From Brevibacterium spongiae (lineage in GTDB: Bacteria; Actinomycetota; Actinomycetes; Actinomycetales; Brevibacteriaceae), in assembly GCF_026168515.1 (NCBI RefSeq), contig NZ_CP093443.1:2418001-2482000 (forward strand): a stretch of 64,000 bases of DNA, read 5' to 3'. This document shows, piece by piece, positions 1 through 64,000 of the stretch. A program made the position numbers and the translations under genes. Under the pieces are notes generated by a model. That model did no database searches and had not been told where the DNA came from. It worked only from the letters and a program-made list of their open reading frames with translations. The first letter of the stretch is position 1. Each line of letters starts with the position of its first letter.

Positions 1-600
1 CCGAAGACCCAGTCGGCGATGCTCGAGTGCATGGCCGAGGGACAGGCCACCATCGACGGGCAGACCTACCAGATGCCGACGCCGTTCATCGTCGTCGCCA
101 CTCAGAACCCGATCGACATGGAGGGCACCTACGCCCTGCCCGAGGCACAGCGCGACCGCTTCCTCACGAGGATCTCGCTCGGCTACCCGGCGACGAAGGA
201 CGAGGTCGATCTGCTGGATAACCAGATTCAGAACGATCCGCTCGAGACTGCGACGGCGGTGACGAACCTCGAGCAGATCACTCAGGCGCGCACCATCGTC
301 CGACATGTCTCGGCGAGCCGGGCGCTGCGCGAATACATCGTGGCGATCCTGCAGGCGACCCGCGACGATCAGGCGATCCTGCTCGGCAGCTCGCCGCGCG
401 GCGGCGTCCACCTCCTGCGGGCGGCCAAGGCCCGGGCGGCCCTGTCAGGTCGCACCTTCGCCACCCCTGACGATGTGCAGGCCCTGGCTCCGTACATCCT
501 CGCTCACCGCATCATCCCCCGCGACGGAGACGACTCCGAACTCGCAGCAGACCTCATCGGTCGGATGCTGTCCCGGGTCCCCGTCTCGACGAACCAGTGA
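1..600 (+). CDS. MoxR-family AAA+ ATPase, 5' truncated by window edge
   Basis: The frame is open from base 1 to the TGA at 598-600, so only the C-terminal 199 residues are present. Visible are the sensor-1 TQNP segment followed by EGTYALPEAQRDRF, which is the MoxR signature around the arginine finger, and the sensor-2 stretch GSSPRGGVHLLRAAKA; Walker A and B lie outside the window. MoxR ATPases act as chaperone-like partners of neighbouring DUF58 proteins. The DUF58 gene starts 4 nt after this stop and the transglutaminase-like gene follows, which is the classic three-gene order. The family call is firm; the client or substrate is unknown. Confidence 0.93.
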   Translation, partial: PKTQSAMLECMAEGQATIDGQTYQMPTPFIVVATQNPIDMEGTYALPEAQRDRFLTRISLGYPATKDEVDLLDNQIQNDPLETATAVTNLEQITQARTIVRHVSASRALREYIVAILQATRDDQAILLGSSPRGGVHLLRAAKARAALSGRTFATPDDVQALAPYILAHRIIPRDGDDSELAADLIGRMLSRVPVSTNQ

Positions 601-604
601 CCGC

Positions 605-1780
605 ATGCGACTGAGCACTTCGGGAATCATCTTCGTCCTCGCCGGGGCGGCCCTCATCATCACGGCTTACCGGTTCGCCCTGCCCGGACTGCTTCCGGCC
701 GGGCTGCTGCTGCTTGGTCTGGTCGTGCTCTCGGCACTGCTCATTCTGTGGGGCACCCGGCGCGTCTCGGTTGCCCTGAGCACCTCTCTGCACGAGGTCG
801 CACTGCCGGGCGCCCGGGACCGCTATCCGCTGGCGGCCGTGGGCAAGGAAGTCGAGATCGAGGCGCGAGTGACCAACATCGGTCAGCTCGCGATCCCGTC
901 CTCGACCATCGACTTCGTCGCCGCCGACGGCTTCGGCGACTCCACTTCCGGGGCGGTGCCGGCCTTGGCGCATAGGGCTTCGCAGACCGTGCTCACCTCG
1001 TTCACACCGCATCGGCGCGGGGTCTCCGGCGTCGAAGCGGCGCTCATCACGGTCTTCGGTCCCTTCGGACTCGTGAAGATGAAGAAGAAGGTCAGAGGGG
1101 CGTTCCCCGTCGCCGTGTCCGTTCCGCATCTGAGTGCACGCATCCCGAAGGATTCGTCGATCCGTCCCGCGCGCCTCGACGACGGAAAGGTCCGGTCCGG
1201 GCACACCACCCGTGACTTCCATACCCGCGAATATGTGCCCGGCGACGATCTGCGTCACGTGCACTGGCCCTCGACCGCGAAGTCCGGTGAGCTCATGGTC
1301 CGTCATGAGGCCGACGAGGAGACGCTGCACGCGCTCATCATCGTCGACCTCGCCGCCGACGCGGAGGCCGAAGAGCCCAGCGACCTCGAGATCGAGTTCC
1401 TGCTGGCCGCCGCGACTGCGGCCGGAACCGCATTCCTGCGAGCCGACTATGAAGTCAATGTCGTCGTCCCCGGACACCAGATCAGATTCAAAGGAGCGCG
1501 CGATATCGACAAGCTGCGACTTCTCTCCGCACTCGTCCGTCCCGGCAAGGTCGAGCTGCCCGCACATGACAACCCGAACCACATCGTCATCTGCTCCGTC
1601 GGCGATCAGCGCGGTCAGGAGCTCGCTTCGCAGTTCTCGCGGCGTGTGCCCGTGACTCTGCGCACGCTCAGCGAGATCGAGGATATGACGATGATGGGTC
1701 TCAGCGAGGACCTGCCCGAGTCGTGGACTAGCTTCGAGTCCAAGCGCAGGATCAACCGGTCGCAGGAGGTGCGCCGATGA
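605..1780 (+). CDS. DUF58 domain membrane protein
   Basis: 391 residues from an ATG 4 nt after the moxR stop; the open frame extends further upstream, but only inside moxR. Two hydrophobic segments at about residues 6-25 and 30-50 anchor the protein, and a cytoplasmic domain follows. The DUF58 core is visible as REYVPGDDLRHVHWPSTAKS near residues 210-230, followed by MVRHEADEE. Family members are usually paired with MoxR ATPases and transglutaminase-like proteins and are thought to belong to an envelope- or protein-maturation complex. The stop overlaps the next ATG by 4 nt (ATGA), implying translational coupling. The biochemical function is not established. Confidence 0.92.
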   Translation: MRLSTSGIIFVLAGAALIITAYRFALPGLLPAGLLLLGLVVLSALLILWGTRRVSVALSTSLHEVALPGARDRYPLAAVGKEVEIEARVTNIGQLAIPSSTIDFVAADGFGDSTSGAVPALAHRASQTVLTSFTPHRRGVSGVEAALITVFGPFGLVKMKKKVRGAFPVAVSVPHLSARIPKDSSIRPARLDDGKVRSGHTTRDFHTREYVPGDDLRHVHWPSTAKSGELMVRHEADEETLHALIIVDLAADAEAEEPSDLEIEFLLAAATAAGTAFLRADYEVNVVVPGHQIRFKGARDIDKLRLLSALVRPGKVELPAHDNPNHIVICSVGDQRGQELASQFSRRVPVTLRTLSEIEDMTMMGLSEDLPESWTSFESKRRINRSQEVRR

Positions 1781-4386
1781 GCCTCGATACTCCCCCGACA
1801 CGGTCGCACGGAACCTCCGCGTCCGAACCGCCGTCCCAGTCCCCCACAGGTGTGGTGTCTACGAACGATTCGAGTCCGCCGGCCGGATGGCTCGAAGCGG
1901 TCATCGTCTTCGCTGCCATGGTGCTCACCGCAGTGGCCGTCTCAGCGGTGTTCAAGGACTTCGCCTGGCTGCCGCCCGTCCTCGCCTCGGTCGCAATCGT
2001 CGTCATCGTCGGAGCCGTGTTCCGCAGCATCGCGGTGCTGCGCTCGAGCGGCACCGCGGTCATCGCCCAGTGCGCGGCCGGACTCATCGCGGTCTTCGTC
2101 GTCTGCGCGCAGGGCACTCTGCTGCTCGGCTTCGTTCCCACGGGCAGTTCGTTCGGGAAGGTCATCGACCAGCTCTCCGCCGGTGTCAGCGATCTCTATG
2201 CGACCGCTCCCCCGGCTGCGAGCACTCCCGGCTTCACCGCGATGCTCACAATCGCGTTCACCCTCATCACGATCCTCATCGACGGCCTCGTCGCCGACCT
2301 GCGGGCCCCGAAGGTCGGCGGTGTGCTGCTGCTCGTGCTCTGGATGATCCCCGTGTACTTCGCCGCTCAGGAGGTGAAGTGGTGGCATATCGTCGCGATC
2401 CTCGCGGCCTTCCTGCTGCTCATGCTCAGCCCGTATCTGCCGGCCACGCGCTGGCGCGGAGGACTGACAGCGGTGCTCGCCGGTGCGCTGGCTCTGGCGA
2501 TCGGCCTCGGCCTGCCTCTGGCGCTGCCGCCGGTGCCGACTCTGCCCGACCGGGCGTCGAAGGGCCAGGGCGACCTGACCGTGACGAACCCGTTCCTCAA
2601 TCTGCGGCAGAACCTCGGCGACCGTGACGATGCGACGCTGTTCAGCTATCAGACCACGGCCGAGGACCCAGATCCGGTCCGGCTGACGTCGATCGACGAC
2701 TTCGACGGGGAGAACTGGGCACCGAGTCCGTTCAGCCTCGATCCCTTCGCGATCGCCACCGATGGGATGCCCTGGCCCGAGGGCATGCCGCGGAAAGCGA
2801 ACTATCAGGAAGAGACCATCGACGTCGTAGTCGGCGCCGACTACGACCAGCAGTACCTTCCGTCTCCCTATGCCCCGCAGCGGCCCGAGGGCCTCGACCG
2901 TCGGTGGATCTTCGACGAGAAGACGCTGACCGTGGTGGGCAATGGTGAGAAGACCGGTGGCCTTGAGTATTCGATGAACTACCTGTCGCCGAATCCCGAC
3001 GTCAAGGACCTACAGTCCGCGACTCCGGTGGACAAGGGCGACTTCGACACCGAGCTCGAGGTGCCCGATTCCCTGCCGACGAGTGTCAGCGAGACTGCGG
3101 AGCGGGTCACCGCCGATGCTGAGAATCAGTGGGAAGCGGCGGTGCTGCTGCAGGCGTACTTCCGCAGCGGCGATTTCGAGTACTCCCTCGATGCCCCGGA
3201 GCGGGCCAGCGGAGATGCGATCTCGGACTTCCTCGCGGACAAGAAGGGCTACTGCGTCCAGTTCTCCTCGGCGATGACGATCATGGCCCGGACCATGGGG
3301 ATTCCGGCACGCATCGGTGTCGGCTTCGCCGGTGGGGACAAGTCCGACGGTGGATTCGACGTGAGCATGCAGGATTCGCATGCCTGGCCGGAGCTCTACT
3401 TCGAGGGCGCAGGGTGGATCCGCTTCGAACCCACTCCTGGTGGGCCTGCCGGCGATCCGCCCGAGTGGACGTTGGCCAGTGGGGCGAATCAGGAGGACAC
3501 CGACGAGTCCGAGTCGGCGAGCCCGAGTGAAGAACCAACCGAGGAGACCTCTGCTGCCGGAGGCGAGGAATCCGAGGCCGGCGATGAGGAGACGAGTACT
3601 CAGGCTGCCGAACCGGCAGGGGCCGCCCTGACCACCTACGTGTGGATCGGCGTCTTCATCCTCGCCGTGCTGCTGTTGGCGGCGATTCCCGCGATCTGGC
3701 GCTCGATCCTGCGTTCGCGTCGGACGAAGGATCCGCATGACCTCGAGGCGATCTGGACCGAGGTGCGCGCCCTGTCCACGGACTATGGGCAGAGCCTGGA
3801 TCCGAGCCGGACGCTGCGCTTCAACGAACTCGTGCTCGCCGGAGCCGTGCCCTCGGCCGGTGCCGACGGTGCGTCGGGTGGCGCCGGTTCGAGCGCTTCC
3901 GGTGCGGCGGGTGCGGCGCCTTCCGGCAGCGCGGGCCCTGTCCCCGTCGAGGTGGATCCCGAGACCGGGGAACCGGTCCGCAAGTCCGCCGCCGAGGTGG
4001 CTGCCGGTGCTCCCGCCGGCGGAAGTTCCGCCGGTGCGGGTGGTGGTACCGATTCCGCAGATGCTGCAGGGACCGCTGGTGCCGCATCGGGGCCTGCAGG
4101 AGCGGCAGGTCCGGCTGCGGCCGACCGTGCCGACGAGCGGCTGAATCGTCTGCGTCGTCCGGCGCCGAACGAACCGGATGCTCAGCGCCGTGATGATTCC
4201 GCGCTGTCGGCGTTCGTCGATGCTCTTGAGGCGAAGCGGTATGGTGCCGCGGCCGAGTCGCTCGACGATTCCGAAGTGCGTGCGCTCATCGACGAAGTGG
4301 GCACGGACCTGTCCGAACGGGCGACACCGGGCAACCGGATCTCCGCGAAGATCTGGCCTGCCAGCCTCTTCAATCCCCCGCGCTGA
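1777..4386 (+). CDS. TgpA-like transglutaminase-domain membrane protein
   Basis: 869 residues. Six or seven hydrophobic segments fill the first ~245 residues, then an extracytoplasmic region carries a transglutaminase-like core. The likely catalytic Cys493 lies in KGYCVQFSSAM and His535 in DSHAWPEL; the third position is Glu551 (RFEPTPGG) where many relatives have Asp. An acidic Ser/Glu linker precedes another membrane helix (about residues 615-640), and the cytoplasmic tail holds a long Gly/Ala/Ser/Pro-rich linker before an Arg/Asp-rich end. The order moxR-DUF58-tgpA is widespread in bacteria. True cross-linking activity is unproven; a peptidase-like or structural role is also possible. It ends in front of a strong hairpin. 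Confidence 0.9.
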   Translation: MSLDTPPTRSHGTSASEPPSQSPTGVVSTNDSSPPAGWLEAVIVFAAMVLTAVAVSAVFKDFAWLPPVLASVAIVVIVGAVFRSIAVLRSSGTAVIAQCAAGLIAVFVVCAQGTLLLGFVPTGSSFGKVIDQLSAGVSDLYATAPPAASTPGFTAMLTIAFTLITILIDGLVADLRAPKVGGVLLLVLWMIPVYFAAQEVKWWHIVAILAAFLLLMLSPYLPATRWRGGLTAVLAGALALAIGLGLPLALPPVPTLPDRASKGQGDLTVTNPFLNLRQNLGDRDDATLFSYQTTAEDPDPVRLTSIDDFDGENWAPSPFSLDPFAIATDGMPWPEGMPRKANYQEETIDVVVGADYDQQYLPSPYAPQRPEGLDRRWIFDEKTLTVVGNGEKTGGLEYSMNYLSPNPDVKDLQSATPVDKGDFDTELEVPDSLPTSVSETAERVTADAENQWEAAVLLQAYFRSGDFEYSLDAPERASGDAISDFLADKKGYCVQFSSAMTIMARTMGIPARIGVGFAGGDKSDGGFDVSMQDSHAWPELYFEGAGWIRFEPTPGGPAGDPPEWTLASGANQEDTDESESASPSEEPTEETSAAGGEESEAGDEETSTQAAEPAGAALTTYVWIGVFILAVLLLAAIPAIWRSILRSRRTKDPHDLEAIWTEVRALSTDYGQSLDPSRTLRFNELVLAGAVPSAGADGASGGAGSSASGAAGAAPSGSAGPVPVEVDPETGEPVRKSAAEVAAGAPAGGSSAGAGGGTDSADAAGTAGAASGPAGAAGPAAADRADERLNRLRRPAPNEPDAQRRDDSALSAFVDALEAKRYGAAAESLDDSEVRALIDEVGTDLSERATPGNRISAKIWPASLFNPPR

Positions 4387-4402
4387 CTGCGGAGAAGCAC
4401 AG

Positions 4403-4433
4403 AAGGAGGCGGTCCCTCACGGGCCGCCTCCTT
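4403..4433. terminator. Bidirectional hairpin terminator between tgpA and DUF218 gene
   Basis: Ten-base-pair perfect stem (4403-4412 with 4424-4433), extended internally by a CCC/GGG pairing around a TCAC loop with one bulged T. It lies 17 nt after the tgpA stop and about 160 nt beyond the stop of the convergent gene. There is no long T run. Confidence 0.7.
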
Positions 4434-4480
4434 CGACATTCACACGCCGCCACAACGGCGTTCACAGGTCGACTTCAGCC

Positions 4481-4600
4481 CGCCCTCGCGCTCAGCCCAC
4501 CCGTCCTCGGCTCGGCCCACCCGTCCTCGGCTCGGCCCGCCCGTCCTCGGCTCGGCCCGCCCGTCCTGGCCCTCTGCCCGTCCACTGGCACTCAGCCGAC
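4481..4600. repeat. 20-bp tandem repeat after the DUF218 gene
   Basis: Three near-identical 20-bp units (4501-4520, 4521-4540, 4541-4560; CCGTCCTCGGCTCGGCCCAC, with one A/G change at position 19) flanked by weaker copies on both sides. Bases 4591-4610, which contain the DUF218 stop codon and last codons, match 4491-4510 at 16 of 20 positions, so the array looks like repeated copies of the gene's own 3' end. Confidence 0.8.
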
Positions 4601-5302
4601 CCGTGCCCGTTTCGAACGATCGAGTTCCCGCAGGGCAAGCAGTCCCCTGACCGCTGCGATCGGTTTGACGACGGGCTGCTCCCCGAACCGATAGTCGCCG
4701 CCTCGCACGAGGCGACGGGCCAGGTCGGGTCTCAGCTGCCAGAGGTGATCACGGGCCTTCTCTGCATGATGAGCGTTCGACACGATGCTGATCGTCGAGT
4801 CGGGTCTCAGCTCCTCGTCGATGAGCGGGATGGCATTGACGATGTTCTGCCATGTCGTCATGCTCTGAGTCTCGAGGAGGATCCTGCCGGTGAAGCCCAG
4901 TTCCTCACGCGCGAAGCGTTCGAGGATCCTCGCTTCCGGCGTCTGCCCGCCGACAGCTCCTCCGCAGAGGATGAGCACGGCTGAGCGTGTCTGTGAGTCG
5001 ATGGTGCGCAGTCCGGCACGCACACGGAACCGATTGATGCCGTTGGCTCGCTCACCCCGGTTCCGGTAGCCGAGCACCACGATGATCCGGCCACCACCGC
5101 TCATGCCCCGACCATCTCCGGGCCGCACATCCCCGGCCCGGACGTGTCCCGGACCGCCGCTGCTCAGTCCGGTGCCTCCGAGTCGGCGATGACTCGAGGT
5201 CCAGTGCGTGTATTCGGCGAAGGCGATCACCGACGCGAGAGCAGCGCCGGCCAGACCGGCACAGGCGATTCCAACAGGCAATGAAAAAGGCACCCTCAGC
5301 AT
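4592..5302 (-). CDS. YdcF/SanA-like DUF218 membrane protein
   Basis: 236 residues with one N-terminal hydrophobic segment (about residues 8-29) and a DUF218 domain: VVLGYRNRG near residue 75, CGGAVGGQTPEA with the conserved acidic residue near 115, and ETQSMTTWQN near 145. DUF218 proteins of the SanA/YdcF type are linked to envelope barrier function; their chemistry is poorly defined. The ATG used here lies inside the loop of the terminator hairpin of the upstream DUF3040 gene, so the real start may be the GTG three codons downstream or another internal codon, and expression may depend on read-through. Identity of the domain is clear, the start is not. Confidence 0.8.
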   Translation of the reverse strand: MLRVPFSLPVGIACAGLAGAALASVIAFAEYTHWTSSHRRLGGTGLSSGGPGHVRAGDVRPGDGRGMSGGGRIIVVLGYRNRGERANGINRFRVRAGLRTIDSQTRSAVLILCGGAVGGQTPEARILERFAREELGFTGRILLETQSMTTWQNIVNAIPLIDEELRPDSTISIVSNAHHAEKARDHLWQLRPDLARRLVRGGDYRFGEQPVVKPIAAVRGLLALRELDRSKRARVG

Positions 5303-5313
5303 GAGAGTGCCTT
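5287..5313 (-). terminator. Rho-independent terminator of the DUF3040 gene
   Basis: On the minus strand AAGGCAC pairs with GTGCCTT (seven base pairs), then a mismatch and CTC/GAG, and the stem runs directly into TTTTT. It lies 17 nt after the DUF3040 stop. The loop contains the ATG proposed for the next gene. Confidence 0.75.
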
Positions 5314-5330
5314 GATCGTGGGGACCGGAG

Positions 5331-5738
5331 TCATTCGCCGCGCTGGCGCTTTTCCCACCGGTCTTCGATCCGGCTCATGAAGCCGGCATTGCCCTTCGAA
5401 TTCGACTTCGCTCCGACGCTGCGGTCTTCGGTCTGCGTCGAGTGGATGTGACCGGGGCGACTGAACGCCCAGTACATTCCGGCGACCATGAGACCGAACC
5501 CGACGACGCCGAGAGCGATCCACCAGGTCGAGTCGGACACGAGCGAGATCGCGAGGATCGTCGCGGCGAGTCCGGCCAGAGCGACGAGGATGCCGAGGAC
5601 GAAGCGCTTGGCGGAGATTCCCGGACCCGTTGCCGCGGCCTGGGTTTCCGAGATATTGCGTGCGAATCGAGGGTCTTCACTGCGCAGCTGCTTCTCCAGT
5701 TGATCCAACAGCTGCTGTTCGTGATCGGAGAGTGGCAT
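5331..5738 (-). CDS. DUF3040 membrane protein
   Basis: 135 residues. The start MPLSDHEQQLLDQLEKQL is the hallmark of the actinobacterial DUF3040 family, followed by two hydrophobic helices at about residues 45-65 and 70-90 and a basic C-terminal tail. These small membrane proteins are usually found beside the division and cell-wall cluster in Actinobacteria and have no assigned function. A GGGGG ribosome-binding sequence precedes the ATG by seven bases. A TATGAT -10 element lies about 38 nt upstream, and a terminator follows, so the gene can be monocistronic. Confidence 0.9.
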   Translation of the reverse strand: MPLSDHEQQLLDQLEKQLRSEDPRFARNISETQAAATGPGISAKRFVLGILVALAGLAATILAISLVSDSTWWIALGVVGFGLMVAGMYWAFSRPGHIHSTQTEDRSVGAKSNSKGNAGFMSRIEDRWEKRQRGE

Positions 5739-5775
5739 CTCGAACCCCCGTTTCCCTACTCAAGTCTTTCATCCA

Positions 5776-5781
5776 ATCATA
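5776..5781 (-). promoter_or_regulatory. Probable -10 element of the DUF3040 promoter
   Basis: TATGAT on the minus strand, 38 nt upstream of the DUF3040 ATG. The -35 region is weak (T-rich, no good TTGACA match), so this rests on the -10 and position. Confidence 0.4.
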
Positions 5782-5869
5782 GTCTCTGAGCCCCGAAAAA
5801 ACATCTCGGGGGCCCTTGATCGCCCGGATTCTCACGGGGTCTTCAGACTATGTTCCACCTCACCACCCG

Positions 5870-7105
5870 TCAGGGCTCCTGCCGCTTGCGCAGAAGTGAG
5901 GCCTGCGAGATCGCTTCGGTCCCGAAGCGCCGCCTGACCTCGTCGAGTGCCACCTCTGCTTCCCGCCCCGAATGTTCGGGTTCATCCAAGGTGGCCTGCC
6001 GTCCTGTGACGGCGAAGTCGTTGAGGCCCGCCGCCCGCACCCCGAGCAGCCTGACCCCCTGTGTCCGCTGTTCCCGCAGTTTGCGCATCGCCGGCCGCAG
6101 CGCCTCGTACATCTCCCGGGCCAGATCGGTCGGCGCAGACAGCGTGACCGAACGCGACAGGGTGGTGAAATCGCCGAGCCGGTACTTCAGGCCCAGAGTC
6201 GTCGCCACCTTCCCTTCGGCCCGCACCCGATAGGCGACCTTGTCCGCGAGACGCAGCAGCTCGTGGTCGAGCACGTCCACGTCCCAGATGTCCTCACCGA
6301 AGGTATTCTCGGCGCTGATCGAGTGCTCCTTGGCCTGCCGATCGAAGCCGTGCGAGTCGAGGCCGTGGGCGGCTCGCCACAGGTGATGGCCGTGCGCGCC
6401 GAAGACACGTGCCGCCCAATCCTCGTCGACTGCGGCGAGGTCGCCGATGAGTCGGATGCCGTAGCGGGAGAAGCCCTCCCGGGTCTTCTCCCCCACCCCG
6501 GGCAGGGCTTCGATGGGCATCGGGTCGAGGAACTCCTGGGTCTTCGCCAAGGGGACGAGCAGCTGTCCGTTGGGCTTCGCCCGCGTCGAGGCGAGTTTCG
6601 CCACGACCTGGCTGCCCGCAATGCCCACCGAGGCGCTCAGCCCTGTGCGTTCCTGGATCTGTGCCCTCAGCCGGGTGGTGATCTCCACCGGTGAGCCGAG
6701 CCGGCGCACTGCGCCGGAGACGTCGACATAGGCTTCGTCGACGCTGACCTGGCGGACGTCCGGGGTGACCTCGGCCACGAGGTCGAAGACTTGGCGGGAG
6801 AAGGACGAATACAGGCCATGGGACGGCGGGATCACCTCGGCGATGGGGCACAGATTCATCGCTCGGGACATCGGCATGGCCGCGTGGACCCCGAATTCGC
6901 GGGCTTCGTAGCTGGCGGAGACGACGACGCCGCGACCGCTGCGACCCCCGACGATGACGGGTCGGCCGAGGAGGTGGGGGCGGCTGAGCAGCTCCACGGA
7001 GACGAAGAACGAGTCCATGTCGAGGTGGAGCATCGTGGCACCGGAGTCGTCGGTGCCCAGTCGGCTGAGGTCACCTCCGGATCGTGCCAGCTGCTTCCGA
7101 CTCAT
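5870..7105 (-). CDS. dinB: DNA polymerase IV (Y-family, DinB)
   Basis: 411 residues from the ATG at 7105 (MSRKQLARSGG...); longer upstream reading is Arg-rich antisense noise. The palm motif HLDMDSFFVSVE near residue 30 and SVDEAYVDVSGA near residue 125 carry the catalytic acidic residues; GLSASVGIAGSQVVAKLAST follows, then the helix-hairpin-helix LPGVGEKTREGF and a little-finger domain with KEHSISAENTFGED. The C-terminus is RKRQEP. Y-family polymerases bypass lesions during translesion synthesis. No LexA-type box is visible in the 60-bp divergent promoter region; a 15-bp inverted repeat lies there instead. Confidence 0.96.
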   Translation of the reverse strand: MSRKQLARSGGDLSRLGTDDSGATMLHLDMDSFFVSVELLSRPHLLGRPVIVGGRSGRGVVVSASYEAREFGVHAAMPMSRAMNLCPIAEVIPPSHGLYSSFSRQVFDLVAEVTPDVRQVSVDEAYVDVSGAVRRLGSPVEITTRLRAQIQERTGLSASVGIAGSQVVAKLASTRAKPNGQLLVPLAKTQEFLDPMPIEALPGVGEKTREGFSRYGIRLIGDLAAVDEDWAARVFGAHGHHLWRAAHGLDSHGFDRQAKEHSISAENTFGEDIWDVDVLDHELLRLADKVAYRVRAEGKVATTLGLKYRLGDFTTLSRSVTLSAPTDLAREMYEALRPAMRKLREQRTQGVRLLGVRAAGLNDFAVTGRQATLDEPEHSGREAEVALDEVRRRFGTEAISQASLLRKRQEP

Positions 7106-7129
7106 CGCCTGCCCCTCGCGCTTGTTCCT

Positions 7130-7144
7130 TTCGGCTCCGCCGAA
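7130..7144. promoter_or_regulatory. Inverted repeat between dinB and the lipoprotein gene
   Basis: TTCGGC-TCC-GCCGAA is a perfect six-base inverted repeat with a 3-base centre, located in the 60 bp separating two divergent starts. It could be an operator or a short RNA hairpin; no matching regulator is identified. Confidence 0.4.
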
Positions 7145-7165
7145 CAGTCCAGGTACTCTTGAAGC

Positions 7166-7711
7166 ATGGTATCGCGCACCGCTGTCATGACACTGCCCAT
7201 CGCCGCCGCTCTGGCCCTCGCGGGCTGTTCGGGAGCCGATGCGGGAACGGCCGAATCGACCCCGTCGGCCGAACAGACCACTGCCGCTCAGGCGAGCCCG
7301 ACGGACTCTGAGACCGCATCGTCCGAAGCCTCCGAGGAGGCCACCGGTCAGGATCCCAACGCTTCGAGCGACGTGAAGGATCTGCCTGACTACGTCAAGC
7401 CGTATCCCGATTCGGAGGTGCTCTCGGCGTCGATCGTCAAGGCCCACAACGACAAGGACGAGAAGAAGCCCGAGCAGGTCAGCCTCGTCGTCCGCGCGAA
7501 GGCCGAGGCCAAGGACGTCTTCGAGTACTACGACACAGAACTCGGCAAGGCCGACTTCGAAACCTTCGGCGATGAGGTGAAGACGAAGAGCGGCAGCGTG
7601 CAGAACTTCAAGCACAAGGACAATGACAGCGTCCTCGTCGTCACCGTGGCCGAGGACTCCTCCGATAAGTCGCAGTCGATCGTCACCGTCGGCGGAAACA
7701 TCGTTCCATGA
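7166..7711 (+). CDS. Small secreted lipoprotein, function unknown
   Basis: 181 residues with a lipoprotein signal: hydrophobic stretch then lipobox LALAGC, predicted Cys at about residue 20. A Ser/Thr/Glu/Ala-rich linker (to about residue 60) leads to a small mixed domain with YVKPYPDSEVLSAS and VVTVAEDSSDKSQS. The pattern resembles small surface domains that bind or shield other envelope components, but I do not recognise the family. An alternative start is the ATG at codon 8. The stop overlaps the polyprenyl synthetase ATG by 4 nt (ATGA), so the two are coupled. Confidence 0.75.
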   Translation: MVSRTAVMTLPIAAALALAGCSGADAGTAESTPSAEQTTAAQASPTDSETASSEASEEATGQDPNASSDVKDLPDYVKPYPDSEVLSASIVKAHNDKDEKKPEQVSLVVRAKAEAKDVFEYYDTELGKADFETFGDEVKTKSGSVQNFKHKDNDSVLVVTVAEDSSDKSQSIVTVGGNIVP

Positions 7712-8934
7712 CGGATGACACTTCGATGACGCCGGGTGAGAACTCGGCGCCGGCTTCGACCGACCTGCCCGGGCTCGTGGAGGACCTCGACTCCGCTGAG
7801 ACCGTCTCCGCCGCCGTCTCGGCACAGCTCGAGTCGTTCCTGGCAGAGAAGGCCGCCGAGTTCGAGTCCGTCTCCCCCGATGCCGATGCCATCGGCGAAG
7901 CGCTCATCGCGTTCACCCGCGGCGGCAAACGCATCCGCCCCGTCCTCCTGTGGTGGGGTTTCCAGCTCGCCGGCGGAGATACTTCGAATGCCGACACCGA
8001 GGTGGTCACAGGTTTGGCGCAGGCCGCCGGGTCGCTCGAGCTGCTGCACGCGGCCGCGCTCATCCACGACGACCTCATCGACAACTCGGACACACGTCGC
8101 GGCCACCCCTCGCTCCACAGGCAGTTCGAGGCCCGGCACGCAGAGTCCGGTTTGCACGGCGACGGAGCGTCCTTCGGCGTGTCCACCTCGATCGTCATCG
8201 GCGATATCTGTCTGGCGCTGAGCGAGGAGCTGTTCGAGCGTTCGCAGGACGTCTTGGGCCACACCCGCCTGGCTCGCGAGCTGCGGGCGACCATCCGCCG
8301 CGATGTCATGGTCGGTCAGTACCTCGATGTCCTCGCCGAGGTGATCCCCCTCGATGACGAGCGGATCGCCGAGCGTGCGTGGGAGGTCCTGAGCTTCAAG
8401 TCAGCGAAGTATTCGGTCGAGCAGCCCCTGCTCCTCGGTGCGGCTCTGGCCGGCGCCGGTGAGGGTCTGCTCGCTGAGGTCTCGGACTTCGGGCTGCCGC
8501 TGGGGCAGGCGTTCCAGCTGCGCGACGATGTGCTCGGCATCGCCGGTGACCCTCAAGCAACGGGCAAACCGGCAGGTGATGACATCAGAGAGGGCAAGCG
8601 GACGGTGCTCATCGCCGAGACCGCGGCGCGGATCTCGCCTGACCAGTTCGCTGTCCTCGCGGCACGACTGGGCGATCCGGACCTCTCCGATGCGCACGTG
8701 GCCGAATGCGTGGACATGATCACAGCTTCGGGCGGCTTGGACGCCGTCGAAGGGTTCATCGCCGAAAAGCACGCGAAGGCCGCCGCGGTCGTCGAATCCT
8801 GGGCCGGTGCTTCGACCCCGGCTGGTGGCGCGGCGGGTGCCGCGGCGGGTGCCGCGGCGAGTGTGCGCATCGGCACTGCCGCCCGTGACCGCCTCAAGAA
8901 GTTCGCACGGGCTCTGAGCTACCGCACGAGCTGA
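7708..8934 (+). CDS. Polyprenyl diphosphate synthase (trans-isoprenyl, IdsA/GrcC type)
   Basis: 408 residues. GGKRIRPVLLWWG near residue 72, the first aspartate-rich motif in IHDDLIDNSDTRRG near residue 115, VGQYLDV near 205, the second aspartate-rich motif QLRDDVLGIAGD near 275 and GDDIREGKRTVL near 295 define an all-trans polyprenyl synthase that condenses isopentenyl diphosphate onto an allylic primer. Product chain length (menaquinone side chain or carotenoid precursor) cannot be read from this alone. The C-terminus carries an Ala/Gly repeat (AGGAAGAAAGAAAS). The position next to the Rv2175c-like and kinase genes mirrors mycobacterial idsA2. Confidence 0.94.
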   Translation: MTDDTSMTPGENSAPASTDLPGLVEDLDSAETVSAAVSAQLESFLAEKAAEFESVSPDADAIGEALIAFTRGGKRIRPVLLWWGFQLAGGDTSNADTEVVTGLAQAAGSLELLHAAALIHDDLIDNSDTRRGHPSLHRQFEARHAESGLHGDGASFGVSTSIVIGDICLALSEELFERSQDVLGHTRLARELRATIRRDVMVGQYLDVLAEVIPLDDERIAERAWEVLSFKSAKYSVEQPLLLGAALAGAGEGLLAEVSDFGLPLGQAFQLRDDVLGIAGDPQATGKPAGDDIREGKRTVLIAETAARISPDQFAVLAARLGDPDLSDAHVAECVDMITASGGLDAVEGFIAEKHAKAAAVVESWAGASTPAGGAAGAAAGAAASVRIGTAARDRLKKFARALSYRTS

Positions 8935-8969
8935 TCAGACTTCAGCCTCTGGACACGACGCCCCAGAGC

Positions 8970-9053
8970 GCGAGGGCTCAGAACCCGAGCACCTCGGTAC
9001 GTGGGGCCTCTGAACGCAAGCCCCTCAGCAAGCGAGCGGCTCAGAACGCGAGG
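8970..9053. repeat. Degenerate direct repeats around the 3' end of the Rv2175c-like gene
   Basis: The 15-mer GGCTCAGAACCCGAG at 8975-8989 recurs at 9038-9052 with one change, and a weaker copy (GGCCTCTGAACGCAAG) lies at 9005-9020. The 9038-9052 copy spans the stop codon and last codons of the minus-strand gene. Confidence 0.6.
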
Positions 9054-9391
9054 GCCTGAGCGCGACGGCGCACTTCCTTGCGATTGCCTGCGCGGAGCAG
9101 ATCGATGGGGCGACCGGGCAGCGAATCGTCGGGGGTGAAGAGCCACACGATGGCCTGCTCGTCGTCGAAACCGGCATCGGAGAGCGTGTTGAGCGTGCCC
9201 TTGAGCGGTTTGACGACTTCGCCGTCGACGAAGAAGGCCAGCGGCACCTGCAGCACCTTCGGCTTCCCGATCTTGATTCCGCAGATCGCGCCGTCTTCGA
9301 GCAGACGCCGCACCTGGGAGATGCCGAGTCCGGTGAGTTCTGCGATATCGGGCAGCGGGGCCCAGTCCTGGACGAGTTCTTCGGTATTCAC
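9041..9391 (-). CDS. Rv2175c-like winged-helix/HTH DNA-binding protein
   Basis: 116 residues from a GTG start (VNTEELVQDWAPLPDIAEL). The N-terminal helix-turn-helix segment LPDIAELTGLGISQVRRLLEDG and the later VPLAFFVDGEVVKPLKGT and ALAF-ending tail match the Rv2175c family, a DNA-binding protein that in mycobacteria is phosphorylated by the adjacent kinase PknL. Here too the neighbours are a polyprenyl synthetase and a Ser/Thr kinase. GGAGG lies only one base before the GTG, tighter than usual, so the exact start is uncertain. Regulated targets are unknown. Confidence 0.82.
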   Translation of the reverse strand: MNTEELVQDWAPLPDIAELTGLGISQVRRLLEDGAICGIKIGKPKVLQVPLAFFVDGEVVKPLKGTLNTLSDAGFDDEQAIVWLFTPDDSLPGRPIDLLRAGNRKEVRRRAQALAF

Positions 9392-9516
9392 GCCTCCAAG
9401 GGTAGCAATATTCGACAGAAACACCCCGCCATGCGCAGTCGAATGCTCGGGTCGGAGGCGGCCACTCGTTAGGCTGGTGACCGTAGCTTCCCCACTCAAC
9501 AGTCAATAGGTGACAG

Positions 9517-10734
9517 ATGACACGACCGCGACGGCATCGGCAGATGCCCATCACCGCTGCTCCTGACATCCGTGCCGCCTCGAAGGTGAATTCGACCGGT
9601 CCGATCCCAGGAGCCGACCGCGTCGACCCCGAAACCGAAACCCCCGCCGAGGCGGTCCCCTCCACCCCCGAAAACGAATCCCCGGCCGACGCCGAGTCGC
9701 ACCCTGCCGACGCCGAGTCGCATTCCACCGACTCCGAGTCCACGTCCGACGACGCCAAGTCCACGTCCACGTCCACGTCCGACGATGACGCAAGGGCCGC
9801 CTCGGCGAGTTCGACCCCATCGACCGGCCCCCAGTGGATCTCGGGCACGGCCGGCGCGACAGTGCCGGTCACTCACGGCGGACGCACCTACAAATGCAAG
9901 CAGGGCGACACCCTCTACGGGGTGGCGAGCAAGCACGGCGTCTCGGTGCCGGCACTGGCCGAACTCAACCGCATCTCCCCGCGGCAGAACCTCCACCAGG
10001 GGCAGGTGCTGTCCCTGCCGGAGAAGAACGATCTGCCCGACGAGGACCCCTCGCACGTCGTCGCCCCAGGTGAGACCCTGCAGGGCATCGCGGCCCGGCA
10101 CGGCATCTCACCGGCGACCCTGCGCCGGGCCAACGCCATGGGCGATGACTCGTTCCTCAAGGTCGGCGAACTGCTTCTGCTGCGGCCCTCGACGGCACGC
10201 CCACGTCGCACCGCACCCGAACCGCCCGGCGACATCCCCCGCGTCGCGGCCGGTGCGCAGATCGAAGGCATCCGCCCCTCCGTGCTGCAGGCGGCGCGAC
10301 TGAACAAGTACACCCTGCTGCACCGGCGGCATCCGGCCCCGGCGCAGGCGAAGCTCATCATCGCCACGATCGCCGAGGAGCTCGGCGCCGATCCCGCGCT
10401 CATGCAGGCCGTCGCCGCTCAGGAATCGGGTTTCCAACACACGACCGTCTCGGCCGGCAATGCCATCGGCATCATGCAGGTCACCCCGCGTTCGGGACGG
10501 TGGGCATCCGACATCGTCGGACGCGGCCTCGACCTGCTCGACATCGAAGACAACATCGTCGCCGGCACCGTCATCCTCGGCTGGCTCATCGAGACCGCCG
10601 AGTCCGAGAACGAGGCCCTGGCCGGCTACTACCAGGATCTGCGCTCGGTCCGAGCCGACGGACTGCTCGCGGAGACGAAGGCCTTCGTGCGCTCCGTGCA
10701 GGTTCAGCGCCAGAGAATGCAGGAGGCCCTGTGA
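9517..10734 (+). CDS. LysM-domain lytic transglycosylase-like protein
   Basis: 405 residues. A Ser/Asp/Thr/Pro-rich N-terminal third with short repeats is followed by two LysM peptidoglycan-binding domains (KCKQGDTLYGVASKHGVSV near residue 130 and VVAPGETLQGIAARHGISP near 185) and a C-terminal SLT-type fold with the candidate catalytic Glu in AVAAQESGF near residue 308, then GIMQVTP. Such enzymes cleave glycan strands of peptidoglycan. No hydrophobic signal peptide is visible at the chosen ATG (MTRPRRHRQM), which is odd for a wall enzyme. AGGTG precedes the ATG. The stop overlaps the kinase GTG. Confidence 0.85.
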   Translation: MTRPRRHRQMPITAAPDIRAASKVNSTGPIPGADRVDPETETPAEAVPSTPENESPADAESHPADAESHSTDSESTSDDAKSTSTSTSDDDARAASASSTPSTGPQWISGTAGATVPVTHGGRTYKCKQGDTLYGVASKHGVSVPALAELNRISPRQNLHQGQVLSLPEKNDLPDEDPSHVVAPGETLQGIAARHGISPATLRRANAMGDDSFLKVGELLLLRPSTARPRRTAPEPPGDIPRVAAGAQIEGIRPSVLQAARLNKYTLLHRRHPAPAQAKLIIATIAEELGADPALMQAVAAQESGFQHTTVSAGNAIGIMQVTPRSGRWASDIVGRGLDLLDIEDNIVAGTVILGWLIETAESENEALAGYYQDLRSVRADGLLAETKAFVRSVQVQRQRMQEAL

Positions 10735-12899
10735 CCGCACGCCGAGATCCCCTCATCGGCACGGTCCTCAACGACCGTTACCGCATCGATGCCAAGGTAG
10801 CGCGCGGCGGCATGGCGATGGTCTACCGCGGCACCGATCTGCGTCTCGATCGGGAGATCGCGATCAAGGTCATGCACGAACATCTCATCTCGGATGAGAC
10901 GTTCGTCGAACGCTTCCGCCGCGAGGCCATCAATGCCGGCCGGCTCACGCACCCGAATCTCGTGGCCATCCACGATCAGGCCCGCGACGGTGACATCGTC
11001 TACCTCGTCATGGAGTACCTGCCGTCGGTGACGCTGCGCCGTGAGCTCAAGCACCGCGGCACGTTCACTCCCAGGCAGGCGATCGTCGTCCTCGATGCGG
11101 TCCTCGCCGCCCTCGAGGCCGTGCATTCGACGGGCATCATCCACCGCGACCTCAAACCCGACAATGTCCTGCTGGGCACCGACGGTCAGGTCAAGCTCGC
11201 GGACTTCGGTCTGGCTCGTGCGGTGACGACGGCGACGACGACGAAGACGCTCATCGGAACGGTGGGCTATGTCGCCCCCGAGCTCGTCACCCGTGCCGGT
11301 GCCGATGCCCGCACTGACCTGTACACGGTCGGCATCATGTTCTACGAGATGCTCACCGGTGCCCAGCCGTACACCGACGATGTGCCGATTCAGGTCGCCT
11401 ACCGTCACGTCCACGACACGGTGCCTCCCCCGTCGGAGGTCGTTGCGCGTCTGAGCCCCCGTCTGGACGCGATCGTGCTGTGGGCGACGTCGAAGGACCC
11501 GGAGGATCGTCCCGCCGATGCCGCGGAGTTCCGTCTGGCACTGGCGGAGGCGCGCGCGGAGATGAGTGAGGCCGAGCTCGACCTCGGCGATCCGGAGATC
11601 GCCGCCGGCGAACACTCCCCCGTGCTCACCGCCAGCATCGACCTCGGCGAAGAAGTGCCGAAGGAGAAGCGCTCCCGCACCGACGAGATCCCGTATCTCG
11701 AGGATGACGAGGAGGACGACACCGGCGCCGAGGCGGCCGCCGCGACCGCTGACGCCGACGTTTCCGACGCTGATGATTCCAACGCGCATGACTCTGGTGC
11801 TGATTCCGATGCCGATACCGACAACAAGGACTCCCGCACCGGGTCGCCGGCAGCCGCCAGCGCAGGTGTCGCGGCCGCAGCCGCCGGCATCGGCGGAGTC
11901 ACCGCCGCGGTGACGTCCGACGATGAGGAATCGACACGCGATTCCGCGGACACCGACGATGACTCGGACGGGGCGAAGCGCGACTCCGCCACGGATGACG
12001 AATCCGACTCTGCCGACAAGGCCGTGGTCGCGGCCTCTGCGGGCAGCGGTTCTTCCGGAACCTCTTCCGCGGCAGCCGCCTCGACGGGGGTCTCCCCTGC
12101 ACGTCGTCGCCGTCGTCGTGTGCTCACTGGACTCGTCGCCATGGCCGCGGTTCTCGCGCTCGTGGCGTGGCTGGTCATCGCCAACCTGCCCGAACCGACA
12201 TCGATCGTGCCCGGTCAGCTGGCCGGCAAACAGGTCGAGGAAGTCACCTCCCAACTGGAGGACAGCGAGCTGAAGGCCGAGCCGAAGGAAGTCTTCGACG
12301 ACACCGTGCCTGCGGGAGTCGTCATCGGCACCGAGCCCGTCAGCGGCTCGGAACTCGCCCCGGATTCGACCGTCACGGTCGTCGTGTCCAAGGGTGAGGA
12401 GAAGTTCGCGGTGCCCAAGTTGGAGGGACTGAGCCGCTCGGACGCCGAGGAGGCTCTGAAGAAGGCGCACCTCGCCGTCGGCAAGGTCGATGAGAAGTAC
12501 AGCGATTCGGTCGCTGATGATGCTGTCATCTCGGCGTCGCAGAAGCCCGGGAAGAAGCTGTCCGAGGGCGAGAAGATCGACCTCGTCGTCTCCAAGGGCG
12601 TCGCCCCGATTCCTGTACCCAATGTCGAGGGGCTGACCTTCGATGCCGCCTACGCGACCCTGGCCAAGCGCGGCTTCCGCGTCGGCAAGGACGAGAAGTT
12701 CTCCGACGACGTTCCCAAGGGCAAGGTCATCTCGCAGTTCCCGAAGAGCACCGAGGCGAAGCCCGCGAACTCGCTCATCATCGTCCGCGTCTCCAAGGGC
12801 AAGGAGAAGAAGGAAGAGCCCAAGGACGACAAGAAGGATGAGAAGAAGAAGGACGAGAAGTCCAAGGACGACGAGAAGAAGGACGACGAGAAGGACTAG
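10731..12899 (+). CDS. PASTA-domain Ser/Thr protein kinase (PknL locus)
   Basis: 722 residues from a GTG that overlaps the previous stop (GTGA); AGGAGG lies four bases upstream. Kinase domain: RGGMAMVYRG, IAIKVM lysine near residue 45, HRDLKPDNVLL near 140, DFGLAR and GTVGYVAPE. An acidic Ala/Asp/Ser-rich linker (about 280-455) leads to one membrane helix (about 464-484) and three extracellular PASTA-like repeats, then a Lys/Glu/Asp tail of about 30 residues. PASTA domains sense muropeptides or lipid II. Mycobacterial PknL occupies the same position but, as I recall it, lacks PASTA domains. Likely partners are the LysM enzyme and the Rv2175c-like protein. Confidence 0.95.
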   Translation: MTARRDPLIGTVLNDRYRIDAKVARGGMAMVYRGTDLRLDREIAIKVMHEHLISDETFVERFRREAINAGRLTHPNLVAIHDQARDGDIVYLVMEYLPSVTLRRELKHRGTFTPRQAIVVLDAVLAALEAVHSTGIIHRDLKPDNVLLGTDGQVKLADFGLARAVTTATTTKTLIGTVGYVAPELVTRAGADARTDLYTVGIMFYEMLTGAQPYTDDVPIQVAYRHVHDTVPPPSEVVARLSPRLDAIVLWATSKDPEDRPADAAEFRLALAEARAEMSEAELDLGDPEIAAGEHSPVLTASIDLGEEVPKEKRSRTDEIPYLEDDEEDDTGAEAAAATADADVSDADDSNAHDSGADSDADTDNKDSRTGSPAAASAGVAAAAAGIGGVTAAVTSDDEESTRDSADTDDDSDGAKRDSATDDESDSADKAVVAASAGSGSSGTSSAAAASTGVSPARRRRRRVLTGLVAMAAVLALVAWLVIANLPEPTSIVPGQLAGKQVEEVTSQLEDSELKAEPKEVFDDTVPAGVVIGTEPVSGSELAPDSTVTVVVSKGEEKFAVPKLEGLSRSDAEEALKKAHLAVGKVDEKYSDSVADDAVISASQKPGKKLSEGEKIDLVVSKGVAPIPVPNVEGLTFDAAYATLAKRGFRVGKDEKFSDDVPKGKVISQFPKSTEAKPANSLIIVRVSKGKEKKEEPKDDKKDEKKKDEKSKDDEKKDDEKD

Positions 12900-12941
12900 C
12901 TCAGACGCGTCCGTTCCTCTCTCAGTCGCGTCTGTCCCTCT
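12900..12941. repeat. 21-bp direct repeat after the kinase gene
   Basis: Two 21-bp units (12900-12920 and 12921-12941), beginning CTCAGACGCGTCC and CTCAGTCGCGTCT, agree at about 18 of 21 positions. They start directly after the TAG stop. Confidence 0.55.
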
Positions 12942-12982
12942 GAATCTCGATTGTGGATCGGGTTCACAACGTCTCCAGCAGA

Positions 12983-13023
12983 ACGCCGGTGGCCCCGCAG
13001 TCGAACTGCGGGGCCACCGGCGT
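12983..13023. terminator. Bidirectional terminator between kinase and aroG
   Basis: Perfect 18-bp stem (12983-13000 with 13006-13023) around a TCGAA loop; GC-rich, followed on the plus strand by CTTCT. It serves both convergent genes, lying 26 nt after the aroG stop. Confidence 0.88.
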
Positions 13024-13048
13024 CTTCTCGCTGTGCTGCTGCTTCGGG

Positions 13049-14443
13049 TCAGTGCCTGCGCGTGAGGTATTCGGCGACCTGGAAGGCCATCTCGAGTGAC
13101 TGATCGTGGTTGAGGCGAGGGTCGACGAGCGTCTCGTAGCGTCGACGCAGACCTTCGTCGTCGATCTCCGTGGCCCCGCCCATGATCTCGGTGACGTCGT
13201 CACCGGTGAGCTCGATGTGCAGTCCGCCGGGGATCGTCCCGGCATCGCGGTGAGCGTTGAAGAAGCCTTCGACTTCGGCCATGACGTCTTCGAAGCGACG
13301 AGTCTTGTATCCCGTGTTCGAGGTGATCGTGTTCCCGTGCATCGGATCGCAGACCCAGGTCACATGCGGCAGCCGATCACCGATTCCGGCGAGCAGGGCG
13401 GGCAGCGATTCGCCGATCTTGCCGGCACCCATGCGGGTGACGAAGGTCAGACGGCCGGGCTCTGCGTCGGGGTCGAGCTTTTCGGCCAGGGCCAGAGCAT
13501 CGTCCGCCGTCGCCGTGGGTCCGAGTTTGACGCCGATGGGGTTGCGGACCTTGGACAGGAAGTCGACGTGGGCTCCGTCGACCTCGCGAGTGCGTTCACC
13601 GATCCACAGGAAGTGCCCGGACACGTCGTAGGCTTCGCCGGTGCGTGAGTCGATGCGGGTCAGCGCACGTTCGTACTCGAGCAGGAGCGCCTCGTGGGCG
13701 GCGTAGAACTCGGTGGTCTTGAGCGCATCGAAGTCGGCTCCGCAGGCATCCATGAACCGGATGGCGCGGTCGATCTCGGCAGCCGTCTGCTCGTAGCGCT
13801 GGTACCCAGGGTTCGACGCAAGGAATCCGCGGTTCCAGTCGTGGACGAAACGCAGATCGGCGAATCCGCCCTGGGTGAAGGCGCGGATGAGATTGAGCGT
13901 GGACGCGGACACGTGGTACGCCTTGAGCAGGCGCTCCGGGTCGTGGCGGCGGGACTCCTCGGTGAACTCGTAGCCGTTGACGATGTCGCCGCGGAACGAC
14001 GGCAGGGTGACTCCGTCGCGGGTCTCCATGTCAGCGGAACGGGGTTTGGCGAACTGGCCGGCCATGCGGCCGATCTTCACCACGGGCATGGACCCGCCGT
14101 AAGTGAGCACGGCAGCCATCTGCAGCACCGTCTGCACGCGGGCGCGGATCTTGTCTGCCTGGGCACCGTCGAAGGACTCGGCGCAGTCGCCTCCGGCAAG
14201 GACGAAGGCCTCCCCGCGGGACGCGGCGGCGATGCGCTGCTTGAGCACATCGGCTTCGCCGGCGAAGACCAGCGGCGGGGAGCTCCGGAGGTCGGTGAGC
14301 ACCTCATCGAGCGCGGCACTGTCGAGATAGGTCGGCTGCTGCTTCGGATCCATGTCGCGCCAGTCATCGAGACCGCGCAGGTTGTCGTTGCCGGCAGCGC
14401 CGATTTCTCTGTTGGACAGGACCGGGTCGGTGTGGAGACTCAA
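13049..14443 (-). CDS. aroG: 3-deoxy-7-phosphoheptulonate synthase, class II
   Basis: 464 residues from a TTG start at 14443. This start puts Cys of GGDCAES at position 87, the same position as in the mycobacterial class II enzyme as I recall it, and lies 10 nt after the bfn stop with GAAAG upstream; the longer frame would run inside bfn. Other marks are VVKIGRMAGQFAKPRS, FVHDWNRGF, WIGERTR and WVCDPMHGNT. It condenses phosphoenolpyruvate and erythrose 4-phosphate, the first step of the shikimate pathway; conserved Cys, His and Glu residues bind the metal. Synteny with the kinase and Rv2175c-like genes is typical of Actinobacteria. Confidence 0.96.
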   Translation of the reverse strand: MSLHTDPVLSNREIGAAGNDNLRGLDDWRDMDPKQQPTYLDSAALDEVLTDLRSSPPLVFAGEADVLKQRIAAASRGEAFVLAGGDCAESFDGAQADKIRARVQTVLQMAAVLTYGGSMPVVKIGRMAGQFAKPRSADMETRDGVTLPSFRGDIVNGYEFTEESRRHDPERLLKAYHVSASTLNLIRAFTQGGFADLRFVHDWNRGFLASNPGYQRYEQTAAEIDRAIRFMDACGADFDALKTTEFYAAHEALLLEYERALTRIDSRTGEAYDVSGHFLWIGERTREVDGAHVDFLSKVRNPIGVKLGPTATADDALALAEKLDPDAEPGRLTFVTRMGAGKIGESLPALLAGIGDRLPHVTWVCDPMHGNTITSNTGYKTRRFEDVMAEVEGFFNAHRDAGTIPGGLHIELTGDDVTEIMGGATEIDDEGLRRRYETLVDPRLNHDQSLEMAFQVAEYLTRRH

Positions 14444-14453
14444 TGTTTCACTT

Positions 14454-14939
14454 TCATGGGTTTTCGGTACCGGTTTCGAAGTCCTCTGCCGAGACGTTGT
14501 CGAGGAAGTCCCTGAACTGGGCGACTTCCTCTTCGTCGGCTGCGGGTGCTTCGATTCCGGATTCTTCAAGCAGTTGTGATTCGACGTAGACGGGGCAGTC
14601 GGCGGTCAATGCCAGCGTCACCGCGTCGGAGGGACGAGCGGAGATCGATTTTCCATCGTTCGTGTGCAGTTCCGCCAGGAAGATCTGCCCGTCCTTGCCG
14701 GTGATCGTGACGTCTGACAGCTCGGCGTCGTACTTGGACAGCACGTCGAGCAGCAGAGCATGCGCCATCGGACGCGGCGGGGTCAGACCCCGCTGCGCGA
14801 TCGACAGGGCATTCGCCTCGATCGCTCCGACCCAGATCGGCAGATAGTAGGCGGGTTCGGTGGCTTTGAGCAGGAGGATCGGTTGGTTGGCGGGCATTTC
14901 GATGCGCACGCCGACAACCTCAACTTCAACTTTTGACAT
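14454..14939 (-). CDS. Bifunctional nuclease (BFN/DUF151) domain protein
   Basis: 161 residues. The BFN domain is clear: GVRIEMPANQPILLLK, YLPIWVGAIEANAL, RPMAHALLLDVL and SARPSDAVTLAL, followed by an acidic C-terminal tail. Plant relatives degrade RNA and DNA; bacterial functions are largely untested. It lies between the FHA gene (10 nt upstream, GGAGG before the ATG) and aroG (10 nt downstream). In mycobacteria the same gene sits in the gcvH-garA neighbourhood with two MerR regulators, which are absent here. Confidence 0.88.
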   Translation of the reverse strand: MSKVEVEVVGVRIEMPANQPILLLKATEPAYYLPIWVGAIEANALSIAQRGLTPPRPMAHALLLDVLSKYDAELSDVTITGKDGQIFLAELHTNDGKSISARPSDAVTLALTADCPVYVESQLLEESGIEAPAADEEEVAQFRDFLDNVSAEDFETGTENP

Positions 14940-14949
14940 TATCCTCCGG

Positions 14950-16056
14950 TCAGGAGCGCGGACGCTGCTGGAAGATCATTCGGAACTTGCCGATCTGCAC
15001 ATCGGCCCCGTTCTGCAGTTCGATGGAATCGATGAGCTGTCGGCCCACATACGTGCCGTTGAGCGAACCGGTGTCCCGCAGCGTGAAGCCGCTGGGCGTG
15101 CGGATGAACTCGGCATGCTTGCGTGAGACGGTGACGTCATCGAGGAAGATGTCGGCGTTCGGGCTGCGTCCCACTGTCACCACGTCGGTGTCGAGGAGGA
15201 TCTGCGATCCCGAGTCCGGACCCGATACGACGACGAGGAGAGCATCGGCATCCTGCAGACCCTCGAGGTCCGGAACCGGGTGGATCTCACCGGTGTGCGG
15301 ATCGAGGATTCCCTGGAACTGCTGGCTGCCCGAATCGTTCATCTGCTCGTAGTGGCCCCCACCGGGAGCGCCCTGCGGCTGACCTGACTGCGGCTGGCCC
15401 GACTGGGGCTGCCCGAAGTTGCCCTGCTGGCCCTGGCCGCCCTGCTGCTGGTTGGGGTCGAACTGTCCGTTCTGACCGGCTCCGTTGTAGCTGTGCTGCG
15501 GACCGCCCTGGCTGCCCTGCGGCTGAACGGACTGCGGCTGACCGTAGCCCTGCTGCGGATAGCCCTGCTGCGGGTACTGGTTCTGCGGAGGCTGATACTG
15601 CGGCTGACCCTGGCTGCCCTGCCCGCTGTTCCCGTAGGCCTGGTTGGCCGGCTGGGATCCGCCGTACTGCTGAGCGCTGCCGTAGTTCTGGCCTGCCTGC
15701 GGAGTGCCTCCGTAGTTCTGACCTGCTTGCGGGGTTCCTCCGAAGTTCTGACCATTGGAGTACTGCTGGCCGCCCTGAGGCGTGCCTCCGTACTGCTGAC
15801 CATTGGGGGCCTGCTGACCATTGCCAGCCTGCTGACCGTTGCCGTACTGCGGTGCCTGCGGGGCGCCGTCTGCCGGCTGCTGTCCGAACGGAGGAGTATT
15901 TCGCTGACCGTTCTGGTCGATCTGCTGGTTCACACGGGTCTCCGAATCGTCACCGTTGCCGGCACCGAAGGGGAACTTCTTCGACTGAGGCACCTGGCCG
16001 TTGTCGTACCAGGGCTGCGAGGGGGCTGGTCGGTTCTGATCGTTATTCTGCGACAT
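14950..16056 (-). CDS. FHA-domain protein with long Gln/Gly-rich N-terminus (GarA/OdhI-like position)
   Basis: 368 residues. About 240 N-terminal residues are Gln/Gly/Asn/Pro/Tyr-rich with local repeats such as QAGQNYGGTP. The C-terminal ~100 residues form an FHA domain: VGRSPNADIFLDD, TVSRKHAEF, DTGSLNGTYV, then an IGKFRMIF strand. FHA domains bind phosphothreonine peptides. Gene order with gcvH and bfn matches GarA/OdhI, which regulate central carbon enzymes, but the N-terminal ETTS phosphorylation motif of those proteins is not visible. The ATG shares one base with the gcvH stop (TAATG). Role as GarA orthologue is therefore uncertain. Confidence 0.88.
   Translation of the reverse strand: MSQNNDQNRPAPSQPWYDNGQVPQSKKFPFGAGNGDDSETRVNQQIDQNGQRNTPPFGQQPADGAPQAPQYGNGQQAGNGQQAPNGQQYGGTPQGGQQYSNGQNFGGTPQAGQNYGGTPQAGQNYGSAQQYGGSQPANQAYGNSGQGSQGQPQYQPPQNQYPQQGYPQQGYGQPQSVQPQGSQGGPQHSYNGAGQNGQFDPNQQQGGQGQQGNFGQPQSGQPQSGQPQGAPGGGHYEQMNDSGSQQFQGILDPHTGEIHPVPDLEGLQDADALLVVVSGPDSGSQILLDTDVVTVGRSPNADIFLDDVTVSRKHAEFIRTPSGFTLRDTGSLNGTYVGRQLIDSIELQNGADVQIGKFRMIFQQRPRS
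15650..15800. repeat. In-frame tandem repeats in the FHA gene
   Basis: Imperfect repeats, about 33 bp in the clearest part (15685-15750), encode alternating NYGG, TPQAGQ and NGQQ blocks of the Gln/Gly-rich N-terminal region. Confidence 0.6.
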
Positions 16057-16460
16057 TACGCCTCCTCGCTCTGAATGAGCTCTTTGTACTGCTCGTTGTC
16101 CATCAGCGATTCGACCTGCTCAGGTTCGCTGAGTTCAACAAGATACATCCACCCGTCTTCGAAGGGGGACGAATTGACGGTTTCGGGTGAGTCGTCGAGC
16201 GACTCGTTGATCTCGGTGACGGTCCCGGAGACGGGTGCGATGAGATCGGAGACGCTCTTCGTGCTCTCGACTTCGCCACAGGATTCACCGGCCGTGACCG
16301 TATCACCGACGGCAGGCAGATCGACATAGACGACGTCACCCAGCTGGTCCTGTGCGAAATCAGTGATACCCACACGGACAACCGCATTGTCTTCCGTGGT
16401 CGCAATCCACTCATGGTCGCGCGAGTACCGCAAAGACACTGGATAATCCAGATCTGCCAT
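16056..16460 (-). CDS. gcvH: Glycine cleavage system H protein
   Basis: 134 residues from the ATG at 16460, chosen because GAGGAG lies six bases upstream and MADLDYPVSLRYSRDHEW is the usual H-protein start. The lipoyl-lysine motif EVESTKSVSDL and the C-terminal DGWMYLVELS are intact. H protein carries the methylamine intermediate between the P, T and L proteins. The other gcv genes are not in the window. It heads a minus-strand run gcvH-FHA-bfn-aroG with overlaps or 10-nt gaps throughout. Confidence 0.96.
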   Translation of the reverse strand: MADLDYPVSLRYSRDHEWIATTEDNAVVRVGITDFAQDQLGDVVYVDLPAVGDTVTAGESCGEVESTKSVSDLIAPVSGTVTEINESLDDSPETVNSSPFEDGWMYLVELSEPEQVESLMDNEQYKELIQSEEA

Positions 16461-16629
16461 GTCGACTCCTCTAGTTTGTCGGTGTACCAAGCATAGCCGC
16501 CTGGCCCACTTTCATAACAATCACGAAACGGAAATGTTACCGAGTCACCGAAACCGGCGCCGGCGAGCCCCGCTTCTTCGGTATCCACCTGGGATGATAC
16601 CTGCTTTTCGATGGTCACGGAACGTGGTT

Positions 16630-16657
16630 TTGGCAGTTGACCGGTGATCGGTATAAG
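16630..16657 (+). promoter_or_regulatory. Promoter of tRNA-Pro
   Basis: TTGGCA (-35, 16630-16635) and TATAAG (-10, 16652-16657) with a 16-base spacer, about 33 nt upstream of the tRNA 5' end. Confidence 0.55.
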
Positions 16658-16690
16658 CTAGTTCTCGTTGCCCACGAGGGAGTACGGTAA

Positions 16691-16764
16691 CGGGCTATGG
16701 CGCAGCTTGGTAGCGCGCTTCACTGGGGGTGAAGAGGTCGTGGGTTCAAATCCCGCTAGCCCGA
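16691..16764 (+). tRNA. tRNA-Pro(GGG)
   Basis: 74 nt without an encoded CCA. Acceptor stem CGGGCTA / TAGCCCG, D arm around AGCTTGGTA, anticodon stem CTTCA / TGAAG with the 7-base loop CTGGGGG giving anticodon GGG, and a T arm GTGGG-TTCAAAT-CCCGC. It reads proline codons CCC and CCU. Confidence 0.95.
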
Positions 16765-16873
16765 CACACTGGGAGCCCCTCCCACTTGCAGAAGATGTGT
16801 CGCGACATTGTCCAGACGATGACGCGGCACATTTTTCATTTCCCGGCTGACGCATTCCCGCTCGACGCGTCCC

Positions 16874-18103
16874 TCAGGGTCGCCCGGATTCGGGTACGTC
16901 GAGTCTGGGGGCGAAGACGACGGTGAGCACTCCGACGAGGATGAGCAGTCCCATCCCCCAGCGCAGCCCAGCGCCTGCGGCGATGAGGCCGACCAGCGGA
17001 CTCGTGCCCAAGAAGCCCACGCGCATCAGCCAGTTCACGAGGGTCACTCCCCCGGCCTGTCCGATCCCGGGCAGCCTCGCCGCCGCTCCGAGGGCACCGG
17101 GTACGAGCGTCGCCGATCCGTAGCCGAGCAGTCCCAGACCGATGAGCAGCACGACCGGCTCCTGGGCGAACACCGCGCCGATCCCTCCGACGGCGATGAG
17201 ACTGCCGCCGATCCGCGCGATCCGCCCCGCACCGAACCGTGACACGAGCACGTCCCCGCTGAAGCGGCCGAGGCACTGGCTGCCGATGACGACGCTGAAG
17301 GCGATCCCTGCCGAGGCGGCCGGAACGTTCGCGAAGTCCACCGCTGCCAGCCCCGCCCAGTTGTTCGCGATGTCCTCGACCGCGGCACCGCAGACCGCGA
17401 CGATCGCCAATGGCAGCGCCGCGAACAGGACTGTGCGCTTCGACCGACCGAACCGTGACGCCTGCGCCGGGGCAGCCTCATCCCTCACCGCTTCACTCGC
17501 CGATCCGTGCGCATCCGAGTCGGTCATTCGCCGAGGCGCTGCGACGTCGCCGATGAGCCGGCGACCGCTGAGCGTGAGAATCACTGCGATGACCGCGATG
17601 ATCACCAGCCACACGCGCATGTCCGCTCCCGAGCTCGCAGCCGCTGTAGCGGCAGCGCCGCTGAGCAGCCCGCCGAGGCTCCACAGCGCGTGCATCGACG
17701 ACAGTATCGTGCGGTTGAGGTTGTCCTGCACGGCGATGCCGACGACGTTCTGGGCGACATCGACGATCGCATCACAGCAGCCCAGCAGCAGGAGGCAGAC
17801 GGCCATCATGACTCCGTTGACCGACCACGCTGTCGCGGCAGCGGCCGCCCCGAGCAGCACGGTGCCGACGATGACGACCCGGTGAGCTCCGAAGCGTGCG
17901 ATGAACACCGCCGGCAGCGCCGAGGACAGCAGTGATCCCGCCGCGTAGCAGGCGACGACGAGTCCGAACTGCCAAGAGGCCAGCCCCAGCCGCTCGACGA
18001 GGAGCGGGTACCACGGCAGGAGTGCGGCGAAGACGGCCCCGTTGCCTGCGAAGTAGAGGCCGACCCCGGCGCCTGCGCGCGGACCGTCTCCGCCGAACCT
18101 CAT
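16874..18103 (-). CDS. MFS transporter
   Basis: 409 residues with about twelve hydrophobic helices, starting GLYFAGNGAVFAALLPWYP. A basic loop after helix 2 (IARFGAHR) and a central hydrophilic loop (about residues 185-225) fit the two six-helix halves of the major facilitator superfamily. The second half has SRFGAGRIARIG. The substrate cannot be predicted. The ATG overlaps the stop of the upstream antiporter gene by 4 nt, so both come from one transcript. Confidence 0.85.
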   Translation of the reverse strand: MRFGGDGPRAGAGVGLYFAGNGAVFAALLPWYPLLVERLGLASWQFGLVVACYAAGSLLSSALPAVFIARFGAHRVVIVGTVLLGAAAAATAWSVNGVMMAVCLLLLGCCDAIVDVAQNVVGIAVQDNLNRTILSSMHALWSLGGLLSGAAATAAASSGADMRVWLVIIAVIAVILTLSGRRLIGDVAAPRRMTDSDAHGSASEAVRDEAAPAQASRFGRSKRTVLFAALPLAIVAVCGAAVEDIANNWAGLAAVDFANVPAASAGIAFSVVIGSQCLGRFSGDVLVSRFGAGRIARIGGSLIAVGGIGAVFAQEPVVLLIGLGLLGYGSATLVPGALGAAARLPGIGQAGGVTLVNWLMRVGFLGTSPLVGLIAAGAGLRWGMGLLILVGVLTVVFAPRLDVPESGRP

Positions 18104-19491
18104 GATCCGGAAGACACCTTCGCCGCTCGCAGGTCACGTCCGGCCTGCCCGAGGATGAGCAGTCCGAGCAGCATCCCGAGCAGCATCCACCAGATGCCGT
18201 CGGTCATGAAGATGAGCACCATTGCGGCGAGGATCGGCACCAGGCGGCGCAGCGACCACCAGACGTAGCCGCCGAAGCTCGGCATTGCGACGTTCGCTGA
18301 GTCGGCCACCGATTTGACCATGAAGTTCGGACCGTTGCCGATGTAGGTGATGGCTCCGCCCATGACCGCACCGAGCGAGACTGCGATGAGCAGGGTCTCG
18401 GCGACCCCGGCCACACGCGGTTCGCCGGGAACCTGGGCGGCCATCTCGAAGAAGGTGACATAGGTCGGTGCATTGTCGAGCACGGAGGACAGTCCGCCGG
18501 TGAAGACGAACAGCGAGATCTCGTTCAGCGGGATCTTGTGGGCCACCTGGCTGAGGTACTGCAGCGCAGGCATCATCGTGAGGAAGATGCCGATGAAGAG
18601 CGCGCCGACTTCGAGGATCGGCGCCCACGTGAACTTGTTGAGGTTGAACCTGGCACCCCGGTCGCCGACGAGGAACGAGGTGATCGCGGAGGCGAGCATG
18701 ACGACCTCCCGCCACGGCACATAGTCGGAGAATGCTGCGTGGCCGGTTTCGATGGCGTGGATGTCGACGGAGGGGATGAAGGCGACGGCGATGATGATGA
18801 TCGCCAGGAAGACCAGGCCGCTGGCTCCGCGCAGCCCCAGCTTCGTCACGTACTCGGCGTCCTTCTCCAGGGCTTCGGCCGGTTCCTTTGCGTACATCTT
18901 CGAGTCGAGGGCGAAGTAGCTGATGAGCAGCAGGGCGTTGACGAACAGCCAGTACGGCCACAGTCCGAAGGTCCATTCGAAGGGCACTCCGCGCAGCATG
19001 CCGAGGAACAGAGGCGGATCGCCCAACGGCGTGAGCAGACCGCCGCAGTTCGCGACGATGAAGATCGTGTAGATGACGGTGTGGGTTCGGAACTTCCGGT
19101 CCTGGTTCGTATTGAGGATCGGCCGGATGAGCAGCATCGCCGCACCCGTGGTGCCGATGAAGGACGCGAGCACACCGCCGACGGCTAAGAAGATCGTATT
19201 GTTCCTCGGTGTGGCCTTGATGTCGCCGACGAGGAAGATGCCGCCCGAGGCGACGAAAAGGCTGCCGATGAGGACGATGAACTGGAAGTATTCGAGCAGC
19301 GCGTGGATGACGGTGGACGCTTCTCCGCTCGCGAGGAACCAGACCGCGATCGGCACGCCGAGGACGAGCGCGACGATGAGTTTGACGAGATTGCGATCCC
19401 AGATCTTCTCCGTGGCCGGGATCAGCGGGAGCACCGCGATGCACCCGAGAAGCAGAACGAACGGAATGATGCTCCACCAGGCCACGACCAT
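18100..19491 (-). CDS. NhaD/ion-transporter-superfamily sodium:proton antiporter-like protein
   Basis: 463 residues and about twelve hydrophobic helices. Diagnostic segments are ASFIGTTGAAMLLIRPIL, ANCGGLLTPLGDPPLFLG near residue 155, and the paired second repeat with SSVLDNAPTYVTFF near 340 and GGAITYIGNGPNFM near 385. These are the two inverted halves of the ion-transporter superfamily, shared by NhaD/ArsB-type proteins. Na+/H+ exchange is likely but dicarboxylate transport is possible. GGAGGGG lies seven bases before the ATG, and a nested hairpin occupies most of the short leader. Confidence 0.85.
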   Translation of the reverse strand: MVVAWWSIIPFVLLLGCIAVLPLIPATEKIWDRNLVKLIVALVLGVPIAVWFLASGEASTVIHALLEYFQFIVLIGSLFVASGGIFLVGDIKATPRNNTIFLAVGGVLASFIGTTGAAMLLIRPILNTNQDRKFRTHTVIYTIFIVANCGGLLTPLGDPPLFLGMLRGVPFEWTFGLWPYWLFVNALLLISYFALDSKMYAKEPAEALEKDAEYVTKLGLRGASGLVFLAIIIIAVAFIPSVDIHAIETGHAAFSDYVPWREVVMLASAITSFLVGDRGARFNLNKFTWAPILEVGALFIGIFLTMMPALQYLSQVAHKIPLNEISLFVFTGGLSSVLDNAPTYVTFFEMAAQVPGEPRVAGVAETLLIAVSLGAVMGGAITYIGNGPNFMVKSVADSANVAMPSFGGYVWWSLRRLVPILAAMVLIFMTDGIWWMLLGMLLGLLILGQAGRDLRAAKVSSGS

Positions 19492-19511
19492 TCGCGGACC
19501 CCTCCTTCACT

Positions 19512-19552
19512 GACTGTCGACGAGCGCTCTCGTCCTGTCGACGCTGACAGTC
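19512..19552 (-). promoter_or_regulatory. Nested hairpin in the leader of the antiporter gene
   Basis: Outer arms GACTGTC (19512-19518) and GACAGTC (19546-19552) enclose GACGAG-CGCT-CTCGTC (19519-19534). A TAGAGT -10-like element at 19557-19562 on the minus strand would start transcription at the edge of the structure, leaving the ribosome-binding site just beyond it. No known riboswitch class is recognised. Confidence 0.45.
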
Positions 19553-19705
19553 CACCACTCTAATGAATGATGGGATGAGTTCCGCCATCGGCTTGCCACC
19601 TGGACGAAAAGCTCCCGAACGGCAGCCTCACTGAGGAGGACCCGCCGACCGAGTCTTCCCCAGCCGAGTCCTCCCTGACGAAGACCTCGCCGAGGCGGTC
19701 CTGCG

Positions 19706-19765
19706 GCTCAGGCTCCGGTCGACTAGCTCAGGCTCAGGTCGACCACCTCAGGCGCCGGTCGACTC
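19706..19765. repeat. 20-bp direct repeat spanning the dedA stop codon
   Basis: Three contiguous 20-bp units at 19706-19725, 19726-19745 and 19746-19765, the first being GCTCAGGCTCCGGTCGACTA. The third contains the DedA-gene stop codon and its last codons, so the first two look like copies of the gene end placed after the stop. Confidence 0.8.
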
Positions 19766-20269
19766 CGCGTTCGAGCGGGACTCGGCGGCCGCCTCGGCGG
19801 GTTCGGCGGGTTTCCTCAGACCGATGATCAGACCCACGACCGCCACGGCGAAGCACACTGCGAGCCCGATGGTCAGTCCGGGGGCCCGCTGGTACCCGGC
19901 GGCCAGAGCCTTGAATCCGATGAGGCCGACGGTCGAATAGATCGTCGCCCACATCGCGCCGCCGACGGCGAGCGCCGGGAGGTACCGGCGATAGCTCATG
20001 CCCGTGGTGCCGGCGGCGAGGTTGAGCACGGTCTGGACGCCGATCATCAGGAAGCTCACGGCGATCACGGGTGCCCCGAAGCGTTCGATCATGCCTTCGG
20101 CTCTGCGATACTTCGGTCCCGACATGATCCGGTCGACGCGTTCGATCCTGCGCATGCCGGAGCGTGCGAGACGGCCGAGCAGGAACGTGCCGCCGGCGCG
20201 GGCGATGATGATTCCGTACATGATCAGCCAGGTGACGGCGAGCGGGAACGACCATTCGAGAGGGTTCAT
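19748..20269 (-). CDS. DedA/SNARE-associated family membrane protein
   Basis: 173 residues. Hydrophobic segments at the N-terminus, around residues 65-90, 95-120 and 130-150, and the pattern ERFGAPVIAVSFLMIGVQTVLNLAAG, fit the DedA (VTT) superfamily, close to the usual 170-220 residues. DedA proteins recycle undecaprenyl-phosphate or phosphatidylethanolamine across the membrane in some bacteria. The promoter region carries a TATGAT -10 and an overlapping DtxR-like box, hinting at metal control. The stop-codon region is part of a 20-bp repeat. Confidence 0.85.
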   Translation of the reverse strand: MNPLEWSFPLAVTWLIMYGIIIARAGGTFLLGRLARSGMRRIERVDRIMSGPKYRRAEGMIERFGAPVIAVSFLMIGVQTVLNLAAGTTGMSYRRYLPALAVGGAMWATIYSTVGLIGFKALAAGYQRAPGLTIGLAVCFAVAVVGLIIGLRKPAEPAEAAAESRSNAESTGA

Positions 20270-20314
20270 CGGGGCCCGTTCCTCCTTCTCGGCAGCGACT
20301 GATCGGCTCCGCCC

Positions 20315-20350
20315 ATCATACCCCGGATAAGTTAGGTTTACCTCACAAAC
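20315..20350 (-). promoter_or_regulatory. DedA promoter with DtxR/IdeR-like box
   Basis: On the minus strand TATGAT (20315-20320) is a good -10. The -35 region overlaps TTAGGTTTACCTCAC (plus strand 20332-20346). Against the remembered consensus TTAGGTTAGCCTCACCTAA the 19 bases from 20332 agree at 14 positions, though the symmetric half-site spacing is shorter than in classic iron boxes. Confidence 0.45.
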
Positions 20351-20400
20351 TCAGTGGTGGAGACCGATCTCACTCTCCGAGGCGACCGGCCCTGCCCGTT

Positions 20401-20520
20401 GACTACTCACCGAGGCGGCCTGCCCGTCGGCCACTCACCGAGGCGGCCCGCCCCCATCGCCGTCCACCGCTCAGGCCCGCCCCGCCGGTCGACCGCTCAC
20501 CGCTCAGACCCGTTCGCCCT
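20401..20520. repeat. Degenerate repeats at the 3' end of the amidohydrolase gene
   Basis: Two strong ~29-bp copies of ACTCACCGAGGCGGCC with flanks (from 20405 and 20433) and two weaker copies containing CCGCTCAG (around 20467 and 20499). The last covers the stop codon of the amidohydrolase gene. Confidence 0.6.
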
Positions 20521-21718
20521 CGAGATAGACCGCAGTGACCCGGTTCTCGATTCCGCGGACATCGGCCGTGCGCAGGTCGCCGTCGATGATGACGAGATCG
20601 GCCAGCTCACCGGTCCCGAGGCGTCCCACCCGGTCATCGTCGAGCACTCGTGCCGCCACCGAGGTGCCGGCGGCGAGCGCGTCGACGGTCGTGAGCCCTA
20701 CCTCGGCGAGCAGGCTGATCTCTTCGAGGTTCTGCCCGTGCGGGCCGACTCCCGCGTCGGTGCCCAGCGCGATCGGCACCCCTGCGGCGTGGGCGCGGGC
20801 GATCGAGTTCTGGTGGTCGTCGACGACACGGTGGGCCTTGTCGACGACGGAGGCGGGCAGACTCGCTCCCGCCTCGGCGGCCTTGATGACCGCCTGCGGG
20901 GCCTGGAGCGTCGGGACGAGGCAGGTGCCGTGTTCGAGCATGAGGTCGATGGCTTCGTCATCGAGATAGATTCCGTGCTCGATCGAGCGGACGCCTGCGC
21001 GCACCGCATTCTTGATTCCCGGTGCGCCCTGCGCATGGGACATGACATGGGCACCTTGGGCGGCCGCCTCGGCGACGATGACGGCGATCTCGGCCTCGGT
21101 GAACTGGGAGTGACGAGGATCGTCGCGCGGGGACAGCACTCCCCCGGTGGAGCAGATCTTGATGTGGTCGGCACCGGCCCGCAGCAGTTCGCGGGTCGTA
21201 CTCTGCACACCCTCGAGCCCGTCGGCCACGCCGGAGGGGCGCCCGGGGTGGGGAGCGAGGAACGGCGATTCGGCACCGGAGACGAGGTGGAAGTCTCCGT
21301 GGCCGCCGGTCTGGGACATGATGTTGACCGCGATCGACAGTCTGGGCCCGCGCACCACTCCGGTCTCGACTGCGACCTTCGCGCCGAGGTCGGTGCCGCC
21401 GGCGTCGCGGACGGAGGTCACCCCGCCCTTGAGCGTGGCCTCCATGTTGGCCACGGACTGATAGAACTGGAGCGAGAACGGGTCGTGGAAGTTCGACGTC
21501 GATGCCGCCCCCGAGCTCGTCAGGTGGACGTGGCAATCGATGATGCCGGGAATGATCGTCCGGCCGGTGCAGTCGACGAACTCGTCACCGGCGTCGTGCG
21601 ATCCCTGCCCTCCCTCCGTCACCGAGGCGACTCGTCCTCCGTCGATGACGACGTCGCGGGTGCCGGGCAGGAAACGGGTTCCGTCGAAGACGGTGGCATG
21701 GGTCAGGACTGTGGACAT
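20504..21718 (-). CDS. Amidohydrolase (imidazolonepropionase/prolidase-like)
   Basis: 404 residues. GRTIIPGIIDCHVHL carries the first metal-binding HxH, ADHIKICSTGG the likely carbamylated Lys, VMSHAQG and SIEHGIYL further histidines, and ALGTDAGVG the catalytic Asp. This is the metal-dependent amidohydrolase superfamily, in the branch that includes Xaa-Pro dipeptidase-like and aryl-dialkylphosphatase-like enzymes; the physiological substrate is not evident. It is transcribed away from the Pls-like gene across a 390-bp spacer filled with repeats. No transporter or pathway genes flank it. Confidence 0.88.
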   Translation of the reverse strand: MSTVLTHATVFDGTRFLPGTRDVVIDGGRVASVTEGGQGSHDAGDEFVDCTGRTIIPGIIDCHVHLTSSGAASTSNFHDPFSLQFYQSVANMEATLKGGVTSVRDAGGTDLGAKVAVETGVVRGPRLSIAVNIMSQTGGHGDFHLVSGAESPFLAPHPGRPSGVADGLEGVQSTTRELLRAGADHIKICSTGGVLSPRDDPRHSQFTEAEIAVIVAEAAAQGAHVMSHAQGAPGIKNAVRAGVRSIEHGIYLDDEAIDLMLEHGTCLVPTLQAPQAVIKAAEAGASLPASVVDKAHRVVDDHQNSIARAHAAGVPIALGTDAGVGPHGQNLEEISLLAEVGLTTVDALAAGTSVAARVLDDDRVGRLGTGELADLVIIDGDLRTADVRGIENRVTAVYLEGERV

Positions 21719-21767
21719 GGGGCGGACTCCTCATCATTGACGGTCGACTGCTGGCCGCGACTCCGAA

Positions 21768-21798
21768 GAGGGAAGTCCCCTGAGTGGGAAGTCCCCTG
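21768..21798. repeat. Two-copy 15-bp repeat
   Basis: GAGGGAAGTCCCCTG (21768-21782) and GTGGGAAGTCCCCTG (21784-21798), separated by one base, with a third partial copy (GAGGGAAT) starting at 21801. Confidence 0.65.
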
Positions 21799-21821
21799 TG
21801 AGGGAATCGGACCAACCCCTC

Positions 21822-21932
21822 ACATCTATCACGGACGGGCACATCTGTGACGGACGGCGCATCTGTGATGGGCGGGCGCATCTTTCACGGACGACCACAA
21901 CTATCACGGTTGGCGCATCTATGACGGACTGT
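21822..21932. repeat. Six-copy 18-19-bp direct repeat upstream of the Pls-like gene
   Basis: Units start at 21822, 21841, 21859, 21878, 21897 and 21915. The first is ACATCTATCACGGACGGGC; the shared core is CATCT followed by ATCACGG or GTGACGG. The array sits just upstream of the predicted promoter and is not coding in any convincing frame. Confidence 0.75.
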
Positions 21933-21944
21933 GCCGCGGTGACG

Positions 21945-21972
21945 TTGATCAGCCGCAGACCGAGGCTAAGAT
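21945..21972 (+). promoter_or_regulatory. Possible promoter of the Pls-like operon
   Basis: TTGATC (21945-21950) and TAAGAT (21967-21972) with a 16-base spacer, about 137 nt upstream of the GTG start and immediately after the six-copy repeat. Confidence 0.4.
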
Positions 21973-22108
21973 CGATCTCGGCGACCGGACCCGCGCTGCA
22001 GCTCGCGCCCCGACATGTGTTCACGTCCGCGACACCTTCTTCGGCTATGGTCACCGGCGATGCCGGTCGGCCCGGCCACAGTCAGCTCCCGATCGACCCG
22101 GAAGACAC

Positions 22109-25100
22109 GTGAGAGAATACGCACCGCAGTTCCCGTCCCCCTCGCGGCCCCGTGAGGACCGCACACTCATCGACGTCCTCCTCGAGTCGGCGAGCGCGCA
22201 TCCCGACCAGCCGGCGCTCGACGACGGCACGCGGGTGCTCAGCTACGCAGAGCTCATCAGCGCCATCCGCGATCTCGCACTTGAGATGGCCGAAGCCGGC
22301 ATCGGTCCCGGTGACAAGGTCGGCATCCGTGTCCCCTCGGGTTCGGTGGACCTGTACCTGGCGATCCTGGCCACACTGATGCTCGGCGCGGCGTACGTTC
22401 CCGTCGACGTCGACGATCCCGATGAGCGGGCGCGCACCGTATTCGCCGAGGCGGCCGTGACCGGAGTCATCACCGCTGAGAGACGCATCGAATCCCGCAC
22501 CGAACGCGGACCGTTGGAGCGGTCCGAGCTGCGTTCCCCCACACCTGATGACGACTGCTGGGTGATCTTCACCTCCGGTTCGACGGGCACCCCGAAGGGT
22601 GTGGCAGTGACCCATCGTTCGGCGGCGGCCTTCGTCGATGCCGAGGCGGCCCTGTTCTGCCAGGAGGAGCCGCTGGGACCGGGTGACCGCGTGCTCGCCG
22701 GACTGTCCGTAGCCTTCGACGCCAGCTGCGAGGAGATGTGGCTGGCGTGGCGCCACGGGGCGTGCCTCGTCCCGGCCCCGCGGGCCCTGGTGAAGTCCGG
22801 GATGGATCTGGGCCCGTGGCTGTCGTCGCGACAGATCACCGTCGTCTCGACAGTGCCGACCCTTGCGGCGCTGTGGCCGGCCGAGAGCCTCGACAATGTG
22901 CGTCTGCTCATCTTCGGAGGCGAGGCCTGCCCGCCGGAGCTCGGCCGCAGGCTCAGCGACGACGACCGTGAAGTGTGGAACACCTACGGCCCTACCGAAG
23001 CGACCGTCGTCGCGTGTGCTGCCATGCTCGACGGCAGCGAACCCGTCCGCATCGGCCTGCCGCTCAAAGGGTGGACTCTGGCCGTCGTCGACGCCGAGGG
23101 CGTACCCGTCGCCGCAGGCGAGACAGGTGAGCTCATCATCGGCGGAGTCGGTTTGGCCCGCTACCTCGATGCTGCCAAGGACGCAGAGAAGTTCGCTCCC
23201 ATGCCCAGCCTCGGCTGGGAACGGGCGTACCGGTCCGGCGACCTCGTCATCAACGACCCGGCCGGACTAATCTTCGTCGGCCGGGCCGATGAGCAGATCA
23301 AGCTCGGCGGCAGACGCATCGAACTCGGAGAGATCGATGCCGCCCTGCAGGCCCTGCCCGGTGTCGAAGGCGCCGCCGCCGCGGTGAAGAAGACCGCGGC
23401 CGGAACGGATGTCCTCATCGGCTACCTGGCCCCCGGCTCCGGATACGGCGAGGCCGAGCTTCCCGGCTGGGAGTCGACGCTGCGCGAGGGGCTGCCGGCC
23501 GCGCTCGTGCCGCGCCTGGCTCTCGTCGAGGACCTGCCCACGAAGACCTCCGGCAAGGTCGACCGCAATGCTCTGCCGTGGCCGCTCGACGACGGTGCCG
23601 AGACGTCCTCATCCGACGAGGTCTTCGATGAGGACACCGAATGGGTCGGGCAGCAGTGGACCGCGGTCCTCGGCACCCGACCGGGCAGCGATACCGACTT
23701 CTTCACCGCCGGCGGCGGCTCCCTGGCTGCGGCTCAGCTCGTCTCCCGACTGCGCACCCGCCACCCCAGCGTCACCGTCGGCGACATCTACGCCCATCCG
23801 CGCTTCGGCGCCCTGGCCAGGCTCTGCCTCGGCGAGGAGGGCTCCGGGATCGGACCGACCGGACCCAAGCGCACGATCACACGGACATCTCGGGGGATGC
23901 AGGCTTTCCAGGTTCTGCTCGGGATCCCGGTGCACATCCTCGGCGGGGTCCGGTGGGTCGTTCTCGCAATGCTGGCGGCCAATATCGGCGTCGGCCTGGG
24001 CGCGGACCTGCCGTTGACCCCATGGCCGGTCGTGCTCGTCCTCTTCCTCGTCTTCGTCACCGCGTGGGGGCGGATGCTCATCTCGGCAGCCGCCGCACGG
24101 CTGCTCATGATCGGCATCCGGCCAGGTGTCTATCCGCGCTCAGGGTGGGTGCACAAACGGCTGTGGCTGGCCGAGCACATCGCGGACCTCGCTGCGGCGG
24201 TCTCGGTGGCGAGCGCACCGTGGGTGACCTGGTACGCGAAGCTGTTGGGCAACCGGATCGGTGCCGATGCCGATCTGCATTCGGTGCCTCCGGTGACCGG
24301 ATTCCTCACCCTCGGCGACGGGGCGGCGGTCGAGCCCGAGGTCGATCTCAAGGGCTGGTGGGTCGACGGAGATCTGCTGCGCATCGGTCGCATCGATATC
24401 AGTCGCAATGCCACGATCGGTGCCCGGTCGACGCTCATGCCCGGCGCCGAGGTGGGGGCTGGGGCCCTCGTCGAAGCCGGCTCCGCGGTGACCGGTCGGG
24501 TGCGGAAGAACCAGATCTATTCGGGTTCGCCGGCCGTGCGTGTGGGGAAGGCGAAGAAGTCCTGGCCGGATCCCCCGCCGCGGCGGAGTCTGCCGTTCCT
24601 GTTCTATGCCGTCGGGTCCCAGATCAATGCGCTGCTGCCGTATCTCGCGGTGGTGCCTGGTGTCGCGCTCATGCTCGCGGTCTCCGGGATCGAGGTCGTG
24701 GAGTCTCCGTGGCTGTTGGTCGCGTGGTCACCGGTGGTGACGTGCCTGTGGTTCCTCACCACGGCGCTGCTCGTCCTCGTCTCGGTGCGGATCCTGGCGA
24801 TCGGCATGGAGGAGGGCGAGTTCCCCGTCCGTTCGGCTCGCGGATACCGGGTGTGGGCGACGGAGCGTCTGCTCGATATGTCCCGGGATCTGCTGTTCCC
24901 CCTCTACGCGTCGATGCTCACCCCGTGGTGGCTGCGCCTCCTCGGTGCCAAGGTGGGGCCGGGCACGGAGATCTCGACCGTCGTGTTCGTGCCGAAGATG
25001 ACGACGATCGCGGCGGGAGCTTTCCTCGCCGATGACACCATGGTCGCCAGCTATGAGCTCGGCCACGGGTGGATGCGGGCCGGGCGTGCGAAGGTCGGCA

Positions 25101-26128
25101 AACGGGCCTTCCTCGGCAACTCGGGAATCGCCTCACCCGGGCGTCGGGTGCCGAAGAACGCCCTGGTCGCAGTGCTCTCGGCAGCTCCGGCGAAGGCGAA
25201 GAAGGGCTCGTCGTGGCTCGGCTCTCCCCCGGTGCAGCTGCGACGCTCGGCTGTGGAGTCCGATGAGTCGCTCACCTATGCCCCGACCTTCGGGGTCAAA
25301 GCTGCGCGCGCTTTCTGGGAGACGCTGCGGATCTCGTCGATCATCGCCGGTGGTGTGCTCATCACCGCAGTGATCCTCACCATCTGGTTCTTCCTCGGAC
25401 TGCCGGGAGGGGTGGCTGCGGAGGCGACGGGGTTCGTCGCGTCGGTCGCTCTGGCCCTGGCCACCTCGGGGATCGTGATGATGGCCGCCGGTGCTGTGGC
25501 GGCGGGAATGGCGGTGGCCGCGAAATGGGTCCTCGCCGGTCCCATCCGTGCCGGGGAGCATCCGCTGTGGTCGTCGTTCATCTGGCGCAACGAGGTGGCC
25601 GACTGCTTCGTCGAACTCGTCGCCGCCCCGTGGTTCGCGCGCAACGCCGTGGGCACCCCTGCGATCGTGTGGTATCTGCGGGCGATGGGGGCGAAGATCG
25701 GACACGGTGTGTGGTGTGAGAGCTACTGGCTGCCGGAGGCCGACCTCGTGCGGCTCGGAGACAACTCGACGATCAACCGCGGCTGTGTGGTGCAGACTCA
25801 CCTGTTCCACGACAGAGTGATGAGCCTCGACACGGTCGAACTCGATCCCGGTGCCACGCTGGGTCCCAACAGCGTCATCCTGCCGGCGTCCACGCTGGGC
25901 GAGAACGCCACCGTGGGTGCCACCTCGCTGGTCATGCGCGGAGAGTTCGTGCCGGCCCATGCCTACTTCAGCGGCAATCCTGTCATACCCTGGGTGGATG
26001 CCCCGGAACTCCCCTCACTCAGCGAAGAAGACCACGACGACGAAGGCCGAGACGAGCCAGGCCGCGACGGACACGGCCGCGACGACGAAGGGCGCGACGA
26101 CGTCCGGTCGGAGCGATCACATGCCTGA
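22109..26128 (+). CDS. Pls/PosA-family single-module nonribosomal peptide synthetase
   Basis: 1339 residues from a GTG. An adenylation domain spans about 15-500: FTSGSTGTPKGVAVTHRS, FDASCEEMW with Asp204, YGPTEATVV, and Lys483 in KTSGKVDR. A carrier domain has Ser538 in AGGGSLAAAQ. Then come six or so membrane helices and three left-handed beta-helix blocks (about 715-840, 950-1060, 1190-1310; hexapeptide-like IGARSTLMPGAEVGAGALVEAG). The length and architecture match epsilon-poly-lysine synthetase, in which the tandem C-terminal domains form the polymer. Partial specificity residues (D, A, E, F, W, T, then V, V) share D-A-E and V-V with remembered lysine codes. The Asp/Arg-rich tail overlaps the aminopeptidase gene by 8 nt. 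Activated amino acid not proven. Confidence 0.92.
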   Translation: MREYAPQFPSPSRPREDRTLIDVLLESASAHPDQPALDDGTRVLSYAELISAIRDLALEMAEAGIGPGDKVGIRVPSGSVDLYLAILATLMLGAAYVPVDVDDPDERARTVFAEAAVTGVITAERRIESRTERGPLERSELRSPTPDDDCWVIFTSGSTGTPKGVAVTHRSAAAFVDAEAALFCQEEPLGPGDRVLAGLSVAFDASCEEMWLAWRHGACLVPAPRALVKSGMDLGPWLSSRQITVVSTVPTLAALWPAESLDNVRLLIFGGEACPPELGRRLSDDDREVWNTYGPTEATVVACAAMLDGSEPVRIGLPLKGWTLAVVDAEGVPVAAGETGELIIGGVGLARYLDAAKDAEKFAPMPSLGWERAYRSGDLVINDPAGLIFVGRADEQIKLGGRRIELGEIDAALQALPGVEGAAAAVKKTAAGTDVLIGYLAPGSGYGEAELPGWESTLREGLPAALVPRLALVEDLPTKTSGKVDRNALPWPLDDGAETSSSDEVFDEDTEWVGQQWTAVLGTRPGSDTDFFTAGGGSLAAAQLVSRLRTRHPSVTVGDIYAHPRFGALARLCLGEEGSGIGPTGPKRTITRTSRGMQAFQVLLGIPVHILGGVRWVVLAMLAANIGVGLGADLPLTPWPVVLVLFLVFVTAWGRMLISAAAARLLMIGIRPGVYPRSGWVHKRLWLAEHIADLAAAVSVASAPWVTWYAKLLGNRIGADADLHSVPPVTGFLTLGDGAAVEPEVDLKGWWVDGDLLRIGRIDISRNATIGARSTLMPGAEVGAGALVEAGSAVTGRVRKNQIYSGSPAVRVGKAKKSWPDPPPRRSLPFLFYAVGSQINALLPYLAVVPGVALMLAVSGIEVVESPWLLVAWSPVVTCLWFLTTALLVLVSVRILAIGMEEGEFPVRSARGYRVWATERLLDMSRDLLFPLYASMLTPWWLRLLGAKVGPGTEISTVVFVPKMTTIAAGAFLADDTMVASYELGHGWMRAGRAKVGKRAFLGNSGIASPGRRVPKNALVAVLSAAPAKAKKGSSWLGSPPVQLRRSAVESDESLTYAPTFGVKAARAFWETLRISSIIAGGVLITAVILTIWFFLGLPGGVAAEATGFVASVALALATSGIVMMAAGAVAAGMAVAAKWVLAGPIRAGEHPLWSSFIWRNEVADCFVELVAAPWFARNAVGTPAIVWYLRAMGAKIGHGVWCESYWLPEADLVRLGDNSTINRGCVVQTHLFHDRVMSLDTVELDPGATLGPNSVILPASTLGENATVGATSLVMRGEFVPAHAYFSGNPVIPWVDAPELPSLSEEDHDDEGRDEPGRDGHGRDDEGRDDVRSERSHA

Positions 26129-27629
26129 TTCCTATACTCCGGGGGTCGGCAGCGCGGATCTGCACATCGACCACTACGATCTCGACCTCGATTACCGGAT
26201 CGGCCCGAATCGGCTCTCGGCCAGGGCGGTGCTCACCGGTCGAGTGCTCACGGACACGACGTCGATCGTCCTCGACCTCACGGGTCTGCGGGTGACCAAG
26301 GCCAGCGTCAACGGCAGGAAGGTCCGGTATTCCGCCCGTGGGAAGAAGCTGCGGCTGACGACTCCCTCGCTCAAACGAGACCAGCCTGTCGTCATCGACA
26401 TCAGCTATACGGGCAATCCGGAGCCGGCGATCGGGACATGGGGCGACATCGGCTGGGAAGAGCTCGAAGACGGTGTGCTCGTGGCCGGTCAGCCCGTCGG
26501 CGCATCGACCTGGTTCCCGTGCAATGACCATCCGTCGAACAAGGCGCAGTACCGGATCAGGGTGCTCGTCGAATCCGAGTACACGGTGGTGTCCAATGGG
26601 AGCCTGACGAAGAAGACTCGCAAGGCCGGGCGCACCCAATGGACGTACGAGTCGACGACTCCCCTGGCGACCTACCTGGCGACGGTGCAGATCGGGCGGT
26701 ACAAGTACGGTGAGATTCCGCTGAGCTCCGGAGCGACGGGGTTCGGCGCCTCGATGATCGGCGCAGCGAAGGATGCTGCCGCCGGTTCGGCCAGGGACGC
26801 CCTGTCGAGTGCCGTCAGAGGGGTGACCGGTGCCGCCGGCAGGGACGCGACAGTTGAGAACGCGTCGGGCAAGAACGCTTCTGCCAAGGCCGAGCCGGTC
26901 CACGACGCGAGCGGCAGACGCACCACGCACAGCCGGACGGAATCTCCCGTTCCCCTCGGTGTCTATGCCGACGATCATTGGGACGTGGCGGTGGAGCGCC
27001 TCGGCGTCCAGCACGGGATGATGAACCTGTTCATCGACCGCTTCGGCCCGTACCCCTTCGAGGTCTATGACGTGGTCGTGACCGATGATGTGCTCGAGAT
27101 CCCGCTGGAGTCGCAGCCTCTGTCCGTGCTCGGCCCCAATCATCTGGGCGCTGAGTGGGAGGCCGAGCGCCTCGTCGCCCATGAGATGGCCCACCAGTGG
27201 TTCGGGAACTCGCTGACACCCTCGCGGTGGAGGGACATCTGGCTCAACGAAGGCTTCGCATGCTACGCGGAGTGGCTGTGGTCGGAGGAGTCCGGTCGGG
27301 CGACCGCGCACGAACGTGCACAGGAATGGTGGGAGAAGCTGTCCGCGCAGCCGCAGGACATCCTGCTCGGCGATCCCGGCGGGCCGGACATGTTCGACGA
27401 CCGGGTGTACAAGCGCGGGGCACTGTGCCTGCACGCGCTGCGCCGGGAATTGGGCGATGCGGACTTCTTCACGGCGGTCGGCGAGTGGACGAAGCGGTAC
27501 CGCCATTCATCGGTGAGCACCGAGGAGTTCATCGACTGCGTCTCGGAGGTGTCCGGACGCGACATCGCCGAGGTGGTCCGTCCGTGGCTCGGCGAACTCG
27601 AGCTCCCGGAATTCCAAGAACTCCCGTAA
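26121..27629 (+). CDS. M1-family zinc aminopeptidase
   Basis: 502 residues from an ATG 8 nt before the end of the synthetase gene; the longer frame upstream is antisense-like noise. His354-Glu355 and His358 in VAHEMAHQWFG plus Glu377 in WLNEGFA form the zinc site with the standard 18-residue spacing. VLEIPLESQPLS replaces the GxMEN substrate loop, as in many actinobacterial members. Residues about 200-275 are an Ala/Ser/Gly-rich insert absent from typical M1 enzymes. The overlap with the synthetase implies co-expression; zinc aminopeptidases have been described as epsilon-poly-lysine degraders in producer streptomycetes, so a trimming or self-protection role is plausible. No signal peptide is visible. 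Confidence 0.92.
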   Translation: MPDSYTPGVGSADLHIDHYDLDLDYRIGPNRLSARAVLTGRVLTDTTSIVLDLTGLRVTKASVNGRKVRYSARGKKLRLTTPSLKRDQPVVIDISYTGNPEPAIGTWGDIGWEELEDGVLVAGQPVGASTWFPCNDHPSNKAQYRIRVLVESEYTVVSNGSLTKKTRKAGRTQWTYESTTPLATYLATVQIGRYKYGEIPLSSGATGFGASMIGAAKDAAAGSARDALSSAVRGVTGAAGRDATVENASGKNASAKAEPVHDASGRRTTHSRTESPVPLGVYADDHWDVAVERLGVQHGMMNLFIDRFGPYPFEVYDVVVTDDVLEIPLESQPLSVLGPNHLGAEWEAERLVAHEMAHQWFGNSLTPSRWRDIWLNEGFACYAEWLWSEESGRATAHERAQEWWEKLSAQPQDILLGDPGGPDMFDDRVYKRGALCLHALRRELGDADFFTAVGEWTKRYRHSSVSTEEFIDCVSEVSGRDIAEVVRPWLGELELPEFQELP

Positions 27630-27680
27630 CTCCCATCAGGGAATTCAGCTTCCTTAACGGAATTCAACTTCCTCACCGGA
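27608..27680. repeat. Degenerate repeats across the aminopeptidase stop codon
   Basis: Three GGAATTC-led units (from 27608, 27640 and 27659) with trailing CTTCCT-type sequence; the first covers the last codons and the TAA stop. Confidence 0.6.
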
Positions 27681-27682
27681 GC

Positions 27683-27720
27683 TCCCGCACGCCCGGAGGT
27701 ACCCTCCCTGGTGTGCGGGA
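27683..27720. terminator. Bidirectional hairpin between aminopeptidase and GNAT genes
   Basis: TCCCGCAC (27683-27690) pairs with GTGCGGGA (27713-27720), with an inner GGAGG/CCTCC stem around TAC. It lies in the 124-bp convergent spacer. Confidence 0.65.
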
Positions 27721-27753
27721 CTTCCGGAAACTCCGCAGCAGGTCGGGGCTGTC

Positions 27754-28650
27754 TCAGCCGAGCCGGCGGACGAGCACGTCGGAGTCGCCGTTGCGTCCGA
27801 CGGACACGAAGCCGTGGTCGGCGTAGAGCTTCGCCGCCCCGTTGCCGTCCTCGACGGAGAGGCTCACGGCTGGGAAGCCGCTCATCCGTGCCAGCGCACA
27901 TACCGTGTCGACGAGTGCTCCGCCGATCCCCTGCCCCTGATGGTCGGGCAGTACGGCGATCGAGAGTTCGGGGATGTCGGCGGCGACCCAGCCGTACCCG
28001 GTGAATGGCGCGCGATCGTCAATCGGCGACAGATCGGGGGCACCGCTGGTGTCCGAGCCCTCGGTGCCTGATCCGTCGATGTCTGATCCGTCGGGCTTCG
28101 AATCGTCGGCCTTCGATTCGTCGGTGTCTGAGGTGTTTGAGGAGTCTGCGTCGTCGGTGCCGGCGTCCGCGGCCTGACCCTCAGCCACGGTCTGACCTTC
28201 ATCCGCAGCCTGCCCCTCGGACGCAGCCTTCTGCTCGGGCACAACCTCACTGCGGACCACCTCGGTGCCGGATTTCTCCAGCGCCGCGGCGAAATCACCG
28301 CTCACCCTGTCATCGGACCTGCCGACGACGTCGTCGATGTCGGCCAGTCGCACCCAGGCGAGCCCGATGATCGGCGATTCGGGGTCAGCTTCGGCATGGG
28401 CGGCCACGGCGATGTCGCCGTTGCGTCCCCAATCGCGGTAGTAGAAGGCGGCGTCGCTGCGGTATTTCAGATCCTCGATCTCGATGCGCGGCTTGTCCAT
28501 GGACCAGTTGAAGCACAGATCGAGGAAGGGCAGGAAGGTCTCGTCTGGGGTCTCAGCCGGCAGCGGACGGATCCGTCCGCGCAGGGAGGAAGACCCCGCC
28601 TCGGCGGGGGTTGCCTGCGAATCATTCGCGACGTTCTTCTCAGCGGTCAT
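27754..28650 (-). CDS. GNAT acetyltransferase with acidic insert
   Basis: 298 residues from the ATG at 28650, preceded by AAAGGAA. The acetyl-CoA site is clear: AVLPDHQGQGIGGALVDTV followed by GFPAVSLSVEDGNGAAKLY and a closing GFVSVGR. Upstream, FLPFLDLCFNWSMD and IIGLAWVRL give the first half of the fold. Between the halves sits an ~80-residue Asp/Ser/Gly/Glu-rich insert (about residues 135-215) built from short repeats such as EGQAADEGQ and DGSDIDGSG. The acetyl acceptor is unknown. The ATG overlaps the MATE-gene stop (ATGA), so the two are coupled. Confidence 0.85.
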   Translation of the reverse strand: MTAEKNVANDSQATPAEAGSSSLRGRIRPLPAETPDETFLPFLDLCFNWSMDKPRIEIEDLKYRSDAAFYYRDWGRNGDIAVAAHAEADPESPIIGLAWVRLADIDDVVGRSDDRVSGDFAAALEKSGTEVVRSEVVPEQKAASEGQAADEGQTVAEGQAADAGTDDADSSNTSDTDESKADDSKPDGSDIDGSGTEGSDTSGAPDLSPIDDRAPFTGYGWVAADIPELSIAVLPDHQGQGIGGALVDTVCALARMSGFPAVSLSVEDGNGAAKLYADHGFVSVGRNGDSDVLVRRLG

Positions 28651-29963
28651 GAGATTCCTTTCTCGACTGCGCGATCGATCCACGCACGGTTGCGGACTCG
28701 CCAGCCCAAGGTCAGGGCGCGGAAACTGACGAATCCGATGCAGAATGCGGCCCACAGTCCCGGCGCTCCCGGCCACATCTGGGCGACCGGGACGAGCAGG
28801 ATCGCATAACCGATCACAGCGACCAATTGTGCCAGAGCGAGGTATCGCGCGTCCTCAGCTCCCATGAGCACTCCGTCGAGGACGAAGACGTAGCCGGCGA
28901 TCGGCAGGCTCACCGCGAGCACCGGCAGGAGCGCGGTCAGTGCGCTCAGCACCTCGGGGTCGGTGGAGAAGGCCCGCGGGATGATTCCGGACCCGGCGAA
29001 GAGGATGATGCCGACGACGATCCCGAACACGATCCCCCACAGGCACAGGCGTCTGTTGATCGCGGCGACCGCCTCGGTGTTCTTCGCCCCCAGTTCGAGT
29101 CCGATCATCGCCTGACCTGCGATGGCAAGCGAATCGAGGGCAAGCGCGAGCGCGAAGAAGATGCTTTGGGCAACTTGGATCGCGGCGAGTTCGGTGGTGC
29201 CCATCGACGTGGCGATGAAGACGAGGATGATGAGTGCGGCGCGCAGTGATATGTTGCGCACCAGCAGCCAGCCGGAGGTCTTCGCCGACGAGAAGACGCC
29301 CGACCAGTCGGGGCGGACGCTGGCGTGGAGGCGTTTGGCGGCGCGGACGGAGATGATGATGTAGATGGTGCACATGCCTGCCTGCGCGATGACAGTGCCC
29401 ATCGCCGAGCCGGCCACTCCCATATCGAGTCCGTAGATGAAGAGGGCATTGAGGCCGATGTTCGCGATGCATCCGGCGGCGGCGACGATCAGCGGAGTCT
29501 TCGTGTCCTGGAGTCCGCGCAGGAGCCCGGTGGCCGCGATGACGGTGAGCATGAACGGCAGTCCCCACCACGAGATCGCCAGATACGAATAAGCACCGGC
29601 GGCGATCTCCGGTTCGGGTCCGAATGCCGCGATCGCGGTATTCAGCAGCGGCAGTCCGATGATGATGAGCAGCACCGAGGTGCACAGTGCGAGCCAGATC
29701 CCGTCGAACCCGGCCGTGATCGCTCCCGCGCGGTCACCCGATCCCATCCGCTTCGCGACGCGCGGGGTCGTGGCATAGGCGAGGAAGATCATCAGTCCCA
29801 GAACCGTCTGCAGGATCGTCGACGCGATCGCCAGCGATCCCAGAGCACCCGCACCGAGGTGGCCGACCATAGCCGTGTCCGTGAGCAGGAAGATGGGTTC
29901 GGCGATCAGTGCTCCGAGCGCGGGGAGTGCTAAACGGAGAATGTCCTTGTCGATCGCTGCCAC
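28647..29963 (-). CDS. MATE-family efflux transporter (DinF-like)
   Basis: 438 residues from a GTG; twelve hydrophobic helices. N-terminal ALPALGALIAEPIFLLTDTAMVGHLG is the standard MATE/DinF opening, and the repeat in the second half (AIQVAQSIFFALALALDS, GQAMIGLELG) supports it. DinF-type proteins export cationic or amphipathic compounds using Na+ or H+. The GNAT gene overlaps the 3' end. The pair is convergent with the Pls-like operon; a link to export of or resistance to its product is only speculation. Confidence 0.92.
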   Translation of the reverse strand: MAAIDKDILRLALPALGALIAEPIFLLTDTAMVGHLGAGALGSLAIASTILQTVLGLMIFLAYATTPRVAKRMGSGDRAGAITAGFDGIWLALCTSVLLIIIGLPLLNTAIAAFGPEPEIAAGAYSYLAISWWGLPFMLTVIAATGLLRGLQDTKTPLIVAAAGCIANIGLNALFIYGLDMGVAGSAMGTVIAQAGMCTIYIIISVRAAKRLHASVRPDWSGVFSSAKTSGWLLVRNISLRAALIILVFIATSMGTTELAAIQVAQSIFFALALALDSLAIAGQAMIGLELGAKNTEAVAAINRRLCLWGIVFGIVVGIILFAGSGIIPRAFSTDPEVLSALTALLPVLAVSLPIAGYVFVLDGVLMGAEDARYLALAQLVAVIGYAILLVPVAQMWPGAPGLWAAFCIGFVSFRALTLGWRVRNRAWIDRAVEKGIS

Positions 29964-30008
29964 AGAACGATTCTAACGAACAGGACGGACGCGAGCGGTG
30001 CCGTGCCT

Positions 30009-30039
30009 GGTGGGGCGGGTGGTGGGGTGGGTGGCGGGG
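30009..30039 (+). other. G-run cluster, possible G-quadruplex
   Basis: Repeated GGGG and GGG tracts separated by one to five bases over 31 bp in the divergent spacer, on the plus strand. Confidence 0.4.
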
Positions 30040-30194
30040 TTCGAGGCGGAGTGCACGGTGGGGCGTCGCGAATCTCGTGTCAGTGGCGAAAGATACGGTT
30101 GGAGAACAAACAGATCAGCGATGATCGGAATATCCGCAGACCGAATTTGGCTCACCGGAATCGACATTCAGTTCTATTTGTAATCGTATTGTGA

Positions 30195-30223
30195 TGTTAA
30201 TTACTATACTCAGCTCGTATAAT
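30195..30223 (+). promoter_or_regulatory. Promoter of the DUF222-HNH gene
   Basis: TGTTAA (30195-30200) and a perfect TATAAT (30218-30223) with 17-base spacing in an A+T-rich block; about 60 nt before the chosen ATG. Confidence 0.6.
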
Positions 30224-30285
30224 TGAAGCAGACAACGATCCTGACGATCGACTTCCACAGCGACGTGGAGAGGGGGCAAGACCCG

Positions 30286-33009
30286 ATGAAGACCATCGGC
30301 GACAACGACAGTCCGACATCGAACCTGCCCGCAGCTCCCCCAGCCGACGCGGACTGCGCGACCCTGTCCCAACACCGCCGCGCACACGGGCGCCGCCTCG
30401 AGGATGCCGAAGACAGCGAACTCGTCGACCTCTTCCGTGTCTACGCGGACAGCAGCATCGCTCAGATCAACTCGCTCGTCGCCACCAGCACGGTCGTCGT
30501 CCAGGACGTCGCCTACGCCCTCGGACTCACCGGCACTCACCTCGACGACGTCTATGAGTTCGCGCCGTTCACCGAGACCGTTGCCCGCCACCGCGCCCCT
30601 GAAGCCGGAGAGTCCGAGGCAGTCTCCGAACCATGCGACGACTCAGCCGTAGCATCGACCTCCGACCGCTTCCCACCCGAGTCCATCGCGGCACTCACGG
30701 ATGCCGAGGCAACAGCCTGGGCCGAGGCGATCACTCAGGTCGAGTCCGAAACCGGAACGACGTTCGCCAAAGGCAGGGGACGGAAGAAGAACCGTGCGGC
30801 AGGCCGACTCCTTCGCCGCGCGTCGAAACTCGCCGAAGAGATCCTCGCCAACCCAGCGCCGCTCCCCGACTTCCCGGGATATGACCCGACTCAGACGTTC
30901 TTCACCTGGCTGCGCGGCAACCTCGAACCGACCGATGCCGGGGTGTACTCAAGCCTGCTCGGTGCCACGACGAGCAATGCGCTCAGGCACATGACCTCGT
31001 CGATGACGCTCACCCACGGACTGCCGAAATTCCTGCGCCGCTGCCTCGACGGCGACTTCACGATCGAGCACGTCGACAGCGCCACGCGCGCCTGCCGCGA
31101 CCTCCACTTCGAGCACCTGCCGACCATCGACGAGTTCCTCAGCAAGAGGCGCGCCGACATCACGATCGAGACGTTCAAACGCTCGCTCACGCTCAAGATC
31201 GCCGCGACCCAGCCTCCCGAGGACACCCTCAAGAACGTCGCTCTGCGCCGCCGGGTCGACCTCACCACAGGCGACGACGGCACCGCCTACCTCACCCTGA
31301 CCGGCCCCGCGCCGGAACTGCAGGCGTGCTACCGCCGGCTCGACGCCTTCACCCGGGCCGTGTACAAAAGCAACACCAGCGCGTTCTCCAACCAGCTGAA
31401 GGCCGGAGACTGCTTCGACGAGGACCGATCGATCTCGGCGCTGATGTTCGACATCCTCACTCGCACGCGGCCGCAGATGAAGCTGCGCATCATCAGCACA
31501 AACAACGCCGACGGCACGTCGACGAACACCGACTTCCCGCTCGACGGGCTCTTCGCCGGCCCCGACGGAGTCCCCATGCACGAAGGCGAATCGCTGCTCG
31601 ACTACATAGAGCGCGTCTTCGACGACCTCGACGAGAATGGGTACACCGAGGCTGCACAGGAGGAGTGTGCCCCACAGGAGAAGTGTGCCCAGAGCTCGGC
31701 CCCCTCGACGACCCCGGCTGATCGCGCTTTCGAGTCACAGATCCTCGAGGCCATCCTCAGCAGCCGCACCACGACAGACACCGCAGCTGGGAACCCGGCG
31801 AACAGCAGCACCGAAGTCTTGACGGGCACCAACGCCGTGGACTCGACCAGCACCACAGCCGCTGGCACACGGAACAGCATGAACCGCACCGGCATCAACG
31901 ACGCACTCGCGACGCTGATCGGATCCCGAGCCAGCGGGGCCCGCCCCACCGAGGGAGCCAACTCCGCCGCAGTCGGCGCGGCAGATTCCTTCGGAACCCC
32001 CATCCGCGACGAAGGCGGTTGCAGGATCAGCTTCGAGTTCCTCCTCGACATGCCCACAAGCGAATACTGGCTGTCGAACCAAGCAAGCACGTTCATCACC
32101 GTTCCCCTGCTCACCCTGCTCAGCCAGATCCAGCAGGACACGGACGGTGAGGGCTTCGATCAGCAGAGCTCAGAATCCGGCGAAACGGACGAACGGCCGA
32201 CTACGCCCCCATGCGCAGATCCCGCCGAACCGAGCCCTGCCACCGAACAGCTGACCTCGGAAGAGGTGTGCGATCTGGCCGGCATGCTTCCGGGCGGCTC
32301 CCCGATCCCCGCCGACATGGCCCGTCGTGTTGCGGGCTACTCCACCACGTGGACCCGTCTGCTCACCGACCCCGCGACCGGGACCCCGATCGACGCCAAG
32401 GCGCAGACGTACGCCATTCCGAACAACGTGCGTAAGACACTCGTCGCACAGTACGTGACCTGCACGTTCCCTGGCTGCACGCTGCCCGCAGAGACCTCGG
32501 AAGTCGACCACATCGACCCATTCGATCACGTCGATCCGAGCCGCGGAGGACTCACCCGCTTCGGAAACCTGCATTGTCTTTGCAAGCTGCACCACAGCCT
32601 GAAGACCGCGAAGAAGTTCGACGTCCGAATGACTGAGCCCGGACACCTTGAGTACGTCTTCCGCCGCGGCGTCACGGTCGAGGTTGTCACCCCGGACAAC
32701 CCGCTCAACGTCGAGCACGCTCGCCTGTTCCTCGAGCGCTTCGGAAGTGCCCTGCCGCGGGCAGACCGACGGATCGATCCCGAACCTGCGATGGACGAAG
32801 CAGCACCGACCGACGAGGAGACACCTGCGCCCCGCCGACGGAGAAGGGGACGAGACTGCCCCGAACCTGCTGCCGCCGACGGACAGCCCGGGTGGCGCGA
32901 GGCTGCGGCTGACCCGTTCGCCGGGTCCCCCGGCACGTCCGACGAACGCACCGACTCGGGCGAGCTCCGCGATTGGTTCTGGGACTCCGGCGAGCCCCCA
33001 CCGTTCTGA
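30286..33009 (+). CDS. DUF222 and HNH-endonuclease domain protein
   Basis: 907 residues from the ATG at 30286; the alternative TTG at 30223 is part of the -10 element and is unlikely. AGAGGGGG lies about ten bases upstream. A DUF222 region spans about 50-450. An HNH nuclease motif follows at about 725-770: CTFPGC, EVDHIDPFDH, LHCLCKLHH. The tail is Pro/Arg/Asp-rich. This is the actinobacterial 13E12-repeat-like family, usually multicopy per genome. Nuclease activity and target are untested; a mobile or defence role is often suspected. The sequence context is A+T-richer upstream, but the gene itself has ordinary composition. No flanking inverted repeats are evident. Confidence 0.9.
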   Translation: MKTIGDNDSPTSNLPAAPPADADCATLSQHRRAHGRRLEDAEDSELVDLFRVYADSSIAQINSLVATSTVVVQDVAYALGLTGTHLDDVYEFAPFTETVARHRAPEAGESEAVSEPCDDSAVASTSDRFPPESIAALTDAEATAWAEAITQVESETGTTFAKGRGRKKNRAAGRLLRRASKLAEEILANPAPLPDFPGYDPTQTFFTWLRGNLEPTDAGVYSSLLGATTSNALRHMTSSMTLTHGLPKFLRRCLDGDFTIEHVDSATRACRDLHFEHLPTIDEFLSKRRADITIETFKRSLTLKIAATQPPEDTLKNVALRRRVDLTTGDDGTAYLTLTGPAPELQACYRRLDAFTRAVYKSNTSAFSNQLKAGDCFDEDRSISALMFDILTRTRPQMKLRIISTNNADGTSTNTDFPLDGLFAGPDGVPMHEGESLLDYIERVFDDLDENGYTEAAQEECAPQEKCAQSSAPSTTPADRAFESQILEAILSSRTTTDTAAGNPANSSTEVLTGTNAVDSTSTTAAGTRNSMNRTGINDALATLIGSRASGARPTEGANSAAVGAADSFGTPIRDEGGCRISFEFLLDMPTSEYWLSNQASTFITVPLLTLLSQIQQDTDGEGFDQQSSESGETDERPTTPPCADPAEPSPATEQLTSEEVCDLAGMLPGGSPIPADMARRVAGYSTTWTRLLTDPATGTPIDAKAQTYAIPNNVRKTLVAQYVTCTFPGCTLPAETSEVDHIDPFDHVDPSRGGLTRFGNLHCLCKLHHSLKTAKKFDVRMTEPGHLEYVFRRGVTVEVVTPDNPLNVEHARLFLERFGSALPRADRRIDPEPAMDEAAPTDEETPAPRRRRRGRDCPEPAAADGQPGWREAAADPFAGSPGTSDERTDSGELRDWFWDSGEPPPF

Positions 33010-33112
33010 CCTGACCTCCCGGCGGCAGCGCCCCAGCAGTGCCCGGTGAGCCTTGCCGTTCCACACCCATCTGCACACAGAGCCACACAGAGCTAGAACG
33101 AGCCACCCAGTG

Positions 33113-33164
33113 CAGAGGCCGGTGGCATTCGAAATGAGTTCATCTCGAATGCCACCGGCCTCTG
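33113..33164. terminator. Large palindromic terminator between HNH gene and thiolase
   Basis: Perfect 20-bp arms (33113-33132 and 33145-33164) around a 12-base loop that itself contains ATGA/TCAT. It lies 8 nt after the thiolase stop and about 100 nt after the HNH-gene stop. There is no T tract. Confidence 0.8.
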
Positions 33165-33172
33165 GCTTGCCG

Positions 33173-34372
33173 TCAGCAGACTTCGAAGAGTCCGGCTGCA
33201 CCCTGGCCGCCGCCGATGCACATCGTCACGACGACGTACTTGGCGCCACGACGGCGCCCCTCGATCAACGCATGCCCCACGAGTCGGGCGCCCGTCATGC
33301 CGTAGGGGTGGCCGACGGAGATTCCGCCGCCATCGACGTTGTATTTCTCCGGGTCGATGCCGAGACGATCCCGGCAGTACAGAGCCTGCACGGCGAATGC
33401 CTCGTTGAGTTCCCACAGGTCGATGTCGTCGATCGACAGACCGTGCGTCTTCAGCAGCTTCGGGATCGCGAACACCGGGCCGATGCCCATTTCGTCAGGT
33501 GCGCAGCCGGCCACGGCCATGCCGCGGTAGATGCCCATCGGTTCGAGTCCGCGCCTGCTGGCCTCGTCGCTGGACATGACCACGGAAGCCGATGCGCCGT
33601 CGGAGAGCTGAGACGCATTTCCGGCGGTGATGCTCGGAACCTTTGATGCCACACCGGGCTCGAGCACCGGGTTGAGGCCGGCCAGACTTTCCAGAGTCGT
33701 CGACGGGCGATTGCCTTCGTCAGCCTCGAGGAGAACGTCGTGTCGCGAAGTCTCCTTCGTCTCCTTGTCGACGACGACCTTTGTCGTCGGCAGGGGAACG
33801 ATCTCGTCGTCAAAGCGCCCGGCCTCCTGTGCGGCGGCTGTCCGCTGCTGCGAAGACAGGGAGTACTCGTCCTGGGCCTCCCGGCTGACGCCATAGCGCT
33901 CAGCCACCACCTCGGCGGTGGCCAGCATCGGGTAGTAGATGCCGGGGACGTGCTCTTCGAGCCATGGATCCTTTGCCCTGAACGTGTTCATCTTGTCGTT
34001 CTGAACGAGCGAGACCGATTCGACGCCGCCACCGACGACGATCTCCTGCCCGTCGAAGAGGATCTGCTTGGCCGCGGTCGCGATGCCCATCAGGCCCGAA
34101 GAGCACTGCCTGTCGATCGACATTCCCGGAACCGTCACAGGAAGGCCGGCCCGCAGCGCTGCCTGCCGAGCCACATTCGTGCCTTGGCTGCCCTGCTGGA
34201 GTGCTGCGCCGAGAATGACGTCTTCGACCTCGCCGCCTTCCAGTCCTGCGCGTTCAACGGCATGCTTGATCGCGTGCCCCGCGAGTTCCTGGGCCTGGGT
34301 GTCGTTGAACGCACCGCGGTATGCCTTGCCGATCGGCGTGCGCGCCGTCGAGACGATGACTGCTTCTCTCAT
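33173..34372 (-). CDS. Acetyl-CoA C-acyltransferase (thiolase)
   Basis: 399 residues from the ATG at 34372 ([20 protein letters not shown]); GGAAGGG lies ten bases upstream. Nucleophile Cys near residue 90 in [12 protein letters not shown], His in [17 protein letters not shown] and the second Cys in [11 protein letters not shown] are all present. It thiolytically cleaves or condenses 3-ketoacyl-CoA. With the SDR gene 232 nt upstream and the divergent liv operon, it may act in degradation of branched-chain or fatty acyl-CoA; a biosynthetic acetoacetyl-CoA role is also possible. No polyhydroxyalkanoate synthase is nearby. Confidence 0.94.
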
Positions 34373-34496
34373 GGGTCTGACCCTTCCAAGTTGTCGAACA
34401 GCGCAGTGCGAGTTCGTCGAATATCGAGTTGCGAACCAGAAGTTCGTAGGTGGTACTGAAGTCTGGGAGCCGCCCTGGCAGAGCGACTGTATGTGA

Positions 34497-34519
34497 GCGG
34501 CTGCGTTGAGAGCAGCCGC
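34497..34519 (-). terminator. Hairpin in the SDR-thiolase spacer
   Basis: Perfect 8-bp stem (34497-34504 with 34512-34519) and a 7-base loop, 86 nt after the SDR stop. It could be a partial terminator or a processing structure; no T tract. Confidence 0.45.
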
Positions 34520-34604
34520 GCGGGAGCGGCGGTGAGCGTGAACTGCTGTGAGTGACGGTCCGTCGGCCATCGCCCCCTTCGCCCTGCCGGCGGACTGGTA
34601 CCTG

Positions 34605-35348
34605 TCAGTCCTTCGGCCCGCCCGCAACGTAGATGACCTGACCGGAGACGAACCCGGAGCCTTCAGACGCGAGGAACGAGGCCGTGTGGGCGATGTCTTC
34701 GGGCTTGCCTGATCGAGCGACGGGGATCTCCTTGACCGCTGCCGTGACGAAGTCATCGAAGTCCACACCCACGCGCTCAGCGGTGGCCTTCGTCATATCG
34801 GTTTCGATGAAGCCGGGAGCGATGGCGTTCGCGGTGATGCCGAACTTGCCGAGTTCGATGGCCCAGGTCTTCGTGATGCCCTGGATTCCGGCCTTCGCGG
34901 CCGCGTAGTTCGTCTGTCCGCGGTTGCCCTGCGCCGACGTCGACGACATCGAGATGATGCGGCCGAACTTCTCTTCGACCATGTACGACTGCACGGCCTT
35001 GGCCATGAGGAACGCACCGCCGAGGTGGACGGAGAGGACCTTGTTGAACTCTTCGTAGGTCATCTTGAACAGAAGGTTGTCGCGCAGGATTCCGGCATTG
35101 TTGACCAGAACGGTCGGCGCACCCAAGGTCTCAGCGACCTGCTTGACTGCGGCATTCACCGATTCCTCATCGGAGACATCAGCTTCGAGCCCGAGCGCCT
35201 CTCCCCCATCGGCTTTGATCGCCGCGACTGTCTCATCGGTCGGTCCCATGTCGAGGACGGCGACCTTGAGGCCGTCTGCCCCGAGCCTCTTCGCGATTGC
35301 AGCGCCGATGCCGCGTCCGCCGCCGGTGACGATTGCTGTTCGAGTCAT
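34605..35348 (-). CDS. SDR-family 3-oxoacyl-ACP/acetoacetyl-CoA reductase (FabG/PhaB-like)
   Basis: 247 residues from the ATG at 35348, preceded by GAGGAGC at seven bases. The NAD(P)-binding TGGGRGIG, the NNAG motif ([12 protein letters not shown]), catalytic Ser in SMSSTSAQG, YxxxK in TNYAAAKAG and the C-terminal [22 protein letters not shown] are complete. It reduces a 3-oxoacyl thioester; the IIS-M-STS pattern and thiolase neighbour make an acyl-CoA substrate at least as likely as acyl-ACP. It is transcribed toward the thiolase gene and divergently from liv. Confidence 0.93.
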
Positions 35349-35505
35349 GTTCGTGCTCCTCACATTGGTGGTCTCAGGGTTCTGGTTCGCATCGCGCGAT
35401 CGGACGCTATTCACGTGTGCACCGCTGCAGGTGTGACCGAGGTCTCTTGCGCAACTGCTTCCACTCTAGACCACAACTGCGCATTGAACGATTGATTGCT
35501 CAAAA

Positions 35506-35520
35506 GGTGGTCAAACCACC
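35506..35520. promoter_or_regulatory. Inverted repeat, candidate operator
   Basis: GGTGGT-CAA-ACCACC is a perfect six-base inverted repeat with a 3-base centre. Just upstream, TTGAACGATTGATTGCTCAA is an imperfect dyad. Confidence 0.45.
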
Positions 35521-35625
35521 CGGAACACAGAGACCATCAACCCATAGATCAGCCGCCGAAGCCCTATTGCACGGCTTCCGACCTCGGACTATGCACTGAG
35601 CCTGAGCACAAGAACCCTCATTATC

Positions 35626-35633
35626 GAACGTTC
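35626..35633. promoter_or_regulatory. GAACGTTC palindrome next to a minus-strand -10
   Basis: Perfect 8-bp palindrome immediately upstream of GATAAT (minus strand, 35620-35625), so it could be bound by a regulator of the SDR-thiolase transcript. Confidence 0.4.
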
Positions 35634-35796
35634 AAAAATCTAGCGGAAAACCATTGACTTCACCACAGTGATTTGGAAGGGTTCACATCAGTCGAAGTCC
35701 ATTTCGGATTGACGACGACTCCGAGCACTGTCGCTGGTGACGTCTCGGACACCGTGTGGAGCGGGCTCGCTCCAGGAGCTTTTCAAAGGAGAAAAG

Positions 35797-37011
35797 ATGA
35801 CCTCTGTCTCGCGAAGTCGCCGCCGCAGGCTTTCGGCAGCCGCAGTTCTGGGTGCAATCGCATTGGCTGCCACAGCGTGCGGCGGTGGTGGTGGCTCAGG
35901 TGATGGCGACTCAGTCGTCATCGGCTACACCGGACCACTCAGTGGAGGAGGTGCCGCCTACGGAGAGAACGTGAAGATCGGCCTCGAAATGGCAATCGAC
36001 GATCTCAACGCAGACGGTGTCGAAGTCGATGGCAAGCCCGTGACACTGGAGCTGAAGTCCCTCGACGACAAGTACGCGCCCTCCACCGCCGCCAGCAATG
36101 CTCAACGGCTGGCCGACCAGGACAAAGCGCCGGTGGTCGTCTCCCCGAACGCAGGAGCGATCAAGGCGATACAGCAGATCAACAGCGGCAGGTCGAGCTT
36201 CCTCATCTCCGCCTACACATCAGATCCGGCGATCGTGCAGTCGGACAACCCGCTGACGATGATGATTCCTCCGAACTTCGAATCCTATGCGCAGGAGTTC
36301 TCCGAAACCGCCATGGAACACGGAGGCAAGAAGCTTGCCCTGCTCGGAACACAGAGTGAATACGGTCAGCAGTGGACCAAATCGATCAAAGACGCATGGA
36401 GCGAAGCCGGCGGAAAGATCGGCGGAGACAACAGCGTCGACTACGCCACTGTGTCCGACTTCGCCGGTCCGGTCTCCAAAGCCCTGGCTGAGAAACCTGA
36501 TGCGATCTTCGTCGGCGGGCCCTCCCAACCGACTGCGCTGATCATGGAAGAAGCTCGCAAGCAGGGATTCAAAGGCAGCTTCCTCGTCATGGACCAGGCG
36601 AAGCTTGATGAGATGGCGACGGTGACGAAGCTCGACAATCTCAAGAATTCCGTCGGCGTCCTGCCCGTCTCCGAGTATGAAGATCCGGGCACGAAGGACT
36701 TCGTCAAGAAGTTCGCAGACAAAGCCGGTGACAAGAAGGTGCCGACCAGTGAGACTGCGCTGAACTACCAGGGCATTGCCATCATCGCGAAGGCCATGGA
36801 GACTGCGGGAACGACGGACGACCCCGAAAAGATCCGCGAAGCCATCGGCGACGCCCTGCCCGAGGTCGATGACAAGTACAAAGTCAACGGCTTCCCCGAA
36901 GAGATCACGGAACAGGGGCACCTCCTCAATCCCAATCTGGAGGCCACCTTCCTCAATGAGGACGGCAAATACACGAAGGTGCCGATCGAACAGGTATCCG
37001 ACGACAAGTAA
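35797..37011 (+). CDS. livK: Branched-chain amino acid ABC transporter, substrate-binding lipoprotein
   Basis: 404 residues from an ATG with AAAGGAG six bases upstream. The signal is twin-Arg-rich (SRSRRRR) then hydrophobic, ending in the lipobox LAATAC with Cys at about residue 28. The mature domain opens VVIGYTGPLSGGGAAYG, typical of periplasmic-binding fold type I proteins for Leu/Ile/Val, amides or short aromatic acids. An 11-bp hairpin follows the gene. The substrate is not certain; the divergent thiolase and reductase suggest a compound degraded through acyl-CoA. Confidence 0.93.
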   Translation: MTSVSRSRRRRLSAAAVLGAIALAATACGGGGGSGDGDSVVIGYTGPLSGGGAAYGENVKIGLEMAIDDLNADGVEVDGKPVTLELKSLDDKYAPSTAASNAQRLADQDKAPVVVSPNAGAIKAIQQINSGRSSFLISAYTSDPAIVQSDNPLTMMIPPNFESYAQEFSETAMEHGGKKLALLGTQSEYGQQWTKSIKDAWSEAGGKIGGDNSVDYATVSDFAGPVSKALAEKPDAIFVGGPSQPTALIMEEARKQGFKGSFLVMDQAKLDEMATVTKLDNLKNSVGVLPVSEYEDPGTKDFVKKFADKAGDKKVPTSETALNYQGIAIIAKAMETAGTTDDPEKIREAIGDALPEVDDKYKVNGFPEEITEQGHLLNPNLEATFLNEDGKYTKVPIEQVSDDK

Positions 37012-37033
37012 CACCCGTCCGCGGCACTGCTGA

Positions 37034-37061
37034 GGGTGAGGCGCATCGGTGCGCCTCACCC
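37034..37061 (+). terminator. Intercistronic hairpin between livK and livH
   Basis: Perfect 11-bp stem GGGTGAGGCGC / GCGCCTCACCC with an ATCGGT loop and no T run. Such structures after binding-protein genes usually stabilise the upstream mRNA and reduce downstream expression. Confidence 0.65.
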
Positions 37062-37097
37062 GGGCCGCCCTCATGCCTGCAGAGGACCCGAATCACT

Positions 37098-37964
37098 ATG
37101 ACCCTCTTCATCCAACAACTCTTCAACGGCCTCGCGCTGGGCGGCGTCTACTGCCTGGCTGCGATCGGACTGACACTGGTCTTCGGAGTGCTGCGCATTC
37201 CCAACCTCGCCCACGGCGCGCTGTATATGCTCGGCGCCTACATCACGTATTTCTTCCTCACGACCGTCGGAGTTCCCTATATCGCCGCGATCGGGATCGC
37301 CGCGATCATGCTCTTCGTCGTCGGAGTCGGGCTCGAACGCCTCGTCTTCCACCCGTTGCGGAACTCTCCGCACACCCACCACATGATCGCTGCAGTCGGT
37401 GCGATGTTCTTCTTCCAAGCTCTGGCTCAAGCGATCTGGGGCGCAGACTTCCGCCGCATGGACACACCCATCACCGGCGAGCTGCGGATCCTCGGTGCTG
37501 AGATCTCTGCTCAGCGGATCGTCATCATCGTCACCGCTGTGATCGTATTGGCGCTGTTGGCGTGGTTCATCAAACGGTCCATTCACGGGCAGACTATCGA
37601 AGCGATCGAACAGGACCGAGTCGGAGCATCGCTCGTCGGCATCAATCCTTCGATGGTGTCGATGCTGACTCTGGGGCTGTCGGCCCTTCTGGCCACCATC
37701 GCAGCCGGCCTCGTCGCACCGATCAATCTGCTGTCTCCGACGATGGGCGACGCACTCAATCTCAAAGTGTTCGCCATCATCATCCTCGGCGGACTCGGAT
37801 CACTTCCGGGTGCCATCGTCGGCGGATTCGCGCTGGCGATCGCCGAGACGATGACAGCGACCTATGTCTCCTCGGCAGTCGGTGAGGCCGTGGCCTTCGT
37901 CGTTCTCGTCGCCGTGCTGGCCATCAAACCCAACGGACTGTTCACCAAGGCGGTGCAGCGATGA
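37098..37964 (+). CDS. livH: Branched-chain amino acid ABC transporter permease LivH
   Basis: 288 residues, about eight hydrophobic helices. The family opening FNGLALGGVYCLAAIGLTLVFG and GVLRIPNLAHGALYMLGAY, and the later GINPSMVSMLTLGLSALLA coupling region, are clear. It is the inner-membrane permease partner of LivM. The stop overlaps the livM ATG by 4 nt (ATGA). Confidence 0.95.
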   Translation: MTLFIQQLFNGLALGGVYCLAAIGLTLVFGVLRIPNLAHGALYMLGAYITYFFLTTVGVPYIAAIGIAAIMLFVVGVGLERLVFHPLRNSPHTHHMIAAVGAMFFFQALAQAIWGADFRRMDTPITGELRILGAEISAQRIVIIVTAVIVLALLAWFIKRSIHGQTIEAIEQDRVGASLVGINPSMVSMLTLGLSALLATIAAGLVAPINLLSPTMGDALNLKVFAIIILGGLGSLPGAIVGGFALAIAETMTATYVSSAVGEAVAFVVLVAVLAIKPNGLFTKAVQR

Positions 37965-39094
37965 ACTCTATGAAGAATCCTCGAATCATCGGCACCATCG
38001 CCTTGATCGTCCTGCTCGGCCTGACTCCGCTGGCGTTCGCGCAGGAGAACTACACGATGCGCGTGATCACTGTCGGCATGTGCGCAGCGATCGCCGTCTA
38101 CGGCCTCAACATCATCCTCGGCTTCACGGGACAGCTGAACCTGGCCCAAGGTGGATTCTTCGGCATCGGAGCCTACGGGGTGGGACTGCTCACCACTGAC
38201 TACGATTGGTCCTTCTGGGCCGCATTCGTCGTGTCCGTCATCGGCACTGCGGTGATCGGCTACCTCTGCGGACTTATTGCGCTGCGAACCAAGGACGAGT
38301 ACTTCGCCATATTCACAATGGCCATCGGCTTCATCATCTTCCTCGTCATCAGCCGCTGGGAGTCCGTCACTCACGCTCATTCCGGAGTCAACAATGTGAA
38401 ATTTCCCGAAGGCGGCGGAATCGTCGACTTCGAATCTCCGGTGGCAATGTTCTACCTCGTGTTCGCCATACTGCTCGTCTGCGTCTACACGACCTATGCG
38501 ATCCGCCGCTCGAGCGTGGGTCGCACCTTGCTGACCATCAGGACGAGCGAGGATCTGGCTGATGCGATCGGAGTGCGGGTCGGTTTCAGCAAACAGCTGG
38601 CGTTCGCCGCATCAGCCGTCTTCGGTGGGATCGGCGGAGGGCTGTATGCCACTGTCGTCGGATTCATCGGACCCGATTCGGCATCGATCGACAAGACCTT
38701 CGAATTCCTCATGTTCATCCTCGTCGGCGGAATGGGCACGGTCGCTGGTCCCCTGCTCGGCAGCATGATCGTGACCTTCCTGTTCGAACTGTTCCAGGAT
38801 TTCCAGGCCTACCGCTTCATCGTGCTGGGACCCATCATCGTCGCTCTCGTGATCTTCGCTCCACGGGGAATCATCGGCTACCTCGGTGGATTCGTCGACA
38901 AACGCAGCCGACGACGCAGGGCCGCAGAAGCTCGCCAGTCGACGGACGGTCGACAGGCGTCAGACCCTCGCGGGCCGGACGGAGCGTCGAAGTCCATCGA
39001 ATCAGACGACCACTCCGGGAGTGATTCCACGGCCCGGAACCAGTCGAATGCCGGCCACACCGGCGGCAGTACCTCTTCCGAGGAGACGAAATGA
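37961..39094 (+). CDS. livM: Branched-chain amino acid ABC transporter permease LivM
   Basis: 377 residues. Family signatures GLNIILGFTGQLNLAQGGFFGIGAY and DEYFAIFTMAIGFIIF are present along with the EAA-like loop TSEDLADAIGVRV. A hydrophilic Arg/Ser/Asp/Gly-rich C-terminal extension of about 70 residues follows the last helix; it is longer than in typical LivM. The stop overlaps livG by 4 nt (ATGA). Confidence 0.95.
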   Translation: MNSMKNPRIIGTIALIVLLGLTPLAFAQENYTMRVITVGMCAAIAVYGLNIILGFTGQLNLAQGGFFGIGAYGVGLLTTDYDWSFWAAFVVSVIGTAVIGYLCGLIALRTKDEYFAIFTMAIGFIIFLVISRWESVTHAHSGVNNVKFPEGGGIVDFESPVAMFYLVFAILLVCVYTTYAIRRSSVGRTLLTIRTSEDLADAIGVRVGFSKQLAFAASAVFGGIGGGLYATVVGFIGPDSASIDKTFEFLMFILVGGMGTVAGPLLGSMIVTFLFELFQDFQAYRFIVLGPIIVALVIFAPRGIIGYLGGFVDKRSRRRRAAEARQSTDGRQASDPRGPDGASKSIESDDHSGSDSTARNQSNAGHTGGSTSSEETK

Positions 39095-39864
39095 CACTGC
39101 TTGAAATACGCGGCCTCGGTAAGCGCTTCGGCGGACTCGATGCGGTCAAGGACGTGGACTTGGATGTCGAAGAGGGTCAGATCACCGCAGTGATCGGCCC
39201 CAACGGAGCGGGCAAGTCGACGCTATTCAACCTCGTTCACGGTTTCTATCGGCCCACGGCAGGAAGCATCAGCTTCAAGGGCGAGGACATCACTCATTCC
39301 TCTCCCCACAATACGGTCGACGGAGGCATCGCCCGCACCTTCCAGACAACGCACCTGTTCGATGACAGCACGCTGTTGGAGAACGTTTTGGCTGGCCGGA
39401 TCGTGCGTTCGAAGTCCAATATCTTCGACGCTGTCTTCCACACGCCTCGCCATCGTCGTGAATCGCGTATCAACGAGACCAAGGCGATGGAGGCCCTTGA
39501 GTTCTGCGGCGTCGCCGAGTATCGGCACGATCTGGCGTCCAACGTGCCCCAGGAGGTGCAGAAGCGCACGGCGGTGGCAATGGCGCTGGCCACTGAACCC
39601 GAGTTGCTGCTGCTCGACGAACCTGCCGGCGGCATTCCCGAAGAGGAGACCGTCGATTTCGGCAACCTCATTCGTTCACTGCCGCAGCGAGGAATCTCCG
39701 TTCTTCTCGTCGAACACAAGATGACGATGATCATGGGCCTCGCTGACACGATCCTCGTTCTCGATCATGGGCAGAAGCTCGCTCTCGGTACGCCTGCGGA
39801 GATCCAGGCGAATCCCGACGTGATCCGCGCATATCTCGGTTCGACAGCCCAGGAGGAGAACTGA
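39091..39864 (+). CDS. livG: Branched-chain amino acid ABC transporter ATPase LivG, atypical signature motif
   Basis: 257 residues. Walker A GPNGAGKST near residue 38, Q-loop TFQTTHLF, Walker B LLLLDEPAGG near residue 170, and the switch His in VEHKM are intact. Where the LSGGQ-type signature is expected the sequence reads SNVPQEVQKRTAVAMAL, so the motif that contacts the partner's ATP is strongly degenerate. The gene lies between livM and livF with 4-nt and 1-nt overlaps. Function in the transporter is still likely because LivF has a canonical signature. Confidence 0.93.
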   Translation: MTLLEIRGLGKRFGGLDAVKDVDLDVEEGQITAVIGPNGAGKSTLFNLVHGFYRPTAGSISFKGEDITHSSPHNTVDGGIARTFQTTHLFDDSTLLENVLAGRIVRSKSNIFDAVFHTPRHRRESRINETKAMEALEFCGVAEYRHDLASNVPQEVQKRTAVAMALATEPELLLLDEPAGGIPEEETVDFGNLIRSLPQRGISVLLVEHKMTMIMGLADTILVLDHGQKLALGTPAEIQANPDVIRAYLGSTAQEEN

Positions 39865-40568
39865 TGCTCACACTCGACAATGTCAGCACCGGCTACGATG
39901 CCACCGATGTGCTCCATGGCGTGAGCATCACTGCTCGCCCCGGAGAACTCACCGTCATCCTCGGCGCGAACGGCTCAGGCAAGACGACTCTGTTCAAGAC
40001 GATCAGCGGGCTGATGCGCGTTCGTTCCGGGTCGATCGACTACGAGGGGCGGCATCTTCATCGCGCCCGCCCCAACACGATCGTCAAAGTGGGCATCGCG
40101 CACTGTCCCGAGGGGCGCCATCTGTTCGGCAAGATGTCGGTGGAGAAGAATCTGCGTCTCGGGTCGTACCCCCACCGGAACCGTGCCCGAACCGAAGAGA
40201 TCTACGCCGAAGTCCTCGACCTGTTTCCGATCCTCAAGGAGAAGGCGAAGCAGCCGGCTGGCTCCTTGTCCGGTGGCCAGCAGCAGATGGTTGCGATCGG
40301 TCGAGCACTGATGTCGGATCCCAGCCTTCTCATCCTCGATGAGCCGTCGATGGGTTTGGCTCCCATCGTCGTCGAGCAGGTCCTCGACTCGGTCGCTCAG
40401 ATCAACCGCAACGGGATCGGAGTCCTGCTCAGTGAGCAGAATGCGAAGGCATCGCTGGCAATCGCCCACAGAGGATATGTCCTCGCCGAGGGGCGGATCG
40501 TCCTGGCCGATGATGCCTCACGACTGCTCGACAACCCGGAGGTGCAGGCCGCCTACCTGGGCCTGTAG
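39864..40568 (+). CDS. livF: Branched-chain amino acid ABC transporter ATPase LivF
   Basis: 234 residues. Walker A GANGSGKTT, canonical signature SLSGGQQQM, Walker B LLILDEPSMGL and the switch region LLSEQNA (Gln in place of the usual His, as is normal for LivF) are all present. It pairs with LivG. The ATG overlaps the livG stop by one base (TGATG). A transcription terminator follows at 40648-40680. Confidence 0.95.
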   Translation: MLTLDNVSTGYDATDVLHGVSITARPGELTVILGANGSGKTTLFKTISGLMRVRSGSIDYEGRHLHRARPNTIVKVGIAHCPEGRHLFGKMSVEKNLRLGSYPHRNRARTEEIYAEVLDLFPILKEKAKQPAGSLSGGQQQMVAIGRALMSDPSLLILDEPSMGLAPIVVEQVLDSVAQINRNGIGVLLSEQNAKASLAIAHRGYVLAEGRIVLADDASRLLDNPEVQAAYLGL

Positions 40569-40570
40569 GC

Positions 40571-40634
40571 TGCCTGACTGGCCACGGTGTGCCGTCTGGC
40601 TGGCCACGTCCGACTGCCTGGCTGGCTGGCTACG
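40571..40634. repeat. 19-20-bp degenerate repeats after livF
   Basis: Three units: TGCCTGACTGGCCACGGTG (40571-40589), a second from 40590 and a third from 40615, all built on TGSCKKSTGGCYRC-like sequence, starting right after the stop codon. Confidence 0.6.
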
Positions 40635-40647
40635 CAGGCAATCACTT

Positions 40648-40680
40648 CGTCGCCGAGGCGGTGCTCCCACCTCGGCGACG
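40648..40680. terminator. Bidirectional terminator between livF and yciO
   Basis: Perfect 11-bp stem CGTCGCCGAGG / CCTCGGCGACG with an 11-base loop, placed 66 nt before the stop of the convergent yciO gene. It would end both the liv operon and the long minus-strand operon. Confidence 0.75.
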
Positions 40681-40745
40681 ATTAGTTCATCAGATGTGGC
40701 CAGTCGAACAGTTCAAGCCAGCAGATCGGGTTCCGACGTCGGTCC

Positions 40746-41372
40746 CTATTCGTCGAGGAACCGGGAGACGTCCCCGGCGCCGACGCGGGCCACCTCGGGG
40801 AACTTGCCTGTGAAGTCGATGACCGAGGTCGGCACGACCCCGGGAACACCGGATTCGACGACGATGTCGACGTCGTTGCCGAGCTGATCCATGACATCCT
40901 CGGCGTGGGTGAGCGGATCCTCAGCACCTGGCAGCAGCAGAGTCGATGACAGGATCGGCTCGCCCATCGCCTCGACGAGGGCCAGCGCGGTGACGTTCTG
41001 CGGAATCCGTGCACCGACCGAATGCTTCTTCGGGTGCATCATTCGGCGCGGCACTTCCTTCGTCGCCTTCATGATGAACGTGTAGGGTCCCGGCGTCATC
41101 GACTTGATGGCGCGGAAGTCCGAGTTGTCGACGATGACGAACTGCCCCAGTTGGGCGAAATCGTGGCACATCAGCGTGAAGTGGTGTTTCGAGTCGAGGT
41201 GCCGGATGCGGCTGATCCTCTCGATGCCGGCCTTATTGTCCAAGGCGCAGCCCAGGGCGTAGCAGGAGTCCGTGGGATAGGCGATGAGCCCTCCGCTCCT
41301 CAAGGACTCAGCGGCCTTCTCGATCAGTCGGTCCTGCGGGTTCTCCGGATGGATATTCAGTAGAGTCGCCAT
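40746..41372 (-). CDS. Sua5/YciO/YrdC-domain protein, YciO type
   Basis: 208 residues. GGLIAYPTDSCYALGC near residue 28, RIRHLDSKHHFTLMC near 58, and PGPYTFIMKATKEVP near 95 show the YrdC-like fold. The SSTLLLP segment replaces the SAN motif of true threonylcarbamoyl-AMP synthases, placing it in the YciO subgroup with uncertain activity on nucleotides or RNA. It is the last gene of the minus-strand run, 16 nt after the AI-2E-type gene. GAGGT lies directly before the ATG, tighter than usual. Confidence 0.9.
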   Translation of the reverse strand: MATLLNIHPENPQDRLIEKAAESLRSGGLIAYPTDSCYALGCALDNKAGIERISRIRHLDSKHHFTLMCHDFAQLGQFVIVDNSDFRAIKSMTPGPYTFIMKATKEVPRRMMHPKKHSVGARIPQNVTALALVEAMGEPILSSTLLLPGAEDPLTHAEDVMDQLGNDVDIVVESGVPGVVPTSVIDFTGKFPEVARVGAGDVSRFLDE

Positions 41373-41388
41373 ACCTCATGCTAACCAC

Positions 41389-42897
41389 TCAGGCTCCTGA
41401 GGGCGAGGGGTCAGCGTGCTTCCCTGCGTTCGGAGCGTGCCGACCCGCATTCGGCTCCCGCGTCCCCGTTCTCAGAGCCCGCCGTCCTGCTTTCGGGTCC
41501 CGTCTCCCTGTCTCGGGATCCGAGGCCAGGAGGATGTTCACCCACCTCGCCTTCGGGTCCGCGTCGACGAGCAGGGCCTTGATCAGCAGGGTCGCCGGCA
41601 GCGCGAGCAGTGCGCCGAGCCAACCGAGGATCCACACCCAGAACAGCAGCGAGAGGAACGAGATCAGCGGTGTCACGCCGACGGATTCGCCCGTGAACTT
41701 CGGCTGGATGATCGACTGGATGACGAAGTTGAGCACGCTGTAGGCCACGACGACCCACACGGCCGACTGCCAGCCGCTGTCGACGAGAGCGAGCAGAGCC
41801 GGCGGGACGAGACCGATGACGAAGCCGATGTTCGGGATGTAGTTCGTCAGGAACGCGAGCACGCCCCACACCCAGATGAGCGGAACGTCGATGATCGCCA
41901 GAGCGATGACGTCGAGGAAGGCGACGATGAGACCGAAGACCGTCGCGACCACCCAGTACCGGCGGACGCCGCTGGCGAAGTCGCCCAGCGACACCGACAG
42001 CGAGGGTTTGATGTCGAGCAGCATCGTCATCCGCTTGTCGATGCCCATCGAGTCCATCGCCACGAAGAAGACAGCCATGATGACCGTGGTCAGCAGGCCC
42101 GCCACCGAGGATACGTTCGTCAGCAGCGGATAGATCGCATCGAGCACCGAACGCACGTCGAAGGCCGAAAGCTGCTGCTGGATCACCGAGGAGGTCACCC
42201 CGATGTCCGAGAGCAGTGCCAGTGCGTTCTGGTAGGTGTTGACGAGTTCGTTGCTGTAGCTGGGGATGAGGATGACGAGTTCGGCCACCGACCACGCGGT
42301 GAGGCCGAAGAACGCGACGATCATGCACAGCACGAGGATGACCGAAATGCACGCGCCGATCGCCCGTGGGACCTTGAAGCGAGTGAGGATCCGCTGCACC
42401 GGGTAGACGACGATGTAGAAGTTCAGCGCGAGGAACACCGGTGCCGCGAGGTCCTGCAGTTCGCGGAAGAACATCAGCGCGTACGCCAGGCCGGCCATCG
42501 TCACCGCGATGATGAGCGCGCGCGCCGGTGGGCGCTCGTGCCAGGGCCGTGCCCGGACGTCCGCGTCCGATTCCCCGATCACCGAGGTGGCTGTGCCGTT
42601 CCCAGACCCCGCCGAGGTGGCTGTGCCGTTCCCGGATCCCGCCGAGGTGGCTCGAGCGTCCGCACCGCCCGTGGTTTCGTCCGCGTCCGGTTCCGGGCGC
42701 CTCGACCGCCGGGTCAGCAGACCTGGGGCCGCCGATCCCGAGGCCGCCGATTCCGAAGAAGCCGGTTCTGAGGAAGCCGATCCCGAGGTCGCCTTTTCCG
42801 AGGACGAAGCAGACTCGGCATGGCGCACCGAATCACCGTTCGAGGAGTCCGCGTCCCCGACCGCGCCCGTACCGTCCGGCTGCTCGTCCTCGGTCAT
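41389..42897 (-). CDS. AI-2E (PerM/YdiK) family transporter with low-complexity tails
   Basis: 502 residues. About 135 N-terminal residues are Ser/Ala/Gly/Glu-rich and include the 10-residue repeat TSAGSGNGTA. The hydrophobic core (about 135-445) has seven or eight helices with YPVQRILTRFKVPRAIGA, FLTNYIPNIGFVIGLVP and TGESVGVTPLISFLSLLFW, typical of the PerM family. A C-terminal tail repeats short blocks such as DPKAGRRALRTG and PNAGRHAPNAG. Transport substrate is unknown; the AI-2 label is historical. The ATG directly follows the der stop (TGAATG). Confidence 0.88.
   Translation of the reverse strand: MTEDEQPDGTGAVGDADSSNGDSVRHAESASSSEKATSGSASSEPASSESAASGSAAPGLLTRRSRRPEPDADETTGGADARATSAGSGNGTATSAGSGNGTATSVIGESDADVRARPWHERPPARALIIAVTMAGLAYALMFFRELQDLAAPVFLALNFYIVVYPVQRILTRFKVPRAIGACISVILVLCMIVAFFGLTAWSVAELVILIPSYSNELVNTYQNALALLSDIGVTSSVIQQQLSAFDVRSVLDAIYPLLTNVSSVAGLLTTVIMAVFFVAMDSMGIDKRMTMLLDIKPSLSVSLGDFASGVRRYWVVATVFGLIVAFLDVIALAIIDVPLIWVWGVLAFLTNYIPNIGFVIGLVPPALLALVDSGWQSAVWVVVAYSVLNFVIQSIIQPKFTGESVGVTPLISFLSLLFWVWILGWLGALLALPATLLIKALLVDADPKARWVNILLASDPETGRRDPKAGRRALRTGTREPNAGRHAPNAGKHADPSPSGA
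42581..42660. repeat. 30-bp in-frame tandem repeat in the AI-2E-family gene
   Basis: Two full units (42581-42610 and 42611-42640) and a partial third, differing at a few positions. They encode the repeated decapeptide in the N-terminal tail. Confidence 0.75.
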
Positions 42898-44409
42898 TCA
42901 GCGTCCCCGCCGCTTCTCGCGGATGCGCATCGACACCTCGATGGGAGTGCCCTTGAAGCCGAAGGTCTCGCGCAGACGACGGACGATGAACCGGCGGTAG
43001 CCGGGATCGAGGAAGCCGGTGGTGAAGAGCACGAACTTCGGCGGACGCGACTGTGCCTGCGTGCCGAAGAGGATGCGCGGCTGCTTGCCTCCGCGCACGG
43101 GATGCGGGTTCGCCGCGACGAGCTCGCCGAGGAAGGCGTTGAGCCGACCCGTCGGAATGCGGGTGTCCCAGCCCTCGAGAGCCGCCTCCATGGCGGGCAC
43201 GAGCTTCTCGGCATGACGACCGGTCTTCGCGGAGATATTCACCCGCGGCGCCCACGCCACATGCGCGAGGTCCCGTTCGATCTCCCGCTCGAGGTAGTAG
43301 CGACGTTCATCGTCGAGCAGATCCCACTTGTTGAACGCGAGCACCACGGCACGCCCCGCCTCGACGGCGGTGGTCACGATGCGCACGTCCTGTTCGCTCA
43401 GCGGTTCCTGCACCTCGAGGAGGACGAGGGCCACCTCGGCCCGCTCCAGGGCGGTCTGCGTCCGCAGTGCCGCGTAGAAATCAGCACCGCTGGCCTGATG
43501 GGCACGACGGCGGATGCCTGCGGTGTCGACGAATCGCCACTGCTTCCCGCCGAGCTCGATGAGCTCGTCCACGGGATCACGCGTGGTGCCGGCGACATTG
43601 TCCACGAGCACACGGTCGGTGCCGATGAGCTGGTTGAGCAGCGAGGACTTCCCGACGTTCGGTCGCCCCACGAGGGCGATGCGACGCGGTCCGCCCTCTT
43701 CGACGCGGGTGTCGACGGCCGAGACCTCCGGCAGGATCGTCAGCACCTCATCGAGCAGGTCGGCGACTCCGCGACCGTGCAGGGCCGACACCGTCCACGG
43801 CTGGCCCAGACCCAGTCCCCAGAGTTCGGCGGCCATGAGCTCGCCGCGCTCGTCGTCGACCTTGTTCGCCGCGAGGATGACCGGCTTCTTCTTCCGCCGC
43901 AGCATCTTCACGACCATCTCGTCGGTCGAAGTCGGGCCGGTCGTCGCATCGACGACGAGGACGACGGCATCGGCCATGTCCACGGCGATCTCCGACTGGA
44001 TCGCGATCCGCGAGGCCATGCCCTTCGAGTCCTGGTCCCAACCGCCGGTGTCGACGAGAGTGAATTCCTTCGTGTTCCATTCCGCGCGGTAGCTCACCCG
44101 GTCTCGGGTCACTCCGGGAACATCCTCGACGACGGCTTCGCGACGCCCGAGGATGCGGTTGACCAAGGTCGACTTGCCGACATTGGGGCGGCCGACGACT
44201 GCGAGCACGGGTGCGGCGCCGAGGGTCTCCTCGTCTTCGTCCTCGAAACCATAGGCGTGCAGCAGCGCCCGGTCCTCGTCTTCGAGTTCGTAGCTTTCGA
44301 GTCCGGCCTCGAGCGCGGTCGCCCGCTGCTCGGCCTCCTCGTCGCTGATGCTCTCGACACGGTCGACGAGGTTGTCGTCGGGTGTCTCCTGGAATTCGGA
44401 TTCGCTCAT
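42898..44409 (-). CDS. der: Ribosome assembly GTPase Der (EngA)
   Basis: 503 residues. Two tandem GTPase domains: [16 protein letters not shown] with DTGGWDQD and NKVD, then [16 protein letters not shown] with DTAGIRRR and NKWDLL, followed by the KH-like C-terminal domain. The acidic N-terminal extension of about 65 residues ([17 protein letters not shown]) is seen in actinobacterial Der. Der is needed for 50S subunit maturation. It is coupled to cmk (ATGA) upstream and the AI-2E gene downstream. Confidence 0.97.
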
Positions 44410-45065
44410 TGTGAGTCCTTCACCAGCTGCAGCACCGTCTCGACCACCTGGTCGAAGTCGATGTCGCTGGTATCGAGTGTGTACACTCCGTCGGCGGCTT
44501 CCAAGAAGCTCGTCGTGGCGGAGTCCTTCGCGTCACGGCCTGTGACGAGATCCTGGGTGGCGGCGATCGCCTCGGCATCGGCGTTGCCGTGCACTTCTTT
44601 GGCCCGTCGGGCCACACGGACGTCGTCGCGCGCGGTCATGAGGATGCGCACCTCGGCGTCGGGGGCGACGACGGTGGTGATGTCGCGGCCTTCGACGACG
44701 ATGCCCTCGGGTGCGGCCCTGATGTAGTCGCGCTGCATGTCGATGAGCTCCTCGCGAGCGTCGACGACTCCGGAGACCGTCTGCACGTTCGCCGACACGT
44801 CCGCACCGCGGATGTCCTCGGTGACGTCGATGTCGTCGACGGAGACGAAGAACTCATCAGGGCTCAGTGAGATCTCCAGATCGGCGCCGCGGACCTGTTC
44901 GAGCACGTCGACGGGATCGGTGACCCCGCGGTTGAGGCACAGCCATGCCATCGCCCGGTACATCGCTCCTGTGTCGAGGTACTGGTAGCCCAGCCGACGC
45001 GCCACCTCCTTGGCGGTGCTCGACTTGCCCACTCCGGACGGTCCGTCAATGGCTACGACGCTCAT
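44406..45065 (-). CDS. cmk: Cytidylate kinase
   Basis: 219 residues from the ATG at 45065, which overlaps the tyrA stop and has AAGGAA upstream; a longer reading to 45107 has no support. [17 protein letters not shown] is the P-loop; [36 protein letters not shown] and RARRAK-type lid residues complete the fold. It phosphorylates CMP and dCMP. Its place before der is conserved across Actinobacteria. Confidence 0.96.
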
Positions 45066-46207
45066 GCAGTTCCTTCTTTCTCGATGGCGGATTCGGGGAT
45101 CTGCCATCCCTTCGACAGCAGTCCGATCTCCAGCTCCTGCTGGATGGCCGGGACCACGGACACGTCGACCATGCCCAGTTTCCGACCGGAGGCGTGATCC
45201 ATCCGGAAGTCCTCGACGTTGACGCCGAGGTCGCCGATGTCCTTGAACAGCCGGGCCAGGGTTCCGGGCGTATCCGGGACGAGGATCGTGACAACAGCAT
45301 AGGTGGTCGGCGGCTGCCCGTGCTTGCCGGGAATCCGGTCGTGTCCTTCGTTGCCCAGGGCGATCGCCTTGGCGAGCAGACCCGTCGATCCCGGCCCGAG
45401 TTCGAGCGCCGCGATGACCTCATCGAGTTCGGTCCGCAGGTCGATGAGCACCGACCGGACCTCCTCGGCGTTGCCGGTCAGGATCTGGGTCCACAGGCCC
45501 GGGTCCGAGGCGGCGATGCGCGTGACATCTCGCAGCCCCTGCCCGGCCAGGGCGATCTCCTCGAGCGGAGCGTGGCGCAGCTGGGAGGCGACGAGGGAGG
45601 AGACGATCTGCGGAACGTGGGAGACCTTCGCGACCGCGGCATCATGGATGCGCGGGTCGAGGTGGAGCACCGAGGCGCCCGTGTCCGTGGCCATGGCGAT
45701 GACCTCGCCGAGGCGGGACTCCGGTGTGTCCTCGTCCGAGCAGATCACCCAGGGGCGGGCCGTGAACAGGTCCGCCTGTGCGGCGATGGCCCCGGACTTC
45801 TCCCGCCCGGCCATCGGATGGCAGCCGATGTAGCGGTCCAGCTGAGAGCGTGTGACCAGGGTCTTCACCGACTCCAGGAGTCGGGTCTTCACACTGGCGA
45901 CGTCGGTGACGGTGGCGTCCGGGTAGGTCTCGAGTGCTGTGGCGATGACTCGGGCGGCGACGTCGGGCGGGGTTGCCACGACGACGATGTCCGGATGCGC
46001 GGGAGCCGTGTCCGGTGCGTCGGGATCGGTCGTATCGGCCGCCTCGGTGCCGGTCTTTGCGTTGACGACGCGTCCTGCGCCGAGGTCCGCGGCGAGCTGC
46101 TGAGCCGTCGGCGAAGTGTCCTCGAGGGTCACCTCATGGCCGTTTGCGCTCAGCGCCAACCCCAGACTGGCACCGAGCAGGCCGGTGCCGATGATGTGGA
46201 CTCTCAC
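45062..46207 (-). CDS. tyrA: Prephenate dehydrogenase with C-terminal ACT domain
   Basis: 381 residues from a GTG. NAD-binding IGTGLLGASLGLAL, TDVASVKTRLLESV, then the catalytic IGCHPMAGREKSG region and VSHVPQIVSSLVA define the enzyme, which makes 4-hydroxyphenylpyruvate for tyrosine synthesis. The last ~75 residues (VVTILVPDTPGTLARLF) form an ACT domain, probably for feedback control. An Asp/Thr/Ala-rich stretch at about 55-70 is a small local insertion. GTG overlaps the rluB stop; the cmk ATG overlaps its own stop. Confidence 0.95.
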   Translation of the reverse strand: MRVHIIGTGLLGASLGLALSANGHEVTLEDTSPTAQQLAADLGAGRVVNAKTGTEAADTTDPDAPDTAPAHPDIVVVATPPDVAARVIATALETYPDATVTDVASVKTRLLESVKTLVTRSQLDRYIGCHPMAGREKSGAIAAQADLFTARPWVICSDEDTPESRLGEVIAMATDTGASVLHLDPRIHDAAVAKVSHVPQIVSSLVASQLRHAPLEEIALAGQGLRDVTRIAASDPGLWTQILTGNAEEVRSVLIDLRTELDEVIAALELGPGSTGLLAKAIALGNEGHDRIPGKHGQPPTTYAVVTILVPDTPGTLARLFKDIGDLGVNVEDFRMDHASGRKLGMVDVSVVPAIQQELEIGLLSKGWQIPESAIEKEGTA

Positions 46208-47064
46208 AGACCGACGGCCTCGAAGAGGGCGCCGACCTCATCGGAGCGCAGCGGACGGATCTTGCCCTGCTTCTGCTCGTCGAGGACGACCGGTCCGAAG
46301 CGCAGACGCACGAGCCGCTCCACGGGGTGGCCGATCTCGTCGAGGAGGCGACGCACGATCCGGTTGCGACCGGAGTGGAGGGTGAGTTCGACGACGGACT
46401 TGCCGGGTGTCGAGTCGACGAGTTTGAACTCATCGACCTTGACGAAGCCGTCTTCGAGGTCGATTCCGGCCTTGAGGATGGCACCGGCGTCCTTGGCCAG
46501 CTGGCCCTTGACCTTCGCCAGGTAGGTCTTCGGGACCTCGTAGCGCGGATGGGCCAGGCGGTTGCTCAGCTCTCCGTCGTTGGTGAGCAGGATGAGTCCT
46601 TCGGTCTCGGTGTCGAGGCGACCGACGTGGAAGAGACGTTCGGTGTTGTTGCGCACGTAGTCGGCCAGGCATGGGCGACCTTCGGGGTCGCTCATCGTCG
46701 ACACGACGCCGGCCGGCTTGTTGAGCACGAGGTAGACCTTCTTGGTCTGTGTCGAAATTCTCACTGTGTCCACGTACACGGACTGCGTTTCGGGGTCGAT
46801 CCGGGTGCCCAGTTCGGTCACGATCTGACCGTCGACCTCAACGCGTCCGTCGACGATGAGCTGCTCGCAGGCACGACGTGAGCCAAGCCCCGCCTCGGCG
46901 AGCACCTTCTGCAGGCGCACACCACCGCTGACATGGGCATCCGATACCTGGCCAGCGCCCTGGCCGTGCTTCTCGGCGCCCTTCGAAGCGGTCGAAGCGC
47001 GCTGTTTTCTGGTCGGTCGGTTCTGGCGCCCGCCAGGGGCACGGTGATCACGGTAGGGACTCAT
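46204..47064 (-). CDS. rluB: 23S rRNA pseudouridine synthase RluB family
   Basis: 286 residues. A basic N-terminal extension, an S4 RNA-binding domain (RLQKVLAEAGLGSRRACEQLI near residue 50) and the pseudouridine synthase core with catalytic Asp in GRLDTETEGLILLTNDG near residue 149 are present. RluB isomerises a uridine near the peptidyl transferase centre. It follows scpB by 17 nt in the order scpA-scpB-rluB that is common in Gram-positive bacteria. Confidence 0.96.
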   Translation of the reverse strand: MSPYRDHRAPGGRQNRPTRKQRASTASKGAEKHGQGAGQVSDAHVSGGVRLQKVLAEAGLGSRRACEQLIVDGRVEVDGQIVTELGTRIDPETQSVYVDTVRISTQTKKVYLVLNKPAGVVSTMSDPEGRPCLADYVRNNTERLFHVGRLDTETEGLILLTNDGELSNRLAHPRYEVPKTYLAKVKGQLAKDAGAILKAGIDLEDGFVKVDEFKLVDSTPGKSVVELTLHSGRNRIVRRLLDEIGHPVERLVRLRFGPVVLDEQKQGKIRPLRSDEVGALFEAVGL

Positions 47065-47081
47065 AAGCCTATTCTCTCAAA

Positions 47082-47738
47082 TCAATCGTCGACTCGTGAC
47101 ATCGTCGCGTCCGGCTCGTCGAAGTCTTCGTCGATATCGCCGTCGAGGGCCTCGTCGATCTCCGCGAGGACTTCGGTGTCGTCGGCGCCGAGTTCGGCGA
47201 CGTCGGCATCCTCGGGCAGGTAGGGGGCGATATCGGGCAGGTCGTCGATCGCGTTCATCCCCATCGTGTCGAGGAACTGCGGGGTCGTGGCATAGAGCAG
47301 CGCCGAGGTGGATGCCTCCTTGCCCGCTTCGACGATGAGTCCGCGCAGCAGCAGGGTGCGGATGACGCCGTCGACGCTGACTCCGCGGATAGCGGCGATG
47401 CGCGGTCGCGAGATCGGCTGCCGGTAGGCGATGACGGCGAGGGTCTCGAGTGCTGCTTGGGACAGCTTCGCGCTCTGCCCTGCGGTGAGGAAGTCCTTGA
47501 CGACTTCGTGGTAGTCGCCGCGGGAGAAGATGCGGAAGCCTCCGGCGACGTGGCGGATCTCGAAGCCGCGCTGTCGGTGGTTCTCATCACCGTCGTAGTC
47601 GGCCTTGAGTGCGGCGATCGCGTCGTGCACAGTGTCTTCGTCGAGACCCAAGGAGCTGGCGAGTTCAGCGGCGGACACTGCCGAGTCGGTGATCATGAGC
47701 ACGGCTTCGATGCCGGCGAGGATCTCATCGTCGATCAT
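47082..47738 (-). CDS. scpB: Segregation and condensation protein B
   Basis: 218 residues with two winged-helix domains: EAVLMITDSAVSAAELA and the conserved ETLAVIAYRQPISRPRI AAIRGVSVD region near residues 110-135. A long acidic C-terminal tail follows. With ScpA it forms the kleisin complex that binds SMC for chromosome condensation. ATG overlaps the scpA stop (ATGA). Confidence 0.96.
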   Translation of the reverse strand: MIDDEILAGIEAVLMITDSAVSAAELASSLGLDEDTVHDAIAALKADYDGDENHRQRGFEIRHVAGGFRIFSRGDYHEVVKDFLTAGQSAKLSQAALETLAVIAYRQPISRPRIAAIRGVSVDGVIRTLLLRGLIVEAGKEASTSALLYATTPQFLDTMGMNAIDDLPDIAPYLPEDADVAELGADDTEVLAEIDEALDGDIDEDFDEPDATMSRVDD

Positions 47739-48784
47739 GCTCGCTCGTCTCCCCCATCGTCTTCCCTGTCGTCATTCCCGGCACTGCCCTCGCCGTCTGC
47801 CGCCGGCAGTGCGCTGTCGGTCGCGCTCTCGTCCCCGCTCCAATCACCTTCGGTGCGCAGATCGACGCCGTCTTCGCTCATCTCGGTGCGGTGGATGAGC
47901 AGCCGGCCTAAGGGTTCGGGCTGGTCGAAGTCGCAGAGGCCGACCTTGAACAGCTCCAGCAGGGCGAGGAAGCGGGCGACGACGACCAACGTGTTCTCAG
48001 CGGTTTCGAGCAGATCGGCGAAATCGACCTCACCGGCCCGCAGCAGGGAGAGGATATGTCCGCGCTGTTCGGACACGCTGACCAGCGGCAGGTGGATGTG
48101 ATCGACGGCCACTGTCGGCGGGGTGTGGTCGCGTTGGAGCACGGTGGCGAAGATGCCTGCCAGTTCGCCGGGGCCGATGTTGAGTTCCAAGGGCGGCAGC
48201 ACATCCTGGAACTCTGCCTCGAGGGCCACATCGCGGGGTGCGCGGATCGATCCGGCGGCCATCGCCTCGGCGAGGTAGCCGGAGACGGACTTGTACGCCT
48301 TGTACTGGAGCAGTCGCGCGAAGAGGAGGTCGCGGGCCTCGAGCAGTTCGAGGTCGAGGGCTTCCTCGCCCTCTTCGTGGGGCAGCAGCCGTGCGGTCTT
48401 GAGGTCGAGCAGGGTGGCCGCGACGAGGAGGAACTGTGAGATCTCGGCGAGATTCGCTTTGTCTTTGAGCTCGGTGGTGTAGGCGATGAATTCGTCGGTG
48501 ACCTCGGCCAAGGCGATCTCGGTGACGTCGAGTCGACGCTTCGAGATCAGCCCGAGCAGCAGGTCGAAAGGGCCGGAGAAGTTCTCCAGCCGCACCTGGA
48601 ATCCCTGCCCGGCCTGCTCACCGGACGCATCGACGTCGCCGCTCTGCGACGCATCGACCTCACTGTCGTGCGACGCCTCGATCTCACCGTCATATGACGC
48701 TTCGACCTCACTGTCATGCGAGGCTTTGACTGCGCCGTCATGTGAGGTGTCGATCCCACCTTCGTGTATTGCAGCGTCGCTCAG
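47735..48784 (-). CDS. scpA: Segregation and condensation protein A, probable CTG start
   Basis: 349 residues if read from CTG at 48784. The conserved ScpA core begins GFQVRLENFSGPFDLLLGLI, so a GTG in RLEN's preceding position (48595) would remove the start of the domain. The frame stays open upstream for 63 codons with no ATG, GTG or TTG, encoding five 8-residue repeats (SHDSEVEA type). At its head, CTG overlaps the parA stop (CTGA), with GGAGG six bases before it. ScpA is the kleisin subunit that bridges SMC heads. Core identity is certain; the CTG start is an inference that fits the coupling used elsewhere in the operon. Confidence 0.9.
   Translation of the reverse strand: MSDAAIHEGGIDTSHDGAVKASHDSEVEASYDGEIEASHDSEVDASQSGDVDASGEQAGQGFQVRLENFSGPFDLLLGLISKRRLDVTEIALAEVTDEFIAYTTELKDKANLAEISQFLLVAATLLDLKTARLLPHEEGEEALDLELLEARDLLFARLLQYKAYKSVSGYLAEAMAAGSIRAPRDVALEAEFQDVLPPLELNIGPGELAGIFATVLQRDHTPPTVAVDHIHLPLVSVSEQRGHILSLLRAGEVDFADLLETAENTLVVVARFLALLELFKVGLCDFDQPEPLGRLLIHRTEMSEDGVDLRTEGDWSGDESATDSALPAADGEGSAGNDDREDDGGDERA
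48627..48770. repeat. Six-copy 24-bp in-frame repeat in scpA
   Basis: Units begin at 48627, 48651, 48675, 48699, 48723 and 48747; the first begins GCATCGACGTCGCCG on the plus strand. They keep a perfect reading frame and encode the degenerate octapeptide SHDxEVxA. Confidence 0.85.
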
Positions 48785-49686
48785 GGTGCGCCTCCGCGGG
48801 CGATGAGCTCCCGGGCGAGTCGGCGATAGGCTTCGGAGCCGGTGTGCTTCGGCGCGAAGCTCGTGATCGGTTCGGCGGCCACTGAGGCATCCGGGAACTT
48901 CACTGTCCGGTTGATGACGGTCTCGAACACCTTGTCGCCGAAGGCCTCGGTCACCCGAGACATGACCTCCTTCGAGTGCAGGGTCCGCGAGTCGAACATC
49001 GTGGCGAGGATTCCATCGACCTCGAGCGAGGGGTTGAGCCGGTCCTGGACCTTCTCGATCGTCTCGACGAGCAGGGCGACACCGCGCAGGGCGAAGAATT
49101 CGGTCTCGAGCGGAATGATCACACCGTGCGCGGCGGTCAGCGCGTTGACGGTGAGCAGGCCGAGCGAGGGCTGGCAGTCGATGAGGATGACATCGTATTC
49201 GTCGGCGACCTTCGACAGTGCCCGGGCGAGCACCTGCTCGCGGGCGACCTCACCGACGAGCTGCACTTCGGCGGCCGAGAGATCGATGTTGGCCGGGAGG
49301 ATGTCGATGTTCTCGAACTCCGTGCTCACGAGGACGTCGTGCGGGTCCATGCGCGGGTTCATCAGCAGGTTGTACACGCTGATGTCGAAGTCATACGGGT
49401 TGAGTCCGAGACCGACGGAGAGTGCTCCTTGCGGGTCGAAGTCGACGAGCAGCATCTTGCGACCGTACGCGGCCAGAGCCGCACCGAGGTTGATCGACGA
49501 GGTCGTCTTCCCGACCCCGCCCTTCTGGTTGACCATGGCGATGATGCGGGCGGGCCCATGCGAAGCCAAGGGGGCCGGCTCCGGGAAATCCTGGGGCTCG
49601 GCTGCTGCAGTCCTCTGCTGGGGGATATCCAACGCCTCTTGCGTATTCATCTCTCGGATGGCCACCTTTCGTTGCTCTTCGTCCAA
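48781..49686 (-). CDS. parA: ParA-family chromosome-partitioning ATPase (Rv1708 type)
   Basis: 301 residues from TTG two bases after the xerD stop; an ATG at 49650 (MNTQEAL) with AAAGG eleven bases upstream is a good alternative. Deviant Walker [18 protein letters not shown] near residue 52, [14 protein letters not shown] near 80 and [12 protein letters not shown] near 170 are intact. It is the paralogue linked to scpAB rather than the oriC ParA. A likely role is chromosome segregation or positioning. The stop overlaps the presumed scpA CTG. Confidence 0.94.
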
Positions 49687-49688
49687 CC

Positions 49689-50639
49689 CTACCGCGCCCG
49701 GGGGTGCGAGGTCGCGTACACTTCCCGCAGTGTCTCTTCGGAGACCTTCGTATAGATCTGGGTCGTCGTCACCGAGGCGTGCCCGAGCAGCTCCTGGACG
49801 ACGCGGATGTCGGCTCCGCCCTCGAGCAGATGCGTGGCGAAGGAGTGCCGGAACGTATGCGGAGAGACCTCCGCATCGATCGTCGCCGCCTCAGCCGCGT
49901 TCTTGACGATCTGCCATGCGGAGACCCGCGAGAGTCGGGTTCCGCGGGCATTGAGGAACAGTGCGCCGGCCGGCGCGGAGGACTTCGCCTTCGCGGCCAT
50001 TCCCGGCCGCACCCGTGAGACCCAGGCCCCCACGGCCTGTGCCGCGTGAGAGCCGAAGGGCACGATCCGCTCCTTGCCGCCCTTGCCGTAGAGACGCACC
50101 AGTCCGGAGTCGAGGTCGAGGTCATCGAGGTCGGTCCCCACTGCCTCGGAGATGCGTGCGCCGGTCGCGTAGAGGAGTTCGAGCAGGGCCTTGGCCCGGA
50201 TCTGCACCGGCTCCTCCCCCTCCGCAGTGGCGAGCATCGCCTCGATCTCGTCGAGCGAGAGCGCCTTGGGCAGGCGCAGTCCCTCCTGCGGCGGGCTGAC
50301 CTCGGAGGCCGGGTCCGTGGGCGCAAGATTCTCAGACAATGCGAAGGTATGGAAGCGGCGCACCGCGACGAGGGCACGCGCCCGCGACCGCGGTGCGAGC
50401 CCCGAATCGAGCAGGTGCAGACCATAGGCTTCGACGGATGAGCGTTCCACCTCGCCGAGGCGGCCGATCCCCTCACCTGTAAGCCAGGTTCCGTACCGCG
50501 CGAGGTCGCGGGCATAGGCGTCGATGGAGTTCATCGACAGTCCGCGTTCGAAGCGCAGCGAGTTGAGGTAGGACTCGAAACCGCGACGCAGCTCGGCGGT
50601 CAGTTCGTCGGGCAGCAGTTCGGCACCATGCCGAGCCAC
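49689..50639 (-). CDS. xerD: Tyrosine recombinase XerD
   Basis: 316 residues from a GTG. Catalytic residues are visible: Arg in [11 protein letters not shown], Lys in [11 protein letters not shown], His/Arg in [17 protein letters not shown], His in [16 protein letters not shown] with the nucleophile Tyr. XerD with XerC resolves chromosome dimers at dif. It is a housekeeping gene in this operon, so no integrase or prophage is implied. It lies 6 nt after the NUDIX stop. Confidence 0.95.
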
Positions 50640-50645
50640 GGGTTC

Positions 50646-51413
50646 TCAGTCCTCGCTCGTGCGGGCCGACTCGGGGTCTGCGCTGCCGTTCGTCTGGCCG
50701 GCCGCACCGCCCGTCGTGTCGCCCGTCCCGCCTGTCGCGCTGTTCGTCTCGACCGCAGCGCCGCGGCCGAAGTCGGGGCGTCCGTCGACGAGTCGCCTCG
50801 GCGCATCGACCGGACGCAGCGCCAACGAGGATCCTGCGGCCTCGGCGCGCAGCACCCGGTCGACGTGGAAGATCGCCAGCTGGGCGATCGCGTTCGTGAC
50901 CCGGCCGTCGGTCACGGCCTCGAGCGCTTCGTCGATGCCGACCCACCTGTATTGGAACCCGGCTTCTTCTTCCCCGCGTTCATGGCGGTCGGCTTCGGGC
51001 ACGTATGAGAGTCCGCGTGCAAGGTAGAGGCGCATCGTCTCCGAACTGCCGCCGGGAGTCAGGCAGGAGTCGCTGAGCAGCTCCCAGCGTTCGGCCGTGA
51101 GGTCGGCCTCCTCAGCGAGTTCCCGCTTGGCCGCGTCGAGCGGATCTTCACCCGGAACGTCGAGCAGACCGGCAGGGACCTCCCACAGGCGGGCGCGGAC
51201 GGGGTGCCGGTACTGCTGGGCGAGCAGAATGCGCTGCTGGTCATCGACGACGGCGACGCCGACGGCACCCGTGTGGGCCATGAGGTCGCGCACGAGACCC
51301 GAGGCCTCGGGCAGGTCGAACGTCTCCTTGCGGATGTCCCACACCGCCCCGTTGTAGACGATTTCGGAGGACGTGATGTTCGGGGTAAACGTCTCATCGT
51401 GCAGAGAGCTCAT
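50646..51413 (-). CDS. NUDIX hydrolase, ADP-ribose pyrophosphatase-like
   Basis: 255 residues. The NUDIX helix EDPLDAAKRELAEEADL near residue 95 has all catalytic Glu residues, with EVPAGLLDVPG before it and SETMRLYLARGL after; the family is ADP-ribose pyrophosphatase, matching Rv1700. The last ~50 residues are a Gly/Thr/Ala/Asp-rich tail not needed for the fold. It lies between pyrG and xerD as in mycobacteria and follows a terminator-like hairpin. Confidence 0.92.
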   Translation of the reverse strand: MSSLHDETFTPNITSSEIVYNGAVWDIRKETFDLPEASGLVRDLMAHTGAVGVAVVDDQQRILLAQQYRHPVRARLWEVPAGLLDVPGEDPLDAAKRELAEEADLTAERWELLSDSCLTPGGSSETMRLYLARGLSYVPEADRHERGEEEAGFQYRWVGIDEALEAVTDGRVTNAIAQLAIFHVDRVLRAEAAGSSLALRPVDAPRRLVDGRPDFGRGAAVETNSATGGTGDTTGGAAGQTNGSADPESARTSED

Positions 51414-51447
51414 GGGCTGCCTTCCTGATCATCGACGGTATGCAACG

Positions 51448-51483
51448 GCGAATGCCGCCGGCATGGACACCGACGGCATTCGC
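51448..51483 (-). terminator. Hairpin after pyrG
   Basis: GCGAATGCCG (51448-51457) pairs with CGGCATTCGC (51474-51483), ten base pairs, with a loop that can form a further small stem. It lies 22 nt after the pyrG stop and in front of the NUDIX gene, so NUDIX-xerD may have reduced or separate transcription. Confidence 0.55.
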
Positions 51484-51505
51484 TCACAGATTTGGGCTGC
51501 GTTTC

Positions 51506-53167
51506 TCACTGACGCGCCAGTGCGGCGGCCACGAGGCCGGCGAACAGCGGGTGCGGTGAGGTCGGACGCGACTTCAGCTCGGGGTGAGCCTGCGTCGAGA
51601 CGTAGAACGGGTGGGTCTCGGCGGGCAGTTCGACGAACTCCACGAGCTCACCGTTCGGTGAGGTGCCGGAGAACTCCAGCCCCGCCTCGGCGAGCTGATC
51701 CCGGTAGGTGTTGTTGACCTCGTAGCGGTGACGGTGACGTTCGCTGATCGACGTCGCACCGTAGACTCCGGCGACGACGCTGCCCTCGGTGAGCTTCGCC
51801 TCGTAGGTGCCCAGGCGCATGGTTCCGCCCAGGTCGCCTTCGCCTTCGACGATGGAGAGCTGCTCGGCCATGGTCGCGATGACCGGGACCGTGGTCTCCG
51901 GGTCGAATTCGGAGGAGGAAGCCGCCTCGATGCCGGCGACATTGCGTGCATATTCGATGACCATGCACTGCAGACCCAGGCACAGGCCCAGGGTCGGGAT
52001 GCCGTTGGTGCGGGTGTATTCGAGGGCGCCGAGCTTGCCTTCGATGCCGCGGATGCCGAAGCCGCCGGGCACGCAGATCGCGTCGAGGCCGGCCAGCGCC
52101 TTCGCGGCTCCGGCTTCGGTCTCGCACTCGTCGGACTGGATCCAGCGGACCTTGACCTTCGCGTCGTTGGCGAATCCGCCGTGGCGCAGCGCCTCGGTGA
52201 CCGACAGGTACGCGTCGGGCAGGTCGATGTACTTGCCGACGATGCCGATCGTGACCTCGGTCGACGGGTTGTGCACGCGTTCGAGTACCCAGTCCCACTT
52301 CGTCCAGTCGACGTCGCGGAAGGGCAGGTTGAGGCTGCGGATGACGAAGACGTCGAGGCCCCCGTCGTGGAGGACCTTCGGGATGTCGTAGATGCTCGGG
52401 GCGTCGACGCAGGAGACCACGGCATCGGTTTCGACGTCGCAGGCGCCGGCGATCTTCGCCCGGATCGAATCCGGCAGCTCACGGTCGGAGCGCAGCACGA
52501 TCGCATCGGGCTGGATGCCGATGGAGCGCAGGGTCGCCACCGAGTGCTGGGTCGGCTTCGTCTTCAGCTCTCCCGAGGGCCCGAGGTAGGGCACGAGGGA
52601 GACGTGGATGAAGAACACGTTGTCCCGGCCGATGTCGTGGCGGACCTGACGGGCCGCCTCGAGGAAGGGCTGGGATTCGATATCGCCGACGGTGCCGCCG
52701 ATCTCGGTGATGATGACGTCGGGCCGGTCCGCCTCGGGGCGTTCGGCCTGCGCACGCATGCGCGCCTTGATCTCATCGGTGATGTGCGGGATGACCTGGA
52801 CGGTGTCGCCGAGGTACGCGCCGCGGCGTTCTTTCGCGATGACCGAGGAGTAGACCTGCCCGGTCGTGACGTTCGCGGCGCCGTCGAGGTCGTTGTCGAG
52901 GAAGCGTTCGTAGTGGCCGATGTCGAGATCGGTCTCGGCACCGTCCTCGGTGACGAAGACCTCACCGTGCTGAAAGGGATTCATCGTGCCCGGATCCACA
53001 TTGAGGTAGGGATCCAGCTTCTGCATGGCCACGGTGAGGCCGCGCTGAGTGAGCAGATGACCGAGGCTCGAGGCCGTCAGCCCCTTGCCCAACGAGGAGG
53101 CGACGCCTCCCGTGACGAAGATGTGCTTTGCCGTATGTGTGCCACCAGGGCCAGTTCGATTCACCAC
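51506..53167 (-). CDS. pyrG: CTP synthase
   Basis: 553 residues from the GTG at 53167, eight bases after an extended -10 element (leaderless mRNA is likely); a GTG at 53197 overlapping the previous stop (GTGA) is the alternative. [22 protein letters not shown] is the synthase P-loop, [38 protein letters not shown] follows, and the class I glutamine amidotransferase domain has [15 protein letters not shown] with the nucleophile Cys and [20 protein letters not shown]. It aminates UTP to CTP using glutamine. Confidence 0.97.
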
Positions 53168-53175
53168 GGGATTTG

Positions 53176-53184
53176 ATTCTATCA
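53176..53184 (-). promoter_or_regulatory. Extended -10 element of pyrG
   Basis: TGATAGAAT on the minus strand, followed by eight bases and then GTG. No good -35, which is typical of extended -10 promoters. Confidence 0.5.
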
Positions 53185-53193
53185 AAGTCCGGC

Positions 53194-54330
53194 TCACGAA
53201 TCCGTGCCGGCTTCGACCTCGGCGTACAGGTCGAGCAGCGTTTCGGAGATCGCGGCCCCGTTGCTGACGTCGATGACCCGCTTCTTCGCCGCTACGGCGG
53301 AGGTGCCGCGGCCGGCGGGGTCGTCGAGAAGATGATTGATCTCACGCAGCAGACCCTCGGTGTCGTCGGCTTCGACGGTCTTCGCGGCCTCTCCCCAGAT
53401 GCCTCCGCGGCGTTCGCTGCCGATGAACACTGCGGGCTTCGACAGCTGCATGAGGTCTTCGTGGGACAGTCCGGTCATCGTCTCGCTGGCGATGACGACA
53501 TCGGCGGCCGCGGCCACATCGACGAGGTCGCCGGCGGGGGCGACGAGGACGCCGCGGTCGGCGAACTCGCGGGCCACTGTCGATCGGTCCTTGCCGGTGC
53601 CGGTGAGCGCGAAGACGACGTTGCGGTCGCGACGTCGGCTGTTGATCTGGTCGGCGGCGTCGAGCACCGTCGCCAGGGCAGTGTGGTCGCGCAGGGCGAT
53701 GGGGCTGGCGACCATCCAGGTGCCTTCTCCGATGCCGAGTTCGCGGCGGACTTCGGCCCGCGGGGTGCGCACCGTGAGGTCGACGTCGATGTCCGGGTGG
53801 ACGAGTTCGGCGCGTTCGACGACCGGGACCCGCCCGCTGAAGTAGTCGACGACGGGTTCGGTCGTGCCGAGGACCGCGGTGGCGGTGCGCCCGACGATCT
53901 CGGCACCGGTCTTCTCGATGACGTTGGCGGAGTCGAAGGACTCGATCGTGGCGACGACCTTCGGGTGCATGCGGGCGGGCAGACCGGTGAAGGCCAGCCC
54001 GGACAGCGTCGCCGCGTGCAGTCCGTGCGCGTGGACGATGTCCACGTGCTGGTAGTACTTGTGCAGAGTGAAGGCGGTGTTGGGGTCGGCCATGCTGAAG
54101 CGTCTGCGGGCCGCGAGTTCGATCTCGCGGAATTCGCCTGACAGCTCTTCGGGGACTCCGAAGGTGCCCAGCAGCGACCGGTGTGCGGCGACGGCGACCT
54201 TGAAGCCGGCGCGGAGGTGACCGAGCACGGCGAGCTTCGCCACTTCGACGACAGGGCCGGTGGTGTCGGCGAGCACGTGCAGAATCCTCGTGTCTGCGCT
54301 CAGTGGGTTGACCTCGCCGGATTCGCTCAT
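53194..54330 (-). CDS. Glycosyltransferase-like protein (GT4-type)
   Basis: 378 residues. [18 protein letters not shown] near residue 105 and a Rossmann C-terminal half ([21 protein letters not shown], then [20 protein letters not shown] near 285) fit the GT-B fold, but the canonical E-x7-E donor motif is not obvious. It may be a divergent or inactive partner of the adjacent glycosyltransferase. AGAGGA lies seven bases before the ATG. Donor and acceptor are unknown; the murJ neighbourhood suggests envelope work. Confidence 0.75.
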
Positions 54331-54363
54331 TTCCTCATCCTCTACTTTCGTTCGACGCTGCTT

Positions 54364-55536
54364 CTAGCCTACCTGGGCAGACACGAGTTCCGTGTAAATG
54401 CCTGCGAGTTCTTCAGCGACTTCCCTCTCTCCGGGAAGCGTCGCTCCGCGTGCCTTGGCCAGGGCTGCGAGTTCGGCCCGGCGGGCGGGGTCACCGGCGA
54501 GTTCGGCGACTGCTTCGGCGAGGGCCCGGTCGTCGTCATCGGGCACGAGGATGCCTGCCTCGCCGACGAGTTCGGGGGTGCCGCCGGTCGCGGTCGACAC
54601 GATCGCCTGACCCGAGATCAGCGCCTCCTGGAGGACGAGCGCGCGGGCCTCCCACACGCTCGTGAGCACGTAGATGTCCGCGGCTGCCGCGAGTTCGGCG
54701 ATATCGCTGCGGGCGCCGAGGAAATGCAGAGGAGCGATCGCCGAGGCGGCCCGCAGCTCATCGTATTGAGCGCGGATCTCGCCGAGCACCGCCTCATCGG
54801 CGGCACCGGCGATGAGCACGACCAGTGACGGGTCGTGAGCGTTGGAGTCACCGAGGCGGTTCTTCTCCTCGCCGAGGCGGCCGAGCGCGCGCACGAGCAT
54901 CGGGTAGTTCTTCTGCGGAGCGATCCGTCCGACGGCGAGCACGATGACTGCGCCCTCGTCGAAGCCGTAGGTCTGAGCGAGGCGAGCACGGGTGGCGGCG
55001 GCCGCCTCGGTGCTCACCGGGGTGACCTCCGGTGCTGCGGCAGGCAGGAACCGGGCATCACGCGCGCCGAGGTCCCGGGCACGGGCGACGAGGTCGGTGC
55101 TGGCGCCGAGGACGAGGTCGGCGCCGCGGGCGAGCATCGTCTCCACTCGGGTTTCGACCTTTCCGCGCAGTCCCTGGCCGGTGGCCTGGTTGTGGAGGCT
55201 GAGGACGAAGAGCGGACGGTTGCGCAGGGTGCGCAGCGTCAGCTGGGTGATGAGTCCGGCGCGGAACCCGTGGGCGTGGACGATCTCGGGGTCGAAGCTG
55301 CGCAGCAGGCTCCGCTGCCGTCGGACCAGGGCGGCGTCGGTGGCTCCGATGCCGGTGCCGAGTTCGAGCACGGCGAAGCGGACTCCCGGCAGCAGGGAGA
55401 ACCCGAAGTGCTCGTCGGTGGCGGCGGGGCCGATGACGCCGATCTCATGACCGGCGGCGGCGAGGTCGCGGGCCAGCGCCCTGACATGGGTGCCGACTCC
55501 CCCGGTGGAGGTGCCGATGGTGAAGACGATCCTCAT
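54364..55536 (-). CDS. Glycosyltransferase family 4
   Basis: 390 residues. N-terminal RIVFTIGTSTGGVGTHVRALARDLAAAGH with the GGVGTH acceptor motif, VHAHGFRAGL near residue 88, GRIAPQKNYPML near 210, and the E-x7-E in WEARALVLQEAL near 303 are typical GT4 features; TGGTPELVGEAG follows. It transfers a sugar to an envelope acceptor of unknown identity. ATG overlaps the murJ stop by 4 nt (ATGA). Confidence 0.93.
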   Translation of the reverse strand: MRIVFTIGTSTGGVGTHVRALARDLAAAGHEIGVIGPAATDEHFGFSLLPGVRFAVLELGTGIGATDAALVRRQRSLLRSFDPEIVHAHGFRAGLITQLTLRTLRNRPLFVLSLHNQATGQGLRGKVETRVETMLARGADLVLGASTDLVARARDLGARDARFLPAAAPEVTPVSTEAAAATRARLAQTYGFDEGAVIVLAVGRIAPQKNYPMLVRALGRLGEEKNRLGDSNAHDPSLVVLIAGAADEAVLGEIRAQYDELRAASAIAPLHFLGARSDIAELAAAADIYVLTSVWEARALVLQEALISGQAIVSTATGGTPELVGEAGILVPDDDDRALAEAVAELAGDPARRAELAALAKARGATLPGEREVAEELAGIYTELVSAQVG

Positions 55537-57296
55537 GAGTCTTCCTCCCTGTCGTCTCGGGTGTTCGGGGTGTGGGCGGTGTCGACTCGGTTCGTCGGGG
55601 CGATGTCTCCCCCGTGTTCCGTGACGGGGACCTCACCGCCGTCGCCGCGGTTGCGGTCGGCGAGCAGACTGCGGATCTCGCCGAGGAAGCCGCGGTCGAT
55701 GACGAGCACGATGAGTGCGAAGATCACACAGCCCAGCAGCGCGGCGGCGATGCCTGCGAGCACTGCCGAGCTCGCCGAGTTGTCGAGCAGTCCCCCGAGC
55801 CACTGTGAGGTGACGATGCCGGCAGCACCGGCGACGACGGCGGCACCGAGGGCGAGGAGGGCGCGACGACCGACCAGCGCGATGCCTGTGGGTCCGAGGA
55901 CGCGGCGGATGGATACGAGGAGGAAGCCGCCGGCCACACTCATACCGAGCACGTATCCGCAGCAGATGGCGACCAGAGTCAGACCCGGGTCCCCGTTCGC
56001 GTCCGTTGCGACGATGGCGACGATCATGCCGACGATGACGAGGAGCCACCCGGTCGTCGTGGCCACCGCCGAATGGCGGGAACGCTCCACGGCGTAGAAC
56101 ACGCGGGTGCCCCAGGCGACGAACGACCAGCCGGGAACCGCGAGGGCCATGACCATGATCGCGCGGGCCATCGAGTCGAAGGGCACCGAGGCGACGTCCT
56201 TGGCCGCATCGATCGCGGTGAAGAAGGTCTGCAGAGGGCTTGCGGCCGAGAGCAGGATGACGGCCCCGAGTCCGCCGATGGTGAGGATGAGCGCGGTCGT
56301 CGTCGACGTCACTGCCCGCAGGCGAACCCCGGCCTGGGCACGGTCGGTCTCGGTCGCCTCGGTGTCGGTGGATCGTCCCACCCAGGTCGACAGGGCGGGG
56401 AACATCACGGTGGCAACCGGCACGGCCAGCACCGCATAGGGCAGGAGATAGACGGCGTTGATGTAGCTGAAGAGGACGAACGTGCCCTTGCCGCCCGAGT
56501 GGTTCGACAGAGTCAGGGTCGCGAGCACCGCCGCCTGCTGTGCGAGCAGAGCCGCCATTCCGGCGCCGGCCAGACGCAGCGCACGGTGGGCGACTCCGGG
56601 TGGGAACGAGTAGGTGGGGCGCAGCTTCAGTCCCGTCGACGACATCGGCAGAGCCAAGGGCAGGGCGAGTGCCGCGACGCCGAGGGTCGTGCCCCAACCG
56701 AGCCAGCCGAGGTGCGACTGCCAGGTGTCGTCGTTGCCGCCGACGCCTGCGTAGGCGATGTAGCAGCCGATGACGACGAGGCTGGACAGCAGCGGTGCGA
56801 ACGCCGGCCAGAGGAACTTCCGGTGCGCCTGGAGCACGCCGGTGAGCACTGCGCCGATGCCGTAGAGGACGAGCTGCGGGGAGAACATGAGCAGCAGCTG
56901 CGCGGTCGCGTGGATCTCGGAATCGGTGGTCTTCGCGTCGACGAGGAGGTTCGCGATGGGTTCGGCGAACACGGCGAGCAGGATCGACAGAGGCAGGGTG
57001 ACGCTGATGGCCCAGGTCAGCAGCCCGGAAGCGATCCTCCCCGCCGTCTCCCGGTCCGAGCGGGCCAGTGGGATCGCGAGCAGCGGGATGACGGCCCCGG
57101 CCAGGGCTCCGCCGGCGACGACCTCGAAGAGGATGTTCGGGACCTGGTTCGCACTCTGGTAGGCGGTGCCGACAGTGCCGGCGCCGACGGTCGGTGAGAA
57201 CACCAACCAGCGGAGGAAACCGACGAGTCGGGTGATGAGGGTGATGATCGAGACGAGCAGCGCCGTGGAGGCGAGGACTCGAACGAGCTTGCTCAC
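55533..57296 (-). CDS. murJ: Lipid II flippase MurJ (MviN)
   Basis: 587 residues from a GTG; about fourteen hydrophobic helices. TLITRLVGFLRWLVFSP, SANQVPNILFEVVAGGALAGAVIPLL and the second half with AVLAVPVATVMFPALSTW are typical MurJ segments. It flips lipid II to the outer face. A short basic loop and acidic tail are present; the pseudokinase-PASTA extension of mycobacterial MviN is absent. GTG overlaps the upstream gene's stop. Confidence 0.94.
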   Translation of the reverse strand: MSKLVRVLASTALLVSIITLITRLVGFLRWLVFSPTVGAGTVGTAYQSANQVPNILFEVVAGGALAGAVIPLLAIPLARSDRETAGRIASGLLTWAISVTLPLSILLAVFAEPIANLLVDAKTTDSEIHATAQLLLMFSPQLVLYGIGAVLTGVLQAHRKFLWPAFAPLLSSLVVIGCYIAYAGVGGNDDTWQSHLGWLGWGTTLGVAALALPLALPMSSTGLKLRPTYSFPPGVAHRALRLAGAGMAALLAQQAAVLATLTLSNHSGGKGTFVLFSYINAVYLLPYAVLAVPVATVMFPALSTWVGRSTDTEATETDRAQAGVRLRAVTSTTTALILTIGGLGAVILLSAASPLQTFFTAIDAAKDVASVPFDSMARAIMVMALAVPGWSFVAWGTRVFYAVERSRHSAVATTTGWLLVIVGMIVAIVATDANGDPGLTLVAICCGYVLGMSVAGGFLLVSIRRVLGPTGIALVGRRALLALGAAVVAGAAGIVTSQWLGGLLDNSASSAVLAGIAAALLGCVIFALIVLVIDRGFLGEIRSLLADRNRGDGGEVPVTEHGGDIAPTNRVDTAHTPNTRDDREEDS

Positions 57297-58162
57297 ACGC
57301 CCTCGCGGCCGAAGGAGTCGATCTCCCGCAGGCCCGGGGTCGACTCGATGACGGAGGTGAAGGACACCTTCTCGCTGGCCAGGGTGAGCCCGGCGAGCAC
57401 GGCGAGGATGAGGCGTCTCTGTGCAGGACTCGCGGTCTCGGACAGGATCACGCCGATTGCCGCGCCCAGGGCGTTCGCGCCGGTGTCTCCGAGCATGACC
57501 TCTCCGGCGAGGTCATCGGGCCAGGCCGCGGCGGTGGCCCCGGCGATCGCACCGGACTGTGCCCAGGACACGCGCCGTTCGTGGTCGGTGAAGGCCAGGG
57601 TGAGCGTCCCTGCTTTGAGGGCGCGACCAGGCCGCAGGTCGAGGAGGTTGAAGAGGTTCGCCGATCCGGCGATGACTCCCCCGGTGACGACGATGTCCGT
57701 GGCTGTCGCATACCAGGCGCGTCCAGCCTCGGTCCGGTCGTGTCCGAAGAGCCCGGTCGGGCGGGGGCGGCCGCGCAGGATCGCGGCGGCCGCGATCGAG
57801 GCCAGCGGAATGCCGGTGACCTTGATCGCCCCGGTCGTGATCTCTCCGCGGGCGAGTGCGGACAGGTGCCCGCGCAGTCCCTTGGAGGACCCGGATTCGC
57901 AGAAGTCGTCCACTGCGCCGAGGCCGCCTGCCGTGGCCGTGGCCAGCAGGGTCGCTGTCCGCTGCCGGGGATCTTCGATGAGCGCTCCCCCGGCCAGGAG
58001 TCCGGCGGTCACTGCCGGTCCTTCGATGAGGGAGACCTCGCGGCCTGCGTGGTTGGTGCGCACCACGTTCTGCTGGGTGCGCAGTCGGGAGGCGAGCACG
58101 GCCTTCGTGGCAGTGAATCCGAGAAGTCCGGCCACGGCTGTGCTGACGATGGAGCGGATCAT
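57293..58162 (-). CDS. MraY/WecA-like membrane protein (polyprenyl-phosphate glycosyl-1-P transferase fold)
   Basis: 289 residues and several hydrophobic helices. GGLGAVDDFCESGSSKG near residue 78 resembles the DDxxK region, SANLFNLLDLRPGRALKAG near 168 the NxxNLxDGxDG loop, and VMLGDTGANALGAAIG near 215 the MGDTGSLALG segment. The second Asp of the DGxDG loop is replaced (DLRPGR), so catalysis is uncertain. Gene position between murJ and steB is suggestive of envelope glycan synthesis. ATG overlaps the steB stop (ATGA). Confidence 0.75.
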   Translation of the reverse strand: MIRSIVSTAVAGLLGFTATKAVLASRLRTQQNVVRTNHAGREVSLIEGPAVTAGLLAGGALIEDPRQRTATLLATATAGGLGAVDDFCESGSSKGLRGHLSALARGEITTGAIKVTGIPLASIAAAAILRGRPRPTGLFGHDRTEAGRAWYATATDIVVTGGVIAGSANLFNLLDLRPGRALKAGTLTLAFTDHERRVSWAQSGAIAGATAAAWPDDLAGEVMLGDTGANALGAAIGVILSETASPAQRRLILAVLAGLTLASEKVSFTSVIESTPGLREIDSFGREGV

Positions 58163-59151
58163 TGCGGCTCCTCCTTCTTCGACTCGTCGGTCTTCTTCTC
58201 ATCGGTCTTCGCGGGCAGGATCCCCTCCGCGTCGTCGGCAAACCCGTAATGTCCGTGGGTGCCGGATTCGCCGGCGGCCAGAGCGCGCACGGTGATGACG
58301 GGGCCGGCGCCGAGGCCGAGTCCGTCGACGGTGCTGGCACGCGATTTCTCCGTCCGCAGCACGTTGACGAGTCCGTTCTGCGCCGATCCCGCGTCACCGG
58401 CGACGACCACCGAGTCGGCTTCGGAGGTCAGTGTGGTGACGAAGTCGGTCACTAGGGTCCGGGTGGCTTTGTCGTCGGTGGCCTGCGGGCTCGGCTTCGT
58501 CTCCTCGGCCAAGGTCGAGTTCTCGTCGTCGACGACGATGAACAGCGATGTCGTCTTGTGGTCGGTGTCGGTGCGCAGACGGTCGGCGTCGACGAATGCA
58601 TCGTAGAGTTTCGAGGACTTCTTCGTTGCGGCCTCGCGGTCGGCCTCGTCTTCGAGCATCGAGGCTTCACCGGTGAGCGCGATGACCAGGGCGGCGCGGA
58701 CCGCTGTGGAGTCGTCCTTCGGCAGGCCCGGCACGATCGTGCGCAGCTGTTTGAGGAAGGACGAGGAGTTGTCGACGGTCAGCGTGTTCGGGACGAAGGA
58801 GACGTCCCCGGCGATCGTGCCGTCGGCTTCCTTGACCCGGTTGCTCACCTCTTCGACCTGCTCCGGGTCGGCTTCGGGTCCGGCGATGATGCTCACTTCT
58901 CGGTCTTTGAGTATGCCGTCGATGAGTTCCGGGGCGGCAGCGGTGACGAACTCGTTCTGCTTGTCGATATTGCCCTTGGCGGCGTCAAGGTTCGTCCGCA
59001 GAGTGTCGCGGTCGCTGCGCAGAGCGTCGACCTGGCTCTGCAGGGATTCTCCGATCGGCTCCTTCAGCGGTCCGGCGCCGAGGACGATGCCCACGGCCAG
59101 GGCGAGGAACACCGAGACGAGGGAGACGAGGTGGTAGCGGAAGTCAATCAC
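58159..59151 (-). CDS. steB: SteB/MctB-type copper-transporter-annotated envelope protein
   Basis: 330 residues from a GTG. One N-terminal membrane helix (YHLVSLVSVFLALAVGIVLGAG), a coiled-coil segment (about 35-70), a globular extracytoplasmic part and a Lys/Glu-rich tail match the SteB/MctB family. In mycobacteria it is named a copper transporter; in corynebacteria SteA-SteB act in cell separation. It directly follows steA with a GTGA overlap, as in those genomes. Confidence 0.9.
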   Translation of the reverse strand: MIDFRYHLVSLVSVFLALAVGIVLGAGPLKEPIGESLQSQVDALRSDRDTLRTNLDAAKGNIDKQNEFVTAAAPELIDGILKDREVSIIAGPEADPEQVEEVSNRVKEADGTIAGDVSFVPNTLTVDNSSSFLKQLRTIVPGLPKDDSTAVRAALVIALTGEASMLEDEADREAATKKSSKLYDAFVDADRLRTDTDHKTTSLFIVVDDENSTLAEETKPSPQATDDKATRTLVTDFVTTLTSEADSVVVAGDAGSAQNGLVNVLRTEKSRASTVDGLGLGAGPVITVRALAAGESGTHGHYGFADDAEGILPAKTDEKKTDESKKEEPQ

Positions 59152-60383
59152 GGATTCAGTCCTTGGATGAGGCCGGCGGATTCGGTGGCGGCCGCGGGGT
59201 CCCCGCCGAAGAGGGAGCCGATCCAGCCGAAGAGGCCGTCGAGTTGTGCGCCGATGAGGCCGAGGAAGGTCTGCCCGGCCGAGGTCGCGGTCAGTGCCAC
59301 GCCGAGGGCGACGAGGCCGGCGATGATGAGCACGGCCAGCTGCAGGCTGGAGATGCGCTGCCGGTAGAGCAGGGATACGCCCTTGGCGTCGATGAGCTTC
59401 GAGCCCACGCGCAGGCGGGTGATGAAGGTCGAGGCCATTCCCTTGCGGCCCTTGTCGAGGAATTCCATGACCGTGTCATGGGTGCCCACGGCGACGATGA
59501 GTTCGGCTCCTTTGTCATCGGCGAGCAGCATGGCGATGTCCTCGCTGGTGCCCGAGGCGGCGAAGGCCACACAGTCGACGCCGAGGGCTCTGACCCTCTC
59601 GGTGCCCGGTGCGTTGCCGTCCCTGTAGGCGTGGACGACGATCTCGGCTCCGGAGGTCAGGGCGGTGTCGGACACGGAGTCCATATCGCCGACGATCATG
59701 TCGGGTCGGTAGCCGGCTTCGATGATCGCATCGGCGCCGCCGTCGACGCCGATGAGCAGCGGCCGGTATTCGCGGATATAGGAGGCCAGCATCGCCAGAT
59801 CCTCCTTGTAGTGGTACCCGCGGACGACGATGAGCACATGTCGGTCGGTGAACGTCGTCTTCACGTCCGGCACGACGAGTTCGGCGGAGAGCAGATCGGA
59901 GTCCTTGCGGATGTATTCGATCGTATTGTCGATGAAGTCCACGAGCACGGAGTTCATTCCGGCTTCGGCCGCGTGCATATCATCGGCGATCGTCTCGGCC
60001 GTCTGCAGGACTCCCGTGGCCACTTCGTCCTCGCCGAGGAAGACGGTGGCCCCGTCGATGGAGATCTCCGCGTTCTCGTCGACGGCATCGAAGATCTCTG
60101 CGCCGACGGCGTCGATGAGGGGGATGCCGGCGTCGACGATGATGCTCGGGCCGAGGTTCGGGTAGCGGCCGGAGATCGATTTGTCGGCGTTGATCACCGC
60201 AGCCGGTCGGCAGGCGACGAGGGCTTCGGCGGAGATGCGGTCGATGTCGGAGTGTTTGATGACCGCGATATCGCCTGCTTGGAGGCGTTTCGTCAGGTTC
60301 TTCGTGCGTCGGTCCAGGCGGGCAGGGGCGGGACCGGACCGGGTCGGTGCGGTGGGATTGTCGCGATGTCTACGCACTTTCAT
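59148..60383 (-). CDS. steA: SteA, thiamine-pyrophosphokinase-fold cell-separation protein
   Basis: 411 residues. The TPK-like core GVDGGADAIIEAGYRPDMIVGDMDSV near residue 212 is unmistakable, followed by SGTSEDIAMLLADDKGAELIVAVG. A C-terminal membrane helix (about 340-365) anchors it with the tail outside or in the membrane. In corynebacteria SteA with SteB activates peptidoglycan cleavage at septa. It sits between recN (15 nt) and steB, exactly as in the mycobacterial order Rv1697-Rv1698. Confidence 0.92.
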   Translation of the reverse strand: MKVRRHRDNPTAPTRSGPAPARLDRRTKNLTKRLQAGDIAVIKHSDIDRISAEALVACRPAAVINADKSISGRYPNLGPSIIVDAGIPLIDAVGAEIFDAVDENAEISIDGATVFLGEDEVATGVLQTAETIADDMHAAEAGMNSVLVDFIDNTIEYIRKDSDLLSAELVVPDVKTTFTDRHVLIVVRGYHYKEDLAMLASYIREYRPLLIGVDGGADAIIEAGYRPDMIVGDMDSVSDTALTSGAEIVVHAYRDGNAPGTERVRALGVDCVAFAASGTSEDIAMLLADDKGAELIVAVGTHDTVMEFLDKGRKGMASTFITRLRVGSKLIDAKGVSLLYRQRISSLQLAVLIIAGLVALGVALTATSAGQTFLGLIGAQLDGLFGWIGSLFGGDPAAATESAGLIQGLNP

Positions 60384-60398
60384 GGTCCGCCCATTCTC

Positions 60399-62102
60399 TC
60401 ATGTGCTGCCAACGCCGACGTCCTTGACCTGCCGAGCATTGTCAAGGAGTTCGGCGGCGTGGGCCTTCGCCGAGGCGGAGTCATCCATTCCCGCCAGCAT
60501 GCGGGAGAGCTCGACGACGCGTTCTTCGTCGGTGAGCTCCTGCACTCCCGAGCGCACGGTTTCGGCGTCATCGTCTTTGACGATGGTCACGTGGGTGTCG
60601 GCCCAGGCGGCGACCTGCGGCAGGTGCGTGACGACGATGACTTGGGCGTTGCGGGCGAGTTTGGCCAGGCGGCGGCCGATCTCCACGGCCGCTTTGCCTC
60701 CAACGCCGGCGTCGACCTCGTCGAAGACGTAGGTGGGGATGGATTCGCTGGCCGCGCGGACGACTTCGATGGCGAGCATGACGCGGGAGAGCTCACCGCC
60801 GCTGGCGATCTTGCCGATGTCGTCGGGTGTCGAGGATTCGTGGGCGGCGAAGGTCAGCCGCACCTCGTCGGCACCGTGCGTCGCGGGTTCGCGGGGTGTG
60901 AGTTCGAAGGCCACGGTCGCCTTCGGCATCGACAGTGCGGTGAGCTCTTCGCTCACGGCCGCGGAGAATTCCGTGGCGGTGGCGGTGCGGATCTCTGTGA
61001 GCGCCGAGGCGGCTTCCTCCATGGCGGAGCGTGCCTCGTCGAGTTCGGCGTCGAGTCCGTCTAGGTCACGATCCTCGGCTTCGAGTTCGGTGAGTTCGGC
61101 CGCGGACCGGGTTTCGAAATCGAGGACTTCGGCGACGTCCTGACCGTAGGGGGCCAGCGTGCCGAGTTCCGCGCGGCGGGCTTCGGTCTCCTCCAGCGAG
61201 GTCTCGCCGAGTTCGTCGAAGCCGGAGAGGTAGGAGGAGAGTTCTGCGGCGGAGTCGGAGAGCCTGAGCACCGCATCGCCCAGGGCCTCGCGAATGGTGA
61301 CGAGTTCCCTGTCGGAGGATTCGACATCGCTGATGGTGCTGATGGCCTGGTGGACGAGGTCAACGGCGGCCCCGGCATCGTCGATCTCGGAGCCCAGCAG
61401 CAAGTCGTGGGCGGCACCGACGGCGCGGGTGATCTCGGCGGCGGCGCCGAGCTTCGCGGCCTGCGCGGTCAGCGTCTCGTCTTCGCCGGATTCGGGCCGG
61501 ACCTTGTCGATGGCCTCGAGGCAGCCGCGCAGCCACAGGATGCGTTCGCGGCGGGCGGCGGTGGAGTCCTTGATCCGCGCGACGCGGGTCTCGGTCTCCT
61601 TCCAGGTGTCGAACGCGGCACGGTAGCGGTCGGCCACCTCGGCGAGTTCCTGCCCTCCGGCGGCGTCGAGGAGCTGCCGCTGCTGGGCGGTGCCTTTGAG
61701 GCGCAGCTGTTCGGACTGGCCGTGGAGGGTGATGAGGTCCGAGGAGATGTCTGTGAGCACGGAGATCGGCACGGTGCGCCCGCCGGCGGTGGCGCGGGCT
61801 CGGCCCTTGAGTGCGACGGTGCGGGAGATGATCGCTTCGTCCTCGGCGCTGCCGCCGGCATCGATGATGCGTTCGCGCACGGGATCGGCGACATCGGTGA
61901 AGATGCCTTCGACTTCGGCTTTCTCTGCGCCCTTGCGGACGACCCCGGACCCGACTTTGCGGCCCATGAGCAGGGACAGGGCGGAGACGAACATCGTCTT
62001 GCCGGCACCGGTCTCACCGGTGACGACGGTGAAGCCGGTATCGAGTTCGACCTCGGCTTCGGCGATCACGCCGAGGTGGGAGATGCGCAGTTCGGAGATC
62101 AT
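60399..62102 (-). CDS. recN: DNA repair protein RecN
   Basis: 567 residues. Walker A GETGAGKTMFVSALS near residue 30, long central coiled coil (about 150-370), ABC signature IASGGELSRVMLAIE near 435 and Walker B VFDEVDAGVGGKAA near 470 are all present. RecN is an SMC-like ATPase acting in double-strand break repair. The ATG follows the nadK stop directly (TGAATG). I see no SOS box next to it because the promoter lies further upstream in the operon. Confidence 0.96.
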   Translation of the reverse strand: MISELRISHLGVIAEAEVELDTGFTVVTGETGAGKTMFVSALSLLMGRKVGSGVVRKGAEKAEVEGIFTDVADPVRERIIDAGGSAEDEAIISRTVALKGRARATAGGRTVPISVLTDISSDLITLHGQSEQLRLKGTAQQRQLLDAAGGQELAEVADRYRAAFDTWKETETRVARIKDSTAARRERILWLRGCLEAIDKVRPESGEDETLTAQAAKLGAAAEITRAVGAAHDLLLGSEIDDAGAAVDLVHQAISTISDVESSDRELVTIREALGDAVLRLSDSAAELSSYLSGFDELGETSLEETEARRAELGTLAPYGQDVAEVLDFETRSAAELTELEAEDRDLDGLDAELDEARSAMEEAASALTEIRTATATEFSAAVSEELTALSMPKATVAFELTPREPATHGADEVRLTFAAHESSTPDDIGKIASGGELSRVMLAIEVVRAASESIPTYVFDEVDAGVGGKAAVEIGRRLAKLARNAQVIVVTHLPQVAAWADTHVTIVKDDDAETVRSGVQELTDEERVVELSRMLAGMDDSASAKAHAAELLDNARQVKDVGVGST

Positions 62103-63059
62103 TCAGGCCTCCTTGATCGGGCCCCGCCAGCCGGAGACGGGCAGGCGGAACTTCGCGACGAGTCGGTCGGTGAAGGGTCCTGTGTGCAGGCGGGCGAGAC
62201 GGATCGGCGAGGCCGAGCGGGTGGCTTCGACCCGGGCGCCGGCGGGCAGTTCGAGGGCGCGGCGGCCATCGCACCACAGGACGGCGGAGTGGTCGGGATT
62301 GTTCGTGGAGATCTCGACACCGAGGCGGGAGTTCGGGCTGACCACGAGCGGTTCGGCGAACAGGGCGTGGGCGGAGATGGGCACGAGGAGGAGGGCCTCG
62401 ACCTCGGGCCAGACGATGGGACCGCCGGCGGAGAAGGAGTAGGCGGTGGAGCCGGTGGGGGTGGCGAGGATGACGCCGTCGCAGCCGAAGGAGGACACTG
62501 GGCGGGCGTCGACGCCGAGGACGACGTCGATCATCCGCGACTTCGAGGTCTTCTCGATGGTTGCCTCGTTGAGTGCCCAGGCGTTGAAGATGTTCTCGCC
62601 TTCGTGCCATACGGACACGTCGAGGGCGAGTCGCTCCTCGACGAGGTAGTCGCGTTGGGAGACGCGGTGGACCGCCTCGGCGAGGTCTTCCCTTTCGCTT
62701 TCGGCGAGGAATCCGACGTGGCCGAGGTTGACGCCCATGAGCGGAGCCCCGGAACCGTGGAAGCGTTCGGCGGCGCGGAGGATGGTGCCGTCGCCGCCGA
62801 GGACGATGACGAGTTCGCAGGCGTTCTTCCACTCCCCCAGCTCGGAGGAGTCGATGACGATGCAGTGGCGGAGGATGTCGGCGTCGGCGACGGTTTCGCT
62901 GCCTGTGGCGCCGGCCTGTCGGGCGCGGATGCCGACGATCTCGTCGTCGAGGACGACGGGGGTGATGCCGTCGTCGAGGAGAGCCTTGAACACGCTGACG
63001 GCTGCCACGGCCGACTCTTCACGTTGGGGGTGCAGCAGCACCATGATGTGTCTGGTCAC
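62103..63059 (-). CDS. nadK: NAD kinase
   Basis: 318 residues from a GTG overlapping the tlyA stop. The GGDGTILRAAERFHGSGAP motif near residue 92, NLGHVGFLAE, and ILATPTGSTAYSFSAGGPIV near 195 are diagnostic. It makes NADP from NAD and ATP or polyphosphate. Order tlyA-nadK-recN is conserved in Actinobacteria. Confidence 0.97.
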   Translation of the reverse strand: MTRHIMVLLHPQREESAVAAVSVFKALLDDGITPVVLDDEIVGIRARQAGATGSETVADADILRHCIVIDSSELGEWKNACELVIVLGGDGTILRAAERFHGSGAPLMGVNLGHVGFLAESEREDLAEAVHRVSQRDYLVEERLALDVSVWHEGENIFNAWALNEATIEKTSKSRMIDVVLGVDARPVSSFGCDGVILATPTGSTAYSFSAGGPIVWPEVEALLLVPISAHALFAEPLVVSPNSRLGVEISTNNPDHSAVLWCDGRRALELPAGARVEATRSASPIRLARLHTGPFTDRLVAKFRLPVSGWRGPIKEA

Positions 63060-63925
63060 GACTCTCCTCTCATAATCGTCTCCAGGTGGATGGGCAGGGA
63101 TGCTTCGTCGAGCCTATCGGACTCGTCGGGTGTTCGGCCTGGGCGAACACGCAGGAAGTACTCCCGGTTTCCGCTGGGTCCCGGCAACGGCGAGGGCGCG
63201 ATGTCGGTGACACGGGCCGAGTGTTCGCTGACGGCGGAGAGGACGGACTCGAGCGCGCGGCGACGGTTGCTGCCTGACGTGACGACTCCGTGTTTGTCGA
63301 GGGAGGATCGGGAGAGCTCGAATTGGGGTTTGACCATGAGCAGAAGCTCACCGGTCGCTGCCGTGGCGGCCAGCAGGGGTTCGATGAGCAGACGCAGGGA
63401 GATGAAGGAGACATCGGCGACGACGAGGTCGACGACGGGCACATCGGAGTTCCCGAGTTCGCGCAGGTTGAGTCCTTCACGGACGTGGACGCGAGGGTCC
63501 TCGCGCAGCAGGGTCGCGAGCTGGTCGTGACCGACGTCGACGGCCCAGACTTCTCTGACTCCGTGGTGGAGGAGGACCTGAGTGAAGCCGCCGGTCGAGG
63601 CACCTGCGTCGAGGGCGGTGAGACCGTCGAGGGCTGGGCGGGTGAGGGCAGGGCTGCTGAGGTCGGACTGGTTGAGGTCGGACCGGCTGACGTCGGAGCC
63701 GCTGAGGTTGAAGGCGTCGAGCGCGCCGAGGAGCTTGTGGGCGCTGCGGGCGACCCAAGGATCGGGTTCGGTGACGCTGAGTTCGTCGGATTCGGCGACG
63801 TCGTGTGAGGCCTTGGCGGCGGTGCGGCCGTTGACGCTGACGCGTCCGGCGGCGATTTCGCGGGCGGCGCGGGAGCGGGAGTTCACCAGGCCGCGGTCGA
63901 CGAGTGCTCGGTCGAGCCTGCTCAC
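63056..63925 (-). CDS. tlyA: TlyA-family rRNA 2'-O-methyltransferase with a repeat insert
   Basis: 289 residues from a GTG. N-terminal S4-like RNA-binding domain (RAAREIAAGRVSVNGRTA), then SAM-binding LDAGASTGGFTQVLL near residue 107, AVDVGHDQLA, and VADVSFISLRLL. TlyA 2'-O-methylates 16S and 23S rRNA and gives capreomycin sensitivity in mycobacteria. An insert of about 27 residues (about 73-100) with 5-residue periodicity (SGSDV SRSDL NQSDL) separates the two domains. GTGA overlaps with both neighbours. Confidence 0.93.
   Translation of the reverse strand: MSRLDRALVDRGLVNSRSRAAREIAAGRVSVNGRTAAKASHDVAESDELSVTEPDPWVARSAHKLLGALDAFNLSGSDVSRSDLNQSDLSSPALTRPALDGLTALDAGASTGGFTQVLLHHGVREVWAVDVGHDQLATLLREDPRVHVREGLNLRELGNSDVPVVDLVVADVSFISLRLLIEPLLAATAATGELLLMVKPQFELSRSSLDKHGVVTSGSNRRRALESVLSAVSEHSARVTDIAPSPLPGPSGNREYFLRVRPGRTPDESDRLDEASLPIHLETIMRGES
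63642..63716. repeat. 15-bp in-frame repeat in tlyA
   Basis: Five degenerate 15-bp units (from 63642, 63657, 63672, 63687, 63702), for example CTGAGGTCGGACTGG, encoding the pentad insert. Confidence 0.75.
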
Positions 63926-64000
63926 AAGGAGCCCACCTGGGAGTCGAGTTCGTCGAGCAGGGCACCGAGGCGCTCATGCCGCTGCGCCGCGGGAGCGTCT
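63922..64000 (-). CDS. C-terminal end of a small hypothetical protein, truncated by window edge
   Basis: Frame open to the window end; 25 complete codons ending HERLGALLDELDSQVGSL before TGA, which overlaps the tlyA GTG (GTGA). The position matches the small Rv1693-like protein upstream of tlyA in mycobacteria. Helical, Leu/Asp-rich, function unknown. Confidence 0.55.
   Translation of the reverse strand, partial: DAPAAQRHERLGALLDELDSQVGSL

Follow-up and report, generated by a model that had tools for sequence, protein, structure and literature searches.

Two overlapping genes in Brevibacterium spongiae very probably form a pls-pldII operon, whose products would make, and degrade, epsilon-poly-L-lysine (epsilon-PL). 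They lie within a 64,000-nucleotide stretch of the genome (hereafter the window; contig NZ_CP093443.1, positions 2,418,001 to 2,482,000 of the forward strand), and coordinates refer to the window unless another genome or locus is named. By analogy with characterized homologues, from which the lysine substrate, the isopeptide product, epsilon-PL degradation and self-protection are all drawn, the adenylation (A) domain of the synthetase would activate L-lysine as lysyl-AMP and then load the carrier domain. The membrane region, with its three acyltransferase-like beta-helix blocks, would join lysines through alpha-carboxyl to epsilon-amino bonds. The polymer, expected to reach ~25-35 residues, is presumably exported, and degradation of epsilon-PL by the coupled M1 zinc peptidase would protect the producer or limit chain length.

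Architecture of the synthetase

The pls gene (22109..26128, plus strand) starts with a GTG codon, has GGAAG a short way upstream of it and encodes a predicted epsilon-poly-L-lysine synthetase of 1339 amino acids, whose best match in the PDB is 7wew. An earlier prediction, made from the sequence without database searches, described a 1339-residue protein with adenylation, carrier, membrane and three beta-helix blocks, and the ORF, Pfam, TIGR02353, hydropathy and AlphaFold results agree on this arrangement. The ORF is confirmed as real and as an A-T-TM/beta-helix synthetase.

The A domain spans residues 17-494 (22157..23590), with residues 26-351 matching Pfam AMP-binding at 7e-62, and carries the A4 segment FDASCEEMW that had been pointed out in the original prediction. 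It is followed by a thiolation (carrier) domain at residues 512-572 (23642..23824; Pfam PP-binding, 2e-7), in which the phosphopantetheine serine is S538 of the motif GGGSL. The remainder of the protein is a membrane polymerization region (residues 600-1292; 23906..25984) built from three repeats, C1 to C3, of a TM pair and a beta-helix. Hydropathy reveals six hydrophobic helix regions arranged as three pairs, and Pfam also matches a hexapeptide domain. This same region scores 639 bits against TIGR02353, the curated NCBIfam terminal-domain model named ‘Pls/PosA family non-ribosomal peptide synthetase’, well above its cut-off of 423.1 bits, so the proposed C-terminal homology to Pls holds in a profile search as well as in the modeled fold.

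A chance origin of these features is excluded, because E-values for the terminal domain and the A domain are ~1e-190 and homologues number in the hundreds. The closest named relatives, from B. epidermidis and B. iodinum, are 93% identical across the whole protein, while identity falls to 69-83% for other Brevibacterium and to 56-63% for other actinobacteria.

An AlphaFold model of residues 595-1300 (706 residues; 66 aligned sequences) has a pLDDT of 90.3 and a pTM of 0.90, and displays three repeats of a helix pair plus a beta-helix. Searches with Foldseek and VIA-align match this C-terminal model to hexapeptide acyltransferases. The C1 left-handed beta-helix block (~residues 715-816; 24251..24556), supported by Pfam Hexapep and by the strands of the model, aligns with galactoside and maltose O-acetyltransferases at Z ~13. 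The C3 left-handed block (~residues 1194-1298; 25688..26002) aligns with QdtC at Z 11.7 across model residues 586-706, and its conserved columns include the strongly conserved segment QTHLFHDR. The C2 block (~residues 944-1039; 24938..25225) is defined by the AlphaFold strand pattern and gave no separate match in the Foldseek and VIA-align search, which proves nothing. The same predicted architecture has been described for PosA, where it was likened to sugar-nucleotide acyltransferases (PMC10522769).

The substrate pocket points to L-lysine

The best solved relative of the A domain is 7wew, the A domain of an epsilon-PL synthetase (4e-192, 66.7% identity). By standard GrsA numbering of pocket positions, the ten residues are D204, A205, E208, S247, I268, G270, T292, V300, V301 and K483, or DAESIGTVVK, with D204 being the D of FDASCEEMW. 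These positions were located by motif, and their spacing fits the published PosA residue numbering (PMC10522769). All ten are identical to those of 7wew, and the same code occurs in 87 of 91 aligned rows; of the four rows that depart from it, three belong to a paralogous group and one is a distant homologue. A literature search with the ten-letter string returned no papers.

At the second pocket position, lysine enzymes carry Ala at the site of PosA Met218, the diaminopropionate enzyme has Phe there, and the poly-beta-lysine enzyme has a Gly code at this position (PMC10522769). Since the pocket of the B. spongiae enzyme is DAESIGTVVK, with Ala rather than Met, Phe or Gly, L-lysine is the predicted substrate, and homology to characterized enzymes narrows the probable product to epsilon-poly-L-lysine. 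Specificity of the A domain for ornithine, diaminobutyrate or diaminopropionate was rejected on the basis of the pocket residues. A tree that did not include verified ornithine, diaminobutyrate or diaminopropionate enzymes places the A domain in a group with 7wew (support 93/72) and separates it from the paralogue and from a homologue with the Phe-type pocket. The original prediction was right that the specificity residues fit a cationic amino acid, and there is no clustering with non-cationic substrates; it was too cautious in calling the match partial, since all ten positions equal those of a lysine-activating Pls.

A coupled M1 peptidase

The downstream gene (26121..27629, plus strand, ATG start at 26121) encodes a pldII-like M1 zinc metallopeptidase of 502 amino acids, recognized by Pfam Peptidase_M1 and M1_N, by the zinc site HExxH-x18-E at residue 354 and by synteny. 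It begins before pls has ended, and the 8-nucleotide overlap (26121-26128) is exactly as first described. The pairing of a maker with a trimmer or protector, also put forward at that time, matches the known pls-pldII system of Streptomyces albulus, wherein PldII is the major epsilon-PL-degrading aminopeptidase, is translationally coupled to pls and has a proposed role in self-protection (PMC9223678).

A hydropathy scan of the M1 protein revealed no obvious signal peptide or TM segment, the highest 19-residue value being 0.94; S. albulus PldII is reported to lie outside the membrane. An insert of ~70 low-complexity residues (26733..26942) separates the N-terminal and catalytic domains. It was seen only in the closest Brevibacterium group, and tblastn matches from more distant species skip query residues ~205-274.

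In the neighborhood comparison recommended in the original prediction, each of the 80 named loci, which are distributed across many actinobacterial families, has an M1 relative downstream of pls in the same orientation. Spacing is mostly within ~160 nucleotides, often with overlaps of 1, 4 or 8 nucleotides, and five loci have gaps of ~0.4-2.1 kb. Large negative gaps suggested Pls-M1 fusions at some loci, but separate ORFs were present in the seven loci checked and the gaps are artefactual. Among 57 Brevibacterium genomes, 43 carry both pls and this M1 type and 14 carry neither (Fisher p = 1.3e-13, a value that ignores shared ancestry). One of the 14 (G031) holds the paralogous synthetase alone, with no M1 of this type, and the pls-less genomes that were checked have M1 proteins only ~30% identical.

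Alternative substrates, roles and expression

It is very improbable that the synthetase instead polymerizes another cationic diamino acid, such as ornithine, diaminobutyrate, diaminopropionate or beta-lysine. Enzymes of this sort do exist in the Pls family (PMC10522769, PMC8117764), and pockets in the family accept related substrates, with lysine being bound by PosA as well. However, these precedents are set against a pocket that is the same as that of a lysine enzyme at every position, and against a second residue that differs from those of PosA, the poly-diaminopropionate (PDAP) synthetase and the poly-beta-lysine enzyme. Among the actinobacterial synthetases, moreover, a partner peptidase has been reported for Pls but for none of the other three. 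The peptidase itself bears on a further reading, in which an unrelated aminopeptidase with a housekeeping role happens to lie downstream. M1 peptidases are common, and two more are encoded elsewhere in this genome, although both are distant (~30% identity). The close type found here accompanies pls in 43 of 43 genomes and is found in none of the 14 others, it holds its position beyond Brevibacterium in every named locus, and its S. albulus counterpart is coupled to pls; we therefore regard a housekeeping role as extremely improbable.

Whether a pls-pldII operon of this kind is used is a separate matter. Under ordinary conditions, this strain may keep its intact operon silent and normally make no polymer, which we consider possible, though not probable. 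A promoter and terminator scan found nothing above chance, with no sigma-70-like match upstream of pls. Many actinobacterial promoters are missed by consensus scans. Silence also has a precedent in Corynebacterium variabile, which in its native state made no epsilon-PL under the conditions tested and in which Pls went undetected by proteomics (PMC8117764). Against this, both reading frames are intact and highly conserved, and catalytic motifs are retained. A silent operon is compatible with the pls-pldII explanation, which is about enzyme activities.

Upstream repeats and flanking genes

In the intergenic region that separates pls from the divergently oriented gene upstream, TRF identifies a 19-bp unit repeated 5.8 times in tandem (21821..21929, plus strand; CACATCTATCACGGACGGG), and one copy of the unit is present at the corresponding site in both B. 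epidermidis and B. iodinum. This array is possibly a regulatory site. A genome-wide search for the repeat core uncovered two other matches, both weak, and no regulon is proposed because of this scarcity. TRF also reports a 16-bp unit nearby, AGAGGGAAGTCCCCTG, in 2.5 copies at 21767-21806.

Downstream, genes for a GNAT acetyltransferase and a MATE transporter (27754-29963, minus strand) converge on the operon. They were left out of the proposed system, because among the 80 loci they adjoin pls only within Brevibacterium and because they have the opposite orientation.

A second synthetase and other family members

The same genome encodes a second, divergent Pls/PosA-family synthetase (G000:C1:940969-944925, minus strand; L119:9970-13926). 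It is 47% identical to the pls product, passes the TIGR02353 cut-off at 492 bits and has the pocket DAESIGSVIK. It has no M1 partner, and nearby are a weak phosphopantetheinyl-transferase match, a LuxR-type regulator and a class-III aminotransferase. Members of this group occur in three of the 57 Brevibacterium genomes. The copy in one other Brevibacterium (G020:C1:916101-920009, minus strand; L120) has an in-frame TGA, which suggests that it may be decaying. With its two synthetases, this strain might make different cationic polymers, one from Pls with PldII and one from the PldII-free second enzyme, with the 19-bp array altering control of the first, but we consider this combination unlikely.

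A family member from another genus of the order (L122:2518-6636) has the pocket DFEYNGTVTK, with Phe as in the diaminopropionate synthetase, and no M1 match was found within the 5-kb locus examined (L035).

Relation to known systems

Among the closest known parallels is pls-pldII of S. albulus, which shares the A-T-TM/C1-C3 domain order, all ten pocket residues (7wew) and translational coupling of the synthetase to an aminopeptidase gene, with the likeness to PldII drawn from its description. S. albulus belongs to another genus, the A domains differ at one-third of positions, and we infer epsilon-PL production for the B. spongiae enzyme; the M1 protein also departs from PldII in its low-complexity insert and, by hydropathy, in having no evident signal peptide. 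PosA, the delta-poly-L-ornithine synthetase of Acinetobacter baumannii, shares the family model and the predicted three-fold beta-helix membrane domain, whereas its pocket is DMEHNGTVSK and its operon consists of a single gene with no coupled peptidase (PMC10522769).

An operon of the same layout was reported in 2021 from C. variabile and other coryneforms, and expression of C. variabile Pls in S. coelicolor yielded epsilon-PL (PMC8117764). In that study, 14 of 15 Brevibacterium isolates had Pls, and the coryneform pockets matched those of confirmed Pls exactly or very closely; the C. variabile enzyme was the only one whose product was tested. Since then, epsilon-poly-L-lysine clusters have also been called in the published genomes of B. 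luteolum, B. casei and B. sediminis (PMC12467314, PMC12904602), and our literature search found no report of production by any Brevibacterium. Because these studies report the same arrangement, the finding is already known both in kind and in genus, and the evidence supports the original observation as real and correctly interpreted.

The B. spongiae operon is a clean, well-supported case of a published system, and it confirms the known picture for Brevibacterium, a genus of skin and cheese. It opens no new question, save that of the rare second synthetase in the same genome. What it adds is a quantitative link between pls and its peptidase over 57 Brevibacterium genomes.
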